From contig NZ_JAGETV010000018.1 of NCBI RefSeq assembly GCF_017571465.1, forward strand, positions 1-48,410: DNA of 48,410 bases. The letters are read 5' to 3'. Numbering within the stretch: position 1 is the first letter of the stretch; each line of letters opens with the position of its first letter. The position numbers were made by a program, and so were the translations under genes. Of this stretch, positions 1 to 48,410 are shown one piece after another. A model generated the notes under the pieces. That model saw nothing but the letters and a program-made list of their open reading frames with translations, ran no database searches and had not been told where the DNA came from. This DNA comes from Thiomicrorhabdus marina. Its GTDB lineage: Bacteria; Pseudomonadota; Gammaproteobacteria; Thiomicrospirales; Thiomicrospiraceae.

Positions 1-118
1 TCAGCGAGGAGTTTGAAGAGATAAATTCTAGGCAGCGTTTGATAAGCATAGCCTTTGCTATGGTTGAGAGCGCTAACAACGAAGTTACTCTTCAATACCT
101 CGCCCACAGGGGCTTTGT
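1..118. repeat. Palindromic intergenic repeat, family A (left edge copy)
   Basis: This is an imperfect long hairpin. Outer arms GCGAGGAGTTTGAAGAG (4-20) and CTCTTCAATACCTCGC (88-103) pair. An inner CATAGC/GCTATG hairpin sits at 47-62. The halves carry the family hallmarks TTCTAGGC-GC on the left and GC-CAACAACGAAG on the right. A diverged copy with the same architecture lies at 48294-48410, and related elements lie at 28314-28395 and 37365-37740. The window edge probably cuts the element. Confidence 0.8.
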
Positions 119-200
119 AAAATTTGTCTAGGCGGTGTTTATCTGTTTTTGCCAGGTCTAGACATGACTGCAAACAGATGCCTTGCTTAGCCTAAATTTT
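119..200. repeat. Imperfect inverted repeat downstream of the pcm-like gene
   Basis: Outer arms AAAATTTGTCTAGGC (119-133) and GCTTAGCCTAAATTTT (185-200) pair with a small bulge. Inner arms ATCTGTTTTTGC (141-152) and GCAAACAGAT (170-179) pair. It is adjacent to the family A element and also contains CTAGGC, so it may be a relative. It could also help to end transcription of the minus-strand gene that stops at 239. Confidence 0.55.
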
Positions 201-238
201 ACTTTGCCTGAAGCCATTTGGACTTGTTCTGCGTTTCC

Positions 239-886
239 TTAGAAAGAAAATACCGACTTCTTCTCGCTATTGGTTAAATATGCCATATCGGTTTCAAATA
301 GTACTTCAGTATTGTATTGAGTTTGGCTGACACGAGTAATGACATCCGCGTTCATTGCCGGAGATTCGCCATGGATAACCGCTAGACGACCACCGATGTT
401 AAGCTTGTCCAGATAGGCTTGCGGGATTTCGGCTACGGCACCGGTCAAAACGATAACATCGTAGTTTTTATTGTCTGCCCAATCTTGGCTGGCATCGCCG
501 ATGTGGTAGTTGATGTTGGCAAATTCTTTTAGGCGTTCTTGCGCTGTTTCTTGAATCGATTTATGTAGTTCAACCGTGGTCACTTCTTTGGCCAGAGAGG
601 CCAGTAGCGCAGTAAAGTAACCGCTACCGGTACCGATTTCTAAAACCGTATCGTTATCTTGAAGTTCGACGGCTTGTAGAATTTTTCCTTCAACCTTCGG
701 CGCCATCATTACTTCGCCTTCACCAATTGGAAGTTCAATATCTGTATAAGCCAGTGCTTGTTGCGATTCGCTAACATACAGGTGGCGAGGAGTGTCCATC
801 AAAAGATCAAGAACTTTAGGGTCCAGCACATCCCAAGGGCGGATTTGTTGTTCAACCATAAAAAAACGGGCTTGATCTAAATTCAT
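239..886 (-). CDS. Protein-L-isoaspartate O-methyltransferase family protein (divergent)
   Basis: 215 aa, about the length of Pcm (208 aa in E. coli). Class I SAM-dependent methyltransferase fold with motif I VLEIGTGSGYFTALL at residues 81-95. The PCMT family methylates L-isoaspartyl residues in the cytoplasm for protein repair. The usual TISxP-type segment that forms the isoaspartyl site is replaced by GEGEVMMAPKV (residues 55-65). It may therefore be the divergent Pcm-like paralogue common in proteobacteria, with another substrate. The ATG has an AAAGGA ribosome site about 8 nt upstream. It is transcribed away from the APH-fold gene, and palindromic repeats follow it. Family certain; substrate not. 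Confidence 0.82.
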   Translation of the reverse strand: MNLDQARFFMVEQQIRPWDVLDPKVLDLLMDTPRHLYVSESQQALAYTDIELPIGEGEVMMAPKVEGKILQAVELQDNDTVLEIGTGSGYFTALLASLAKEVTTVELHKSIQETAQERLKEFANINYHIGDASQDWADNKNYDVIVLTGAVAEIPQAYLDKLNIGGRLAVIHGESPAMNADVITRVSQTQYNTEVLFETDMAYLTNSEKKSVFSF

Positions 887-1032
887 AAGATAGTCCTTTC
901 ATTGTATTGACGGTGGTGTTGTAGCTCTAAAACGGATTTTATTGGCACCGCACCGGAAAATTTAGCCGGCTGATTATAGCGGAAAATTCGATTTTTATAA
1001 AATTTATCAATTGCCTAAAACAAAATCAGAAC

Positions 1033-2028
1033 GTGCAAGTTTTGCTAGACTTAGCCAAACTCCATGGATTTGAATCAAAGATGTCTTCAATTAGTTCCGA
1101 TTATTCACTGTTAAGGTTACAGAGCCTGTTTCAGACTGACGGCAATGATTTTCTTTCTGCTTTCAGTTCTGCGCAGCATCTGAGCACGCCTTTTGCCGAC
1201 AGTACGCACCGGATTTGGGCACTGTGCGGCGAACAGCAACAAGCGGTGTTGAAAGTAGCGGATTTAGAGAGCGTTTCTGCACAGGTGTTCTGGCAAGGTA
1301 TGCGCGACTTATTTGCTTGGGATTTAGTCGGAAGTTATACGCATTTAACTGAAATATATCGTTTTTTTTCATCATTGGATGGCGTCACGGTTCCAATATT
1401 AGGCGGCACCTGTTTTAGTCTGCAAGGAAAACATGCAGCGCTTTTGACCGAGTTTATTGATGGGCAGGCACTTGATATTCAGTCGGTTGACATTGGAGAC
1501 TGCCAAAATTTAGCCAGATATTTAATGGTAATGCATCAACAAAAGCACACAAAGGTTGGAGTACTCGGAGGATCGAAAACTCTGAATCTGCAGCAATTTC
1601 GTCAGAGAATTCTGAGTTTTTTAGAGAGGAGTCCTCGTCTGAAAACCTTGTCTTCCAATGAGTTGAGTTCTTTAATTGAGGCCGCGAATCATTTTCAAAC
1701 ATCCGCTTTGGTTTCAATGGTTTTGGATTTGCGCTGGGATCAATTTATGAAACGGAAAAATAATGAATTGGTTTTGCTGGATATTGACGCTGCCATTTCC
1801 GCGCCAGTCGAAATGGATTGGTTAATGTTAGAAGCCGTCTTCCCAAAAACTCACCTAAGGGCATTGGTTTGTGAATATAAGCAACATATGACGTTGCCAA
1901 ATAAAGCAATGTTGCGAGAAGTACGCGAGTTGTATCGTGCACTGTTCTGCGGATTAGGACTGTTGGGTGAGCAGGAATGGGCGTGGTGGCGAGACTTGCC
2001 ACCACACCTTGATGAACTTATCGATTAG
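1033..2028 (+). CDS. APH-fold phosphotransferase-like protein with altered Brenner motif
   Basis: 331 aa from a GTG start. An ATG at 1081 (MSSISSDY) is an alternative, and neither has a strong ribosome site. The C-terminal half resembles aminoglycoside/choline kinase-fold proteins: MVLDLRWDQFM (from about residue 230) sits where HGDxxxxN is expected and LLDIDAAISAP where the DxD/DFG-like metal site is. The Asp residues are kept, but the catalytic-loop His is Val and the Asn is Gln. It may be an unusual kinase subfamily or a pseudokinase. It converges on and overlaps the 3' end of the thiamine-salvage pnuC gene by 11 bp. Thiamine kinase ThiK belongs to this fold, so a link is tempting but unproven. 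Confidence 0.55.
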   Translation: MQVLLDLAKLHGFESKMSSISSDYSLLRLQSLFQTDGNDFLSAFSSAQHLSTPFADSTHRIWALCGEQQQAVLKVADLESVSAQVFWQGMRDLFAWDLVGSYTHLTEIYRFFSSLDGVTVPILGGTCFSLQGKHAALLTEFIDGQALDIQSVDIGDCQNLARYLMVMHQQKHTKVGVLGGSKTLNLQQFRQRILSFLERSPRLKTLSSNELSSLIEAANHFQTSALVSMVLDLRWDQFMKRKNNELVLLDIDAAISAPVEMDWLMLEAVFPKTHLRALVCEYKQHMTLPNKAMLREVRELYRALFCGLGLLGEQEWAWWRDLPPHLDELID

Positions 2029-2665
2029 CCTCAGTTTTGTTAATCAGTTTTTGCCATTCACGGAAGCCGTATACGGCGAGAATCAGATACAAGCTGAACA
2101 TCATAATGGTTACATAGAAGCCGCTTTCCCAGTATAGATAGATTGCCGCCGCGTCGATGACAATCCAGTACAACCAGTTTTCTAACACTTTGCGCGCCAT
2201 TAAAACCGTATTCATCACCGAGAAAACGGTGACAGTTGCGTCCAGATATGGCATTTGACTGGCTTCGGTCGCGTTCAAATACCAACCAATCAATCCACTT
2301 AACCCAAAGCCAATACCGATAAACAGTAAGTGAAAGTTAACACTACGACGGTGTATCGAAACATGAGTTGTCGTTTGTTCTTGGATTTTGAACTGTTCGG
2401 ACTGATTCCACAGCCAGAAACCGTACACAGCCATCACTAGATAGTAAGCGTTGAGCAGGGCTTGCATCGGCAGTTGGCCTTCCCAAAACAGTACCGTATA
2501 GATAAGTGTGCTAAAAAATGCACTCGGCCACGCCCATTTGTTGTTTTTCGCCGCCAAAATAACATAAGCGATGCCGAGGAAAACCGCCAACCACTCCCAG
2601 CCGGACTGAGCCAGTAATGCGTCAAATGCCTGCATTAGCCAGTGGCTATTCTCATTCGCAACCAC
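2018..2665 (-). CDS. pnuC: PnuC-family transporter, probably thiamine type (PnuT)
   Basis: 215 aa hydrophobic protein with about seven membrane segments, the size of PnuC/PnuT proteins. Tryptophan-rich early helices (NKWAWPSAFFSTLIYTVLFW) are typical of the family. PnuC proteins are facilitators for vitamin-like substrates that are trapped by phosphorylation inside the cell. It is the last gene of an operon headed by a TPP riboswitch and overlaps the preceding thiamine-binding gene by 14 bp, so the likely substrate is thiamine or a precursor rather than nicotinamide riboside. The start could also be the Met at residue 11. Family confident; substrate inferred from context. Confidence 0.85.
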   Translation of the reverse strand: MVANENSHWLMQAFDALLAQSGWEWLAVFLGIAYVILAAKNNKWAWPSAFFSTLIYTVLFWEGQLPMQALLNAYYLVMAVYGFWLWNQSEQFKIQEQTTTHVSIHRRSVNFHLLFIGIGFGLSGLIGWYLNATEASQMPYLDATVTVFSVMNTVLMARKVLENWLYWIVIDAAAIYLYWESGFYVTIMMFSLYLILAVYGFREWQKLINKTEANR

Positions 2666-2921
2666 GGTAATTTACCTTTTCGCGGTCAGTGCCAATAAGC
2701 TTGATGACAAAAACCGTGGTTGGCAGTTTTTCTAATACCTGTTCGATTTCAGAACTCATTGCTCTCATTACGTCGGCAAATTCGCCGTAAATATGGGTGC
2801 TCATGCTATTGCGTTGTACCGAGACCTTAGGTTGTTCCTCCATTGCTTCGATAAAATCGATAATGGGTTGGCAGTAATCTTCGTTAAGAGGGTACATGCT
2901 GATATCGACGGAAATTTTCAT
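2652..2921 (-). CDS. YkoF/MTH1187-family thiamine-binding protein
   Basis: 89 aa single-domain protein with the ferredoxin-like pattern of the MTH1187/YqgV (DUF77) family: an N-terminal strand KISVDISMYPL, a helix IIDFIEAME, NSMSTHIYGEF and a C-terminal strand TTVFVIKLIGTDR. Family members bind thiamine or hydroxymethylpyrimidine-like ligands as oligomers and are often encoded with thiamine transporters. No signal peptide, so cytoplasmic. The third gene after the TPP riboswitch, overlapping pnuC. It probably buffers or hands over imported thiamine; this role is inferred. Confidence 0.75.
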   Translation of the reverse strand: MKISVDISMYPLNEDYCQPIIDFIEAMEEQPKVSVQRNSMSTHIYGEFADVMRAMSSEIEQVLEKLPTTVFVIKLIGTDREKVNYRGCE

Positions 2922-2934
2922 TTTTCATTCCTTG

Positions 2935-3564
2935 TTAAATTTTGTTTGCTTTGATGACGATAAAAGCACCGCGGTCATGGCCTTCTAAAATGTCACTGGT
3001 TTTTTGCTGTTCAGTTTCCGGCAGAGCCGTTTGCACTGATGTGAAATTCCCGAAACCGGCTTGGCTTAAGAAATCGGTGATTTCTGAATAGTTGTAAAAA
3101 GTCGCATCTTGGTAGAAAGGGCTTTCATGCTTATGCTTTTCATATTGCTGCCCAAGTTCAGAATCGCGCTCCAAAAACGCGACTAAGATACTGCCGTCAT
3201 GTTTGGTCACTCGATAAGCTTCTTGGTATGCCTTTAAAGGGTTATCCAAAAAACAGGTTGAGGTAATAAAAACGGCAAAATCAAAAGTGCTATCTTTAAC
3301 TGGCAGACACTCCGCTGTTCCATTCAGCATCTCGATATTACGCTCGCGTTTAGCTCGCGCACGCATCGCCGAGGCAGGCTCAACGCCCGTATCAATTGCC
3401 AATGGCGCAGTAAAACGACCGCTACCGGCTCCGACTTCAATCCCTTTGCCTTGCGGCAACAGACGCTTTATTGCATTAATCTCAGCTTGATAAATTTCCG
3501 GGTTTTCATCAAACCATTGATCGTATTCTGCAGCGTGTGCTTCATAACCTTGAGTTTTGGGCAT
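2935..3564 (-). CDS. Class I SAM-dependent methyltransferase in the thiamine operon
   Basis: 209 aa, Methyltransf_11/UbiE-like. SAM-binding motif GIEVGAGSGRFTAPL at about residues 40-54, and the motif IV-like FAVFITSTCFLDNP at about 102-115. No signal peptide or membrane segment. It lies between the TonB-dependent receptor and the thiamine-binding gene in the TPP-riboswitch operon, so expression should follow thiamine need. The substrate cannot be read from sequence. A role on a thiamine-related compound, or on a degradation product taken up by the receptor, is speculation. A stem-loop at 3580-3603 separates it from the receptor gene and may lower its expression. Confidence 0.75.
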   Translation of the reverse strand: MPKTQGYEAHAAEYDQWFDENPEIYQAEINAIKRLLPQGKGIEVGAGSGRFTAPLAIDTGVEPASAMRARAKRERNIEMLNGTAECLPVKDSTFDFAVFITSTCFLDNPLKAYQEAYRVTKHDGSILVAFLERDSELGQQYEKHKHESPFYQDATFYNYSEITDFLSQAGFGNFTSVQTALPETEQQKTSDILEGHDRGAFIVIKANKI

Positions 3565-3579
3565 TTATCTTTTCCTATT

Positions 3580-3603
3580 AATGGAAAAGGCCCTCGAAAG
3601 GAC
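3580..3603 (-). terminator. Intra-operon stem-loop (attenuator or weak terminator)
   Basis: On the minus strand AAAGGTCC and GGGCCTTT form an 8-bp stem with one G-T pair and a six-base loop, followed by a short T run. It lies between the receptor gene and the methyltransferase gene. It probably gives partial termination or protects the receptor mRNA, so downstream genes would be expressed less. Confidence 0.5.
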
Positions 3604-3617
3604 CTTTAAGCTGTTGA

Positions 3618-5687
3618 TTAATAATCCCAGGAAATGGTCAAGCCAACTGTTCTTGGCCCACCTTTTTGTGTGTAAAGATTATCTGCATAATTAGTTCTAG
3701 GGTCGATCCCAAAGTAGAAACCACGAGTGTCATACTCGGTGTTGGTTAGGTTTCTTGCCCATAGCGTAAATACCCAGTCGCCAGTGGTATATGCGAGGCT
3801 GGTATTAACTAAATAAAAAGACTCTGATTGTAAATCATGGCTGTTCGAGAAATAGAATGCGTCTTTACCTTCAATATTGGCACTTAGAGTCCAGTTTTGC
3901 GCAAAGTAGTATTCACCGCCAAGAGAGAATTGGTAGCTTGGTGCATGCGCTTGTTCACGACCGTCTAGAGAAATGGTATTGGTTGTGTCATTTGGATCTA
4001 CATAGGTGTAATCGGTAAAAGTTGCATGCAATAGACCTAGCGAGCCGATGACATTTAATCGTCGGTTAACATTCCAGTCAGCTTCCAACTCTAGCCCATA
4101 ATGTTCGCCTTTTGCAGCGTTGTCTAGATAAATTGTAAAGTCTGGAGAACCTTCCTGTTGTGTTGAACTGTTCACCTGTTGATCTTTACGCAAGCTGTAG
4201 AATGCGGTCAGGCGCGTTTTTAGCTTATTGTTCAAGAAGCTTGAGTTAACCCCTGCTTCAAGGTTCCATAGATATTCGGTATCAAAGGCAATTTTATCTT
4301 CTGGCAAGGTCGCGTCATCATTTACTCCACCGGCTTTGTAGCCACGAGAAAGGCTAGTAAAGGCTCGGTGTTGAGCGGAAACTTGGTGTTCAAGTCCTAG
4401 CTTGCCACCAAATAAGATTTCATCAGTATTCTCTGAGAATCCGTATGAATTGGCGTAATCGGCAGTAAATTGTTCTGTACGAAGGCCGGCAGTGATTAAG
4501 GTACGCTTATTAAGGTGATAATCCAGCTGGCCGTAAATGGCGCTGTTGGTTGTGTCATAAGAACTGTTCATCTCGCCGCTATCGACATACGGATAGACTC
4601 TGTGCAGGCTTTCGCTTTGTTGTAAGTGATAAACGCCGGCAACCCAATCAGTGCTGTTGTTAAAAATTCTGCCTTGCTCGGAAGATAGCCAGCGCAAGTC
4701 TACAGAATAGTTCTCTCGATTACGGTAGTAGTTGTCTTTAGCACTATAGCCACCATTATATTGACCGTCATAAGTCCAATCATCGTCGTAACTGTAAAGT
4801 AAATCTGAATTTGAATAGGTCAATTTACTCTGCATTGATACGGCTTCGTCGATTTTCCAGTCGGTGCTAATAGCTAAAGCATCCGACTTTATAGAATCTG
4901 TACCTGGTTCGTCAGTTGAGGTTGTGTAGTCATTTTCAAAACTGAAAGCATCATAGCCATTGTCTATATCTAAATGCATTGCCGTAAAATCGACGGTAAG
5001 ACTGTCGTTAACAAGCCATTTGATTTGTGCCCGAGAAGTCAGTTCATCAATGTTTTGGGTATCGTCTCTATCTAAATAGGTGTTGGTCATGTAACCATTA
5101 GCCGTATTTTTATAAACAGAGAAACGTCCGAGTACGTTCTCGGTGATAGGGCCACCGACCGCAACACCGGCACCTTGCAATCCATCCGTACCTAGAGTGT
5201 GCTCTACATGTGCTTCCAGTTCTTCAGTCGGTTGATTGCTTTGGATATTAATCATCCCTGCTAATGCACTGGCACCGAAACGGGTTCCTTGCGGGCCGCG
5301 TAAAACTTCAACTTGCTGTACGTCGAATAGGGTACCTGCAGCGCCGCTTCGGCTGTAATCAATACCGTCAATCGTTAAACCCACCGATGGGTTTAAAGGG
5401 GTGTTGTACTGGCTTCTTTCGCCAATGCCACGAATTTGGAAATATTTGTTACGTGATGCACCGCCGGCTGAATTAACATTGGGGGTAAGGTTGATAATGT
5501 TTTCTAAATGTTGAGCGCCGCGTTTTTCCATTTCAATCGGGTCGACAACACTCACTGCTGCTGAGGTCTGCTCTAAAGAGGCTCCACGAAAATCGGCATT
5601 AACGGTAACGGTATCAAGTTCGGTGGTTGCGTTTGCGGTGCTACTGATTGTAGCGAGCAGTGCGGTGAGGAGATGTTTTCTCTGCAT
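3618..5687 (-). CDS. TonB-dependent outer-membrane receptor, TPP-regulated (thiamine uptake)
   Basis: 689 aa. Signal peptide of about 20 residues ending STANA, then a TonB-box-like ELDTVTVNA. Plug domain at about residues 40-150 (IRGIGERS, VEVLRGPQGTRFGASALAGMINI), then a 22-strand-type beta-barrel rich in alternating aromatics, ending in an aromatic residue (WDY). TonB-dependent receptors move scarce ligands across the outer membrane with energy from TonB-ExbBD. Iron siderophore specificity is common in the family, but the TPP riboswitch in its leader and the PnuT and thiamine-binding genes downstream point to thiamine or a thiamine precursor. The ATG is fixed by AAGGAA 6-12 nt upstream. Confidence 0.9.
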   Translation of the reverse strand: MQRKHLLTALLATISSTANATTELDTVTVNADFRGASLEQTSAAVSVVDPIEMEKRGAQHLENIINLTPNVNSAGGASRNKYFQIRGIGERSQYNTPLNPSVGLTIDGIDYSRSGAAGTLFDVQQVEVLRGPQGTRFGASALAGMINIQSNQPTEELEAHVEHTLGTDGLQGAGVAVGGPITENVLGRFSVYKNTANGYMTNTYLDRDDTQNIDELTSRAQIKWLVNDSLTVDFTAMHLDIDNGYDAFSFENDYTTSTDEPGTDSIKSDALAISTDWKIDEAVSMQSKLTYSNSDLLYSYDDDWTYDGQYNGGYSAKDNYYRNRENYSVDLRWLSSEQGRIFNNSTDWVAGVYHLQQSESLHRVYPYVDSGEMNSSYDTTNSAIYGQLDYHLNKRTLITAGLRTEQFTADYANSYGFSENTDEILFGGKLGLEHQVSAQHRAFTSLSRGYKAGGVNDDATLPEDKIAFDTEYLWNLEAGVNSSFLNNKLKTRLTAFYSLRKDQQVNSSTQQEGSPDFTIYLDNAAKGEHYGLELEADWNVNRRLNVIGSLGLLHATFTDYTYVDPNDTTNTISLDGREQAHAPSYQFSLGGEYYFAQNWTLSANIEGKDAFYFSNSHDLQSESFYLVNTSLAYTTGDWVFTLWARNLTNTEYDTRGFYFGIDPRTNYADNLYTQKGGPRTVGLTISWDY

Positions 5688-5688
5688 G

Positions 5689-5747
5689 GTTTTTCCTTAC
5701 ACTATGCCAAGCTGATCAAAGGCACCTGAGAAAAGGTAAGGAAAAAC
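5689..5747 (-). promoter_or_regulatory. Ribosome-site-sequestering hairpin of the TPP riboswitch
   Basis: GTTTTTCCTTAC and GTAAGGAAAAAC form a perfect 12-bp inverted repeat on the transcript (plus-strand coordinates 5736-5747 and 5689-5700) with a 35-nt loop. The 3' arm contains the AAGGAA ribosome site of the TonB receptor gene and ends directly before its ATG. Formation of the stem would block translation, so the switch probably works at translation initiation. No anti-sequestering partner in the aptamer was identified by eye. Confidence 0.75.
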
Positions 5748-5789
5748 AACGGGTAGATTGCTCTCTAAATTGAGGGTAATCGAATGTTT

Positions 5790-5879
5790 TGCCATCCCTA
5801 CGCCAGTATTATCTGGATCAGGTGCTTAGGGTCTTTCATTTTGAAATCTCAGGCCGAAATAAACGGCCGCCCCTTGGCA
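5790..5879 (-). promoter_or_regulatory. TPP riboswitch aptamer (THI element)
   Basis: The minus strand carries the conserved THI-box pieces in order: a GGCCTGAGATTT segment (the CUGAGA core), GACCCTAAGCACCTGATC (the ACC...CCUGAUC core), CAGATAATACTGGCG and GTAGGGA. A closing P1 helix pairs TGCCA (5875-5879) with TGGCA (5790-5794). TPP binding normally represses the gene. The target is the TonB-dependent receptor that starts 100 nt downstream. Confidence 0.95.
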
Positions 5880-6115
5880 TGATTTAAATTAATTAAATGT
5901 TAAACTGTTGATATTTGGAAGGGATTCTACTCTCTAATATGCCAGAATAAAAATTTACTAAAGCGTTGTGCAGAAAAATATCTGAATTCGGGTCGAATGG
6001 GGTGTTTTACATCGACTTTACTTGCGAAAAACTGATTTTCGTGGGAACTGCTTTGATATGATTTGCATTAAATTTCATTCATTCCTTTCCCTGTGATTAC
6101 TTTTTAGAGGTTCCC
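5880..6115. other. Intergenic region, promoters not resolved
   Basis: An AT-rich 236-bp divergent region between the TPP riboswitch and the first HDOD gene. It must hold the two promoters. A TATGAT at about 6055 may be a -10 box for the plus-strand gene, without a convincing -35 box. No other structure seen. Confidence 0.4.
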
Positions 6116-6997
6116 TTGTCAGAAGCCAGTGTTACTAAAGAGATAGTTGAGCGTCTTGCCGAACTTGGCGACCTTCCTCATATCCCGGACGCTTTGATTA
6201 GATTGGAAAAACTACTTTCCGACGATTCCAATGCAGATATTGATGAAATAGTGAATTTAATCGCAATGGATTCGCGTTTGACTGCTGGAATTATCTTTAT
6301 GGCGAATACGGCTAAATATTCGTTAGGAACGCAAATCAATGATCTGTTTGAAGCCGTTATTCGTATCGGCTTGCAAGACGTGCGTATGTTGGCTTATGCC
6401 ATTAGTTATCAACAGTCGTTCAAGCGTAAACCGCCATTTAGTGAAGAGCGTTTCATGCAACAAGCAATGCTGAGCGCTTTGATTGGTCAGAATTTAGCTG
6501 AAGTTTGTCATTTGAACGAAGGGGAAGCTTTTCTTGCAGGGCTTTTGCGTGATATCGGCGTCTATCTACTGGCGTTAGAGAGTCGAGACAAATACCAGGA
6601 AGTTCTTACTAAAGTCGATTTTAATATTCTTAAACTCCCCGTTCATGAAAACAAAGCGTTTGGAACCTACCATGCTTTAATGAGTGCTCGTCTTTTACAG
6701 CTTTGGAATTTCTCGCAAGAAGTGATTATGGGGGTGGCTTACCACCACATTCCAGACAAGGTGAAAGGCGGTTTTTCGTCTTATGCATATTTGACGTATC
6801 TAACTGAAATCGGCGCTTTCAAATTGGGTGTCGATAACGGTATCGGCGAAATTCCGCCGGAATATTGGCCGAAGGTCGAAGAAAAAATGAATGTGGCTTT
6901 GGAAAAGTTAAAAGTTACTCCCGAGCATTTTCAGTCCGTTCTTGAAAAGTCCTTTGCCGAATTTAACCATCTCAGCCCAATTGACTCGGACAATTAA
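6116..6997 (+). CDS. HDOD-domain protein
   Basis: 293 aa from a TTG start; TAGAGG lies about 6 nt upstream and there is no better in-frame ATG. An HDOD domain fills about residues 10-215: LPHIPDALIRLEKLLSD, a hydrophobic helical core, and GEAFLAGLLRDIGVYLLALE, where a true HD phosphohydrolase would have its metal-binding HD pair. HDOD domains have lost the metal ligands and act as regulatory scaffolds in signalling. A second HDOD gene lies at 20460-21293. A hairpin (7009-7032) separates it from thrS. Exact role unknown. Confidence 0.85.
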   Translation: MSEASVTKEIVERLAELGDLPHIPDALIRLEKLLSDDSNADIDEIVNLIAMDSRLTAGIIFMANTAKYSLGTQINDLFEAVIRIGLQDVRMLAYAISYQQSFKRKPPFSEERFMQQAMLSALIGQNLAEVCHLNEGEAFLAGLLRDIGVYLLALESRDKYQEVLTKVDFNILKLPVHENKAFGTYHALMSARLLQLWNFSQEVIMGVAYHHIPDKVKGGFSSYAYLTYLTEIGAFKLGVDNGIGEIPPEYWPKVEEKMNVALEKLKVTPEHFQSVLEKSFAEFNHLSPIDSDN

Positions 6998-7008
6998 TTT
7001 CATTTAAG

Positions 7009-7032
7009 AGTGTCGTTACAATCAGCGACACT
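7009..7032 (+). terminator. Stem-loop after the HDOD gene
   Basis: AGTGTCG and CGACACT form a 7-bp perfect stem with a 10-base loop, followed by a pyrimidine-rich TTTCCTCTCCTC rather than a pure T run. A weak terminator for the upstream gene. Confidence 0.5.
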
Positions 7033-7098
7033 TTCCTCTCCTCTCTTTTTAAAAGTACTTCTTTGTACAAATATTTTTTCTAGTACTCCAGAAAATGC

Positions 7099-7104
7099 TA
7101 ATAT
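7099..7104 (+). promoter_or_regulatory. Candidate thrS promoter (extended -10)
   Basis: TAATAT at 7099-7104 is preceded by TGC, an extended -10 element. A weak -35 (TTTTCT) lies 17 bp upstream. Transcription would start near 7111, leaving a 40-nt leader before the thrS ATG at 7151. Confidence 0.4.
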
Positions 7105-7150
7105 TGTCTGTTTTCAATTTAAACGCATAATTTTAAAAGAGATTACCTTT

Positions 7151-9094
7151 ATGCCAATCATCACTTTACCTGACGGGTCTACTAGAGAATTTGAGCAAGC
7201 AGTTTCTGTTATGCAGGTTGCCGAAAGCATCGGTACCGGTTTAGCAAAAGCAACAGTGGCGGGGCGTGTAAACGGTACCCTGAAAGACGCCAGTGATTTA
7301 ATCACCGAAGATGCAGCGCTTGAAATCGTGACCATGAAAGATGATGACGGTGTTCATATTATGCGTCACTCTTGTGCGCACCTTATGGGGCATGCGCTAA
7401 AGCAGCTTTATCCGGATGTCAAAATGGCAATCGGTCCGGTTATCGATAACGGTTTTTATTATGACATCGATATGGAATACAAAATCACGCCGGAAGATTT
7501 GAAAAAAATCGAAAAGCGCATGAATGAGCTGGCGAAAACCAAATACCCTGTAATCAAGAAAATGCTACCGCGTGCAGAAGCAATCAAGACTTTTGAAGAG
7601 CGTGGCGAAGAGTACAAGTTGGAATTGATTCGTGACCTGCCGGACGAAACCGACTTTGGTTTCTACTTCCATGAAGAATACGTTGATATGTGTGTTGGTC
7701 CGCACGTACCAAATATGGCGTTCACTAAAGCGTTTAAATTGACTCACGTTGCCGGTGCATACTGGCGCGGTAATTCAGACAATAAAATGTTACAGCGTAT
7801 CTATGGTGTGGCATTCCCAGACAAGCAGTCGCTAAAAGACTACTTGAAAATGATGGAAGAAGCGGAAAAACGTGATCACCGTAAACTGGGTAAAACGCTG
7901 GATTTATTCCATGTTGATGAAGTGGCTCCAGGGATGGCGTACTGGCATCCAAAAGGCTACAAGCTATACCGCATTGTTGAAGAATATATGCGTGGTCAGT
8001 TGGTGGCTAACGATTACGACGAGATTCGCACGCCTTTTATTATGGATCGTTCACTTTGGGAAAAATCGGGGCACTGGGACAAGTTCAAAGAGAACATGTT
8101 TACCACTGAAACCGATAACCGCGATTACGCTGTAAAACCAATGAACTGCCCAGGGCATATTCAGGTTTATAACCAACACCTACGTTCTTACCGTGACTTG
8201 CCGGCGCGTATTGCCGAGTTTGGTACCGTTCACCGTAATGAGCCGTCTGGAACCTTGCACGGTTTGATGCGTGTTCGCTCATTTACTCAGGATGATGCGC
8301 ACATCTTCTGTACCCCTGAACAAATCAAGTCAGAAGTTCAAGGTTGTATTGATCTGGTTTACGAAACTTACAATGATTTCGGTTTCGATAATATTGCGGT
8401 TAAATTCTCTACGCGTCCTGAGATGCGAGTCGGTTCTGACGAGGTTTGGGACCTTGCGGAAACCGCTTTGGAAGAAACGCTAAAAGACGCAGGTTTGGAT
8501 TATGCTCTACAGCCGGGCGAAGGTGCGTTCTATGGACCGAAAATTGAATTCCAATTGAAAGACTGTATCGGTCGTGTTTGGCAATGTGGAACGATCCAGC
8601 TAGATTTCTCGATGACACAAGCAGAACGTCTAAACGCGGTTTATGTTGATTCGGATAATGAGAAAAAGCATCCGGTCATGATTCACCGTGCCATTTTAGG
8701 TTCGCTTGAGCGTTTCGTGGGTATTTTGGTAGAACACTATGAGGGTAAATTCCCGACTTGGCTGGCACCAACACAGGTGGTAATCGCATCAATTTCCGAA
8801 GTACACAATGATTATGTCCAAGATTTCGCGAAAAAACTGCAAAAACATGGCTTTAGAGTCGAAACAGACTTGAGAAATGAGAAAGTTGGGTTTAAAATTC
8901 GCGAGCACACAATGCAACGCGTGCCATATATCTTGGTCGTTGGTGACCAAGAGAAAGAGCAAGGTACTGTAAATGTACGTGCTCGTGGTGGAAACAACCT
9001 AGGTTCATTTGATTATGATCAGATGCTGAAATTGCTTTTAGATGATATTTCAAACCTTGGTCGTGTGGTGGAATCACCTGACACCCAAAACTAA
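7151..9094 (+). CDS. thrS: Threonyl-tRNA synthetase
   Basis: 647 aa (642 in E. coli). Start chosen at [16 protein letters not shown], where the TGS domain begins; an open frame runs upstream to 7010 but is not conserved-looking. An AAAAGAG ribosome site precedes the ATG. Domains: TGS (1-62), SAD editing domain with [13 protein letters not shown], class II catalytic core (motif 2 [20 protein letters not shown]; zinc ligand Cys in KPMNCPGHI) and the C-terminal anticodon-binding domain. Charges tRNA-Thr. Followed directly by infC as in other gammaproteobacteria. Confidence 0.98.
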
Positions 9095-9121
9095 ATTTTT
9101 AAACAACTGGAGGATATTGCC

Positions 9122-9676
9122 ATCGCAATTCGAAGAGGTCGCGGAAGACCGCAACAACCTGAAGCCCCTAAAGATAGAATTAACAAAGCGATTACTGCGA
9201 AAGAAGTTCGTCTGATTGGCGCTGAAGGTGAGCAAGTTGGAATCGTTTCAATCCAAGAAGCACTTGAAGCTGCACAGGAAGCAGGTTTAGATCTAGTCGA
9301 AATCACTGCGAAGGCAAGCCCGCCGGTTTGTAAAGTTATGGACTACGGCAAGTATTTGTATCAGCAGCAGAAAAAAGCGCATGAAGCAAAGAAAAAGCAG
9401 AAACAAGTCCAAGTTAAAGAAGTTAAGTTTCGCCCAGGAACTGAGGAGGGAGATTATCAGGTCAAGCTACGCAACCTGGTGAAATTCCTAGGTAAGGGAG
9501 ATCGCGTCAAGGTAACCATCTGGTTCCGTGGTCGTGAAATCACTCACAAGGAACTGGGATTGAAGGTGTTGGAGCGCGTACGCGACGATATTCAGGACAT
9601 CGGTACTGTTGAACAGATGCCGAAGATGGAAGGTCGTCAAATGCAAATGATGGTTGCTCCAATCAAAAAAGGCTAA
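9122..9676 (+). CDS. infC: Translation initiation factor IF-3, rare ATC start
   Basis: 184 aa if read from ATC at 9122. No ATG/GTG/TTG occurs in frame until deep inside the conserved N-terminal domain (ATG at 9338). GGAGG at 9109-9113 lies 8 nt before the ATC; ATT at 9116 (spacing 2) and ATT at 9128 (spacing 14) are worse. Non-AUG starts are a conserved feature of infC and let IF-3 repress its own translation. N-terminal domain [25 protein letters not shown], linker rich in Lys, C-terminal domain [19 protein letters not shown] and [16 protein letters not shown]-3 controls start-codon selection on the 30S subunit. Confidence 0.95.
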
Positions 9677-9844
9677 TTAGGTCACTAATTGAGTCAAACA
9701 CAACAGCTGGGACGTTCCTGAATAGGGCGTTACCGGTGCAGCTCCCTCAGTGCTGTTTGTTGTTTCCACTGGCCTCGTAAGAGGCTAAAACTGAAATCAA
9801 GTAGGACTATTTATAGTTACTGCTTAAATGCGGAGTTTTATTTC
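9677..9844 (+). promoter_or_regulatory. infC-rpmI leader with hairpins (possible L20 autoregulatory site)
   Basis: 168 nt between infC and rpmI with no open frame. AACAGC near 9702 can pair with GCTGTT near 9751, enclosing a structured segment, and CCTCGTAAGAGG (about 9773-9784) forms a small hairpin. In E. coli, ribosomal protein L20 represses rpmI-rplT by binding this intergenic RNA. A similar role here is inferred from position only. Confidence 0.4.
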
Positions 9845-10042
9845 ATGCCAAAGATGAAATCTAACAGCAGCGCTCGTAAGCGCTTCAAAAAAACTGGCTC
9901 TGGCCGTTTTAAATGCAAACAGTCTCACCTTCGTCACATTCTGACTAAGAAGTCGACTAAGCGTAAACGTCACCTTCGTGCTGGCAGCATGATTCACGAT
10001 AACGATGTGGCAATGGTTCGCCGCATGCTACCTTACGCTTAA
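9845..10042 (+). CDS. rpmI: 50S ribosomal protein L35
   Basis: 65 aa, exact family size. Very basic, with the family motifs [35 protein letters not shown] and a C-terminal VRRMLPYA. Part of the infC-rpmI-rplT operon; rplT begins 16 nt downstream. Component of the large ribosomal subunit. Confidence 0.98.
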
Positions 10043-10058
10043 TTGGGAGATTTAAAGC

Positions 10059-10415
10059 ATGGCAAGAGTTAAAAGAGGCGTAATCGCACGCCGTCGTCAT
10101 AACAAAGTTCTTAAAGCTGCGAAAGGTTACTACGGTGCACGTCGCAAAGTTTTCCGCGTTGCTAAGCAAGCGGTAATCAAAGCGGGTCAATATGCATACC
10201 GTGACCGTCGTCAGCGTAAACGTCAATTCCGTCGTCTATGGATCGCGCGTATCAACGCAGCGGCTCGTATGAACGGAATGACTTATAGCCGTTTCATCAA
10301 CGGTGTTGCTAAGGCTGGTATCCAAGTTGACCGTAAGGTTCTTGCGGATATCGCTGTTCATGACGCAGCAGCGTTTGCAGCAATTGCTGAAAAAGCAAAA
10401 GCGGCTTTAGCGTAA
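10059..10415 (+). CDS. rplT: 50S ribosomal protein L20
   Basis: 118 aa, as in E. coli. Starts [19 protein letters not shown] and holds [16 protein letters not shown] and [16 protein letters not shown]. Binds 23S rRNA early in 50S assembly and, in related bacteria, represses its own operon. GGGAG precedes the ATG. Followed by a strong terminator. Confidence 0.98.
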
Positions 10416-10446
10416 GCGCATTCTTAACCGTTTAGGCGGTTATCCT

Positions 10447-10477
10447 AAATAGGGGGCTTAGGTCCCCTATTTTTTTC
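10447..10477 (+). terminator. Intrinsic terminator after rplT
   Basis: AAATAGGGG pairs with CCCCTATTT around an 8-base loop, followed by a run of T residues. A strong rho-independent terminator that separates the rplT and pheS transcription units. Confidence 0.9.
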
Positions 10478-10568
10478 TTTTCCGATTGCCCTTTTATGAG
10501 GGGTTATAAAGTTTTTATAAAAGAGAAGATTGATCTGGTTTTGCCTGAAAAAGCAGGGCGTTTTCGGA

Positions 10569-10574
10569 TATAAT
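10569..10574 (+). promoter_or_regulatory. Candidate pheS promoter -10 box
   Basis: A perfect TATAAT, preceded by CGGA. The nearest -35-like TTGCCT (10541-10546) is 22 bp away, which is too far for a standard promoter, so only the -10 is supported. No phenylalanine-rich leader peptide of the pheM type was seen before pheS. Confidence 0.45.
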
Positions 10575-10615
10575 CCTTTGTTTTATAAAGAATTTTAAGC
10601 TGTTTTAGGATTTAA

Positions 10616-11620
<1,005 letters not shown>

Positions 11621-11661
11621 TTCTGCTGCAAGCGACTAAACAATAAAGGCACTGATCAAAA

Positions 11662-14049
11662 ATGAAATTTAGTGAGAATTGGTTACGTCAATGGACCAAC
11701 CCGGAATGGAATGCTAACGAGCTAGCTGAAGAGTTAAGCTTAGCTGGTTTGGAAGTTGATGATGTAGAACCGGTAGCAGGTGAGTTTACCAATGTGGTTG
11801 TTGGTCACGTTGTATCGATGGAAAAGCACCCAGACGCGGATAAACTGAACGTTACGCAAGTTAATGTTGGCGAAGAAGAATTAGTACAAATCGTATGTGG
11901 TGCGAAAAACGTTCAACCAGGGCAAAAAGTTTGCTGTGCAATGGTTGGAGCAAAGCTACCGGGCGACTTCAAAATCAAAAAAGCCAAGTTACGCGGCGTA
12001 CCTTCAAACGGCATGTTGTGTGGTGCGACTGAAATCGGTCTGCCGGATGATGGTGTTGATGGTTTGCACCTACTGCCGGAAGACGCGCCGATCGGCATGG
12101 ATGTTCGTGAATATTTAGAATTAAACGATATGTCGATTGATGTCGATTTGACGCCAAACCGCGCCGACTGTTTTAGCGTCATGGGTATTGCCCGTGATGT
12201 GAATGCCATCAGCGGTGCAGGTTTAACCGTTCCTTTTGAGGAAAAAGAAATGGCTGGCTCAACAGCGTGTTCTGTAGAAATTGATGTGCAAGAGCCGCAA
12301 GCTTGTCCTAAATATCTAGGTTGTATGGTTACCGGTTTTAACGCTAAAGCGGAAACGCCGCGTTGGATGAAACAGCGTCTTGAGCGCTCTGGTCTTCGTC
12401 CATTAAGTTTAACGGTTGATATCACTAACTATGTATTGTTGGAGATGGGTCAGCCGATGCACGCGTTTGACTCGGATAAGCTGCAAGGTGCAGTGCAAGT
12501 TCGTATGGCGCAAAACGGTGAAAAACTAACGACGCTAGATGAAAAAGAAGTGACGCTAAGCGACGATACGTTGGTTATTGCTGATGACTCCGGCGCGATT
12601 GCGCTGGCCGGTATTATGGGTGGTCTAAGCACGTCGGTGACTGATGAAACTACATCTATCTTCTTCGAGTGCGCACACTTTGCACCGTTAGCGATTACCG
12701 GTAAAGCCCGTAAATACGGTTTGCACACGGATTCGTCAATGCGTTTTGAGCGTGGTGTTGATCCTCAGCTACCAGAGCGTGCGCTAAACCGGGCGTTAAG
12801 TCTATTGCTTGAGATTGCCGGCGGTGAAGTCAGCGCTATCGATGCAAAAATTTCTGCGGAAAATATTCCTGCGCCAGCACAAATTACGTTGCGTGCGAAA
12901 ACGGTTACCGACAAATTAGGTGTTGCTGTGTCTGCTGAGCAGATTGAAGATATCTTTACTAAGCTTGGCTTTGGGATTGAAGCGATAGATGGTGGTTGGT
13001 CTATGACAGCGCCGTCATACCGTTTTGATATGCAAATCGAGATGGATTTGGTGGAAGAAATCGGTCGTATCTACGGTTATAACAATCTACCGGAAGACCC
13101 AGTTCTTGCGCCAATTACTCTACGTGAACTACCGGAATCGGAACAAGAACTAATGGCGTTGAAAACGGCCTTGGTGCAAAACGGTTACAACGAAGTGGTG
13201 ACCTACTCTTTTGTGGAAGAGAAAAAGCAGCAAGCGATTGCACCGGATTTGCCGTATGTTCTACTACAGAACCCAATTTCGGAAGACATGAAAGCAATGC
13301 GTACTACTCTGTTTCCAGGTCTTTTGCAGTCGATTGCCTATAACCAAAATCGTCAGCAAGGACGCGTTCGTATGTTCGAATCTGGTTTGGTTTTCTATAA
13401 AAACGACCAAGATGAGACCGGCGCAACCCAAGTGCCTATGTTAGCAGGCGCTATCGTTGGTCCGGTTGCCGCTTCAGGTTGGGATGAGAAACCGCGTAAT
13501 GCAGATTTCTTCGACCTGAAAGGCGATGTAGAAACGTTATTACGTATGAGCCATCAGCTAGGTAAGATTCGTTTTGAAGCTTGTAACAATCCGGCTCTGC
13601 ATCCCGGTCAGTCGGCATCGTTGATGAAAGACGGCAAAGAAGTGGGGATTATCGGTCAGTTGCATCCGCAATTGGTGAAAACCATGGGAGTCTCCGGCAC
13701 GGTGTTTATGTTCCAAGTTCGTCAAGATGCTTTGCTGACAATGGAGATTCCAGCAGCAGAGAAAATATCTAAATTCCCTGAAGTACAGCGTGATTTGGCG
13801 TTTGTGGTAGAACAGTCTTTGCCGGTACAGCAACTATTGGATGCAGTGAATGTTGAGTCTGAAATTCTTCGTTCAGTCGATATTTTTGATATCTACCGTG
13901 GGCAAGGAATTGAACCGGATCAAAAGAGTGTTGCTTTGACCTTAAAGCTACAACACCAAGATCGTACTTTGGAAGATGCTGAAGTAGAAAGTTTAGTTGA
14001 GCAAATTTTGCAGTCGGCAAAATCTGCGGTGAACGCAGAATTGCGTTAA
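11662..14049 (+). CDS. pheT: Phenylalanyl-tRNA synthetase beta subunit
   Basis: 795 aa, same as E. coli. N-terminal EMAP-type tRNA-binding domain (about 40-150: [27 protein letters not shown]), B3/B4 editing region, B5 domain, a pseudo-catalytic core and a C-terminal ferredoxin-fold anticodon-binding domain ([14 protein letters not shown] onward, about 705-795). Partner of PheS. ihfA begins 32 nt after its stop. Confidence 0.98.
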
Positions 14050-14081
14050 TAAAAAAGAATAATTGATTAGGGGTACAAAGG

Positions 14082-14396
14082 ATGTCTGTGGAAAAATCAG
14101 ATACTTTAACCAAAGCGCAAATTGCGCAAGATCTATCAGATACATTCGGCTTTAACAAGCGTGAGTCTAAAGAGCTGGTCGAACAGTTCTATGAAGAAAT
14201 CAGTGATGTATTGGTTTCGGGTGAGCAGATTAAATTATCCGGTTTCGGTAACTTTGAACTGCGTGATAAAGCGTCTCGTCCAGGCCGTAACCCGAGAACT
14301 GGTGAAGATGTTCCTATTTCGGCACGAAGAGTGGTAACATTTAAACCAGGTCAGAAATTACGCGCACAAATAGATAGTTTTGATGGCAACCACTAA
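14082..14396 (+). CDS. ihfA: Integration host factor alpha subunit
   Basis: 104 aa HU/IHF family protein. [26 protein letters not shown], then the DNA-bending arm signature [20 protein letters not shown] with the intercalating proline, then [14 protein letters not shown]. With IHF-beta it bends DNA sharply at specific sites in recombination, replication and transcription. Position after pheT is conserved in gammaproteobacteria. Its 3' end overlaps the MerR gene by 14 bp. Confidence 0.97.
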
Positions 14397-14829
14397 AGCA
14401 AAATCGATCAATATTGACGCAATTCCAGCGAAGAAATACCTCACTATTGGTGAGGTATCGCGTTTTACCGGTATTAAAGACCATGTATTACGCTACTGGG
14501 AGCAGAATTTTGTTCAGTTAACGCCTTCTAAAAGAAGCGGACGACGTTATTACCAACGTGATGATGTCTTGTTGATTATTGAAATCAGCCGCCTCTTAAA
14601 TGAAGAAGGGTTGACCATTGTCGGTGCGCAAAACCGCTTAAGCAAGCAGCAAAAAAATAAAGCGGATGTTGCTCCATCCTTCGAGCCTGTTCAGCAAACC
14701 ATTGCCGAAGTTGATTCAGCCGCTCAGCCAAAAGTCGATTCCTCTCAGTTGCAACAAGCTCTGCAAATCGCAGAAGTGCTCCAGCAACAAATCAACGCCT
14801 TCCAAAAACACCTTAAAGAAAACTATTAG
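14383..14829 (+). CDS. MerR-family transcriptional regulator
   Basis: 148 aa from ATG 14383, which lies inside the end of ihfA (a TTG at 14380 is directly before it). An N-terminal MerR winged helix (about 18-85) contains [33 protein letters not shown] and the second helix [13 protein letters not shown] long Gln-rich coiled-coil-like tail (about 90-148) follows, with no metal-binding Cys. This small MerR gene regularly follows ihfA in gammaproteobacteria, and its target is unknown. Translation is probably coupled to ihfA. Confidence 0.9.
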
Positions 14830-14851
14830 TTATCTAAACCTCATTCTTAAT

Positions 14852-14928
14852 CGGAGTGTAGCGCAGTCTGGTAGCGCAGCAGTCTGGGGGACTGTTGGTC
14901 GTCGGTTCAAATCCGGCCTCTCCGACCA
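14852..14928 (+). tRNA. tRNA-Pro (GGG anticodon)
   Basis: 77-nt cloverleaf with an encoded 3' CCA. The acceptor stem CGGAGTG pairs with CTCTCCG with one T-T mismatch (6:67). The D arm is GTAGCGCAGTCTGGTAGCGC. The anticodon stem GCAGT/ACTGT encloses the loop CTGGGGG with GGG at 14886-14888, and the T arm contains GGTTCAAATCC. Reads CCC/CCU proline codons. Conserved location after ihfA-merR. Confidence 0.97.
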
Positions 14929-15038
14929 ATCTATGTTTGCTTCCCGTTTTACCTCAATTTATTAAACATGCATTTTAATTAATTATTTTTTTGAGTTGGA
15001 ATCGAAGCTCTATTTGGAGCTGACGAAGGGACTTGAGG

Positions 15039-15449
15039 TTACTTCCAATAACGTTTAATTAATTCGTGTGCATGCAGGCAGAAGAATTCTTTGCTCTGTT
15101 TACAGAGTACGCCTTTACTTGGATCGGGAAGTTCGGGAAATAGGCTGTAGAGAACTTGGGCCGGAATCATGTAATACAGGTCGGTAATTTCGTCGTAGCT
15201 GCGAAACTGCGCTTTCTGTAGATAAGGTTGTAAGCTTAGCGGAAAGGCTTCTTGTTGATAACTTCCTTCGGTTGCAGTCATTTCAAAAAGATAGCTGCCG
15301 CTGTAGAAAATTTCGACTTCTGGACAATTTGCATGTGATGTTTGCAGAACAAAGAAGTGTAGATATTGCTGTTCGGTATCCAGTAATAAACCAAGATAGG
15401 GTAATTGGTCGTCTTGACGCAGTAATTGGACGGCTTGCAGATAATTCAT
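15039..15449 (-). CDS. Hypothetical protein, 136 aa
   Basis: Not recognised. Start taken at MNYLQAVQLL (15449), because the longer open frame to 15530 would run through the intrinsic terminator hairpin of the gene upstream. No signal peptide or membrane segment. Moderately acidic, rich in Tyr, Phe, Leu and Gln, with two Cys near the C-terminus (GVLCKQSKEFFCLHAHELI). Ribosome site weak. Downstream is the unstructured 110-bp gap to tRNA-Pro on the opposite strand. Confidence 0.6.
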   Translation of the reverse strand: MNYLQAVQLLRQDDQLPYLGLLLDTEQQYLHFFVLQTSHANCPEVEIFYSGSYLFEMTATEGSYQQEAFPLSLQPYLQKAQFRSYDEITDLYYMIPAQVLYSLFPELPDPSKGVLCKQSKEFFCLHAHELIKRYWK

Positions 15450-15506
15450 AAAAGTGAGTTTTATTTGCGGGCGAGCTTCTATTATAAACCCACACGACAT
15501 AAAAAA

Positions 15507-15541
15507 ATAAGCGCTATTGAGGCCGTCCAATAGCGCTTATT
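15507..15541 (-). terminator. Intrinsic terminator of the 72-aa gene
   Basis: AAATAAGCGCTATTG and CAATAGCGCTTATTT form a perfect 15-bp stem with an 8-base loop. T runs flank it, with TTTTTT on the minus-strand side, so it ends transcription of the minus-strand gene at 15563-15781 and may also work for plus-strand transcription. Confidence 0.85.
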
Positions 15542-15562
15542 TGTATAGCGACTAGCAATAAA

Positions 15563-15781
15563 TTATGAATTAATTGTGTAGGTCGTGCCGGAATTTTTAC
15601 ATTTAACAACCATCTGTTGTTTTAAGTCTGCCTTAAAAAGACTCACAGGCTTTAATCTCACTTCTCCACCAGCGTTATGAATGGCATCGTGTAGTTTTTG
15701 TGATTGCGGGTTTTCAATAAACCCGGAATGAATCTCATCAATAACAGAAAAATTTTGAATATCGTTTGTTGTTATTTTCAT
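15563..15781 (-). CDS. Hypothetical small protein, 72 aa
   Basis: Not recognised. 72 aa, soluble, starting MKITTNDIQNFSVIDEIHSG; GGAA lies upstream of the ATG. Basic central part (GGEVRLKPVSLFKADLKQQ) and a single Cys. It has its own downstream terminator at 15507-15541, and tandem terminators of the next gene lie about 130 bp upstream, so it is a one-gene transcription unit. The clean terminator boundaries argue that it is real. Confidence 0.6.
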   Translation of the reverse strand: MKITTNDIQNFSVIDEIHSGFIENPQSQKLHDAIHNAGGEVRLKPVSLFKADLKQQMVVKCKNSGTTYTINS

Positions 15782-15913
15782 TGTCTATTCCATTGAGCGC
15801 TTCGAAGGAGGTTAATCCCTCAATAAATATGCGATATTTATCAAGAACTTTGGATAATAACCAACCAGAGTAAATGGTTATTTCAGGAACGGATTATAGA
15901 GGCTGAGAGAAAA

Positions 15914-16003
15914 AAATTCACTTGGTGAATTTACGTAGCAATAAGAGATAGTTTTTTCGGATGGGAAAATAAAAAAAACTCCCAAATCCATTTGAGAGTT
16001 ATC
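15914..16003 (-). terminator. Tandem intrinsic terminators of the 75-aa membrane protein gene
   Basis: Two minus-strand hairpins with T tracts lie in tandem. The first is an AACTCTCAAAT/ATTTGGGAGTT stem with one G-T pair at 15978-16000, followed by eight T residues. The second is AAATTCAC-CAA-GTGAATTT at about 15915-15934, followed by seven T residues. Apart from them, the 247-bp stretch 15782-16028 shows nothing. Confidence 0.8.
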
Positions 16004-16028
16004 TGCAGTTTGAGGATTGATGTTGAAA

Positions 16029-16256
16029 TTAATCCCGTATAGTTCGATGGCGGTAACTTTCTGCAGCTAAATAACAACCTCCTGTTATTAGGGCAACTGA
16101 CCATGCAATGATCAAACCTATAGAAATCAATGTAATGCCTTGTGTTAAGTCTTGCAAAATACTGACGTATAGGCCATAGCCAAACAGTAGTACAAAACCG
16201 ATTGTGCCAAAAGCCTGTGTACAGCGACCTGTGAAGATAAGTAATTGCGGGCTCAT
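16029..16256 (-). CDS. Small two-helix membrane protein, 75 aa
   Basis: 75 aa with two predicted membrane helices: about residues 15-35 (AFGTIGFVLLFGYGLYVSIL) and 40-64 (ITLISIGLIIAWSVALITGGCY). A short charged tail AESYRHRTIRD follows. AAGGAA ribosome site 8 nt before the ATG and tandem terminators after it support a real gene. Function unknown; not a clear member of any family I recognise. Confidence 0.7.
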   Translation of the reverse strand: MSPQLLIFTGRCTQAFGTIGFVLLFGYGLYVSILQDLTQGITLISIGLIIAWSVALITGGCYLAAESYRHRTIRD

Positions 16257-16408
16257 GGTAGTTTCCTTGCCAATGCAAGCACTGGTATAAATTAGAGACT
16301 AAGTAAATTTAAGTACTAATTTACCTGTGGTACGTAAAAATTACAATACCTGAGTTAAGGAAATTTAATAAAAATTATCGTTATAGATAAAAGTATGTTT
16401 TTTTACTG

Positions 16409-18904
16409 TTAATTCATGCTTGATAAGTTGCGTTTTAATTTTCCGACACTCATGTTTAAATATGGGCGCTGCGATAGGTATCCGACTAATAATAAGATTA
16501 GGCTGCCGGCAATAAATGTCGTAAACCATAATTCGGGTGAAATTTTCGGGTTAGCGTCCAAAATATTTACTGATATCATGACACTGATTGCTTGCGCAAA
16601 GCTAGCGGCAAGTACGGCTGCTAAGAGTCCAAGTAATATAAATTCGCTGAGGCCGATTAGACGGATTTGTCGACTACTTGCACCTAAGGTTCTTAGTAAC
16701 AGCCAAGTTTGTATTCGTGCTTGCTGACTCGCTAAGGTGGCACTAAACAGGACGGCGATACTAGCAGCTAGTGTAAAGAAGAATAAGGCACTAACGCCGG
16801 ATGCGGCTTGATCCATGATTTCGCGAATCTGCTCGATGATTTGTTGTACGTCGACCAATAATGCTCCTGAAGCTTGCTGTGCCATCTGCTGAGTCAATTC
16901 ATTACGCACCGTTTTATTATCGATAAATAGGCTGCTTAGATAACTGACCGCCAGCGGTTTTTCCGAATTCGGTTCGACGATAAAGAAAAAATTCAATCGG
17001 AAGCTTTGCCAGTTTAAAGAGCGGATAGCTCGAACTTGGTAGCGGTATTCAATTCCGGCAAAATCGAAGCTTAAACGGTCGCCTAACTTTATGTCAAAAG
17101 CCTCGGCAATGCTTTCTTCAACGGTTACACCTAAGCCGCTATATTCAGAGTCGGGTAACTGTTCAATGATTTCATTGTATTTTGGGGTCTCGCTGCTTAC
17201 AGCAATATTGGCTTCTCGTTGCAGTAAGCGCTGTGCTCTCAGTGTTGGCATTTGTTCAGAGGTTAACTGTATGCCGTTTTTAGCGATTAATCTGCCGCGT
17301 GCTACGGGGACAAAATCGGGCGTTAATTGTTGTGCTGCAAATAGGTTTTTAACTGTATCGAGTTGATAAGGTTGAACATTAACTAAAAAAGTATTGGGTG
17401 TTTTTTCAGGCAAACTGCTTTGCCAGTTATTGATTAGTTCTTGACGGACAAAAGTCATTAAAATCAAAACAAAAAGCACTAGGCCGATAGAGACTAACTG
17501 AATTTTTATCAGTTCCGGTTGCTTAAGCAGGGCAGCAATCGATAAACGCAGCCAGCCGCGGGTGTGCATGTGAGTTTTCTGTAGCGCCCACAATAAGGCG
17601 CTGGCGCAGAGATAAAAGATAATACTCAATAAAGCGCCAATGCTCAGTACCCAACCAAGGAAATTCATCTGCACGATAACGCTCATTAAGATCAATACCA
17701 ATGCAAACGAAATAACCCAGTGACGCATCTGTTGGCGTTTTGAGGTTTGTTTGAAAACCTGTAGCGGCGAAGTTTGCATGGCGGTTTGATAGGCTTGCCA
17801 AGCAAAACTCCACAATACTAAGATGCCGCTTACTAAGCCAATTAATGCGGCATAGACATAGCTGGCGTGTATGAAGAGTGTGAATAGCGTTTCCAGCCAT
17901 GGTGAGGCTAATAGAATTAGGCAGAGGCCAAGTACGACACCGAGCAAACTACTACTGAAACCAATCCAGAAAAACTGCCAAGCAAACAGACGGCGCAGTT
18001 GTTTGTTTCTGCCGCCAAAAGCGCGTAATAGCGCGAGGCTACTGCGCCAGCGATTTAGGTAAAAGCGACTGGCAATCAAAATGCTCAAACCTGCCACAAA
18101 AACGGCTGACAAGGCGGCTAAGTCGAGAAACAGCCAGGCGCGATCAAGGGTTTTTTGCAGATCTTCATTTGGAGCCTGCGCCGAGATTAAGTCGATAAAT
18201 TCCGGTTTGGCGTTTTCAAATTCGCGGACAAATTGCTGGATGTTCTGAGTGTTTCCGGCTAGCGATAATTGATAGGTGATGCGACTGCCGGGTCCGATAA
18301 GTTGAGTGCTGTCTAAATCCTGTAGCGGCATAATCACTTGCGGCGCAAACTGTGCCATTGGATTAATCAAACTATTCGGTTCAACGGCACCGGCTAATGC
18401 AAATTTTTTCTCACCAAGTAGCAGTTGGCTGTTGCCGTTTAGATTCATTAACTGCATTAATTTTGGTTCAATCCATACCGTGCTGGAAGTGAGTGCTTTA
18501 AAAGGCAGTTGTGAGTTAAGGATTCGTTCGCCACGTAAAGGCTGACTCTTCTCGACGGCAGTTAAATTGACCAGTTGGAAAGCTTCTTGAGGTTTTTCAA
18601 CCAATGCCATGGTGACAAAGCTGAGGCTTTTTTGAGTCTGTAGATTTAATTTGTCGGCTTGATTTTGCCAGTGCTCATCTATCGGTCTTGAAGAGCGCAA
18701 GACCAAATCGGCCCCAAGGCTGTTGGCCGCTTTTTGTAACATACTCTGTTTAATACTTTCGCCTAAGTGAGTTATGGTGGTGACACTCATACTGGCAATG
18801 GATATGGCGATAAACAGCCAAAGCCAGTCACCTTGTTTAAAACTGCGGTAAAACCAGCGCCAAGCGATGAAGGGTTCGTTGAGAAGAGTATTTTTAGCAG
18901 ACAT
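16409..18904 (-). CDS. ybbP: ABC transporter permease of the YbbP/FtsX type
   Basis: 831 aa (804 in E. coli YbbP). An N-terminal membrane helix (about 28-45), a periplasmic MacB-like region, a first FtsX domain of helices (about 255-390), further helices to about 500, a second periplasmic region and a C-terminal FtsX domain (about 690-820). Works with the ATPase YbbA, 30 nt upstream, as an inner-membrane ABC complex of the MacB class, probably exporting or extracting lipophilic molecules rather than importing. Divergent from tesA as in E. coli. Confidence 0.88.
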   Translation of the reverse strand: MSAKNTLLNEPFIAWRWFYRSFKQGDWLWLFIAISIASMSVTTITHLGESIKQSMLQKAANSLGADLVLRSSRPIDEHWQNQADKLNLQTQKSLSFVTMALVEKPQEAFQLVNLTAVEKSQPLRGERILNSQLPFKALTSSTVWIEPKLMQLMNLNGNSQLLLGEKKFALAGAVEPNSLINPMAQFAPQVIMPLQDLDSTQLIGPGSRITYQLSLAGNTQNIQQFVREFENAKPEFIDLISAQAPNEDLQKTLDRAWLFLDLAALSAVFVAGLSILIASRFYLNRWRSSLALLRAFGGRNKQLRRLFAWQFFWIGFSSSLLGVVLGLCLILLASPWLETLFTLFIHASYVYAALIGLVSGILVLWSFAWQAYQTAMQTSPLQVFKQTSKRQQMRHWVISFALVLILMSVIVQMNFLGWVLSIGALLSIIFYLCASALLWALQKTHMHTRGWLRLSIAALLKQPELIKIQLVSIGLVLFVLILMTFVRQELINNWQSSLPEKTPNTFLVNVQPYQLDTVKNLFAAQQLTPDFVPVARGRLIAKNGIQLTSEQMPTLRAQRLLQREANIAVSSETPKYNEIIEQLPDSEYSGLGVTVEESIAEAFDIKLGDRLSFDFAGIEYRYQVRAIRSLNWQSFRLNFFFIVEPNSEKPLAVSYLSSLFIDNKTVRNELTQQMAQQASGALLVDVQQIIEQIREIMDQAASGVSALFFFTLAASIAVLFSATLASQQARIQTWLLLRTLGASSRQIRLIGLSEFILLGLLAAVLAASFAQAISVMISVNILDANPKISPELWFTTFIAGSLILLLVGYLSQRPYLNMSVGKLKRNLSSMN

Positions 18905-18934
18905 ATGAGACTTCCGTTTTTGTCAGCAGTACGA

Positions 18935-19630
18935 TTACCAAGGTTGCAATTGACCATGTTGCAGTTGTAGAACTTGATCGCACTGCTTGGCGTAGTTCAT
19001 ATCGTGGGTCACTAATACCAAAGTGGTTTGATGGGTTTGATTGAGCTCAAACAGCAGTTCCTGAATCTGTGCCGCGGTGTGCTCGTCCAAATTACCGGTC
19101 GGTTCATCAGCAAACAGAATGCTTGGCGTGGTGACAAATGCGCGGGCAATGGCAACACGCTGTTGTTCGCCGCCGGAAAGTTGTGCCGGTAGATGGTGAG
19201 CGCGATTGCTTAAGCCTACTTTATCTAAAGCTGCCAAGGCTTTGTCACGAGCGTCTTCGATTTGAAACAGTTCCAATGGCATCAGAATGTTTTCTAAGGC
19301 ATTCATACTGGAAAGCAGTTGAAAGTTCTGGAATACAAAGCCGACCTGCTGGGCACGGATTTGTGCGCACTGGTCTTCATTTAAATGATTGAGTGCATGA
19401 CCAAGTAGTGAGATATTGCCGGAACTTGGTTTTTCCAGACCGGCCATAATAGAAAGCAAAGTCGATTTGCCGGAACCGGAACGACCGACAATCGCTAAGG
19501 TCTGCTCCGGTTCTAACGTTAAATTACAGCCATTAAGAATATCCAGAGTTTGTTCATCACTCTGAACACGGTAGCTGATATTCTCTAAAGCAAGAATTGG
19601 GTTGGAAATCGTGGCAGCAGCTGTGGTCAT
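18935..19630 (-). CDS. ybbA: ABC transporter ATP-binding protein, YbbA type
   Basis: 231 aa. Walker [11 protein letters not shown]-loop, signature [15 protein letters not shown], Walker [13 protein letters not shown] and H-loop VTHD, all intact. Belongs to the LolD/MacB-like ATPase group that pairs with FtsX-type permeases. First gene of a two-gene unit with ybbP, divergent from tesA with a 43-bp gap, the arrangement conserved across gammaproteobacteria. Confidence 0.93.
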
Positions 19631-19673
19631 GACTTATCCTTGAGTGTGGATCTTGGCGATGAATGGAAGATAA

Positions 19674-20366
19674 ATGCAATTTACTACTAAATTAGCACGT
19701 CTTAATTATGGCGTTTTCAACTTGCTTATGTTGGCTTTATTGCTGACTAATCCTATTGCAGTCAGCGCACAACAACAAGCACCAGAGATTGGAAATATCA
19801 GTAAGTTGTCAATGCCGGCCAAGGTGTTGGTGTTTGGTGATAGCTTAAGTGCCGCCTATGGCATCGAAAAATCGCAAGGCTGGGTAACATTACTTGCCGA
19901 ACGTTTACAGCAGTTCAACCCAAAAATTACTGTGCATAATGCGAGTCTAAGCGGCGAAACCACTTCTGGTGGTATGCAGCGCCTGCCGAGTATTTTGGCT
20001 CTGCAAGAGCCTAATTTGATGATTTTGGAACTGGGGGCGAATGATGCACTACGTGGTCAAAATCTTTTGCAGACCAAAGCCAATTTAGAACGCATGATTC
20101 AACTCTGTAAGCAGCAAGCGCAGGGCTGCCAAGTTATTCTGTTAGGCATTCGCTTGCCTTCAAACTATGGCCCGGCGTATGAAAAGCTGTTGGTTAAAAT
20201 TTATCGAGATTTAGCGCACAAGTATCAATTAAGCTTTGATCCTTTCTTTTTGCAGGATGTTGCTCTGGAGCCGGATTTAATGCAAGACGATGCTTTGCAT
20301 CCAAATGCCGCTGCGCAAACAAAGATTGTTGAGCGTCTCTGGCCTCTGGTTAAAGCCTATTTCTAG
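19674..20366 (+). CDS. tesA: Periplasmic esterase / thioesterase I (SGNH hydrolase)
   Basis: 230 aa with an N-terminal signal peptide of about 32 residues (hydrophobic LLMLALLLTNPIAVSA). SGNH blocks: VFGDSLSAAYG (nucleophile Ser), GETTSGG, LELGANDALRG (Asn in oxyanion hole) and DALHPNAAAQ (Asp-His). TesA-type enzymes hydrolyse acyl thioesters and esters in the periplasm. Longer than mature E. coli TesA mainly by the leader. Divergent with ybbAP. Confidence 0.93.
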   Translation: MQFTTKLARLNYGVFNLLMLALLLTNPIAVSAQQQAPEIGNISKLSMPAKVLVFGDSLSAAYGIEKSQGWVTLLAERLQQFNPKITVHNASLSGETTSGGMQRLPSILALQEPNLMILELGANDALRGQNLLQTKANLERMIQLCKQQAQGCQVILLGIRLPSNYGPAYEKLLVKIYRDLAHKYQLSFDPFFLQDVALEPDLMQDDALHPNAAAQTKIVERLWPLVKAYF

Positions 20367-20459
20367 ATTTGCATTAACTTTTCTATCTTAAGTCAGTTCG
20401 CTTAACAAAGGCCTTTGCTATATTGGATGCGATGAATTCCGATTAATAAGAGAATGATT

Positions 20460-21293
20460 ATGCAAAATCAGTTGCGCGCCGCATTGGAAGCGATTCGTGG
20501 AGTTAAAATTCCGGAATTCCCGCAAGAAGTTATTGAGTTAGACAATGAGATCAACAGTAAATTTGCCAATGTGCATAAAATTGTCTCTATTCTAGAGCAG
20601 AATATTACGCTCTCCGGTGAAGTGATGCGATTGGTCAATTCACCGATTATCAAACTAAAACAGCCGGTCGATAATATTCGCGATGCGGTTAATGCGATGG
20701 GCTTGGAGCAATTGCGTAATCTTGTCGTGGCCGCCGCATTTAAACGGCTGTTTAATTCCGGTAGTCTACAACGCGATATTCTTGAACATAGTGTCGACGT
20801 TGCTTTCTGTATGGCGTATCTCACTGAATTTGTGCACGGTGTGCCGCGCGATCAAGCTTATATGATGGGGCTGTTCCATAATGCCGGCAGTTTGTTGCTG
20901 GCGGCTAAGAATCAGGAAGCGTATGAGAAATTATTCAGTATGAGTCTCGTTAATCCTGTTCGTTTACTTGCCAAAGAGCGTGAAGTAATGGGCGCAGATC
21001 ATTGTATGGTCGGTGTTCTTGTCGCCAAGAAATGGCAACTTCCAATGGCGATTATTAATGGCATTATGTTGCACCATAGCGCTAATCTAACTCGCATTAG
21101 CAATGAAGAAGTGCGTTCGATGGTGGCGATGTTACAGTTGTCGAATGCCGTGGTGGCAGAAATTTCCATTGGTGCCTACCGTGGTGAAGAAATGAAAGCT
21201 TTTGAAGAGCATGCTGTGCAAGAATTGATGTTAGATGAAGAAGTGGTTGCAGAGCTGCGCGCCAACTTAATTACCTATAATCATAAAAGTTAA
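20460..21293 (+). CDS. HDOD-domain protein, second paralogue
   Basis: 277 aa from ATG 20460, which has AAGAGA at 8-nt spacing; an ATG at 20454 is too close to that site. The HDOD domain fills about residues 10-210: IPEFPQEVIELDNEIN, VRLVNSPI, ANAMGLEQLRNLV-type core helix and YMMGLFHNAGSLLLAA, lacking the metal-binding HD. A scaffold/signalling role is usual. Ends with a terminator shared with lon. Confidence 0.85.
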   Translation: MQNQLRAALEAIRGVKIPEFPQEVIELDNEINSKFANVHKIVSILEQNITLSGEVMRLVNSPIIKLKQPVDNIRDAVNAMGLEQLRNLVVAAAFKRLFNSGSLQRDILEHSVDVAFCMAYLTEFVHGVPRDQAYMMGLFHNAGSLLLAAKNQEAYEKLFSMSLVNPVRLLAKEREVMGADHCMVGVLVAKKWQLPMAIINGIMLHHSANLTRISNEEVRSMVAMLQLSNAVVAEISIGAYRGEEMKAFEEHAVQELMLDEEVVAELRANLITYNHKS

Positions 21294-21324
21294 AAGCCGT
21301 TTAAGAGGTTCTTAAACGGCTTTT
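21291..21324. terminator. Bidirectional terminator between the HDOD gene and lon
   Basis: AAAAGCCGTTTAAG and CTTAAACGGCTTTT form a perfect 14-bp stem with a 5-base loop, with an A tract on one side and a T tract on the other. It can end both converging transcripts. Confidence 0.9.
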
Positions 21325-21343
21325 CGCTGTGTAAGTTAATACA

Positions 21344-24010
21344 TTAATGCTGTGTACTGACTTCTTCGTCTTTATTCGCTAGATAGACTTTCAGCGCCGG
21401 CGATTTGGTACGGATATTAAAAGTTAGCCGAGCGACATCATCAAATTGCTTGGCGAAATGCACGGTCATACCTTCCTGTAGATATTCCGGTAGTTCTTGA
21501 TAATCCTTGCGGTTATCTTCCGGCAGAATCAATTCTTTAATCCCTAAACGACGTGCCGCAATGACTTTTTCACGAATCCCGCCGACCGGTAAGACTTGAC
21601 CGGTCAGACTGAGTTCACCGGTCATGGCAATCGGTGTTTTCACCGCTTCGTCACGCGCCAGCGAAAGCAGGGCGGTCGCCATGGTAATACCGGCACTCGG
21701 GCCGTCTTTTGGTGTTGCACCATCCGGTACATGTAAATGCACAAACGCCTTATCGAAGAACTCAGGGTCGGCTTTGTATTTATCCAGATTCGAGCTGATA
21801 AAGCTGTAAGCAATACCGGCGGATTCTTGCATTACATCGCCCAATTGACCGGAGAGTTTAAAGCCGCGGTTATGGGTGTGCACGCGGCTTGCTTCTATTG
21901 TTAGCGTCGCGCCGCCCATTGAGGTCCACGCCAAGCCGGTGACGGTACCGGTTTGTTGATTCAGTTTTTCCGGATGGAAGCGCGGTTGACCAAGCATTTC
22001 TTGCAATTCATTCACATGAATCTTGGCATTGTCGATTTCACCGGTGACCAGTTTGATTGCCAGTTTGCGAATTAATTTACCAAGCTGTTTTTTCAGGTTA
22101 CGTACGCCGGACTCACGCGCATAACCTTCAATCACATGGCGAATTGCCGGTGTGGTAATTTGCACTTGTTCTTTGCTGATGCCGGATTCTTCCAGCAGGC
22201 TAGGCCACAAGTGATGTTTGGCAATGTCGATTTTCTCTTCGGTAATATAACCGGACAGGCGAATCACTTCCATACGATCCAGCAACGGCCCGGGAATGGT
22301 ATCTAGGGTATTGGCGGTACAGACAAACAGCGTTTTCGACAGATCGAAACGCAAGTCCATAAAGTGATCCATAAATTCGCTGTTCTGTTCCGGATCAAGC
22401 ACCTCCAATAACGCAGAAGCCGGATCACCGTGGTAAGACGAACCGATTTTATCAACCTCGTCCAGCATAATCACCGGATTGGCAGTTTCGCAATCTTTTA
22501 ACGCCTGCATGAATTTACCCGGCATGGCGCCGATATAGGTGCGGCGATGGCCTTTGATCTCGGCCTCGTCGCGCATACCACCAACCGAGAAACGATAGAA
22601 CTTACGTCCCAAGGCTTCGGCGATGGACTTACCAATCGAAGTTTTACCGACACCCGGCGGGCCGACTAAACAGATAATCGAACCGGATACTTCGCCTTTT
22701 AAAGCACCGACCGCGAGGAATTCCAAGATGCGTTGTTTTACATCATCCAGACCGTCGTGTTTTTTATCGAGCACTTTGCGAGCGCGTTTTAGATCCAGTT
22801 TGTCTTCGCTGTATTGTCCCCACGGCAGTTGCGTCAGCCATTCGAGCCAGTTGCGGGCAACATTGTATTCCGGCGACTGCGGGTCAAGAATCGATAGCTT
22901 GCTCAGTTCTTCTTCGGCTTTATTCAAAGCTTCCTCGGTCAGCGCCAGCTTTTCCATGCGCTCTTCAAAACGGTCGCGGTCGAGGGTTTGGTCGTCTTTA
23001 ACAATCCCGAGTTCTTTTTGGATCTCTTTTAGTTGCTGGCGCAGGAAGAAATCACGTTGATGGTCGGTCAAGGACTCTTCAACACGTTCACGAATATTGA
23101 CCTGCAAGCGGGTTACTTCCACTTCATGTTTCAGCAGTTGTAATACCTGTTCCAAGCGACGTTCTAAATCGAAAGTCTCCAAGACTTGCTGTAATTTATC
23201 GTTTTCGGCTGTGGTCAGGCTGGCTGCGAAATCAGCCAAGCGCGACGGTTCGGTGGCGCTATAGCGATTGAGAAAGTATTTCAGTTCTTCCGAATACAGC
23301 GGATTAAGCGGTAGCAATTCACGGAAGGCGTTCATAATCGCCATGCCATGCGCTTTCAAGACATCATCACTACAGGTAATAATATCTTGCGGATAGCTGA
23401 CCACGGCACGATACGGCGCTTGATTCGATACCCAGAAATCGATCTGCAGACGGCAGATACCTTCGGCGACCAATTGAATATAGTCGTCGCGGATTTTTGG
23501 GTTACGGACGCGGATTAGTGTGCCGATACGGCTGAAATCATCAACTGGGGTTTTGTGATGTTCTTCATGGTCGACATACACCAAGCCAATGTATTGGCAT
23601 TTGTTCTCTTTAATGGCGTTGAAAGTTTCTTCCCAAGTTTCACGAGCCAACAATACCGGCAGTTGTTGTCCGGGAAAGAAAGGGCGCTCTTTAACCGGCA
23701 ATAGATAAATCTCTTGCGGAAGATTTTGATCTTCATGTGCGAGTTCGCCAAAAACCGTCGAATCATTTTGGCTAGAAGCGTCGGCCTTTTCTTTTGCTTG
23801 GCTAAGGATGTCGATTAGGTTCTCCGCCAATTCCGGATTAATGCTGCTCTGCACTTCGCCATTTATCTCAATCATAACCGGCGTTTTATTCTCTTGTGCG
23901 GACGGATTCGGCACAGCGGTTTCCAGCGTCGACTTGTCGGTCGCTTCTTGTTCGTTTTCCGGCTGAGTGTTATCGACACTCGGCTCAAACAAATCCTGCT
24001 TATCACTCAT
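21344..24010 (-). CDS. lon: ATP-dependent protease Lon with N-terminal extension
   Basis: 888 aa (784 in E. coli). Residues 1 to about 95 form an acidic, Gln/Asn/Ser-rich, probably disordered extension. Then the LON substrate-binding domain ([20 protein letters not shown]), coiled coil, AAA+ domain with Walker [10 protein letters not shown] and Walker [10 protein letters not shown], and the serine protease domain with the catalytic dyad Ser772 (DGPSAGITM) and Lys815 ([12 protein letters not shown]). Degrades misfolded and regulatory proteins in the cytoplasm. The extension is the source of the extra length. Monocistronic. Confidence 0.96.
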
Positions 24011-24119
24011 GATGTTATAAATTGCCTTTAAATTTTCCGCAGCGGGAGCAAGCGGTTATGGGTCGTGTTATGAATACGGTATGATATGGGGCTGAAATTT
24101 AAAGATTCAAGGGAAGAAG

Positions 24120-24674
24120 ATGCAAAATACGCCAATTAAAATCGGATTTGTCACCGTTTCGGATCGAGCCAGTCGCGGCGAGTATGAAGACCTTGGTGGC
24201 CCGGCGATGCAAGAGTGGATTGGAAAGGCCTTAACCAATGATTGGCAGCCGGTAGCTCGGGTGATTGAAGACGAGCAGGGATTAATTGAAAGTACCCTGA
24301 AACAGCTGGCTGATGAGGATAAATGTTGCTTGATTTTGACCACCGGCGGAACCGGACCAGCCAAACGCGATGTGACCCCGGAAGCCACTGAAGCGGTGTG
24401 TGAAAAAATTCTAGATGGTTTTGCCGAGCAGATGCGTGCGGTATCACTTCAGTATGTGCCGACCGCGATTCTATCGCGCCAGATTGCCGGCATCCGCGGC
24501 GAGAGTTTAATCATCAATCTACCGGGCAAACCGTCCGCAATTGGTGAATGTCTGGAAGCGGTTTTCCCGGCAGTACCTTATTGCGTTGATTTGATTGAAG
24601 GGCCTTATTTAGAAACCGATGAAGCTTTTGTCAAGGCGTTCCGCCCGAAGCATGCTAAAAAGCCAAGTGCGTAA
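24120..24674 (+). CDS. mog: Molybdopterin adenylyltransferase
   Basis: 184 aa, MogA/MoaB family. Contains FVTVSDRASRGEYED, the conserved LTTGGTGPAKRDVTPEAT and a C-terminal NLPGKPSAIGECL. Adenylates molybdopterin before molybdate insertion. The length and the RDVTPEA version fit MogA. Translated 25 bp before prmB with tight spacing. Molybdenum cofactor use implies molybdoenzymes elsewhere in the genome. Confidence 0.92.
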   Translation: MQNTPIKIGFVTVSDRASRGEYEDLGGPAMQEWIGKALTNDWQPVARVIEDEQGLIESTLKQLADEDKCCLILTTGGTGPAKRDVTPEATEAVCEKILDGFAEQMRAVSLQYVPTAILSRQIAGIRGESLIINLPGKPSAIGECLEAVFPAVPYCVDLIEGPYLETDEAFVKAFRPKHAKKPSA

Positions 24675-24698
24675 CCGATTGGTAAGGAGACCAAGTTT

Positions 24699-25634
24699 AT
24701 GAGCAAATTAAATTACCAATACGACGGTTTAGAATCGATCATCGATTTTGTTCGATGGGGCGGTTCACTGTTTACCAAATCGGAACTGTTTTTCGGACAC
24801 GGTACCGATAATGCATTTGATGAAGCCAAATTATTGACATTTCATGTTCTGCAATTGCCGCAAAATATTCCTGATAACTATTGGAATGCGCGCTTGACGC
24901 ATGTCGAGAAGCAGCAGGTTACCGAACTGTTTCGGTTACGGATTGAAACGCGCAAGCCGGCAGCTTATTTAACTGGCGAAGCCTGGTTTGCCGGATTGCG
25001 TTTTATTGTTTCTGAAGCGACCTTGGTGCCGCGCTCGCCGATTGCGGAATTGATTGCCAAACGCTATGAACCTTGGGTTAATGCCGAGCAGGTTACCAAT
25101 GTATTAGATATGTGCACCGGCAGTGGTTGTATCGGAATTGCCTCTTTACAAGCCTTTCCGCATGCCGAAGTTGATCTGGTCGATATTTCTGAAGATGCTT
25201 TAGAGATCGCTCAGCAGAATGTTGAGCAGTTTGGCTTAGAAGAATTTGCGCATCCGATTCAATCCGATCTGTTTAGCAATCTACAAGGCAAGCAGTACGA
25301 TTTAATCGTTTCCAATCCGCCGTATGTTGATGAAATCGAAATGACTCATCTGCCGGAGGAGTTTCAGCGCGAACCGGCATTAGGCTTGGCGGCCGGTAAA
25401 GACGGTTTGGATTTGGTACGTCGAATCTTAGCCGAAGCACCTCAGTATCTTAAAGACGATGGTGTGTTGATTGTCGAAGTCGGCGTATCGCAATTCTATC
25501 TGGAACAAGAATATCCTGAGTTACCTTTCTACTGGTTTGAGTTTGAACATGGTGGTGAAGGCGTGTTTGCGATTCAGAAATCCGAACTGGAAGTGTTTGC
25601 CGATGAAATTCAGCAACGACTGGCGCCGGCCTAA
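24699..25634 (+). CDS. prmB: Ribosomal protein L3 glutamine methyltransferase
   Basis: 311 aa (310 in E. coli). N-terminal helical domain, SAM-binding VLDMCTGSGCIGIASL and the HemK-type catalytic motif SNPPYVD, which binds the substrate glutamine. The N-terminal half and length match PrmB (L3 Gln methylation) rather than PrmC (release factors). AAGGAGA ribosome site. Confidence 0.93.
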   Translation: MSKLNYQYDGLESIIDFVRWGGSLFTKSELFFGHGTDNAFDEAKLLTFHVLQLPQNIPDNYWNARLTHVEKQQVTELFRLRIETRKPAAYLTGEAWFAGLRFIVSEATLVPRSPIAELIAKRYEPWVNAEQVTNVLDMCTGSGCIGIASLQAFPHAEVDLVDISEDALEIAQQNVEQFGLEEFAHPIQSDLFSNLQGKQYDLIVSNPPYVDEIEMTHLPEEFQREPALGLAAGKDGLDLVRRILAEAPQYLKDDGVLIVEVGVSQFYLEQEYPELPFYWFEFEHGGEGVFAIQKSELEVFADEIQQRLAPA

Positions 25635-25730
25635 ATAAAAACGGAAAATGGCATACTTATCGCTTTGCTCGCTGGTAGCTATGATAAAAGACAAATTTTT
25701 GCCGTTTTACGGCATGTAAAGTTGATATGA

Positions 25731-26732
25731 GTGTGGATGCTTATGTACGGTTTTTCGCCTAAAAACATTTTTCTCGCCCTAGGAATTGTTGTCGGTACGG
25801 CAATGTGGATTCCGTCTCTGGTTGTTGCTCAAGATAGTCCGCTGCTTGATTTGGGAGCGGAGCTGGAGCAGTTGAAAGGGAAACAACCGGCTACCGAACA
25901 TGCGGCACCAAAACCGGCCAGCATTCAGCCGACAACTCAAGTAAGCCCAGCGCCGAAAAAGAAGGTCGAACCGGTACATACTGCCGTTGAACATCGCATT
26001 GATGAACCGTTACACTGGGGTTATTCAGGAAGTGAAGGGCCGAAATACTGGGGAGAACTCAGCGCGGAATTCAGTACCTGCAAAAACGGCAAAAATCAAT
26101 CGCCGATTGATTTACGAGATGCTAACGCAGTTGGCACGCAAGGCTTGGCGGATTTGGACATTCGCTATCGTGACGTCCCTCTAAAAATCGAAAACAACGG
26201 CCATTCGATTCAAGTCAATTATCCGCTTGGCAGCTATATTAAGGTCGGCGGCAAACGTTATGAATTGCTGCAATACCATTTCCATACACCGAGCGAACAC
26301 ATGAAAGAAGGCTTTAATTACCCGATGGAAATGCATATTGTGCATCGTGACGGTGATGGCAATTTTGCGGTTATCGGCGTGATTTTCCAAGAAGGTGAAG
26401 AAAACGAATACCTGAATACTTTGTTAAATGTACTACCTAAAAAAACGGCAAAGCAGAAAATTTATTCCGCATTAAGTGTTAATCCGGCGTACTTTATTCC
26501 GGCTAATACCGAGTTCTATAAATACAGTGGCTCATTAACGACACCGCCATGTACTGAAGGGGTTTACTGGATGGTATTTAAGCAACCGATTACGGCATCC
26601 GCCGAACAGATTCAACAGATGAATGAAGTGATGGGGGTGAATGCCCGCCCGGTCAATCCGGTTAACTCAAGAACCATTCTGAAGTCTTGGTCAGAAGTAG
26701 GCCAACAAGAACCGATATATGAATATTATTAA
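25731..26732 (+). CDS. Alpha-type carbonic anhydrase, exported
   Basis: 333 aa as drawn from GTG; ATG at 25743 is an equally good start. A signal sequence or anchor (about 5-34, hydrophobic, ending SLVVAQ) is followed by a Pro/Ala/Lys-rich linker (about 45-85) and the alpha-CA domain. Zinc ligands are visible as YHFHTPSEH (two His) and EMHIVH (third His), and the conserved GSLTTPPCTEGVYW lies near the active site. Converts CO2 and bicarbonate in the periplasm. Similar exported alpha-CAs are known in autotrophic Thiomicrospira relatives. Its stop overlaps the convergent thioesterase gene by 4 bp. Confidence 0.93.
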   Translation: MWMLMYGFSPKNIFLALGIVVGTAMWIPSLVVAQDSPLLDLGAELEQLKGKQPATEHAAPKPASIQPTTQVSPAPKKKVEPVHTAVEHRIDEPLHWGYSGSEGPKYWGELSAEFSTCKNGKNQSPIDLRDANAVGTQGLADLDIRYRDVPLKIENNGHSIQVNYPLGSYIKVGGKRYELLQYHFHTPSEHMKEGFNYPMEMHIVHRDGDGNFAVIGVIFQEGEENEYLNTLLNVLPKKTAKQKIYSALSVNPAYFIPANTEFYKYSGSLTTPPCTEGVYWMVFKQPITASAEQIQQMNEVMGVNARPVNPVNSRTILKSWSEVGQQEPIYEYY

Positions 26733-27130
26733 CGGTATAGCTCGGTATATTCAGCAGGAATTTTTTTCGGTTTGTGGCTGTCTAAACTGATACAGACATA
26801 AATGCTTTCGGCCTTAAATACGGTTTTATTGTCTGCAAGTCGCACAAATTCAAAAAAGCGTTCACGTTGGCAGCAGCCGATTTGTTTGCCAATCCACGTT
26901 TTCAGTTCTATTTCCTCGCCGGCATAACAACTTGCTAGATATTGCATCTGGTGTTGGTAAACCGCCAAAATTCGATTAAGTCGCTTTTGCATGTCGGTAT
27001 TAATGCCGACAGATTGTGCATGTGCCCATGCGATTTTCTCCATCCAATTCAAATAACTTTTGTTATTCACGTGTCTAAGAAAGTCTAAGTCGGTTTCTTG
27101 TACGGTATAAATTTCAGAGTAGTTGTTCAA
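26729..27130 (-). CDS. Acyl-CoA thioesterase, 4HBT hotdog fold
   Basis: 133 aa, the size of YbgC/4-hydroxybenzoyl-CoA thioesterase proteins. VQETDLDFLRHVNNKSYLNWMEKI near the N-terminus is the hotdog signature, with the catalytic Asp and HVNN, and LASCYAGEEIELKTWIGKQ is the central strand region. Probably cleaves small or fatty acyl-CoA/ACP thioesters; substrate unknown. Single gene, divergent from aroC. Confidence 0.82.
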   Translation of the reverse strand: MNNYSEIYTVQETDLDFLRHVNNKSYLNWMEKIAWAHAQSVGINTDMQKRLNRILAVYQHQMQYLASCYAGEEIELKTWIGKQIGCCQRERFFEFVRLADNKTVFKAESIYVCISLDSHKPKKIPAEYTELYR

Positions 27131-27212
27131 AAACTTCGTGCCTTCGTGCCTTCGTGGTGAATTTCCAGTAAAATACGCCGCAATTATAAAAATTTAAAGA
27201 AGATGTAAGCGT

Positions 27213-28307
27213 ATGTCAGGAAATACTTTAGGTCAAAATTTTCGCGTCACCACTTTTGGTGAGAGTCACGGTTTAGCGCTTGGTTGTATCGTAGATGGTT
27301 GTCCTCCGGGATTAGAGTTGTGCGAAGCGGATATTCAAGCCGAGTTGGATCGCCGTAAGCCTGGAACGTCTAAGCACTCGACTGCGCGTCGCGAAGACGA
27401 CGAAGTACAAATCCTATCCGGTGTGTTTGAAGGCAAAACCACCGGTACGCCAATCGGCATGATTATTCACAATAAAGACCAGCGTTCAAAAGACTATTCA
27501 AAAGTCGCGGAGACTTTCCGTCCGGCGCACGCAGATTACACTTACACGCAAAAATACGGTTTTCGTGATTACCGTGGTGGCGGTCGTTCTTCGGCGCGCG
27601 AAACTGCAATGCGCGTCGCTGCCGGTGCAATTGCTAAGAAATACCTAAAAGAGCGTTTGGGTGTCGAAGTAAAAGGTTACCTTTCTCAACTTGGGCCGAT
27701 TAAGGTCGAAAATGTGACTTGGCCGTTTGATAACGACAATATCTACTTCTGCCCGGATGAACAGAAATCGGAAGAAATTCGTCAATACATGGATGATTTG
27801 CTGAAGAAAAAAGATTCGGTCGGTGCCAAGATTTCGATTATCGCGAAAAATGTTCCGGTTGGCTTAGGCGAACCGATTTTCGATCGTTTGGATGCGGATT
27901 TGGCGCATGCGTTAATGAGCATCAATGCGGTGAAAGGCGTAGAAATTGGTGACGGTTTTGAAGTGGCAGGGCAGTTGGGGACTGAACACCGTGATGAAAT
28001 GACCTCGGAAGGTTTCCAGTCAAACCACGCCGGCGGTATTTTGGGCGGTATCTCAACCGGTCAAGAAATTGTGGCGCACATCGCACTGAAGCCGACTTCA
28101 TCGATTATGACTCCGGGTCGTTCAATCAACACTTCTGGTGAAGATATTGAGATGGTCACCAAAGGTCGCCACGACCCTTGTGTGGGGATTCGTGCCACGC
28201 CAATCGCTGAAGCGCAAATGGCGATTGTATTGCTAGATCACTTTATGCGTAATCGAGCGCAGAATGGGGATGTGGTGCCGCCAATCACGGACTTAGCTAG
28301 CTTGTAG
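27213..28307 (+). CDS. aroC: Chorismate synthase
   Basis: 364 aa (361 in E. coli). N-terminal [31 protein letters not shown], the FMN/substrate signature [20 protein letters not shown] and a C-terminal [18 protein letters not shown]. Makes chorismate from EPSP at the end of the shikimate pathway, using reduced FMN. A family A palindromic repeat follows directly. Confidence 0.97.
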
Positions 28308-28313
28308 AAGTCT

Positions 28314-28395
28314 AAAAGTTGTTATTTCGTTGTTGCGTAATCGCTCGTTTACAAAAGTAAACGTCGCTCAAAGCGCCTAGAAATACCTAACTTTT
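28314..28395. repeat. Palindromic repeat, family A
   Basis: Arms AAAAGTTGTTATTTC (28314-28328) and GAAATACCTAACTTTT (28380-28395), with central hairpin GTTTAC-AAAA-GTAAAC (28347-28362). It carries the family core CGTTGTTGC...CTCG...CGTCGCTC...GCGCCTAG, the reverse complement of the hallmarks in the copies at the window ends. It follows aroC directly. Confidence 0.75.
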
Positions 28396-28423
28396 ATCTC
28401 GTTCTTGTTTTATCGGTATAAGG

Positions 28424-28457
28424 AAAACGCTGTAAGATTTTCTTGCGGCGTTTTTTA
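28424..28457 (+). terminator. Probable terminator after aroC and the repeat
   Basis: AAAACGC and GCGTTTT form a short stem with a large loop, followed by TTAATT. It lies after the palindromic repeat and before the MFS gene. Weak as a terminator because of loop size. Confidence 0.45.
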
Positions 28458-28470
28458 ATTTCTGAAAGCA

Positions 28471-29637
28471 GTGAATCATAATATGCAAAATTTGAGTTCT
28501 AAAGATAGATGTCAGTGCTGGCCTTTGTCGGTTCATTACTTTTTGTATTTTTCCTTACTTGGGACGATTCTGCCGTATTTGGCGCTCTATCTTAGTTCAC
28601 TGAGTTTTTCGCCGGTGGAGATCGGTCAGTTGATGGCGGTGTTGATGCTGACCAAAGTCATAGCGCCAAATATTTGGGGAGTTTTTTCCGACCGCAGTGG
28701 CCGACCGATTCACTGGGTACGACTGGCGACCTTTCTGGCAATGCTGTTTGCTGCCGGTTTGGTGCTGTTCGATCGTTTCTGGTTAATCTTATTGACTTTA
28801 CTGCTGTTTAGCTTTTTCTGGCATGCCTCCTTGCCGCAATTTGAGTCTTATACTTTTCGTAAGTTAGCGGCCGAAAAGCATCGTTACGGACAGATTCGTT
28901 TATGGGGTTCACTCGGTTTTATCGGCGCGGTGCTTGTGCTCGGTTGGCTGTTCGAGTTATACAGTATCGCATTGTTTCCGGTGGTGATGAGTGTGCTGTT
29001 GTTGTTTGTATGGGGCAGTACTTTTCTGGTTAAAGACCAGAAATTCGTCGAGCAAGAACATTTCAGTAGCGAGAATTTCCTACAAATTATCCGCCGACCG
29101 GAAGTCTTAGCGTTACTCGTTGTCAGTTTTTTGGTTCAGCTTTCGCATGGCGTCTACTACAGCTTTTTCACTATCCAGATGATTGATCAGGGTGTTAGTA
29201 AAACCTTAACTGCTTGGCTTTGGGCTCTGGGGGTGGTAGCCGAAATTGCTGTTTTCTGGTGGATGGCGAGCTTGTTTAAACAGTTTAGTATTCGTAATTT
29301 AATTCTTATAGCGATTGCTTTAACGGTTTTACGTTGGACGATTACTGGGCAATTAGATCAATATCTTGGCTGGATTCTATTTGCGCAGTTGCTGCATGCC
29401 GCCAGTTTCGGTCTGTTTCATGCCTCGGCAATTCATTTAATTGACCGTTATTTTACCGGTGCTCACCACGGTAAGGGACAAGCACTATTTGCTGCATCCA
29501 GTCATGGCCTTGGTGGGGCAGTTGGTATGTTTATCGCCGGTTATGCGTGGCAGGCAGGAGGCGCGGAATTGAGTTATGCGATGACAGCGCTGTTCGCTTT
29601 ATTTGCCTTATTAATTGCATGGCGCTGGGTCAAATAA
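28471..29637 (+). CDS. MFS transporter, HcaT/MFS_1_like family
   Basis: 388 aa from GTG 28471; the ATG at 28483 is an alternative. Twelve membrane helices. GVFSDRSGRPIHWVRLAT is the A-like motif between helices 2 and 3, and HRYGQIRLWGSLGFIGAVLVLG is the signature of the 3-phenylpropionate permease (HcaT) / nucleoside-symporter-like branch. A proton-driven inner-membrane transporter; substrate not deducible, and no catabolic genes are nearby. Confidence 0.85.
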   Translation: MNHNMQNLSSKDRCQCWPLSVHYFLYFSLLGTILPYLALYLSSLSFSPVEIGQLMAVLMLTKVIAPNIWGVFSDRSGRPIHWVRLATFLAMLFAAGLVLFDRFWLILLTLLLFSFFWHASLPQFESYTFRKLAAEKHRYGQIRLWGSLGFIGAVLVLGWLFELYSIALFPVVMSVLLLFVWGSTFLVKDQKFVEQEHFSSENFLQIIRRPEVLALLVVSFLVQLSHGVYYSFFTIQMIDQGVSKTLTAWLWALGVVAEIAVFWWMASLFKQFSIRNLILIAIALTVLRWTITGQLDQYLGWILFAQLLHAASFGLFHASAIHLIDRYFTGAHHGKGQALFAASSHGLGGAVGMFIAGYAWQAGGAELSYAMTALFALFALLIAWRWVK

Positions 29638-29712
29638 TCGAAAATTAACCGCGCTTGGTTTTCATTGATACAATATCGCCACTTTCAAAAAATGAATTAA
29701 TGGAGTCAACAT

Positions 29713-30108
29713 ATGCGTCTACTTCACACTATGCTTCGTGTCGGTAACCTAGAACGTTCAATTGAGTTTTATACCAAAGTGTTAGGTATGGAACTGCTGC
29801 GTCAAAAAGACTATCCGAAGGGCGAATTCACCCTAGCGTTTCTTGGTTATGGCAATGAAGAAGAAAACACCGTGCTAGAACTTACTTACAACTGGGGCGT
29901 GGAATCTTACGACCTTGGCGGCGGTTACGGCCACATTGCGATTGAAGTGCCGGACGTTTATAAAGCGGCTGACGATGTAAAAGCTATGGGTGGCAAAATC
30001 CTCCGTGAAGCCGGGCCAATGAATGCCGGCTCAACCATTATCGCCTTTGTTGAAGACCCGGATGGCTACCAAATTGAATTTATCGGTGCGGATCACGTTC
30101 GTACCTAA
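29713..30108 (+). CDS. gloA: Lactoylglutathione lyase (glyoxalase I)
   Basis: 131 aa (135 in E. coli). Two betaalphabetabetabeta repeats with metal ligands at His5 ([15 protein letters not shown]), Glu ([11 protein letters not shown]), His (GYGHIAIEV) and Glu ([10 protein letters not shown]). Converts the methylglyoxal-glutathione hemithioacetal to lactoylglutathione; short enzymes of this type are Ni-dependent. GGAG-type ribosome site. ppnP follows 29 nt later, probably in the same transcript. Confidence 0.95.
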
Positions 30109-30137
30109 TTTTTAAAATTTAAGACTGAGGAATAAAA

Positions 30138-30455
30138 ATGTCTGAATTTAATAACGTAACAATTGTGCGTGAAGCTAACGTTTATTTTGACGGCGCAGTA
30201 ACCAGCCGCAAAGTGGTTTTTGCAGACGGTTCATATAAAACACTAGGGATTATGATGCCGGGTGATTACGAGTTTGGCACCGAAGCCGCAGAAATCATGG
30301 AAATGATGGCAGGCGAAGTTGAAGTGCTTCTACCAGGCGAAACTGAGTGGAAAGCAATTCCAGCCGGAGAAAGCTTTGAAGTACCAGCCAACTCAAAGTT
30401 TGGCATTAAAGTCAAAACCATCGCCGACTACTGCTGTACTTATATTACTGAATAA
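30138..30455 (+). CDS. ppnP: Pyrimidine/purine nucleoside phosphorylase
   Basis: 105 aa cupin of the YaiE/PpnP family (DUF1255). [20 protein letters not shown], a [20 protein letters not shown] core and [18 protein letters not shown]. The family phosphorolyses several nucleosides to base and ribose-1-phosphate. Preceded by gloA and followed by a terminator that separates it from the CRISPR locus. Confidence 0.93.
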
Positions 30456-30481
30456 ATTTTAACAGTAATTTGTCATTGTAA

Positions 30482-30511
30482 AGGCCAAGCTAAATGCTTG
30501 GCTTTTTTTAT
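30482..30511 (+). terminator. Intrinsic terminator after ppnP
   Basis: GCCAAGC and GCTTGGC form a perfect stem around a 5-base loop, followed by seven T residues. It separates the housekeeping genes from the CRISPR-Cas locus. Confidence 0.9.
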
Positions 30512-30537
30512 GTCTAGAGAAAAGATTTTTGACAATT

Positions 30538-30565
30538 TTGACATTGAAAAAAGTATTTTTAGAAA
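30538..30565 (+). promoter_or_regulatory. Candidate cas operon promoter
   Basis: A perfect -35 TTGACA (30538-30543), a 16-bp spacer and a -10 TAGAAA (30560-30565). A second TTGACA lies at 30529-30534. It points toward cas9. Transcription from here would give cas9 a leader of about 180 nt that runs antisense through the whole tracrRNA gene. Confidence 0.45.
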
Positions 30566-30621
30566 TAGAATGGTGGTTAATTTGATGTTTAGTGAAAATC
30601 TGTTTTTGTGGAGAAAGGGGA

Positions 30622-30730
30622 AATAAAAAAGCCCCCACTGGGAGGGCTTGGGACGCATGGAAGCGTTGCCTACGAAATATCAATTTCTTGGTATGAAAAG
30701 CTAAATCATAGACCTTAGTCGGTTACTAAT
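30622..30730 (-). ncRNA. tracrRNA of the type II-C system
   Basis: The minus strand begins with an anti-repeat: 30709-30726 is an 18-nt perfect match to the CRISPR repeat (segment TAGACCTTAGTCGGTTAC in repeat orientation), so the transcript pairs with crRNA. After an internal bulge, UCAUACC (30690-30696) can pair with the repeat's first seven bases GUUGUGA (six of seven, one G-U). Then come hairpin GAAAT-TGAT-ATTTC (30674-30687, nexus-like), hairpin ACGC-TTCCAT-GCGT (30653-30666) and an intrinsic terminator AAGCCC.../...GGGCTT with TTTTTT (30624-30649). This order is that of type II tracrRNAs. Confidence 0.9.
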
Positions 30731-30736
30731 GTGAAG

Positions 30737-30765
30737 ATATTAACAGGATAACTTATGACAAACAA
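30737..30765 (-). promoter_or_regulatory. Candidate tracrRNA promoter
   Basis: On the minus strand TTGTTT (30760-30765) and TAATAT (30737-30742) are 17 bp apart. Start would fall near 30730, exactly where the anti-repeat begins. The -35 box lies inside cas9 codons 2-4, so this promoter and the cas9 translation start share DNA. Confidence 0.55.
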
Positions 30766-33700
30766 CACCATTCTTGGCTTAGACCTTGGTACAAACTCTA
30801 TTGGTTGGGCACTCTATCATGCTGATATAGACTCCCAAATTACAGGGTTTATTGATTCAGGAGTTCGGATTTTTCCGATGTCAGTTGAAGACAAAACGAA
30901 AAATTCGAAAAATGCAGCACGAAGAAGTAAGCGATTAGCCCGACGAGTTATCCAACGCAGAGCTAAACGAAAGCAAAGAATGCTTAATTTTTTAATGAGC
31001 TTAGACTTCCTCCCCCAAACCCTTATCAATGAATTACAACCAGAAATTATCCTAAATGACTTAGGTGACCCATACGCACTAAGAGCCAAGGCGTTAGACC
31101 ATCCTCTAACCTCACATCAATTGGGCAGAGTTTTACTACACCTTGTACAAAGACGAGGGTTTCAATCCAATCGCAAAACACTGTTTGGCGATATGATTGA
31201 TGATCCTGATTTAATGGAAGTCGTCAGTCAAGAAGCAGAAGTCGAGGCATTAGATAAAGAAGAAGGTGATTATTTACAATCCATTGCCGAATTACGGCAG
31301 CAGATTGAACAATCGGGGGCGAGAAGCCTAGGTGAGTATTTATCTCAAATCCCTAATCAAGAACCCAAGCGCAACCGAGACCACCTAAACACACCGCTTC
31401 GCACTGACCGTCAAATGTATAAAGACGAATTTTGGCAAATCATCAATACGCAAAAAATTCATCACCCTATTTTAGAAGCACAAGCCGAAGCGTTATATAA
31501 AATCATCTTTTTTCAACGCCCTTTAAAATTGCAGAGTGATCGAGTCGGCAAATGTTCGCTTGAACCTAACTCAAAGCGCGCCCGCTGTGCATGGCGTGAT
31601 TATCAAGAATTTCGCTATCTGCAAGATATTAATAATTTTCAGACTTTCAACAGCTATGAAGGTGAATGGCGAAAATTGCGAGATGATGAAAGAGAAAAAC
31701 TTGTCGAACTCTTTGAGAATAATGCACACCCAACTTTAACACAAATCAAAAAAACGCTTGGGTTAAGCCGTAATGATAAATTCAATTATGACCGAGCTGA
31801 TAATAAGAAATTTAAAGGTAATTTGACAAAAATTGAAATCGAGTCAGCCTTTCCTGAATGGCGCACTTTATCTAGTGAACAACAAAGCCAACTTGAAGAA
31901 GACGTGATTACCTTTAACAGCAAAAAGGCTCTAAAAAAACGCTTAATCAATCACTGGAATCTAACTCCAGAACAAGCTGTTAAACTTGCTTTAGTCGAAT
32001 TTGAACCTGAGCACAGCGACCTCTCTTTAAAGGCTATTAGAAAGTTGTTGCCATGTTTACGCCAAGGGATGATGTACTCCGAAGCTAGACAAAAAGCAGG
32101 CTATAGCTATAAACCAGAAGAAAAACAAATATTTGAAACTTTACCTATAGCTCCTACACTTGCCAATCCAATTGTAAACCGCGCTCTTTCAGAGCTAAGA
32201 CGAGTTGTCAATGCGATTATTAAACAACACGGCAAGCCGACTTCGATTCGTTTAGAAATGGCACGCGATTTGGAAATGAACACCAAGCGCTATAAAGCCT
32301 TTAATAAACAACAAGCAGACAACACCAAACAAAACGATGAAGCCTCTCAACAGTTCCAAGCAATACGAGAAAAAAACGCGCATCTTGGGCTAAGTAAATA
32401 CCCAAGTCGTGATGACAAAATTCGTTATCGCCTGTGGCTCGAACAAGGCAAAGTTTGTGCCTATTCGCAAAAACCGATTAGCCAAACGCAACTGTTTTCC
32501 GCAGAAACCGAAGTTGACCACATTGTCCCTTATTCAAAATCTTTAAATGATTCTTATATGAATAAGGTGATTTGCTTTGCCCATCAAAATCAATTCAAAG
32601 GTCAAAGAACCCCGATTGAAGCCTTTGCTCAAAACCCAGAGCAATGGGAACAAATTGAGCAATTTGTCGCTAAACACTACGACAAACGATTACTGTCTAA
32701 ACAGCAAGCGTTTTACAAAAAATCTGACGATGATGTCAGTGAAATGATTAACTCACAACTTAATGACACACGCTATATCTCACGGGAAGCTCTGCATTAT
32801 TTAAAACTTTTAGGAAGTGATGTCACAACCGTTAAAGGACAAATTACCGCTTGGCTAAGACATATCTGGGGGCTTAACCGCTTATTGAATAAAGATGACT
32901 CGACAGATAAAAATCGTGCTGACCATCGCCATCATTTGATTGACGCTACGGTGATTGCCTGTATTGACCGTCGTTTTTATAACACGCTAATAAAACTTGC
33001 TAAAGAACTTGAACGCACACCCGGAAAGCTAAGAGTTAAAGATTTGCATTTTGAGCCTGTATTTGAGGAGTTCGTTGAAAAGTTGCAAAGCCAACTTGAT
33101 AGAGTCATTGTTTCTCACACGCCACAACGAAAACTCAGTGGAGCTTTGCATGAAGACACTGGATTAGGATTTAGAGAAGGTTTAGGGACAATCTCGCGTT
33201 TGAATGTCAGTTCACTAAAATCCGAACTTTCAAAGAAATTAACCAAAACAACAAACAATGAGGCTAAACAAAAAGTTCTGGACAAGGCTCTTAATGCCAT
33301 TATTGACGATAGTGTTCGCGAGCAAGTCGCGCAATTTTTATTAAGCGAGAGTGATCAGCCTTGGCCATTGCACAAAGATGGTAAAACGCCAATAAAACGT
33401 GTGCGAGTTGTGAAAAGCAAAACAGTGACAAAACTAGCAAAACTGACAGATGAAAAAGTCGGTATTCGCAACCTCGCCGGTGAAATCTTTAAATGGCATA
33501 GCTATGGCAACACCCACTGTTTATTAGTGATTCAACCTCAAGACAAAGAGGCCTTCGCCCATCAAATTACGGTTTATGAAGCCGCCCAAAAACTCTCTAA
33601 GGGGCAAAATTTAATGGAAGGTTATGACATCCCAGAAAATGCCCGTCACTTTTTTCTTTACAAAAATGACACCGTTCAACTCATGATTAATGACCAGTCA

Positions 33701-33886
33701 AAATTATTTCTTGTTACCAAGTTTGGTCAGCTATCCCAAGGAAAACAACCAAGACCAAACATTCAACCATTGAACAATGGACTGCCTATAAAAGATGAAG
33801 ATATTTCTGATTCGATAAAAAATCTAGTCAATAAATATCAAATTCAACCGATAAAGGTTAATGCTATAGGCCAAAAGATGGAATAA
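30755..33886 (+). CDS. cas9: CRISPR-associated endonuclease Cas9, type II-C
   Basis: 1043 aa, compact like Neisseria Cas9 (1082 aa). RuvC-I GLDLGTNSIGWAL with Asp10; Arg-rich bridge helix AARRSKRLARRVIQRRAKRK (about 50-70); REC lobe; RuvC-II with IRLEMARDL (Glu about 505); HNH nuclease VDHIVPYS with Asp588-His589; RuvC-III ADHRHHLIDATV with His727 and Asp730; C-terminal PAM-interacting region. All catalytic residues are present, so both strands of a target should be cut. AGGATA ribosome site before ATG. Followed by cas1 after 4 bp, with no cas4 or csn2, which defines subtype II-C. Codon use looks more AT-rich than the neighbours. Confidence 0.97.
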   Translation: MTNNTILGLDLGTNSIGWALYHADIDSQITGFIDSGVRIFPMSVEDKTKNSKNAARRSKRLARRVIQRRAKRKQRMLNFLMSLDFLPQTLINELQPEIILNDLGDPYALRAKALDHPLTSHQLGRVLLHLVQRRGFQSNRKTLFGDMIDDPDLMEVVSQEAEVEALDKEEGDYLQSIAELRQQIEQSGARSLGEYLSQIPNQEPKRNRDHLNTPLRTDRQMYKDEFWQIINTQKIHHPILEAQAEALYKIIFFQRPLKLQSDRVGKCSLEPNSKRARCAWRDYQEFRYLQDINNFQTFNSYEGEWRKLRDDEREKLVELFENNAHPTLTQIKKTLGLSRNDKFNYDRADNKKFKGNLTKIEIESAFPEWRTLSSEQQSQLEEDVITFNSKKALKKRLINHWNLTPEQAVKLALVEFEPEHSDLSLKAIRKLLPCLRQGMMYSEARQKAGYSYKPEEKQIFETLPIAPTLANPIVNRALSELRRVVNAIIKQHGKPTSIRLEMARDLEMNTKRYKAFNKQQADNTKQNDEASQQFQAIREKNAHLGLSKYPSRDDKIRYRLWLEQGKVCAYSQKPISQTQLFSAETEVDHIVPYSKSLNDSYMNKVICFAHQNQFKGQRTPIEAFAQNPEQWEQIEQFVAKHYDKRLLSKQQAFYKKSDDDVSEMINSQLNDTRYISREALHYLKLLGSDVTTVKGQITAWLRHIWGLNRLLNKDDSTDKNRADHRHHLIDATVIACIDRRFYNTLIKLAKELERTPGKLRVKDLHFEPVFEEFVEKLQSQLDRVIVSHTPQRKLSGALHEDTGLGFREGLGTISRLNVSSLKSELSKKLTKTTNNEAKQKVLDKALNAIIDDSVREQVAQFLLSESDQPWPLHKDGKTPIKRVRVVKSKTVTKLAKLTDEKVGIRNLAGEIFKWHSYGNTHCLLVIQPQDKEAFAHQITVYEAAQKLSKGQNLMEGYDIPENARHFFLYKNDTVQLMINDQSKLFLVTKFGQLSQGKQPRPNIQPLNNGLPIKDEDISDSIKNLVNKYQIQPIKVNAIGQKME

Positions 33887-33890
33887 ACAG

Positions 33891-34784
33891 ATGATAAAGC
33901 GCACACTTGAAATCAGTAACCCTGTCTATCTCAAAGCTCGCAAACAGCAGTTAGTCATTGAAAAAGAGCAGGAGGTCGTTGCAAGTGTGCCTTTTGACGA
34001 TTTGGGAATATTGTTACTCGCTCATCCTCAAATTGTACTAACTCAAGCAGTTATAACAGCGTGCCATGATGTCAATGCGGTCATTATTCACTGCTCAAGT
34101 AAATACCTCCCGATTAGTCTTACTCAATCTATTGCTTCTCATAGCTTACATGCCAAAACACTTCGAGAGCAAATTGCACTTTCAACGGTTCGACAGAAAC
34201 AGCTCTGGCAACAAATCGTAATCGAGAAAATTCATCAACAGCTACATACCCTTTCATTGTTTGGAAAAAATCATCCTGAAATTGAACGCTTAGCCAAAAA
34301 CGTTCACAGTGGCGATAAACACAACTACGAAGCTCAAGCCGCGCAAAAATACTGGCCAACCCTAATGGGTGCTAACTTTCATCGCGACTTTGAAGAGTCT
34401 GGAATCAACCAGCTTCTTAACTATGGTTATGCCATTATTCGAGCCGCGGTAGCAAGAGCAATTGTAAAAACGGGATTTCACCCATCTTTAGGTCTAAACC
34501 ATCACAATCAATATAACGGTTTCTGCCTAGCCGATGACTTAATGGAGCCCTTTCGACCATGGATAGATGAAATTACATTAAACCAAGAATCTTATAATCT
34601 TAATCAGGAAACGAAAGCTAGCTACCTTCAAATTTTAGCAAGTGATGTTTTATTTAAAGATCGTCAGATGCCATTTATGATCGCCCTAGATTATTTTGTC
34701 GCGCAGGTTAAGCAGTCTTATCAAGACAAAACTACTCAGCTTCAATTTCCACAACGGATACTTAAATCAGATGGAGGGAATTAA
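33891..34784 (+). CDS. cas1: CRISPR adaptation integrase Cas1
   Basis: 297 aa, type II Cas1 of usual length. Metal-site residues visible: Glu in HNYEAQAAQKYW, His in GLNHHNQYNGF and Asp/Glu in LADDLMEPFRPWID. N-terminal beta domain (about 1-85) and C-terminal helical integrase domain. With Cas2 it inserts new spacers. Sits 4 bp after cas9, and its stop shares one base with the cas2 start (TAATG). Confidence 0.97.
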   Translation: MIKRTLEISNPVYLKARKQQLVIEKEQEVVASVPFDDLGILLLAHPQIVLTQAVITACHDVNAVIIHCSSKYLPISLTQSIASHSLHAKTLREQIALSTVRQKQLWQQIVIEKIHQQLHTLSLFGKNHPEIERLAKNVHSGDKHNYEAQAAQKYWPTLMGANFHRDFEESGINQLLNYGYAIIRAAVARAIVKTGFHPSLGLNHHNQYNGFCLADDLMEPFRPWIDEITLNQESYNLNQETKASYLQILASDVLFKDRQMPFMIALDYFVAQVKQSYQDKTTQLQFPQRILKSDGGN

Positions 34785-35113
34785 TGGTTTTTGGAGGAAT
34801 GCATACGATGTGGGTGATTGTTTTATTTGATTTACCGACCGATGATCAGCTAGCAAGAAAACGCTACCGAGAGTTTCGTGAATGCCTGCTAACGGACGGG
34901 TTCAGCATGATGCAATACAGTGTTTACATGCGCCATTGTTCATCGGAAGAAAATGCTAAAATCCACTGCAAAAAAGTTAAAGACCACTTACCACCTGATG
35001 GTGAGGTACGGATTTTTAAAATTACTGACAAACAGTTTTCAAAAATTGAGGTCTATTTTGGTAAAAAACGTAAGCCAACAGAAAAAGCCCCAGAACAACT
35101 TATGTTTTTCTGA
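34784..35113 (+). CDS. cas2: CRISPR adaptation protein Cas2
   Basis: 109 aa from ATG 34784 (GGAGGG 5 nt upstream). ATG at 34808 (MWVIVLFDLPT), with GGAGG about 10 nt upstream, gives the more usual 101 aa and matches the family start. Ferredoxin fold: VIVLFDLPTDDQLARKRYRE, DGFSMMQYSVYMRHC and VRIFKITDKQFSKIEVYFG. Bridges two Cas1 dimers in spacer integration. Terminal gene of the cas operon, 50 bp from the array. Confidence 0.95.
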   Translation: MVFGGMHTMWVIVLFDLPTDDQLARKRYREFRECLLTDGFSMMQYSVYMRHCSSEENAKIHCKKVKDHLPPDGEVRIFKITDKQFSKIEVYFGKKRKPTEKAPEQLMFF

Positions 35114-35163
35114 AGCTTTAAAAGCGAAAATATCTAATACTTTCAGTAGATTAGCATTGGGTT

Positions 35164-35331
35164 AGTGTAACCGACTAAGGTCTAACCGCAAATCACAACT
35201 GCCGAGTGGGGTGGATATACATCTTTGTGAGTGTAACCGACTAAGGTCTAACCGCAAATCACAACCGGGATCGATGTCGTTTCGAGCACTTGCGAAGTGT
35301 AACCGACTAAGGTCTAACCGCAAATCACAAC
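35164..35331 (-). CRISPR. Type II-C CRISPR array: 3 repeats, 2 spacers
   Basis: Three identical 36-nt repeats at 35164-35199, 35230-35265 and 35296-35331, with two 30-nt spacers between. In crRNA orientation (minus strand, by the GTTGTGATTTGCGG start typical of type II and by the tracrRNA match) the repeat ends GTCGGTTACACT. The last bases TACACT resemble a -10 box, as in Neisseria, where each repeat carries its own promoter. The leader side would be above 35331. Neither spacer matches anything seen in this window. An open frame across the array is an artefact of the repeats. Confidence 0.97.
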
Positions 35332-35378
35332 TTCTTGAGTGAATGAATTGGATCAAATAACGTTGTTTTTGACTGAAT

Positions 35379-35507
35379 CTATCCCTTTTTATTCTGCACG
35401 TTTGCTTTGCGCTTTTTCCATTTAAAGTAAAAGTGCACTGCAAAGTGGGCGGCAACCAAAACGACCACTGCTACCATTCCAATGGTTCCAATATGTTCAA
35501 TCCACAT
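35379..35507 (-). CDS. Small single-helix membrane protein, 42 aa
   Basis: 42 aa, too short for a normal ORF cut-off. MWIEHIGTIG, then one membrane helix MVAVVVLVAAHFAVHFYF (residues 11-28), then a basic tail KWKKRKANVQNKKG. AAGGAAG lies 8 nt before the ATG, a strong ribosome site. N-out/C-in topology is predicted by the positive tail. It lies between the CRISPR array and the MITE-like element and is transcribed toward the array, so its message could run into the array. No family recognised; whether it belongs to the CRISPR system or is an independent small protein is unknown. Confidence 0.7.
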   Translation of the reverse strand: MWIEHIGTIGMVAVVVLVAAHFAVHFYFKWKKRKANVQNKKG

Positions 35508-35529
35508 AATTCTTCCTTAATGTTGTTAT

Positions 35530-35699
35530 CTAAGGAGAGCTTTGTACGGGATAGTTTCACAAGTAAAAATGGTTAAAATTCCCCTAAATTGTGTTGGAAA
35601 AATTGCCAATAGCTAGCTATTAGCTGCATTTTCCGCCTTATTCAGTCAAATTTTCCTTCATTTTTCATTCGCGACCTACTCGTACAAAGCTTTCCTAAG
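35530..35699. mobile_element. MITE-like palindromic element
   Basis: Terminal inverted repeats of about 25 bp: CTAAGGAGAGCTTTGTACGG (start of left arm, 35530-35554), and on the other strand CTTAGGAAAGCTTTGTACGA (from right arm, 35676-35699), with about four mismatches. Internally AATAGCTAGCTATT is a perfect palindrome flanked by GGAAAA and TTTTCC. No open frame, 170 bp. Looks like a non-autonomous insertion or a large hairpin. No clear target duplication seen. Confidence 0.55.
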
Positions 35700-35778
35700 T
35701 TTTTGATTGTCCGGTAATTCTAGCGGCTTTTTGTTAGAATTTGCGCCAGTTTTCGCTTTAAAGAAATTAGGAGTCGAT

Positions 35779-37356
35779 ATGAATCCAAGTCAGCCGTTTG
35801 ATTGGCGAACTTATAAAAATGACACCTTGTCGGGCATCACGGTTGCCTTGGCGTTGGTGCCGGAAGCTGTGGCTTTCGCTTTTGTTGCCGGTGTTCACCC
35901 GCTGGTTGGTCTGTATGCCGCGATTATCGTCGGTATGATTACTGCCGTGTTTGGCGGTCGTCCGGGGATGATTACTGCTGCGGCCGGTTCGCTGGCCGTG
36001 GTGATGATGCATTTGGTTATGGAGCATAGTGCAGCTTATCTATTCTTGGCAGTCATTATGATGGGAGCCTTCCAGATTATTATCGGCATAATGAAATGGG
36101 GACGTTTTATCCGCATGGTGCCGAGTTCGGTGATGCTCGGTTTTGTGAACGGTCTGGCATTGATTATCCTTGTCGCGCAGTTCACGCAGTTTAAGGATAC
36201 CGACGGTGAATGGCTAAGCGGCAATGCAATGAATATGATGGTTGCCATTATTGCGGTGACTTTGGCAATTATTTATCTGCTGCCTAAACTGACTAAGGCG
36301 GTTCCATCGGCCTTGGCGGCAATCGTCTTGGTTTCGATTGCGGTCGTGATGTTCGATATCAATGCGGTGACGGTCGGAGATCGTGCGGCGGTTTCCGGTA
36401 CGCTTGAATCATTAATCTACGGTGACGGTCAAGAGGGCGGTTTCCAAGGTCTAAGCTGGTTTACCACTTTACCGGAAGGTTTTTGGTCGCTTGAAACTTT
36501 ATGGATTGTGTTGCCTTATGCGATTATTCTGACGATTATTGGTTCGACCGAATCGCTCTTAACGATGACGTTAATTGATGACATTACTGAAACCCGTGGT
36601 AAAGCCAATAAAGAGTGTATCGCGCTTGGTTCGGCAAACTGTGTTGCCGGTTCTTTTGGGACTATGGGTGGTTGTGCCTTGATTGGTCAATCGATGATTA
36701 ATGTTAAGTCTGGCGGTACTGGTCGTTGGTCTGGAATTTCGGCGGCTTTAGGCCTCTTGATTATCGTGCTGATTGCCGCGCCATTTATTGAAATGGTGCC
36801 AATTGGTGCGCTAGTAGGTCTGATGTTCTTCGTGGTCATCGCGACTTTCAACTGGTCGAGCCTACAGATTATGCGCGGTATGACCAAAGCGGATGCGTTT
36901 GTGGTGGTCGTGGTAACTGTTTTGACGGTGATGTTTGACTTGGCAGTAGCGGTTATTGCCGGTGTCATCATTGCAGCGCTGGTGTTCGCATGGCAGCATG
37001 CGCAACGCATTATGGTTCTTTCTTCGGAAGAATCTGTCGATGGAAAACTCATCAAAACCTACAAGCTGCAAGGGCCTTTGTTCTTTGCATCAGCGAAAAA
37101 TTTTATTGACAGTTTTGATCCGAAAAATGATCCAGATTGTGTGCATATCGACTTTATGCATTCGCGTGTCTACGATCATACCGGTGTCGAAGCGGTTGAG
37201 AGTTTAACGCAGAAATACAAAGCGGCTGGCAAGAAATTAACTCTGAAACACCTTAGCCCAGAGTGTCAGACGTTATTGCACAATGCGCGTGATTTGATTG
37301 AAGTGAATGTGTCGGAAGATCCGCACTATCACGTTTCAATGAGCGGCAAAAAATAA
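35779..37356 (+). CDS. SulP-family anion transporter with STAS domain
   Basis: 525 aa from ATG 35779 (TAGGAG 5 nt upstream); the longer frame to 35707 is not supported. An N-terminal transporter domain of 12-14 helices with the SulP pattern DTLSGITVALALVPEAVAFA and VGLYAAIIVGMITAVFGGRPGMI. C-terminal STAS domain (about 420-515: FFASAKNFIDSFDPKNDPD). SulP proteins move sulfate, bicarbonate or other anions with Na+ or H+. In autotrophic relatives some SulP proteins supply bicarbonate, and an exported carbonic anhydrase is encoded 10 kb upstream. Substrate remains open. Confidence 0.9.
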   Translation: MNPSQPFDWRTYKNDTLSGITVALALVPEAVAFAFVAGVHPLVGLYAAIIVGMITAVFGGRPGMITAAAGSLAVVMMHLVMEHSAAYLFLAVIMMGAFQIIIGIMKWGRFIRMVPSSVMLGFVNGLALIILVAQFTQFKDTDGEWLSGNAMNMMVAIIAVTLAIIYLLPKLTKAVPSALAAIVLVSIAVVMFDINAVTVGDRAAVSGTLESLIYGDGQEGGFQGLSWFTTLPEGFWSLETLWIVLPYAIILTIIGSTESLLTMTLIDDITETRGKANKECIALGSANCVAGSFGTMGGCALIGQSMINVKSGGTGRWSGISAALGLLIIVLIAAPFIEMVPIGALVGLMFFVVIATFNWSSLQIMRGMTKADAFVVVVVTVLTVMFDLAVAVIAGVIIAALVFAWQHAQRIMVLSSEESVDGKLIKTYKLQGPLFFASAKNFIDSFDPKNDPDCVHIDFMHSRVYDHTGVEAVESLTQKYKAAGKKLTLKHLSPECQTLLHNARDLIEVNVSEDPHYHVSMSGKK

Positions 37357-37364
37357 TTTTCTGT

Positions 37365-37452
37365 GTGAATTCTTTCACCAACGGTGTTGTAACTCGTTTG
37401 TGTAGCATGCTTAGACCACACTCGTTACGCCTTGTTGGATAAAAGAATTCAC
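37365..37452. repeat. Palindromic repeat unit 1 of a tandem cluster (family A-like)
   Basis: Arms GTGAATTCTTT (37365-37375) and AAAGAATTCAC (37442-37452) enclose CACCAACGGTGTTGTAACTCG...GTGTAGCATGC...CTCGTTACGCCTTGTTGG, a nested imperfect palindrome. Directly follows the SulP gene. First of four related units. Confidence 0.7.
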
Positions 37453-37463
37453 TTTGAAAATGC

Positions 37464-37567
37464 TCTGACTTTTCGATTGGCTTACCAGCGTTGTTAGCAC
37501 TCGCTCGTGTAGCATGCCTACACGTCACTCTTGCTGTCTAGCTGGATAAGCAAATCGCTTTGTCAGA
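37464..37567. repeat. Palindromic repeat unit 2 of the tandem cluster (family A)
   Basis: Arms TCTGACTTTTCGATTGGCTT and AAGCAAATCGCTTTGTCAGA pair, with inner CCAGC/GCTGG and a central hairpin CGTGTA-GCATGCC-TACACG. Core GCGTTGTTAGC...CTCGCTCG...CGTCACTC...GCTGTCTAG matches the family A core seen at 28314-28395. Confidence 0.8.
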
Positions 37568-37569
37568 TT

Positions 37570-37740
37570 GCTATGATTTTTAACTTGTAAAGTGTAACGA
37601 CACGGCACAGTTCACTGCCTAGCTGGACAAGTCAATGAGTTTGTCAGTGACTTTTCTCTCAACTTTGTTTGGCGCTCTTTTGTGTAGCATGCCTACACGT
37701 CGCTTTTGCTACTTAGCAGGGACTGACAATTCGTTTTGTC
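37570..37740. repeat. Palindromic repeat units 3 (partial) and 4 of the tandem cluster
   Basis: 37580-37640 repeats the right half of unit 2 (TGCCTAGCTGGACAAGTCAA, then GAGTTTGTCAG) without its left half. 37632-37740 is a full unit with arms TTGTCAGT/ACTGACAA and the same centre GTGTAGCATGCCTACACGTC. Together with units 1 and 2 this fills the 410-bp gap after the SulP gene. Confidence 0.65.
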
Positions 37741-37767
37741 TTATTGTAGATAAGAGATAATAAATGG

Positions 37768-37803
37768 AACCTCGTTGATTTGTTGAGTCAGCGGGGTTTT
37801 TTA
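37768..37803 (+). terminator. Intrinsic terminator after the repeat cluster
   Basis: AACCTCGTTGA and TCAGCGGGGTT form an 11-bp stem with two G-T pairs and a 9-base loop, followed by six T residues. It probably ends transcription that passes from the SulP gene through the repeats. The 80 bp from here to the efflux genes hold their promoter, not resolved. Confidence 0.85.
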
Positions 37804-37885
37804 TTATCCAAAGTCATTGCTAAGCTGAGGATAACTGCTTATTCTGATAGTTTTTAAACGTTTCGCGATAACGGAATATTTTGTG

Positions 37886-38938
37886 ATGAAACACGCTTTT
37901 ACGATTTCGATTGGTTTGCTGTTATTACTGATTGTGTGGATGGCATTAGGTTATCAATCAGCCCCTGAATTAATGCAACAAAAAGAGGAAGAGGTTGCTG
38001 AGGTCAGTGTCGAAACGCGTCAGTCTAATGCTCAGTCTGTAATCAGCTCAATCAAGGCGTACGGCGATTTATTGCCTTTACGCGAAACTCAGGTTCTGGC
38101 TGAAACCTATGGCAAAGTTGAATCCTTGATCAAGCTCGAAGGTGATAGAGTCGAGCAGGAGCAACTATTACTGAAGTTATCGCTTGAAGATCGCGGCGTA
38201 AAGTTAAAGCGTGCGCAGGCGAAAACCCTAGAAGCGAAAAATCGTTATCAAGCGACTAAAAACCTGAAAACCAAAGGCTTTAGTGCCCAACAACAAATTG
38301 ATGAACTATTGGCAGCCTATGAAGCGGCAAAAGCCGAAGAGCAGATTCTGCGGCAGGAAATTGCCCAACTCACTGTGCATGCGCCTTTCTCCGGTGTGAT
38401 TGCCGAGCAGTTAGTGGAAGTCGGTGATTATATTTTTAAAGGCAATCCTTTATTTGAACTCATTGATACACAATCGATGGTTGCCAAAGTTTCGGTTGCG
38501 CAGACCGACTATCCTTTTTTGAAAGCCGGTAATCCGGCACAAGTCCTTTTAGCGACCGGCGAACAACTGACCGGAAAAATCCGTTTTATAGCTCCAAAAG
38601 CAGACGAGAATACTAAAACTTTCAAGGTCGAAATTCTTTTGCAAGGCACCGAAAACCTGCCGAGCGGCATCTCCGTAACCGCGCAGATTCCTAAGGCCCA
38701 AGAACAGGCGCATTTTATCTCCTCAGCGTTACTGACGCTTGACGATCGTGGCGTAATAGGGGTTAAAACCGTTGATGCTGAAAGCCGAGTGCAATTTTAT
38801 CCGGTGCAGATAGTACAAGCTGCGCAGAAGGGAATCTATGTCAGCGGATTGCCGCAACAGGTACAGTTGATTGTTACCGGTCAAGGCTTTGTGCAAACCG
38901 GTCAGAAAGTCATCGTCGCCGAAAAGCAGGAGCACTAA
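37886..38938 (+). CDS. RND efflux periplasmic adaptor (membrane fusion protein)
   Basis: 350 aa from ATG 37886 (a GTG precedes it directly). N-terminal membrane anchor (about 3-20), split lipoyl domain (VLAETYGKVESLIKLEGDRV and LTVHAPFSGVIAEQLVEVGD) around a helical hairpin (about 95-165, AKTLEAKNRYQATKNL), then beta-barrel domain. Links an inner-membrane RND pump to an outer-membrane channel. The pump gene starts 3 bp after its stop. No TolC-like gene is in the window, so the channel is shared or encoded elsewhere. Confidence 0.92.
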   Translation: MKHAFTISIGLLLLLIVWMALGYQSAPELMQQKEEEVAEVSVETRQSNAQSVISSIKAYGDLLPLRETQVLAETYGKVESLIKLEGDRVEQEQLLLKLSLEDRGVKLKRAQAKTLEAKNRYQATKNLKTKGFSAQQQIDELLAAYEAAKAEEQILRQEIAQLTVHAPFSGVIAEQLVEVGDYIFKGNPLFELIDTQSMVAKVSVAQTDYPFLKAGNPAQVLLATGEQLTGKIRFIAPKADENTKTFKVEILLQGTENLPSGISVTAQIPKAQEQAHFISSALLTLDDRGVIGVKTVDAESRVQFYPVQIVQAAQKGIYVSGLPQQVQLIVTGQGFVQTGQKVIVAEKQEH

Positions 38939-38941
38939 TTC

Positions 38942-41900
38942 ATGCAGATGATTGATGCGGCCTTTAGTCGAAGTCGGGTAGTGGTGCTCGGTTTTTTGAT
39001 GTTGATTATCGCTGGCGCTATGGCTTATTTTTCAATTGCTAAAGAGTCTTCTCCGGATGTGCCGATTCCGATGTTTTATGTATCGATGGTGCATGATGGC
39101 ATCTCGCCGGAAGATGCTGAACGTTTGTTGATTAAACCGATGGAAAAAGAGCTGCAATCCCTAGAAGGATTAAAAGAGATGAAGTCGGTCGCCGCAGAGA
39201 ATTACGGTTCGATTTTATTGGAATTTTCCGCTGGTGCCGATATTGACCAAGCCTTGTTGGATGTACGTGAAAAAGTCGATTTAGCTAAAAATAACCTACC
39301 GCCGGATACGCTGGAACCGACCGTCAATGAAATCAATGTCGCGTTGTTTCCGGTTATCTCTATTTCCCTTTCGGGCGCCATTCCCGAGCGTGAACTGGTG
39401 CGTCTAGCGCAGAACCTCAAAGATGAGCTAGAAACACTGAGTGGCGTTTTGGAAGTCAAAATCGGCGGTGATCGCGAAGAGATGATGGAAGTTATTATCG
39501 AGCCGGAAACCTTGGAAACTTACCATCTATCGTTTGATGAAGTGGTGTCGTTTTTAAATCGTAATAATCAGTTGGTGCCGGCTGGTGCCATGGATACCGG
39601 CGCGGGACGTATGGTGTTTAAAGTGCCGGGTGTAATTGAGAATATCGCCGATGTTTTGGAGTTACCGATTAAGACCCATCAAGGAACGGTGGTCACTTTT
39701 AAGGATTTAGCTCAGGTGCGTCGAACCTATAAAGACCCGGAAGGGTTTGCGCGCGTGGATGGCGAGCCGGCGTTGGTGCTGGAAGTGACCAAGCGGGTTG
39801 GCGCCAATATTATTGCCACGATTGATGAAGTTAAACAGACGGTGGCGCAGCAACAGCAAAACTGGCCGAAAGTGGTATCGGTTAATTTTATGCAGGACCA
39901 GTCGAAAAGTATCAAGGATTTGCTCGGCGACCTGCAGAACAATGTCGTGACGGCGATTATCTTAGTGATGTTGGTAATTATCGCCGCCTTGGGCGTCAAA
40001 CCGGCGGTACTGGTTGGTCTTGCGATTCCTGGTGCATTTCTTAGCGGCATTCTCGCTCTGCAATGGATGGATTACACCTTAAATATCATCGTGCTTTTTA
40101 GTTTGATTCTCTCGGTCGGTATGTTGGTCGATGGGGCGATTGTCACGGTCGAATTGGCACAACGAAAAATGGCGCAAGGAATGCAGCCAAATGAGGCTTA
40201 TGCGTATGGTGCTAAGCGGATGGCATGGCCGATTATCGCCTCTACAGCGACCACATTAAGTGTATTTTTGCCGCTGATTTTCTGGCCGGGCGTGGTGGGT
40301 GAGTTTATGAAATTCTTGCCGATTACCGTCATTCTCACCTTATTGGCATCGCTGTTTATGGCGTTGGTCTTTATTCCGGTTCTCGGTGCGACGCTTTCTA
40401 AAAATAGCGCTGCTAATAATCAAGAGATAACGATCTCGGAACAAAACGGTATCTGGACAGAGCGTTATATTGGTTTATTAACGCCTTTATTGGCGCACCC
40501 GCGTAAAGTTTTGTTGACTGCTTTACTCTGTATGGTTGCCGCTTATGTGTCTTATGCACAGTTCGGTAAAGGCATGGAGTTTTTTCCAGAAGTTGAGCCG
40601 GATTTTATTCAGGTGCAGGTGCAAGCACGTGGAGATTTGTCGGTGTATGAAAAAGACGAGTTGGTTAAAAAGGTCGAGGCTGCGGTATTGGATATTCCGG
40701 TCTATAAAACGCTGTATTCAAAAACCTACAGCGATGCCAGCCAACTACAGAATGTGCCGGTTGATTTAGTGGGAACCATTCAGCTTGAATTGCTCGATTG
40801 GCAGTTACGTCCCTCTGCGGAAGAGGTGATTCAAACCATTCGAGAACGTTTAGCTATTATGCCGGGCATCTTGGCGCAAGTGCGCCAGCAAGAGAATGGC
40901 CCTTCTTCCGGTAAGCCGATTCAGGTCGAGCTAGCCGGTAGTGATTATGCTGAAATTCAAAGCGGAATTGCCGAAATTCGCCAGAGGATGAATCAAATTG
41001 GCGGTTTTGTCGATATTGAAGATTCGCGTCCCATTGTGGGGATTGAGTGGAATTTAAAGGTTAATCGTGAACAGGCGGCGCGTTATCAGGTCGATATTAC
41101 GACATTGGGCAATACCGTACAGATGCTGACTTCCGGTCTTAAAATCGCCTCTTACCAACCGGATGATTCCGAGGAAGAGTTGGATATTCGGCTGCGTTTT
41201 CCCGAATCGGAGCGCAATTTGGAACAGATGATGAATCTTAAAGTGCCGACCGCTTATGGCCCGGTTCCCTTGTCGAATTTTGCGGAATTCCAGCCGCAGC
41301 AGAAAACCACAAAATTGGATCGAGTAAACGGGAGCCGAGTAATGAGTGTACAAGCCGATGTTATGCCGGGGATACAAGTTGATCAACAACTTAATATTCT
41401 AAAGAAATCCTTACAAGACAACCCATTAAAAGCACTTGTTAAAGTACATTATAAAGGTCAGGATGAAGACCAACGCGAGGCGGGAGCTTTCTTGACCAAG
41501 GCGTTTGTGGCAGCGATTTTTTTAATGATTTTGATTCTATTGACGCAGTTTAATAGCTTCTATCAAGCTGGCGTCATTTTGACCTCGATTGTGTTTTCTA
41601 CGGCCGGCGTTTTACTCGGTTTATTAGTCACTCAAAATCCTTTTGGGGTAGTCATGGTCGGTATCGGTATTATCGCCTTGGCCGGTATTGTCGTGAACAA
41701 TAATATTGTGCTGATAGACACTTATAACCAATATCGAAATGAAGGCGTTGAGCAAATTGCTGCTATTCAGCGCACCTTATCGCAACGTTTGCGACCGGTT
41801 CTGCTGACCACCATTACCACTATTCTCGGTTTGATGCCGATGGTTTTAGCTTTGAATATCGATATTATCGGACAAAATATCACGGTTGGCGCGCCGTCTT

Positions 41901-42004
41901 CGCAATGGTGGGTGCAGTTATCGAGTGCGATTGTTGGCGGTTTGACCTTTTCAACGTTACTAACTTTAATTGTCACGCCTTGTTTATTGGCGTGGAAAAA
42001 GTAA
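38942..42004 (+). CDS. RND efflux pump, HAE-1-like
   Basis: 1020 aa, about AcrB size. Twelve helices with two large periplasmic loops: helix 1 VLGFLMLIIAGAMAYFSIA, helices 2-6 about 335-480, helices 8-12 about 845-1018. The proton-relay positions differ from AcrB: helix 4 reads LVDGAIVTVEL (one Asp where AcrB has two) and helix 10 reads GIVVNNNIVLID (Asn where AcrB has Lys). Substrates could be drugs, solvents or metals; not deducible. Forms a tight operon with the adaptor upstream and probably the [2Fe-2S] gene downstream. Confidence 0.92.
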   Translation: MQMIDAAFSRSRVVVLGFLMLIIAGAMAYFSIAKESSPDVPIPMFYVSMVHDGISPEDAERLLIKPMEKELQSLEGLKEMKSVAAENYGSILLEFSAGADIDQALLDVREKVDLAKNNLPPDTLEPTVNEINVALFPVISISLSGAIPERELVRLAQNLKDELETLSGVLEVKIGGDREEMMEVIIEPETLETYHLSFDEVVSFLNRNNQLVPAGAMDTGAGRMVFKVPGVIENIADVLELPIKTHQGTVVTFKDLAQVRRTYKDPEGFARVDGEPALVLEVTKRVGANIIATIDEVKQTVAQQQQNWPKVVSVNFMQDQSKSIKDLLGDLQNNVVTAIILVMLVIIAALGVKPAVLVGLAIPGAFLSGILALQWMDYTLNIIVLFSLILSVGMLVDGAIVTVELAQRKMAQGMQPNEAYAYGAKRMAWPIIASTATTLSVFLPLIFWPGVVGEFMKFLPITVILTLLASLFMALVFIPVLGATLSKNSAANNQEITISEQNGIWTERYIGLLTPLLAHPRKVLLTALLCMVAAYVSYAQFGKGMEFFPEVEPDFIQVQVQARGDLSVYEKDELVKKVEAAVLDIPVYKTLYSKTYSDASQLQNVPVDLVGTIQLELLDWQLRPSAEEVIQTIRERLAIMPGILAQVRQQENGPSSGKPIQVELAGSDYAEIQSGIAEIRQRMNQIGGFVDIEDSRPIVGIEWNLKVNREQAARYQVDITTLGNTVQMLTSGLKIASYQPDDSEEELDIRLRFPESERNLEQMMNLKVPTAYGPVPLSNFAEFQPQQKTTKLDRVNGSRVMSVQADVMPGIQVDQQLNILKKSLQDNPLKALVKVHYKGQDEDQREAGAFLTKAFVAAIFLMILILLTQFNSFYQAGVILTSIVFSTAGVLLGLLVTQNPFGVVMVGIGIIALAGIVVNNNIVLIDTYNQYRNEGVEQIAAIQRTLSQRLRPVLLTTITTILGLMPMVLALNIDIIGQNITVGAPSSQWWVQLSSAIVGGLTFSTLLTLIVTPCLLAWKK

Positions 42005-42013
42005 CGGTAAATT

Positions 42014-42289
42014 ATGAATATGCATCTTTGCCAAAAAAACTATGTGCAACTTTTGATTGAAGAAAACCCATTGATTTGTACTTGTCATCACCGTTATCTG
42101 AATGAAATTCTAGCAGTCTTACCCCATCATACTAATGAAGACAGTGAGGCGACGGTTAAATTGGTTCAGCAATTGACCGGTGCCTCGACCGGTTGCGGCA
42201 GCTGTCTAGCGAAAGTGGAAGGGATAGTGCAGTGCTATCAAGCTAAGCCGGAGATATTTACTAAGGATGAGTCAGTAACAACAAAATGA
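42014..42289 (+). CDS. BFD-like [2Fe-2S]-binding protein
   Basis: 91 aa. Four cysteines Cys22, Cys24, Cys61 and Cys64 in the pattern CTC-x36-CGSC match the bacterioferritin-associated ferredoxin (Fer2_BFD) domain, which here lies at residues 18-70. Bfd-type proteins deliver electrons for iron release or serve as [2Fe-2S] modules. It starts 10 nt after the RND pump stop, so it is probably cotranscribed with it, which is an unexpected partner. The Mn/Fe importer operon lies just downstream on the other strand. Confidence 0.75.
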   Translation: MNMHLCQKNYVQLLIEENPLICTCHHRYLNEILAVLPHHTNEDSEATVKLVQQLTGASTGCGSCLAKVEGIVQCYQAKPEIFTKDESVTTK

Positions 42290-42299
42290 CGGTGCTGAA

Positions 42300-42545
42300 T
42301 TTGGTCATTGCGAGGGCTTTAGCCCGTGGCAATCTAGAGAGGCAGAGTGGTGTTATTGCGAAAGCTTTAAAAGATTACTTCGTCGCTCCGCTCCTCGTAA
42401 TGACGGGGTAGGATTTTGTCATTGCACGGGGTTTGCATTGACGTCGCTGGATTTGGTCGTCACATGGACTTTGCAATGGCGGCGCTGGATTTTGTCATTT
42501 CTAGGGCTTAGGCCTTTAGCCCGAGGCAATCTCCCAAGGCAGAGC
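42300..42545. repeat. Repeat family B: GTCATTGCGAGG-type palindromes
   Basis: 42304-42405: TCATTGCGAGGGCTTTAGCC, GTGGCAATCT and, in inverted orientation, AAGATTACTTCGTCGCTCCG and CTCCTCGTAATGACG. It forms a long hairpin of the kind widespread in bacterial genomes. 42417-42545 holds further TTTGTCATT starts and a second GGGCTTAGGCCTTTAGCCCG, GAGGCAATCTCCC copy. Fills the gap between the [2Fe-2S] gene and the convergent regulator gene. Confidence 0.75.
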
Positions 42546-42551
42546 GATTGC

Positions 42552-43265
42552 TTAGTGATTAATGCTATCTGTGTTATCTTCGACAAACAGCGCCAATGCC
42601 ATACGGTAATCAAGCGCATGAAAGTGTTGGTCATCGACTTCGATTAATAGCGGGCCGTTAAACGGCGCTTGGTTTTTAATCACAATCTTGGCACCGATAT
42701 GCATGCCGATAGAAGCCAGATAGCGCAGCTCTTCCGGTGACCGGTTTTTGATTCGTTCCAGCATGACCGGAGTGTCCAATTTAACTTCAGCCAGCGAGGT
42801 TAGGTTTTTACGTTCGATGGTACCGTCGATATTGGGAATTGGCGAGCCGTGCGGATCGTGTGTTGGTTGCCCTAAATCGTTCCACATTCTTTCTACTAGT
42901 TTATCAGACAGGAAATGTTCCAGCGTTTCGGCTTCTTCATCAACTTCATCCCAAGAATAGCCAAGCCTTTCCACTAGATAGCTTTCTAAAACACGGTGAT
43001 TGCGAATCATTTTCATGGCAATACTTCGGCCGGAGTCATTTAAGGTCACACCATAGTAAGGTTCATATTGGATATAACCTTCATCCGCCAATTTTTTCAG
43101 CATATTGGTGACCGATGCTTGTGAAATCGACATACGCTCTGCCAATTCTTTAGTTTGCACGCCCTTGTCGGTCGGTTCCGGTTTTTCCAGTTTATAAATC
43201 GCTTTTAAATAATCTTCCCAAGCGCGGGATGGTGCGTTTTTGGTTGAGTTTTTACGTGTACGCAT
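42552..43265 (-). CDS. mntR: DtxR/MntR-family metal-dependent regulator
   Basis: 237 aa from ATG 43265 (a TTG at 43274 overlaps the upstream stop). N-terminal winged helix (about 15-75: SRAWEDYLKAIYKLE, LAERMSISQASVTNMLKKLA), dimerisation/metal domain with EVDEEAETLEHFLS and DPHGSPIP, and a C-terminal FeoA/SH3-like domain (about 155-237). Binds Mn(II) or Fe(II) and represses importer genes. It ends the importer operon, an autoregulatory setting. Mn or Fe choice cannot be settled here. Confidence 0.9.
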   Translation of the reverse strand: MRTRKNSTKNAPSRAWEDYLKAIYKLEKPEPTDKGVQTKELAERMSISQASVTNMLKKLADEGYIQYEPYYGVTLNDSGRSIAMKMIRNHRVLESYLVERLGYSWDEVDEEAETLEHFLSDKLVERMWNDLGQPTHDPHGSPIPNIDGTIERKNLTSLAEVKLDTPVMLERIKNRSPEELRYLASIGMHIGAKIVIKNQAPFNGPLLIEVDDQHFHALDYRMALALFVEDNTDSINH

Positions 43266-43270
43266 CTTAA

Positions 43271-44194
43271 TCAAGCCTGCTCAGTATTAAGTTGTTGTAG
43301 GTAGTGGCGTTTCTGTTGAACTTTACGGATTTGCATAATGAGTAAGGTAACTATCATCAACAGTCCGGCACTGACCGCGATCGAAGCCGCGATTGAGCTA
43401 TTTAGCCAGTAAGAAAGGGCGTAGCCAATCCAAACCGAGAGTTGCGAGTAGAGCACAGCCAACCATAACATTGACTTCAAAGATTTAGCCAGTAGATAGG
43501 CGCTTGCCGCTGGGATAATCAGTAACGCGACCACCAGAATCGCACCAACCGCATCGAAAGAAGCGACCGTCGTCATCGACACCAACGTCATTAAAAAGTA
43601 ATGCCAGAATGGAATACTGATGCCGAGCGATAGTGCTAGACTTGGGTGGAATGTCACGGTTTTTAGACGTTCAAAGCCAAGCGTAATACTGATCAACACG
43701 ATTAGGAATACGATAAGAATTAGCCAGAATGCGCGCGGACCTATGTCTGTCCCGGTTTCCATATCGCCCCAAATAATAGTATCGAATGGCACAAAAGCGA
43801 TTTCACCGTACAGCACGCACTCTTGGTCTAAATCGATTTGTCCGGTATACAGCGACACTAAAATCACGCCGATGGAAAATAATAGAGTGAAAACGATGCC
43901 GATACTGGCATCGCTTTGCAGGCGACTGACTTTATGTAGGCTTTCCGAGAGCCAAGCGGTGATTAAGCCGATAGTAACCGCGCCTAATAGCATTACCCAA
44001 AGTGAATTGCTGCCGGAAATCAGGTAGGCGAGGACAATCCCGAGCAATACTGAATGCGAAATCGCGTCGCCCATGAGTGCTTGGCGCCGCAGAATCAGAA
44101 AGACGCCGACCATTGCACAGGAGGCGGCAACCAAACTGGCGGTCGCCAGAATCCAGATATCGAGTAGCCAATCGGCAAGATCGAAGGAACTCAT
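43271..44194 (-). CDS. Metal ABC transporter permease (Mn/Fe/Zn type)
   Basis: 307 aa, eight or nine helices, ABC-3 family. GVFLILRRQALMGDAISHSVLLG is the family signature near the N-terminus. Inner-membrane permease of the cluster 9 (ZnuB/MntB/SitD) importer. Its start overlaps the end of the permease-regulator fusion gene by 4 bp. The operon has two permeases, as in SitCD/TroCD systems. Confidence 0.92.
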   Translation of the reverse strand: MSSFDLADWLLDIWILATASLVAASCAMVGVFLILRRQALMGDAISHSVLLGIVLAYLISGSNSLWVMLLGAVTIGLITAWLSESLHKVSRLQSDASIGIVFTLLFSIGVILVSLYTGQIDLDQECVLYGEIAFVPFDTIIWGDMETGTDIGPRAFWLILIVFLIVLISITLGFERLKTVTFHPSLALSLGISIPFWHYFLMTLVSMTTVASFDAVGAILVVALLIIPAASAYLLAKSLKSMLWLAVLYSQLSVWIGYALSYWLNSSIAASIAVSAGLLMIVTLLIMQIRKVQQKRHYLQQLNTEQA

Positions 44195-45558
44195 TTGTTT
44201 TTTGTCTCCCGTAAGTTTTGCGACGGCAGTTTTGGAATCGGGGCTCCATGTGGATCAAGTTGCTCCATTAATTCCGCGACAATCTGTTCTTCTTGTTCTT
44301 TATTGAGAATATGCTCGATTCGCTCTGCTTGTTGGTGCACCTGTTCGGAATTTAAGTCGGCATGCTGGCTTAGATAGCTTTCCCATAAGCGATGGCGGCG
44401 AGTGAGTTTTATTGCTTTCAACAACCCTTCTTCACTGAGTGAATAGCCATTGGATTTTTCGGAGATTAAATGCTTCTTAATCAATCTTTGTATACTGCGG
44501 GTTAAATCCGCGGTACTGACTGAGCGTAAGGCGGTAATTTCTGCCAAGGTGAAGTGATTGCGTTGGAAGTGCTCACGTTCCAAAAGTTTGTATAGGGTGC
44601 GTAGAATGTTTTCCTGTACGACACGTTGTTTTAATTGGCGATAGTCCAGATAGCGTTTTAACAGCCCTTGTTGCGGAGCAAAGATAAAACTAATAAAAAA
44701 CAGAATCGACAAGCTGACCACAATCCAAGGGCCGGTTGGCATGGCCGGAGCAACATAAGAGATTTGTGCGCCCAGCGAGGCACTGATGGCTCCAAACAGA
44801 GCCGCTAAAATTAATAACGTACTAAGTTGATGACTCCAGAAACGCGCTGCGGCAATCGGCGTCAGCAGAATTGCTGCCATTAGCACCACGCCGACTAACT
44901 GTAAACCGACCACGACTGAAAGCACAATCATGATTGCCAGTAACACTTCATAGAATTTGACATGCACGCCCAGTGTTTTCGCATACAGTCGGTTAAATGA
45001 AATAAGACGAAACTTGTCAAAAAATACCAATACAGTCAGCAATACAATGCTGGTGACCCAAATCAGTAATTGAATGTCGTCTTCGGTAATCGCTGCCGCT
45101 TGCCCGAACAGCAGTTTATCCAGTCCGCTTTTATTGGCCATTTCCGAGGTTTGGATATAAGACAGTAACATCAAGCCTAAGGCGAAGAAAAACGACAAGG
45201 TAATTGCTAGGGCGGCATCCGGTTTGATTTTGGTGTTTTTCGGCAGCCAATCAATAATCCAAAAGCCAAGCAAGCTTGAAAGTAAAGCGCCGAAAAAAAT
45301 TACTTCGGCATCACGGCTGCCGCTCAGTAAAAACGCCATCATTACCCCGGGCAAAGCGGCATGCGCCAAAGCATCACCAAGTAGCGAGCGTTTACGCAAA
45401 AAGGCAAAAGCCCCGATTACCGAAGCGCTCATGCCCAGCAACAGACTACCGATCAGTACCCAAGTGGCGTTAATGTCTTCAAATGACCAAAACACCGCGA
45501 GGTGATGCCACGCTTGTTGCATAAAGCCAATTTCGGGATAGGGTTCAAAACCATTCAT
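44191..45558 (-). CDS. Metal ABC permease fused to a DtxR-type regulator domain
   Basis: 455 aa. Residues 1 to about 300 are an ABC-3 permease (FAFLRKRSLLGDALAHAALPG signature). From about 302 a cytoplasmic tail follows with a winged helix (ENILRTLYKLLEREHF, LTRSIQRLIKKHLIS) and the DtxR dimerisation/metal motif (AERIEHILNKEQ, then DPHGAPIPKLP). The same motifs occur in the separate regulator at 42552-43265. Such fusions are known in some TroC/MntC-like permeases. The tail lacks the C-terminal SH3-like domain. It might sense metal and gate transport rather than bind DNA. Confidence 0.9.
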   Translation of the reverse strand: MNGFEPYPEIGFMQQAWHHLAVFWSFEDINATWVLIGSLLLGMSASVIGAFAFLRKRSLLGDALAHAALPGVMMAFLLSGSRDAEVIFFGALLSSLLGFWIIDWLPKNTKIKPDAALAITLSFFFALGLMLLSYIQTSEMANKSGLDKLLFGQAAAITEDDIQLLIWVTSIVLLTVLVFFDKFRLISFNRLYAKTLGVHVKFYEVLLAIMIVLSVVVGLQLVGVVLMAAILLTPIAAARFWSHQLSTLLILAALFGAISASLGAQISYVAPAMPTGPWIVVSLSILFFISFIFAPQQGLLKRYLDYRQLKQRVVQENILRTLYKLLEREHFQRNHFTLAEITALRSVSTADLTRSIQRLIKKHLISEKSNGYSLSEEGLLKAIKLTRRHRLWESYLSQHADLNSEQVHQQAERIEHILNKEQEEQIVAELMEQLDPHGAPIPKLPSQNLRETKNK

Positions 45559-45572
45559 CTTCTCGGCCTGCC

Positions 45573-46358
45573 TTAATCGCTATCGTGCGCATTATCGAGG
45601 CGGCTACGATACATCTGTTCGGTCAAATCGTTTAACAACGATAAGCGGCCGCCATAGGTTTTGTTGAGGTTGTCTTGGGTCAAGACTTCATCGGTCGGAC
45701 CGGCGGCAATCAAACGTGAATTAATCAACACCACATAGTCGTAATATTCGCTGACGGTATTTAGGTCATGGTGAACGCAGACCACGGTATTGCCTTTCGC
45801 TTTGAGTTGTTTAAAGAGTTCGATAATGGCTTTTTCGGTGGCGACATCGACACCGGCGAAAGGTTCGTCCATCAGATATAAGCTGGCTTGTTGCGCCAAG
45901 GCACGAGCCAGAAAAACGCGTTGTTGTTGACCACCGGAAAGTTGCGAAATCTGGCGTTCGCGGAAATCCCACATCTGTAAATCTTTCAGCGCTTGTTCAG
46001 CGATTTCTCGGTCAGATTGACTTGGGCGTTGCCAGAATTTCAATTGACCGTGACGCCCCATTAACACCACATCCATGACATCAATCGGGAAGTCCCAGTC
46101 GATTTCCTCGCGTTGCGGTACATAAGCCGTGGTTAGCCGCTTTTCTGCTAAAGGTTTGCCGTAAAACAGCGCGTTGCCTTGAATCACCGGCGTTAGTCCC
46201 ATAATGCCTTTTAATAATGAAGATTTACCGGCACCGTTCGGGCCGATAATGGCGACAGTTTTGCCGGCCGGTACGCTAAAACTGACATCAGTCAGCACCG
46301 GTTTATGGTGATAACGGATCGAGAGCTGTTCAACTTGTAACGGAATTTGATTACTCAT
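45573..46358 (-). CDS. Metal ABC transporter ATP-binding protein
   Basis: 261 aa. Walker [10 protein letters not shown], signature [15 protein letters not shown], Walker [13 protein letters not shown] and H-loop [18 protein letters not shown] is characteristic of the Mn/Zn importer ATPases (MntB/ZnuC/SitB). Overlaps the binding-protein gene by 8 bp and precedes the fused permease by 14 bp. Confidence 0.94.
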
Positions 46359-47277
46359 GAGCCTGTCCTAAAAGACCTTTACGAATGGTTTCGACATTGT
46401 GTTTAACCATGCCGAGATAGGTTTCAGCATTAGAACCTTGCGCCCCCATGGCATCGGAATATAACTCACCGCCGACCACGAGTTTTTTGCCTTCGGCTTG
46501 CACGCCCTTAACCAAAGATTCAATGAATTTTGGGGAGACACTGCTTTCCACAAAGACCGCCTGAATACCGCGCGATACGATCGTGTCTTTCAGTTGTTTG
46601 ATGTCTTGCAAACCGAATTCTCCGGCGGTACTGATGCCTTGCAAGCCCATCACTTCTAAACCGTAAGCTTTGCCGAAATAGCCGAAGGCGTCGTGAGCGG
46701 TAATTAACACTCGGTTTTGTTCCGGTACTTTCGCCATCTCACTTTTGACCCAAGCGTTCAAGTCGGTCAGTTTTTGCAGGTAGGCTTGTAAGTTGTTTTG
46801 ATAAAAAACGGCATTTTTTGAGTCTTTTTGCGCCAACGACTGCGCTACTTTTTTGGCGGCTTCTTGCCAGAGCGAAACGTCAAACCAGATGTGTGGATCA
46901 TGCAGCTTGTCGTAGGCGATTAAGCGATTTTCTGGAATCGATTCCGAGACAGCAATGACAGTTTTTTTGCGTGCAATCTTGTCGAAAATTGGTTGTAACT
47001 TACCTTCCAAATGCAGACCGTTATAAAAAATAATGTCGGCACGGCTTAGCTTACGAATATCGCCTTGTGTTGCCTTATATAAGTGTGGATCAACGCCAAC
47101 CCCCATTAATGCCTGAACGTCTGCTTTATCTTGTGCAATGTTTTCTACCAAGTCAGCAATCATGCCGGTTGTCGCGGTGACTTTGAGTTGTGCCAGTGCC
47201 GTAGAGGTTCCTAATGTTAGGTAAAGTGCACTGAGCAGTAACGAAAGTCGTTTGAGTAATTGGTTTGGTTTATGCAT
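46351..47277 (-). CDS. Periplasmic metal-binding protein of the Mn/Fe ABC importer
   Basis: 308 aa with a signal peptide (about 1-29, ending STALA). ZnuA/MntC/TroA fold with metal ligands His65 ([10 protein letters not shown]), His129 ([10 protein letters not shown]), a Glu in [10 protein letters not shown] and an Asp in [10 protein letters not shown]. The His-rich loop of ZnuA zinc proteins is absent, and with a DtxR-type regulator in the operon, manganese or ferrous iron is the likely cargo. First gene of the five-gene operon. Confidence 0.93.
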
Positions 47278-47313
47278 TACTAGAAAATTCCTTAAGACCG
47301 GATAAAAATAAAG

Positions 47314-47327
47314 TTAGTCTTGGCTAA
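47314..47327. promoter_or_regulatory. Candidate DtxR/MntR-type operator 1
   Basis: TTAGTCTTGGCTAA is a near-palindrome (consensus TTAGYCWWGGCTAA) 37 bp before the importer's first gene. The same motif recurs at 47441-47454 on the other side of the intergenic region. Assignment to the regulator in this operon is inferred. Confidence 0.5.
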
Positions 47328-47420
47328 AGTTTTTCCAAATATAGCAAGATGTTGGCACTGTTTCAACTGAAAACACAGTGTCGTTTAATAAAAAAATATC
47401 ATTGCATTAAAAGTTTTTGT

Positions 47421-47454
47421 TTATTAGTCTAATAAATAAGTTAACCAAGGCTAA
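47421..47454. promoter_or_regulatory. Candidate DtxR/MntR-type operators 2 and 3
   Basis: TTATTAGTCTAATAA (47421-47435) is a perfect 7+1+7 palindrome. TTAACCAAGGCTAA (47441-47454) repeats the motif of operator 1 with one or two changes. They lie 26-59 bp before the outer-membrane protein gene, where a repressor would cover its promoter. Confidence 0.5.
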
Positions 47455-47479
47455 TTTTAATTAATTGCAAGGAAATACG

Positions 47480-48265
47480 ATGCAACCCCTTTTGACTTAT
47501 CTACCTTTTGGCTTACTGAGTGTTTGCCTATCCAGCGCCAGTAATGCGGGTGAATTGCGCCCGTTAGCCGCAGACCGACCCGATGCGACTGAAAGCCCGC
47601 AGACTGTGGATAAAGGACATTGGCAAATCGAAACCTCGATTTTAGGTTTTGCACAAGATAAGCGAAATGGCATGACGTCACGCCGTTATGAGGTATTCAA
47701 TACCAATTTGAAATATGGATTAACCGATTCGATGGATATTCACTTTGTGATGACTCCCTATGTAAAACAAGAAATTGAGCAAGCTGGCGTAACGAATTCT
47801 GTAAGCAGTTACAGTGACTTAGAAGTCCGCTCGAAGATTAATCTTTGGGGCAATGATGGAGGCGCAAGTGCTATGGCGCTCTTGCCATATATCAAATTAC
47901 CGGCTGGTGATTTTTCTAACGATAAAACTGAAGCTGGGATGATTGTGACCTATGGCACTGAATTATCCGGTTTTGGCGTAGGCGTACAGGCACAGTTGGA
48001 TTATGTGCATGATGAGACAGAAAACGAAATGACGTTTGCCGGTAGCTACACTGCCGTTCTTGGCTACGATATTGCGGAAAAGTTAGGCGGTTATATTGAA
48101 TACATTGGAGAATACGATGTTGATGCCAATTATATTCCTTATGCAAGTTTTGGCCTCACCTACCAAGCAGATAAGAATCTGCAATGGGATGTGGGTTCAA
48201 AGCAAGCATTCACTGATGATGGACAAGACTTTGAAGTTTTCTTTGGTTTCACTCAGCGCTATTAA
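47480..48265 (+). CDS. Outer-membrane beta-barrel protein (MetA-like transporter family)
   Basis: 261 aa from ATG 47480 (AAGGAAA upstream). Signal peptide (about 1-24, ending SSASNAG), then RPLAADRPDATESPQTVDKG and repeated amphipathic strands (GHWQIETSILGF, VFNTNLKYGLTDSMDIHF, VGVQAQLDYVHDE) ending in an aromatic residue, FGFTQRY. This pattern fits the Phenol_MetA_deg/transporter family of outer-membrane barrels; substrate unknown. It is divergent to the metal importer, with shared operator-like palindromes between, so it may admit or respond to Mn/Fe. Confidence 0.75.
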   Translation: MQPLLTYLPFGLLSVCLSSASNAGELRPLAADRPDATESPQTVDKGHWQIETSILGFAQDKRNGMTSRRYEVFNTNLKYGLTDSMDIHFVMTPYVKQEIEQAGVTNSVSSYSDLEVRSKINLWGNDGGASAMALLPYIKLPAGDFSNDKTEAGMIVTYGTELSGFGVGVQAQLDYVHDETENEMTFAGSYTAVLGYDIAEKLGGYIEYIGEYDVDANYIPYASFGLTYQADKNLQWDVGSKQAFTDDGQDFEVFFGFTQRY

Positions 48266-48293
48266 GGAAGCGCAGAATAAGTCCCCATTGACT

Positions 48294-48410
48294 TCAGCGA
48301 GGTGTTTGAAGCAGACAATTCTAGGCAGGTTTCGCAAAGCATAGCCATCGCTATGGTTAAGAAGCCTAACAACGAAGTGACGCTTCCAAACCTCGCCCGT
48401 AGGGGCTTTG
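48294..48410. repeat. Palindromic intergenic repeat, family A (right edge copy)
   Basis: Outer arms GCGAGGTGTTTGAAGC and GCTTCCAAACCTCGC, inner TTCTAGGCAGG...CCTAACAACGAAG and central CATAGC/GCTATG hairpin. The copy at 1-118 has the same layout with many base changes, several of them compensatory in the stems. An extra outer pair AAGTCCCC/GGGGCTTT lies around it. Follows the outer-membrane protein gene. Confidence 0.8.

Follow-up and report, generated by a model that had tools for sequence, protein, structure and literature searches.

The very probable tracrRNA gene of a type II-C CRISPR-Cas locus in Thiomicrorhabdus marina, compared across its relatives

The L030 locus of genome G034, which we take to be a Neisseria-type II-C system, has its tracrRNA upstream of cas9 and on the opposite strand, and the RNA comprises a lower stem, an internal loop, an upper stem, hairpins and a terminator-like end, all of which recur in the locus described below. 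The lower stem of this Neisseria-like RNA is continuous over eight positions (GUUGUAGC/GCUACAAU), with a loop read as 5 x 5. According to the text of PMC7606464, the position and orientation of the tracrRNA vary between Cas9 clades but are conserved within a clade. In a survey of metagenomic type II effectors the commonest layout was a tracrRNA in reverse orientation (69.8%) and upstream of the effector (79.2%), a layout that the RNA described here shares, and among the tracrRNAs of that survey we recognised no member of the present clade (PMC10278012). Two further RNAs are relevant as regulators. One is tracr-L (Workman et al. 2021), which a 2021 review places in some II-A systems and describes as not found in other subtypes (PMC8616872). 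The other is the scaRNA of Francisella novicida and Neisseria meningitidis, a small CRISPR-associated guide-like RNA encoded near cas9 that regulates host genes (PMC8616872, PMC13431127).

The window, by which we mean the whole 48,410-nt stretch of T. marina DNA that was analysed, is contig C9 (NZ_JAGETV010000018.1) of a 2.83-Mb draft assembly in 82 contigs with an estimated completeness of 99.99%. Its CRISPR-Cas locus is of subtype II-C, with cas9, cas1 and cas2 in an operon without csn2 or cas4, a Cas9 of the ~1000 amino acid class (1043 residues) and a type II Cas1; the arrangement follows from the lengths of the gaps between cas9, cas1, cas2 and the array, which leave no room for a further gene. 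Window Cas9 is 45–54% identical to the first four relatives aligned, and the nearest of 49 solved Cas9 sequences is 9ar4 (291.6 bits). Cas9 searches returned 56 plasmid records and one phage record, every one below 60% identity. The crRNA-sense repeat, read off the minus strand, is GTTGTGATTTGCGGTTAGACCTTAGTCGGTTACACT. Exact matches to either window spacer seed (19 and 20 nt) are absent from the viral contigs searched, and since spacer-seed scans of viral contigs with the window and its relatives gave a match in none of six cases, no PAM could be read. Elsewhere in the window lie a TPP riboswitch (5778-5884, minus strand, 81.3 bits), a tRNA (14852-14925, plus strand, 58.8 bits) and, at 37387-37720, three imperfect 52-nt repeats at spacings of 107 and 175 nt with a partly palindromic core, GTGTAGCATGC. 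The features of the locus are as follows (window coordinates):

30544..30571, plus strand: weak candidate cas9 promoter TTGAAA-16-TAGAAT, at chance level (2 promoter-like sites against 1.3 expected)
30622..30649, minus strand: intrinsic terminator hairpin and T run (terminator scan, covariation)
30625..30728, minus strand: predicted tracrRNA, ~104 nt up to the T run (anti-repeat, family comparison, covariance model)
30653..30666, minus strand: hairpin 2, ACGC-UUCCAU-GCGU (bound fold, covariation)
30665..30673, minus strand: conserved nexus, GUAGGCAAC, whose UAGGC can pair with the anti-repeat end in the predicted fold of the free RNA (alignment, consensus fold)
30674..30687, minus strand: hairpin 1, GAAAU-UGAU-AUUUC (bound fold, covariation)
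30690..30701, minus strand: lower-stem box GCUUUUCAUACC, in register with repeat positions 12-1 (alignment, cofold)
30702..30708, minus strand: the seven tracrRNA nucleotides of an asymmetric internal loop, 3 x 7 (swap alignment, cofold)
30709..30726, minus strand: anti-repeat (upper stem), 18 nt, complementary to repeat positions 16-33 (identity, genome scan, swap test)
30737..30765, minus strand: predicted promoter TTGTTT-17-TAATAT, its -35 element inside the cas9 coding start (conserved place in relatives)
30755..33886, plus strand: cas9, 1043 amino acids (TIGR01865, 620 bits)
33891..34784, plus strand: cas1, type II (TIGR03639, 263.4 bits)
34784..35113, plus strand: cas2 (TIGR01573, 78.3 bits)
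35164..35331, minus strand in crRNA sense: CRISPR array of three 36-nt repeats and two 30-nt spacers

We are nearly certain that the stretch upstream of cas9 is the tracrRNA gene of this system. It has an anti-repeat to the locus's own repeat lying outside the array, with cas9 in the same locus, and it offers a duplex of lower stem, internal loop and upper stem followed by 3' hairpins and a terminator. Its sequence, complementarity, covariation, conserved position, terminator and conserved promoter position were all computed here. A tracrRNA on this strand, with its parts in this order, had been proposed in the initial annotation, and comparison with relatives (43 loci) bears out the reading, the strand and the order alike. 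A covariance model of the family scores the window RNA at 109 bits, although by construction the window is one of its 42 training rows. Against Rfam release 15, tracrRNA families included, no match reached the gathering score, and below it there were three weak matches to families of unrelated name (E 0.03–0.34).

The relatives were gathered by a search of a species-level genome collection with a profile of five Cas9 sequences, which yielded 56 loci; adding the window and three genomes of its family gave 42 distinct tracrRNAs, or 43 once L096 and L097 were added and L074 left out. Among the 56, L067, L084, L087 and L098 were dropped as duplicates, and a further 12 (L091, L102, L105, L107-L110, L113-L116, L118) do not show the family core in the region examined, being truncated or carrying a different tracrRNA. 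L074, which has an insert, lies outside the alignment, as L097 lies outside alignment A2; the L074 insert (~6850-6940) repeats part of the lower-stem box, with a second ATACCAATG. In all 43 type II-C loci, the window included, the tracrRNA is upstream of cas9 and on the opposite strand, orientation being taken from the Cas9 start in 41 loci and from tblastn coordinates in L103 and L119. The core motif occurs in five of 62 genomes of the family, the same five that have the strongest Cas9 matches.

A covariance search of relatives, suggested at the outset as a check, detected the RNA (model R2) in 6 genomes out of the 369 searched in the class, in 8 out of 398 in the phylum and in 8 out of 83 in the order to which G383 belongs. 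These counts include the window's own genome (one of the six in the class and one of the eight in the phylum) and loci already known (G304 = L066, G807 = L096, G863 = L097), and G383 and G285 recur between searches; in the order of G304 the search returned only the locus already known. At 10 of the 11 model-found loci looked at, a Cas9 N-terminal motif is present on the opposite strand, L125 being the miss. The same cas9–tracrRNA stretch appears in Thiomicrorhabdus (S012_112) and Ghiorsea (S012) records (L067, L068, L127), and the G001 contig may be mis-binned.

The anti-repeat was verified: the 18-nt identity reported for 30709-30726 is an 18/18 inverted match to all three repeats. Nor did the assembly yield a better candidate, a possibility raised with the initial reading. 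When repeat positions 16-35 (20 nt, up to three mismatches) were scanned against the whole assembly, only the three repeats and the 30709-30726 site were found; a reversed-pattern control gave no matches, and with equal base frequencies ~0.0016 exact 18-mer matches would be expected by chance. A BLAST search with repeat plus spacer as query also returned matches on contigs C7 (17 nt, E 0.047) and C55 (weak, E 1.97). The C7 match was rejected as a better anti-repeat, for it covers repeat positions 1-11 and 6 nt of spacer. In the coding start of cas9 (30778-30786) there is a 9-nt match to the repeat, TTAGACCTT, which we take to be a chance product of LDLG codons.

Repeat and anti-repeat have changed together in the family. 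Across the 24 of 42 loci for which the repeat is known, pairing each anti-repeat with its own repeat over positions 16-36 scores 491.0 of 504, against 441.0 +/- 6.5 with partners swapped, and none of 20000 shuffles did as well, kinship among the sequences inflating shuffle tests of this sort. Positions 16, 18, 19, 21, 22, 24, 27, 28 and 35 change on both sides, with recurring pair types at position 27 (C-G, T-A, G-C) and position 22 (T-A, A-T, C-G). The window anti-repeat is without the pairs at positions 34-36 that most relatives have.

The lower stem required more revision. It had been described as a seven-base second pairing segment separated from the anti-repeat by a long bulge of 12 x 8 nt, the bulge being suggested as a feature of this ortholog. 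In our alignment the box GCUUUUCAUACC lies ungapped opposite the repeat start, GUUGUGAUUUGC, and in the predicted duplex of the window pair repeat positions 3-7, 11 and 12 are paired at P 0.81–0.99. Five of the seven proposed pairs (positions 3-7) therefore stand with confidence, whereas position 2 is a U x C mismatch and position 1 pairs at P 0.39 only. Positions 11 and 12 pair, at P 0.98, inside the supposed bulge, which was accordingly rejected: the segment is an in-register, U.U-rich helix common to the family rather than a peculiarity of this RNA. What remains is a loop of three crRNA by seven tracrRNA nucleotides in the window, ranging over 0-3 x 0-9 across 24 loci. Positions 8-10 are U.U in most of these 24, and the register is taken to be real because such positions become Watson-Crick pairs in relatives: at position 8 L082 and L104 have U-A and L075 has A-U, at position 10 L029 and L125 have A-U, and in L126 (G245) positions 1-11 form one continuous stem with U2-A, U8-A, U9-A, U10-A and C11-G. 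By eye, the minimum-energy cofold contains the in-register lower stem in 19 of 23 loci; in the other four (L075, L079, L083, L093) it is the nexus region that pairs with the start of the repeat. The mismatch at position 2, one pair from the guide, is U x C in all 24 loci; it is U-A in L108, L109 and L126, which lie outside that set. Compared with the Neisseria-like L030, the window thus differs in the fixed U x C at position 2, the U.U positions 8-10, a G-C/C-G step and the 3 x 7 loop.

Downstream of the duplex, the two small hairpins noted originally are predicted with the repeat bound and covary in relatives. The intrinsic terminator likewise proved sound, with eight pairs (30649-30629, minus strand) followed by the T run and covariation in relatives; three terminator-like sites were found in the region against 0.2 expected. 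Taken together, hairpins and terminator have 93.3% of cells paired in the alignment and eight pairs with double changes, a covariation that none of 500 shuffles equalled on any of the five measures, and versions slid out of register pair in 39–57% of cells.

The TTGTTT-17-TAATAT promoter is present as claimed (30765-30760 and 30742-30737) and lies at the position conserved in relatives. The assertion that transcription starts exactly at the anti-repeat holds less well: the position of the promoter is supported, but the start is a prediction good to a few nucleotides. The window promoter is a modest match to consensus (3/6 at -35 and 4/6 at -10), and promoter scanners favour an overlapping TTGTCA-16-TATCTT. 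The top-scoring promoter-like site stops 5–13 nt short of the anti-repeat in 41 of the 43 loci (L080 and L085 gave an overlapping site), and the mean score over the 43 is 8.47 of 12, against 6.36 in shuffles. The distance from the first in-frame cas9 start to the anti-repeat is 21–32 nt in 31 of 43 loci, 1–6 nt in four and 44–417 nt in six, with no start found in two; the tracrRNA promoter therefore generally overlies the cas9 start region. A conserved promoter on the cas9 strand was sought and rejected, scores being 7.63 against 7.77 in shuffles upstream of the tracrRNA (41 loci) and 7.23 against 7.09 inside it (43 loci), and there is no enrichment in relatives at the place corresponding to the candidate at 30544..30571.

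By analogy with established type II biology, an RNA of ~104 nt would start at the anti-repeat, from the promoter overlying the cas9 start, and its transcription would end at the intrinsic terminator. The anti-repeat would then pair with repeat positions 16-33 and the lower-stem box with positions 1-12, the resulting crRNA:tracrRNA duplex would be trimmed by RNase III, and Cas9 would load the pair, recognising hairpin 1, the nexus and hairpin 2, and cut its target.

Two other explanations of the stretch have to be weighed. The inverted match might be a chance copy of the repeat, or a decayed one, the working tracrRNA lying elsewhere in the genome; a draft of 82 contigs could miss a second copy, and the anti-repeat does want its outermost three pairs. 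That the whole architecture is conserved and coevolving in relatives, and that an assembly of such completeness contains no other near-copy at up to three mismatches, makes this highly improbable. Somewhat less remote, and still unlikely, is an RNA that serves mainly to regulate cas9 in cis, transcribed divergently across the start of the gene and antisense to its mRNA leader. The overlap of promoter and cas9 start region in the 31 loci fits such a role, as does the geometry, from which a leader transcribed from upstream would be antisense to the whole tracrRNA; yet no cas9-strand promoter is conserved upstream of or within the tracrRNA, six loci have a gap of 44–417 nt, and conservation tracks the crRNA duplex and the hairpins.

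A third idea would add to the ordinary-tracrRNA explanation, not replace it. In the consensus fold computed without crRNA, the 3' end of the anti-repeat (GYYUA) pairs with the UAGGC of the nexus. It is possible, if on balance doubtful, that the tracrRNA switches shape, the unbound form being closed by this long-range helix with hairpin 1 mostly lost, crRNA annealing displacing the helix so that hairpin 1 and the nexus can form, and Cas9 preferring the bound form; opening on crRNA annealing is, on these models, plausible. The mean predicted probabilities of the long-range helix and of hairpin 1 are 0.81 and 0.12 in free RNAs (n=42), 0.00 and 0.77 in repeat-bound RNAs (n=23, the hairpin 1 value for L029 being too low, because that hairpin is misaligned in A2) and, once the anti-repeats are shuffled, 0.02 and 0.45, although helix probability is below 0.5 in seven of the 42 free RNAs and the fold predictions ignore Cas9. 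Over 41 distinct rows 98.0% of helix cells are paired, against 23.5–43.1% in slid versions, but the helix lies largely in invariant columns and its shuffles are mixed: double-change cells and covariation score were matched in 0 of 500 each and paired cells in 1 of 500, but double-change pairs in 124 of 500 and further pair types in 500 of 500. Base 20, in the anti-repeat, changes along with base 62, in the nexus (A/T 36, G/C 7, A/C 1, C/T 2, the four most distant rows entered by hand), and of the loci read later L125 and L126 have G/C and L133 C/C; the pair is broken in L027, L068, L077 and L133. On a quick Cas9 tree, base 20 changes three times, each time alongside one of four base 62 changes. 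These counts use 41 rows, L099 and L103 (no N-terminus found) and L093 (too short) being missing from the tree and L125, L126 and L133 outside it, and a sign test on the three pairs gives p 0.25 only, the value of 3.5e-5 assuming equal branches.

The ordinary tracrRNA reading stands for the window, and a further element appears in four relatives. Each of L096, L097, L123 and L124 has, 43–133 nt (start to start) upstream of the tracrRNA and on the same strand, a truncated repeat that begins GTTGTGATTTGC or GTTGTGACTTG:

L096 ~6560-6990 and L097 ~1640-2045, also L123 and L124: half-repeat (tracrRNA strand) and matching site (cas9 strand)

The 10 nt before the half-repeat recur exactly once within the surrounding sequence (up to ~1.7 kb), always on the cas9 strand and between half-repeat and cas9. 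The four seed and half-repeat pairs are CTCAATAGTT then GAAAATTA, CCTAATAGTT then GAAAACAT, CTTCCTAGTA then TAAAATGT, and TCTTATAGTT then GAAAATGT; the seeds differ from each other, yet each matches its own site. By eye, a TATAAT starts 19–21 nt past the site in all four and a TTGAAA overlaps it in three. The PAM is expected to be near NAAAA. With guides shuffled, 77 of 8000 trials gave a match (~1% each), and among the 52 tracrRNA loci scanned a seed match with a half-repeat occurs in these four only. The minimum-energy fold has a single-guide shape in L096 and L124 and lacks it in L097 and L123. There are counter-cases: in L085 a spacer at the array edge likewise finds a 10-nt match within the 8.5 kb of the locus, a long way from where cas9 starts, and L124 has a second match, of 9 nt, in an A/T run. 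Of the loci found in the order of G383, two (L167 and L170) are L096 and L097 over again, L168 shows a half-repeat but no match for it, L165 has none, L166 has an array adjoining the tracrRNA and no cas9 motif nearby, and L169 was left unparsed. Between the putative cas9 promoter and cas9, L097 (1897), L123 (1762) and L124 (1896) have a similar frame of 39–43 amino acids in cas9 sense (M..xxLKxLLQF...), and L096 has a different one of 58.

The half-repeat element of these relatives looks like a type II-C tracr-L or a scaRNA that would repress cas9. With the tracr-L of Streptococcus pyogenes it shares a longer predicted RNA on the tracrRNA strand, a half-repeat in cis and a short match beside the putative cas9 promoter (10 nt, and 11 nt in S. 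pyogenes; PMC8616872), but that system is II-A, whereas the four relatives are II-C. The likeness to scaRNA lies in a small CRISPR-associated guide-like RNA near cas9 and the difference in the aim, here the cas9 upstream region. The window has neither form: exact half-repeats occur only in its array and no seed match reaches 9 nt, so that a tracr-L was rejected there, and as self-targeting guides the window spacers and the stretch ahead of the first repeat were rejected too, their best seeds being 8–9 nt with none in the cas9 upstream region. None of the papers searched contains both 'tracr-L' and 'type II-C'. We regard as evenly poised the proposal that the tracrRNA gene of this II-C clade doubles as a regulator of cas9. 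In the four-locus lineage, to which the window does not belong, transcription from upstream would yield a single guide of natural origin, made up of guide, half-repeat, linker and tracrRNA, and its 10-nt seed would dock Cas9, without cleavage, next to the putative promoter of cas9. The device is absent from loci such as the window, in which the tracrRNA promoter overlies the start of cas9, and there antisense overlap or the closed form could take its place.

The window feature is itself an ordinary tracrRNA of known sort, and the interest lies in two family-level side findings, both of them predictions. The annotation supplies what was missing for tests of this Cas9 family, its RNA component with the duplex in the correct register. 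Beyond that, the family alignment raises two testable ideas, namely that the tracrRNA may refold as the crRNA anneals and that in one II-C lineage an extended tracrRNA may let cas9 repress itself, which, if true, would be a type II-C counterpart of tracr-L.
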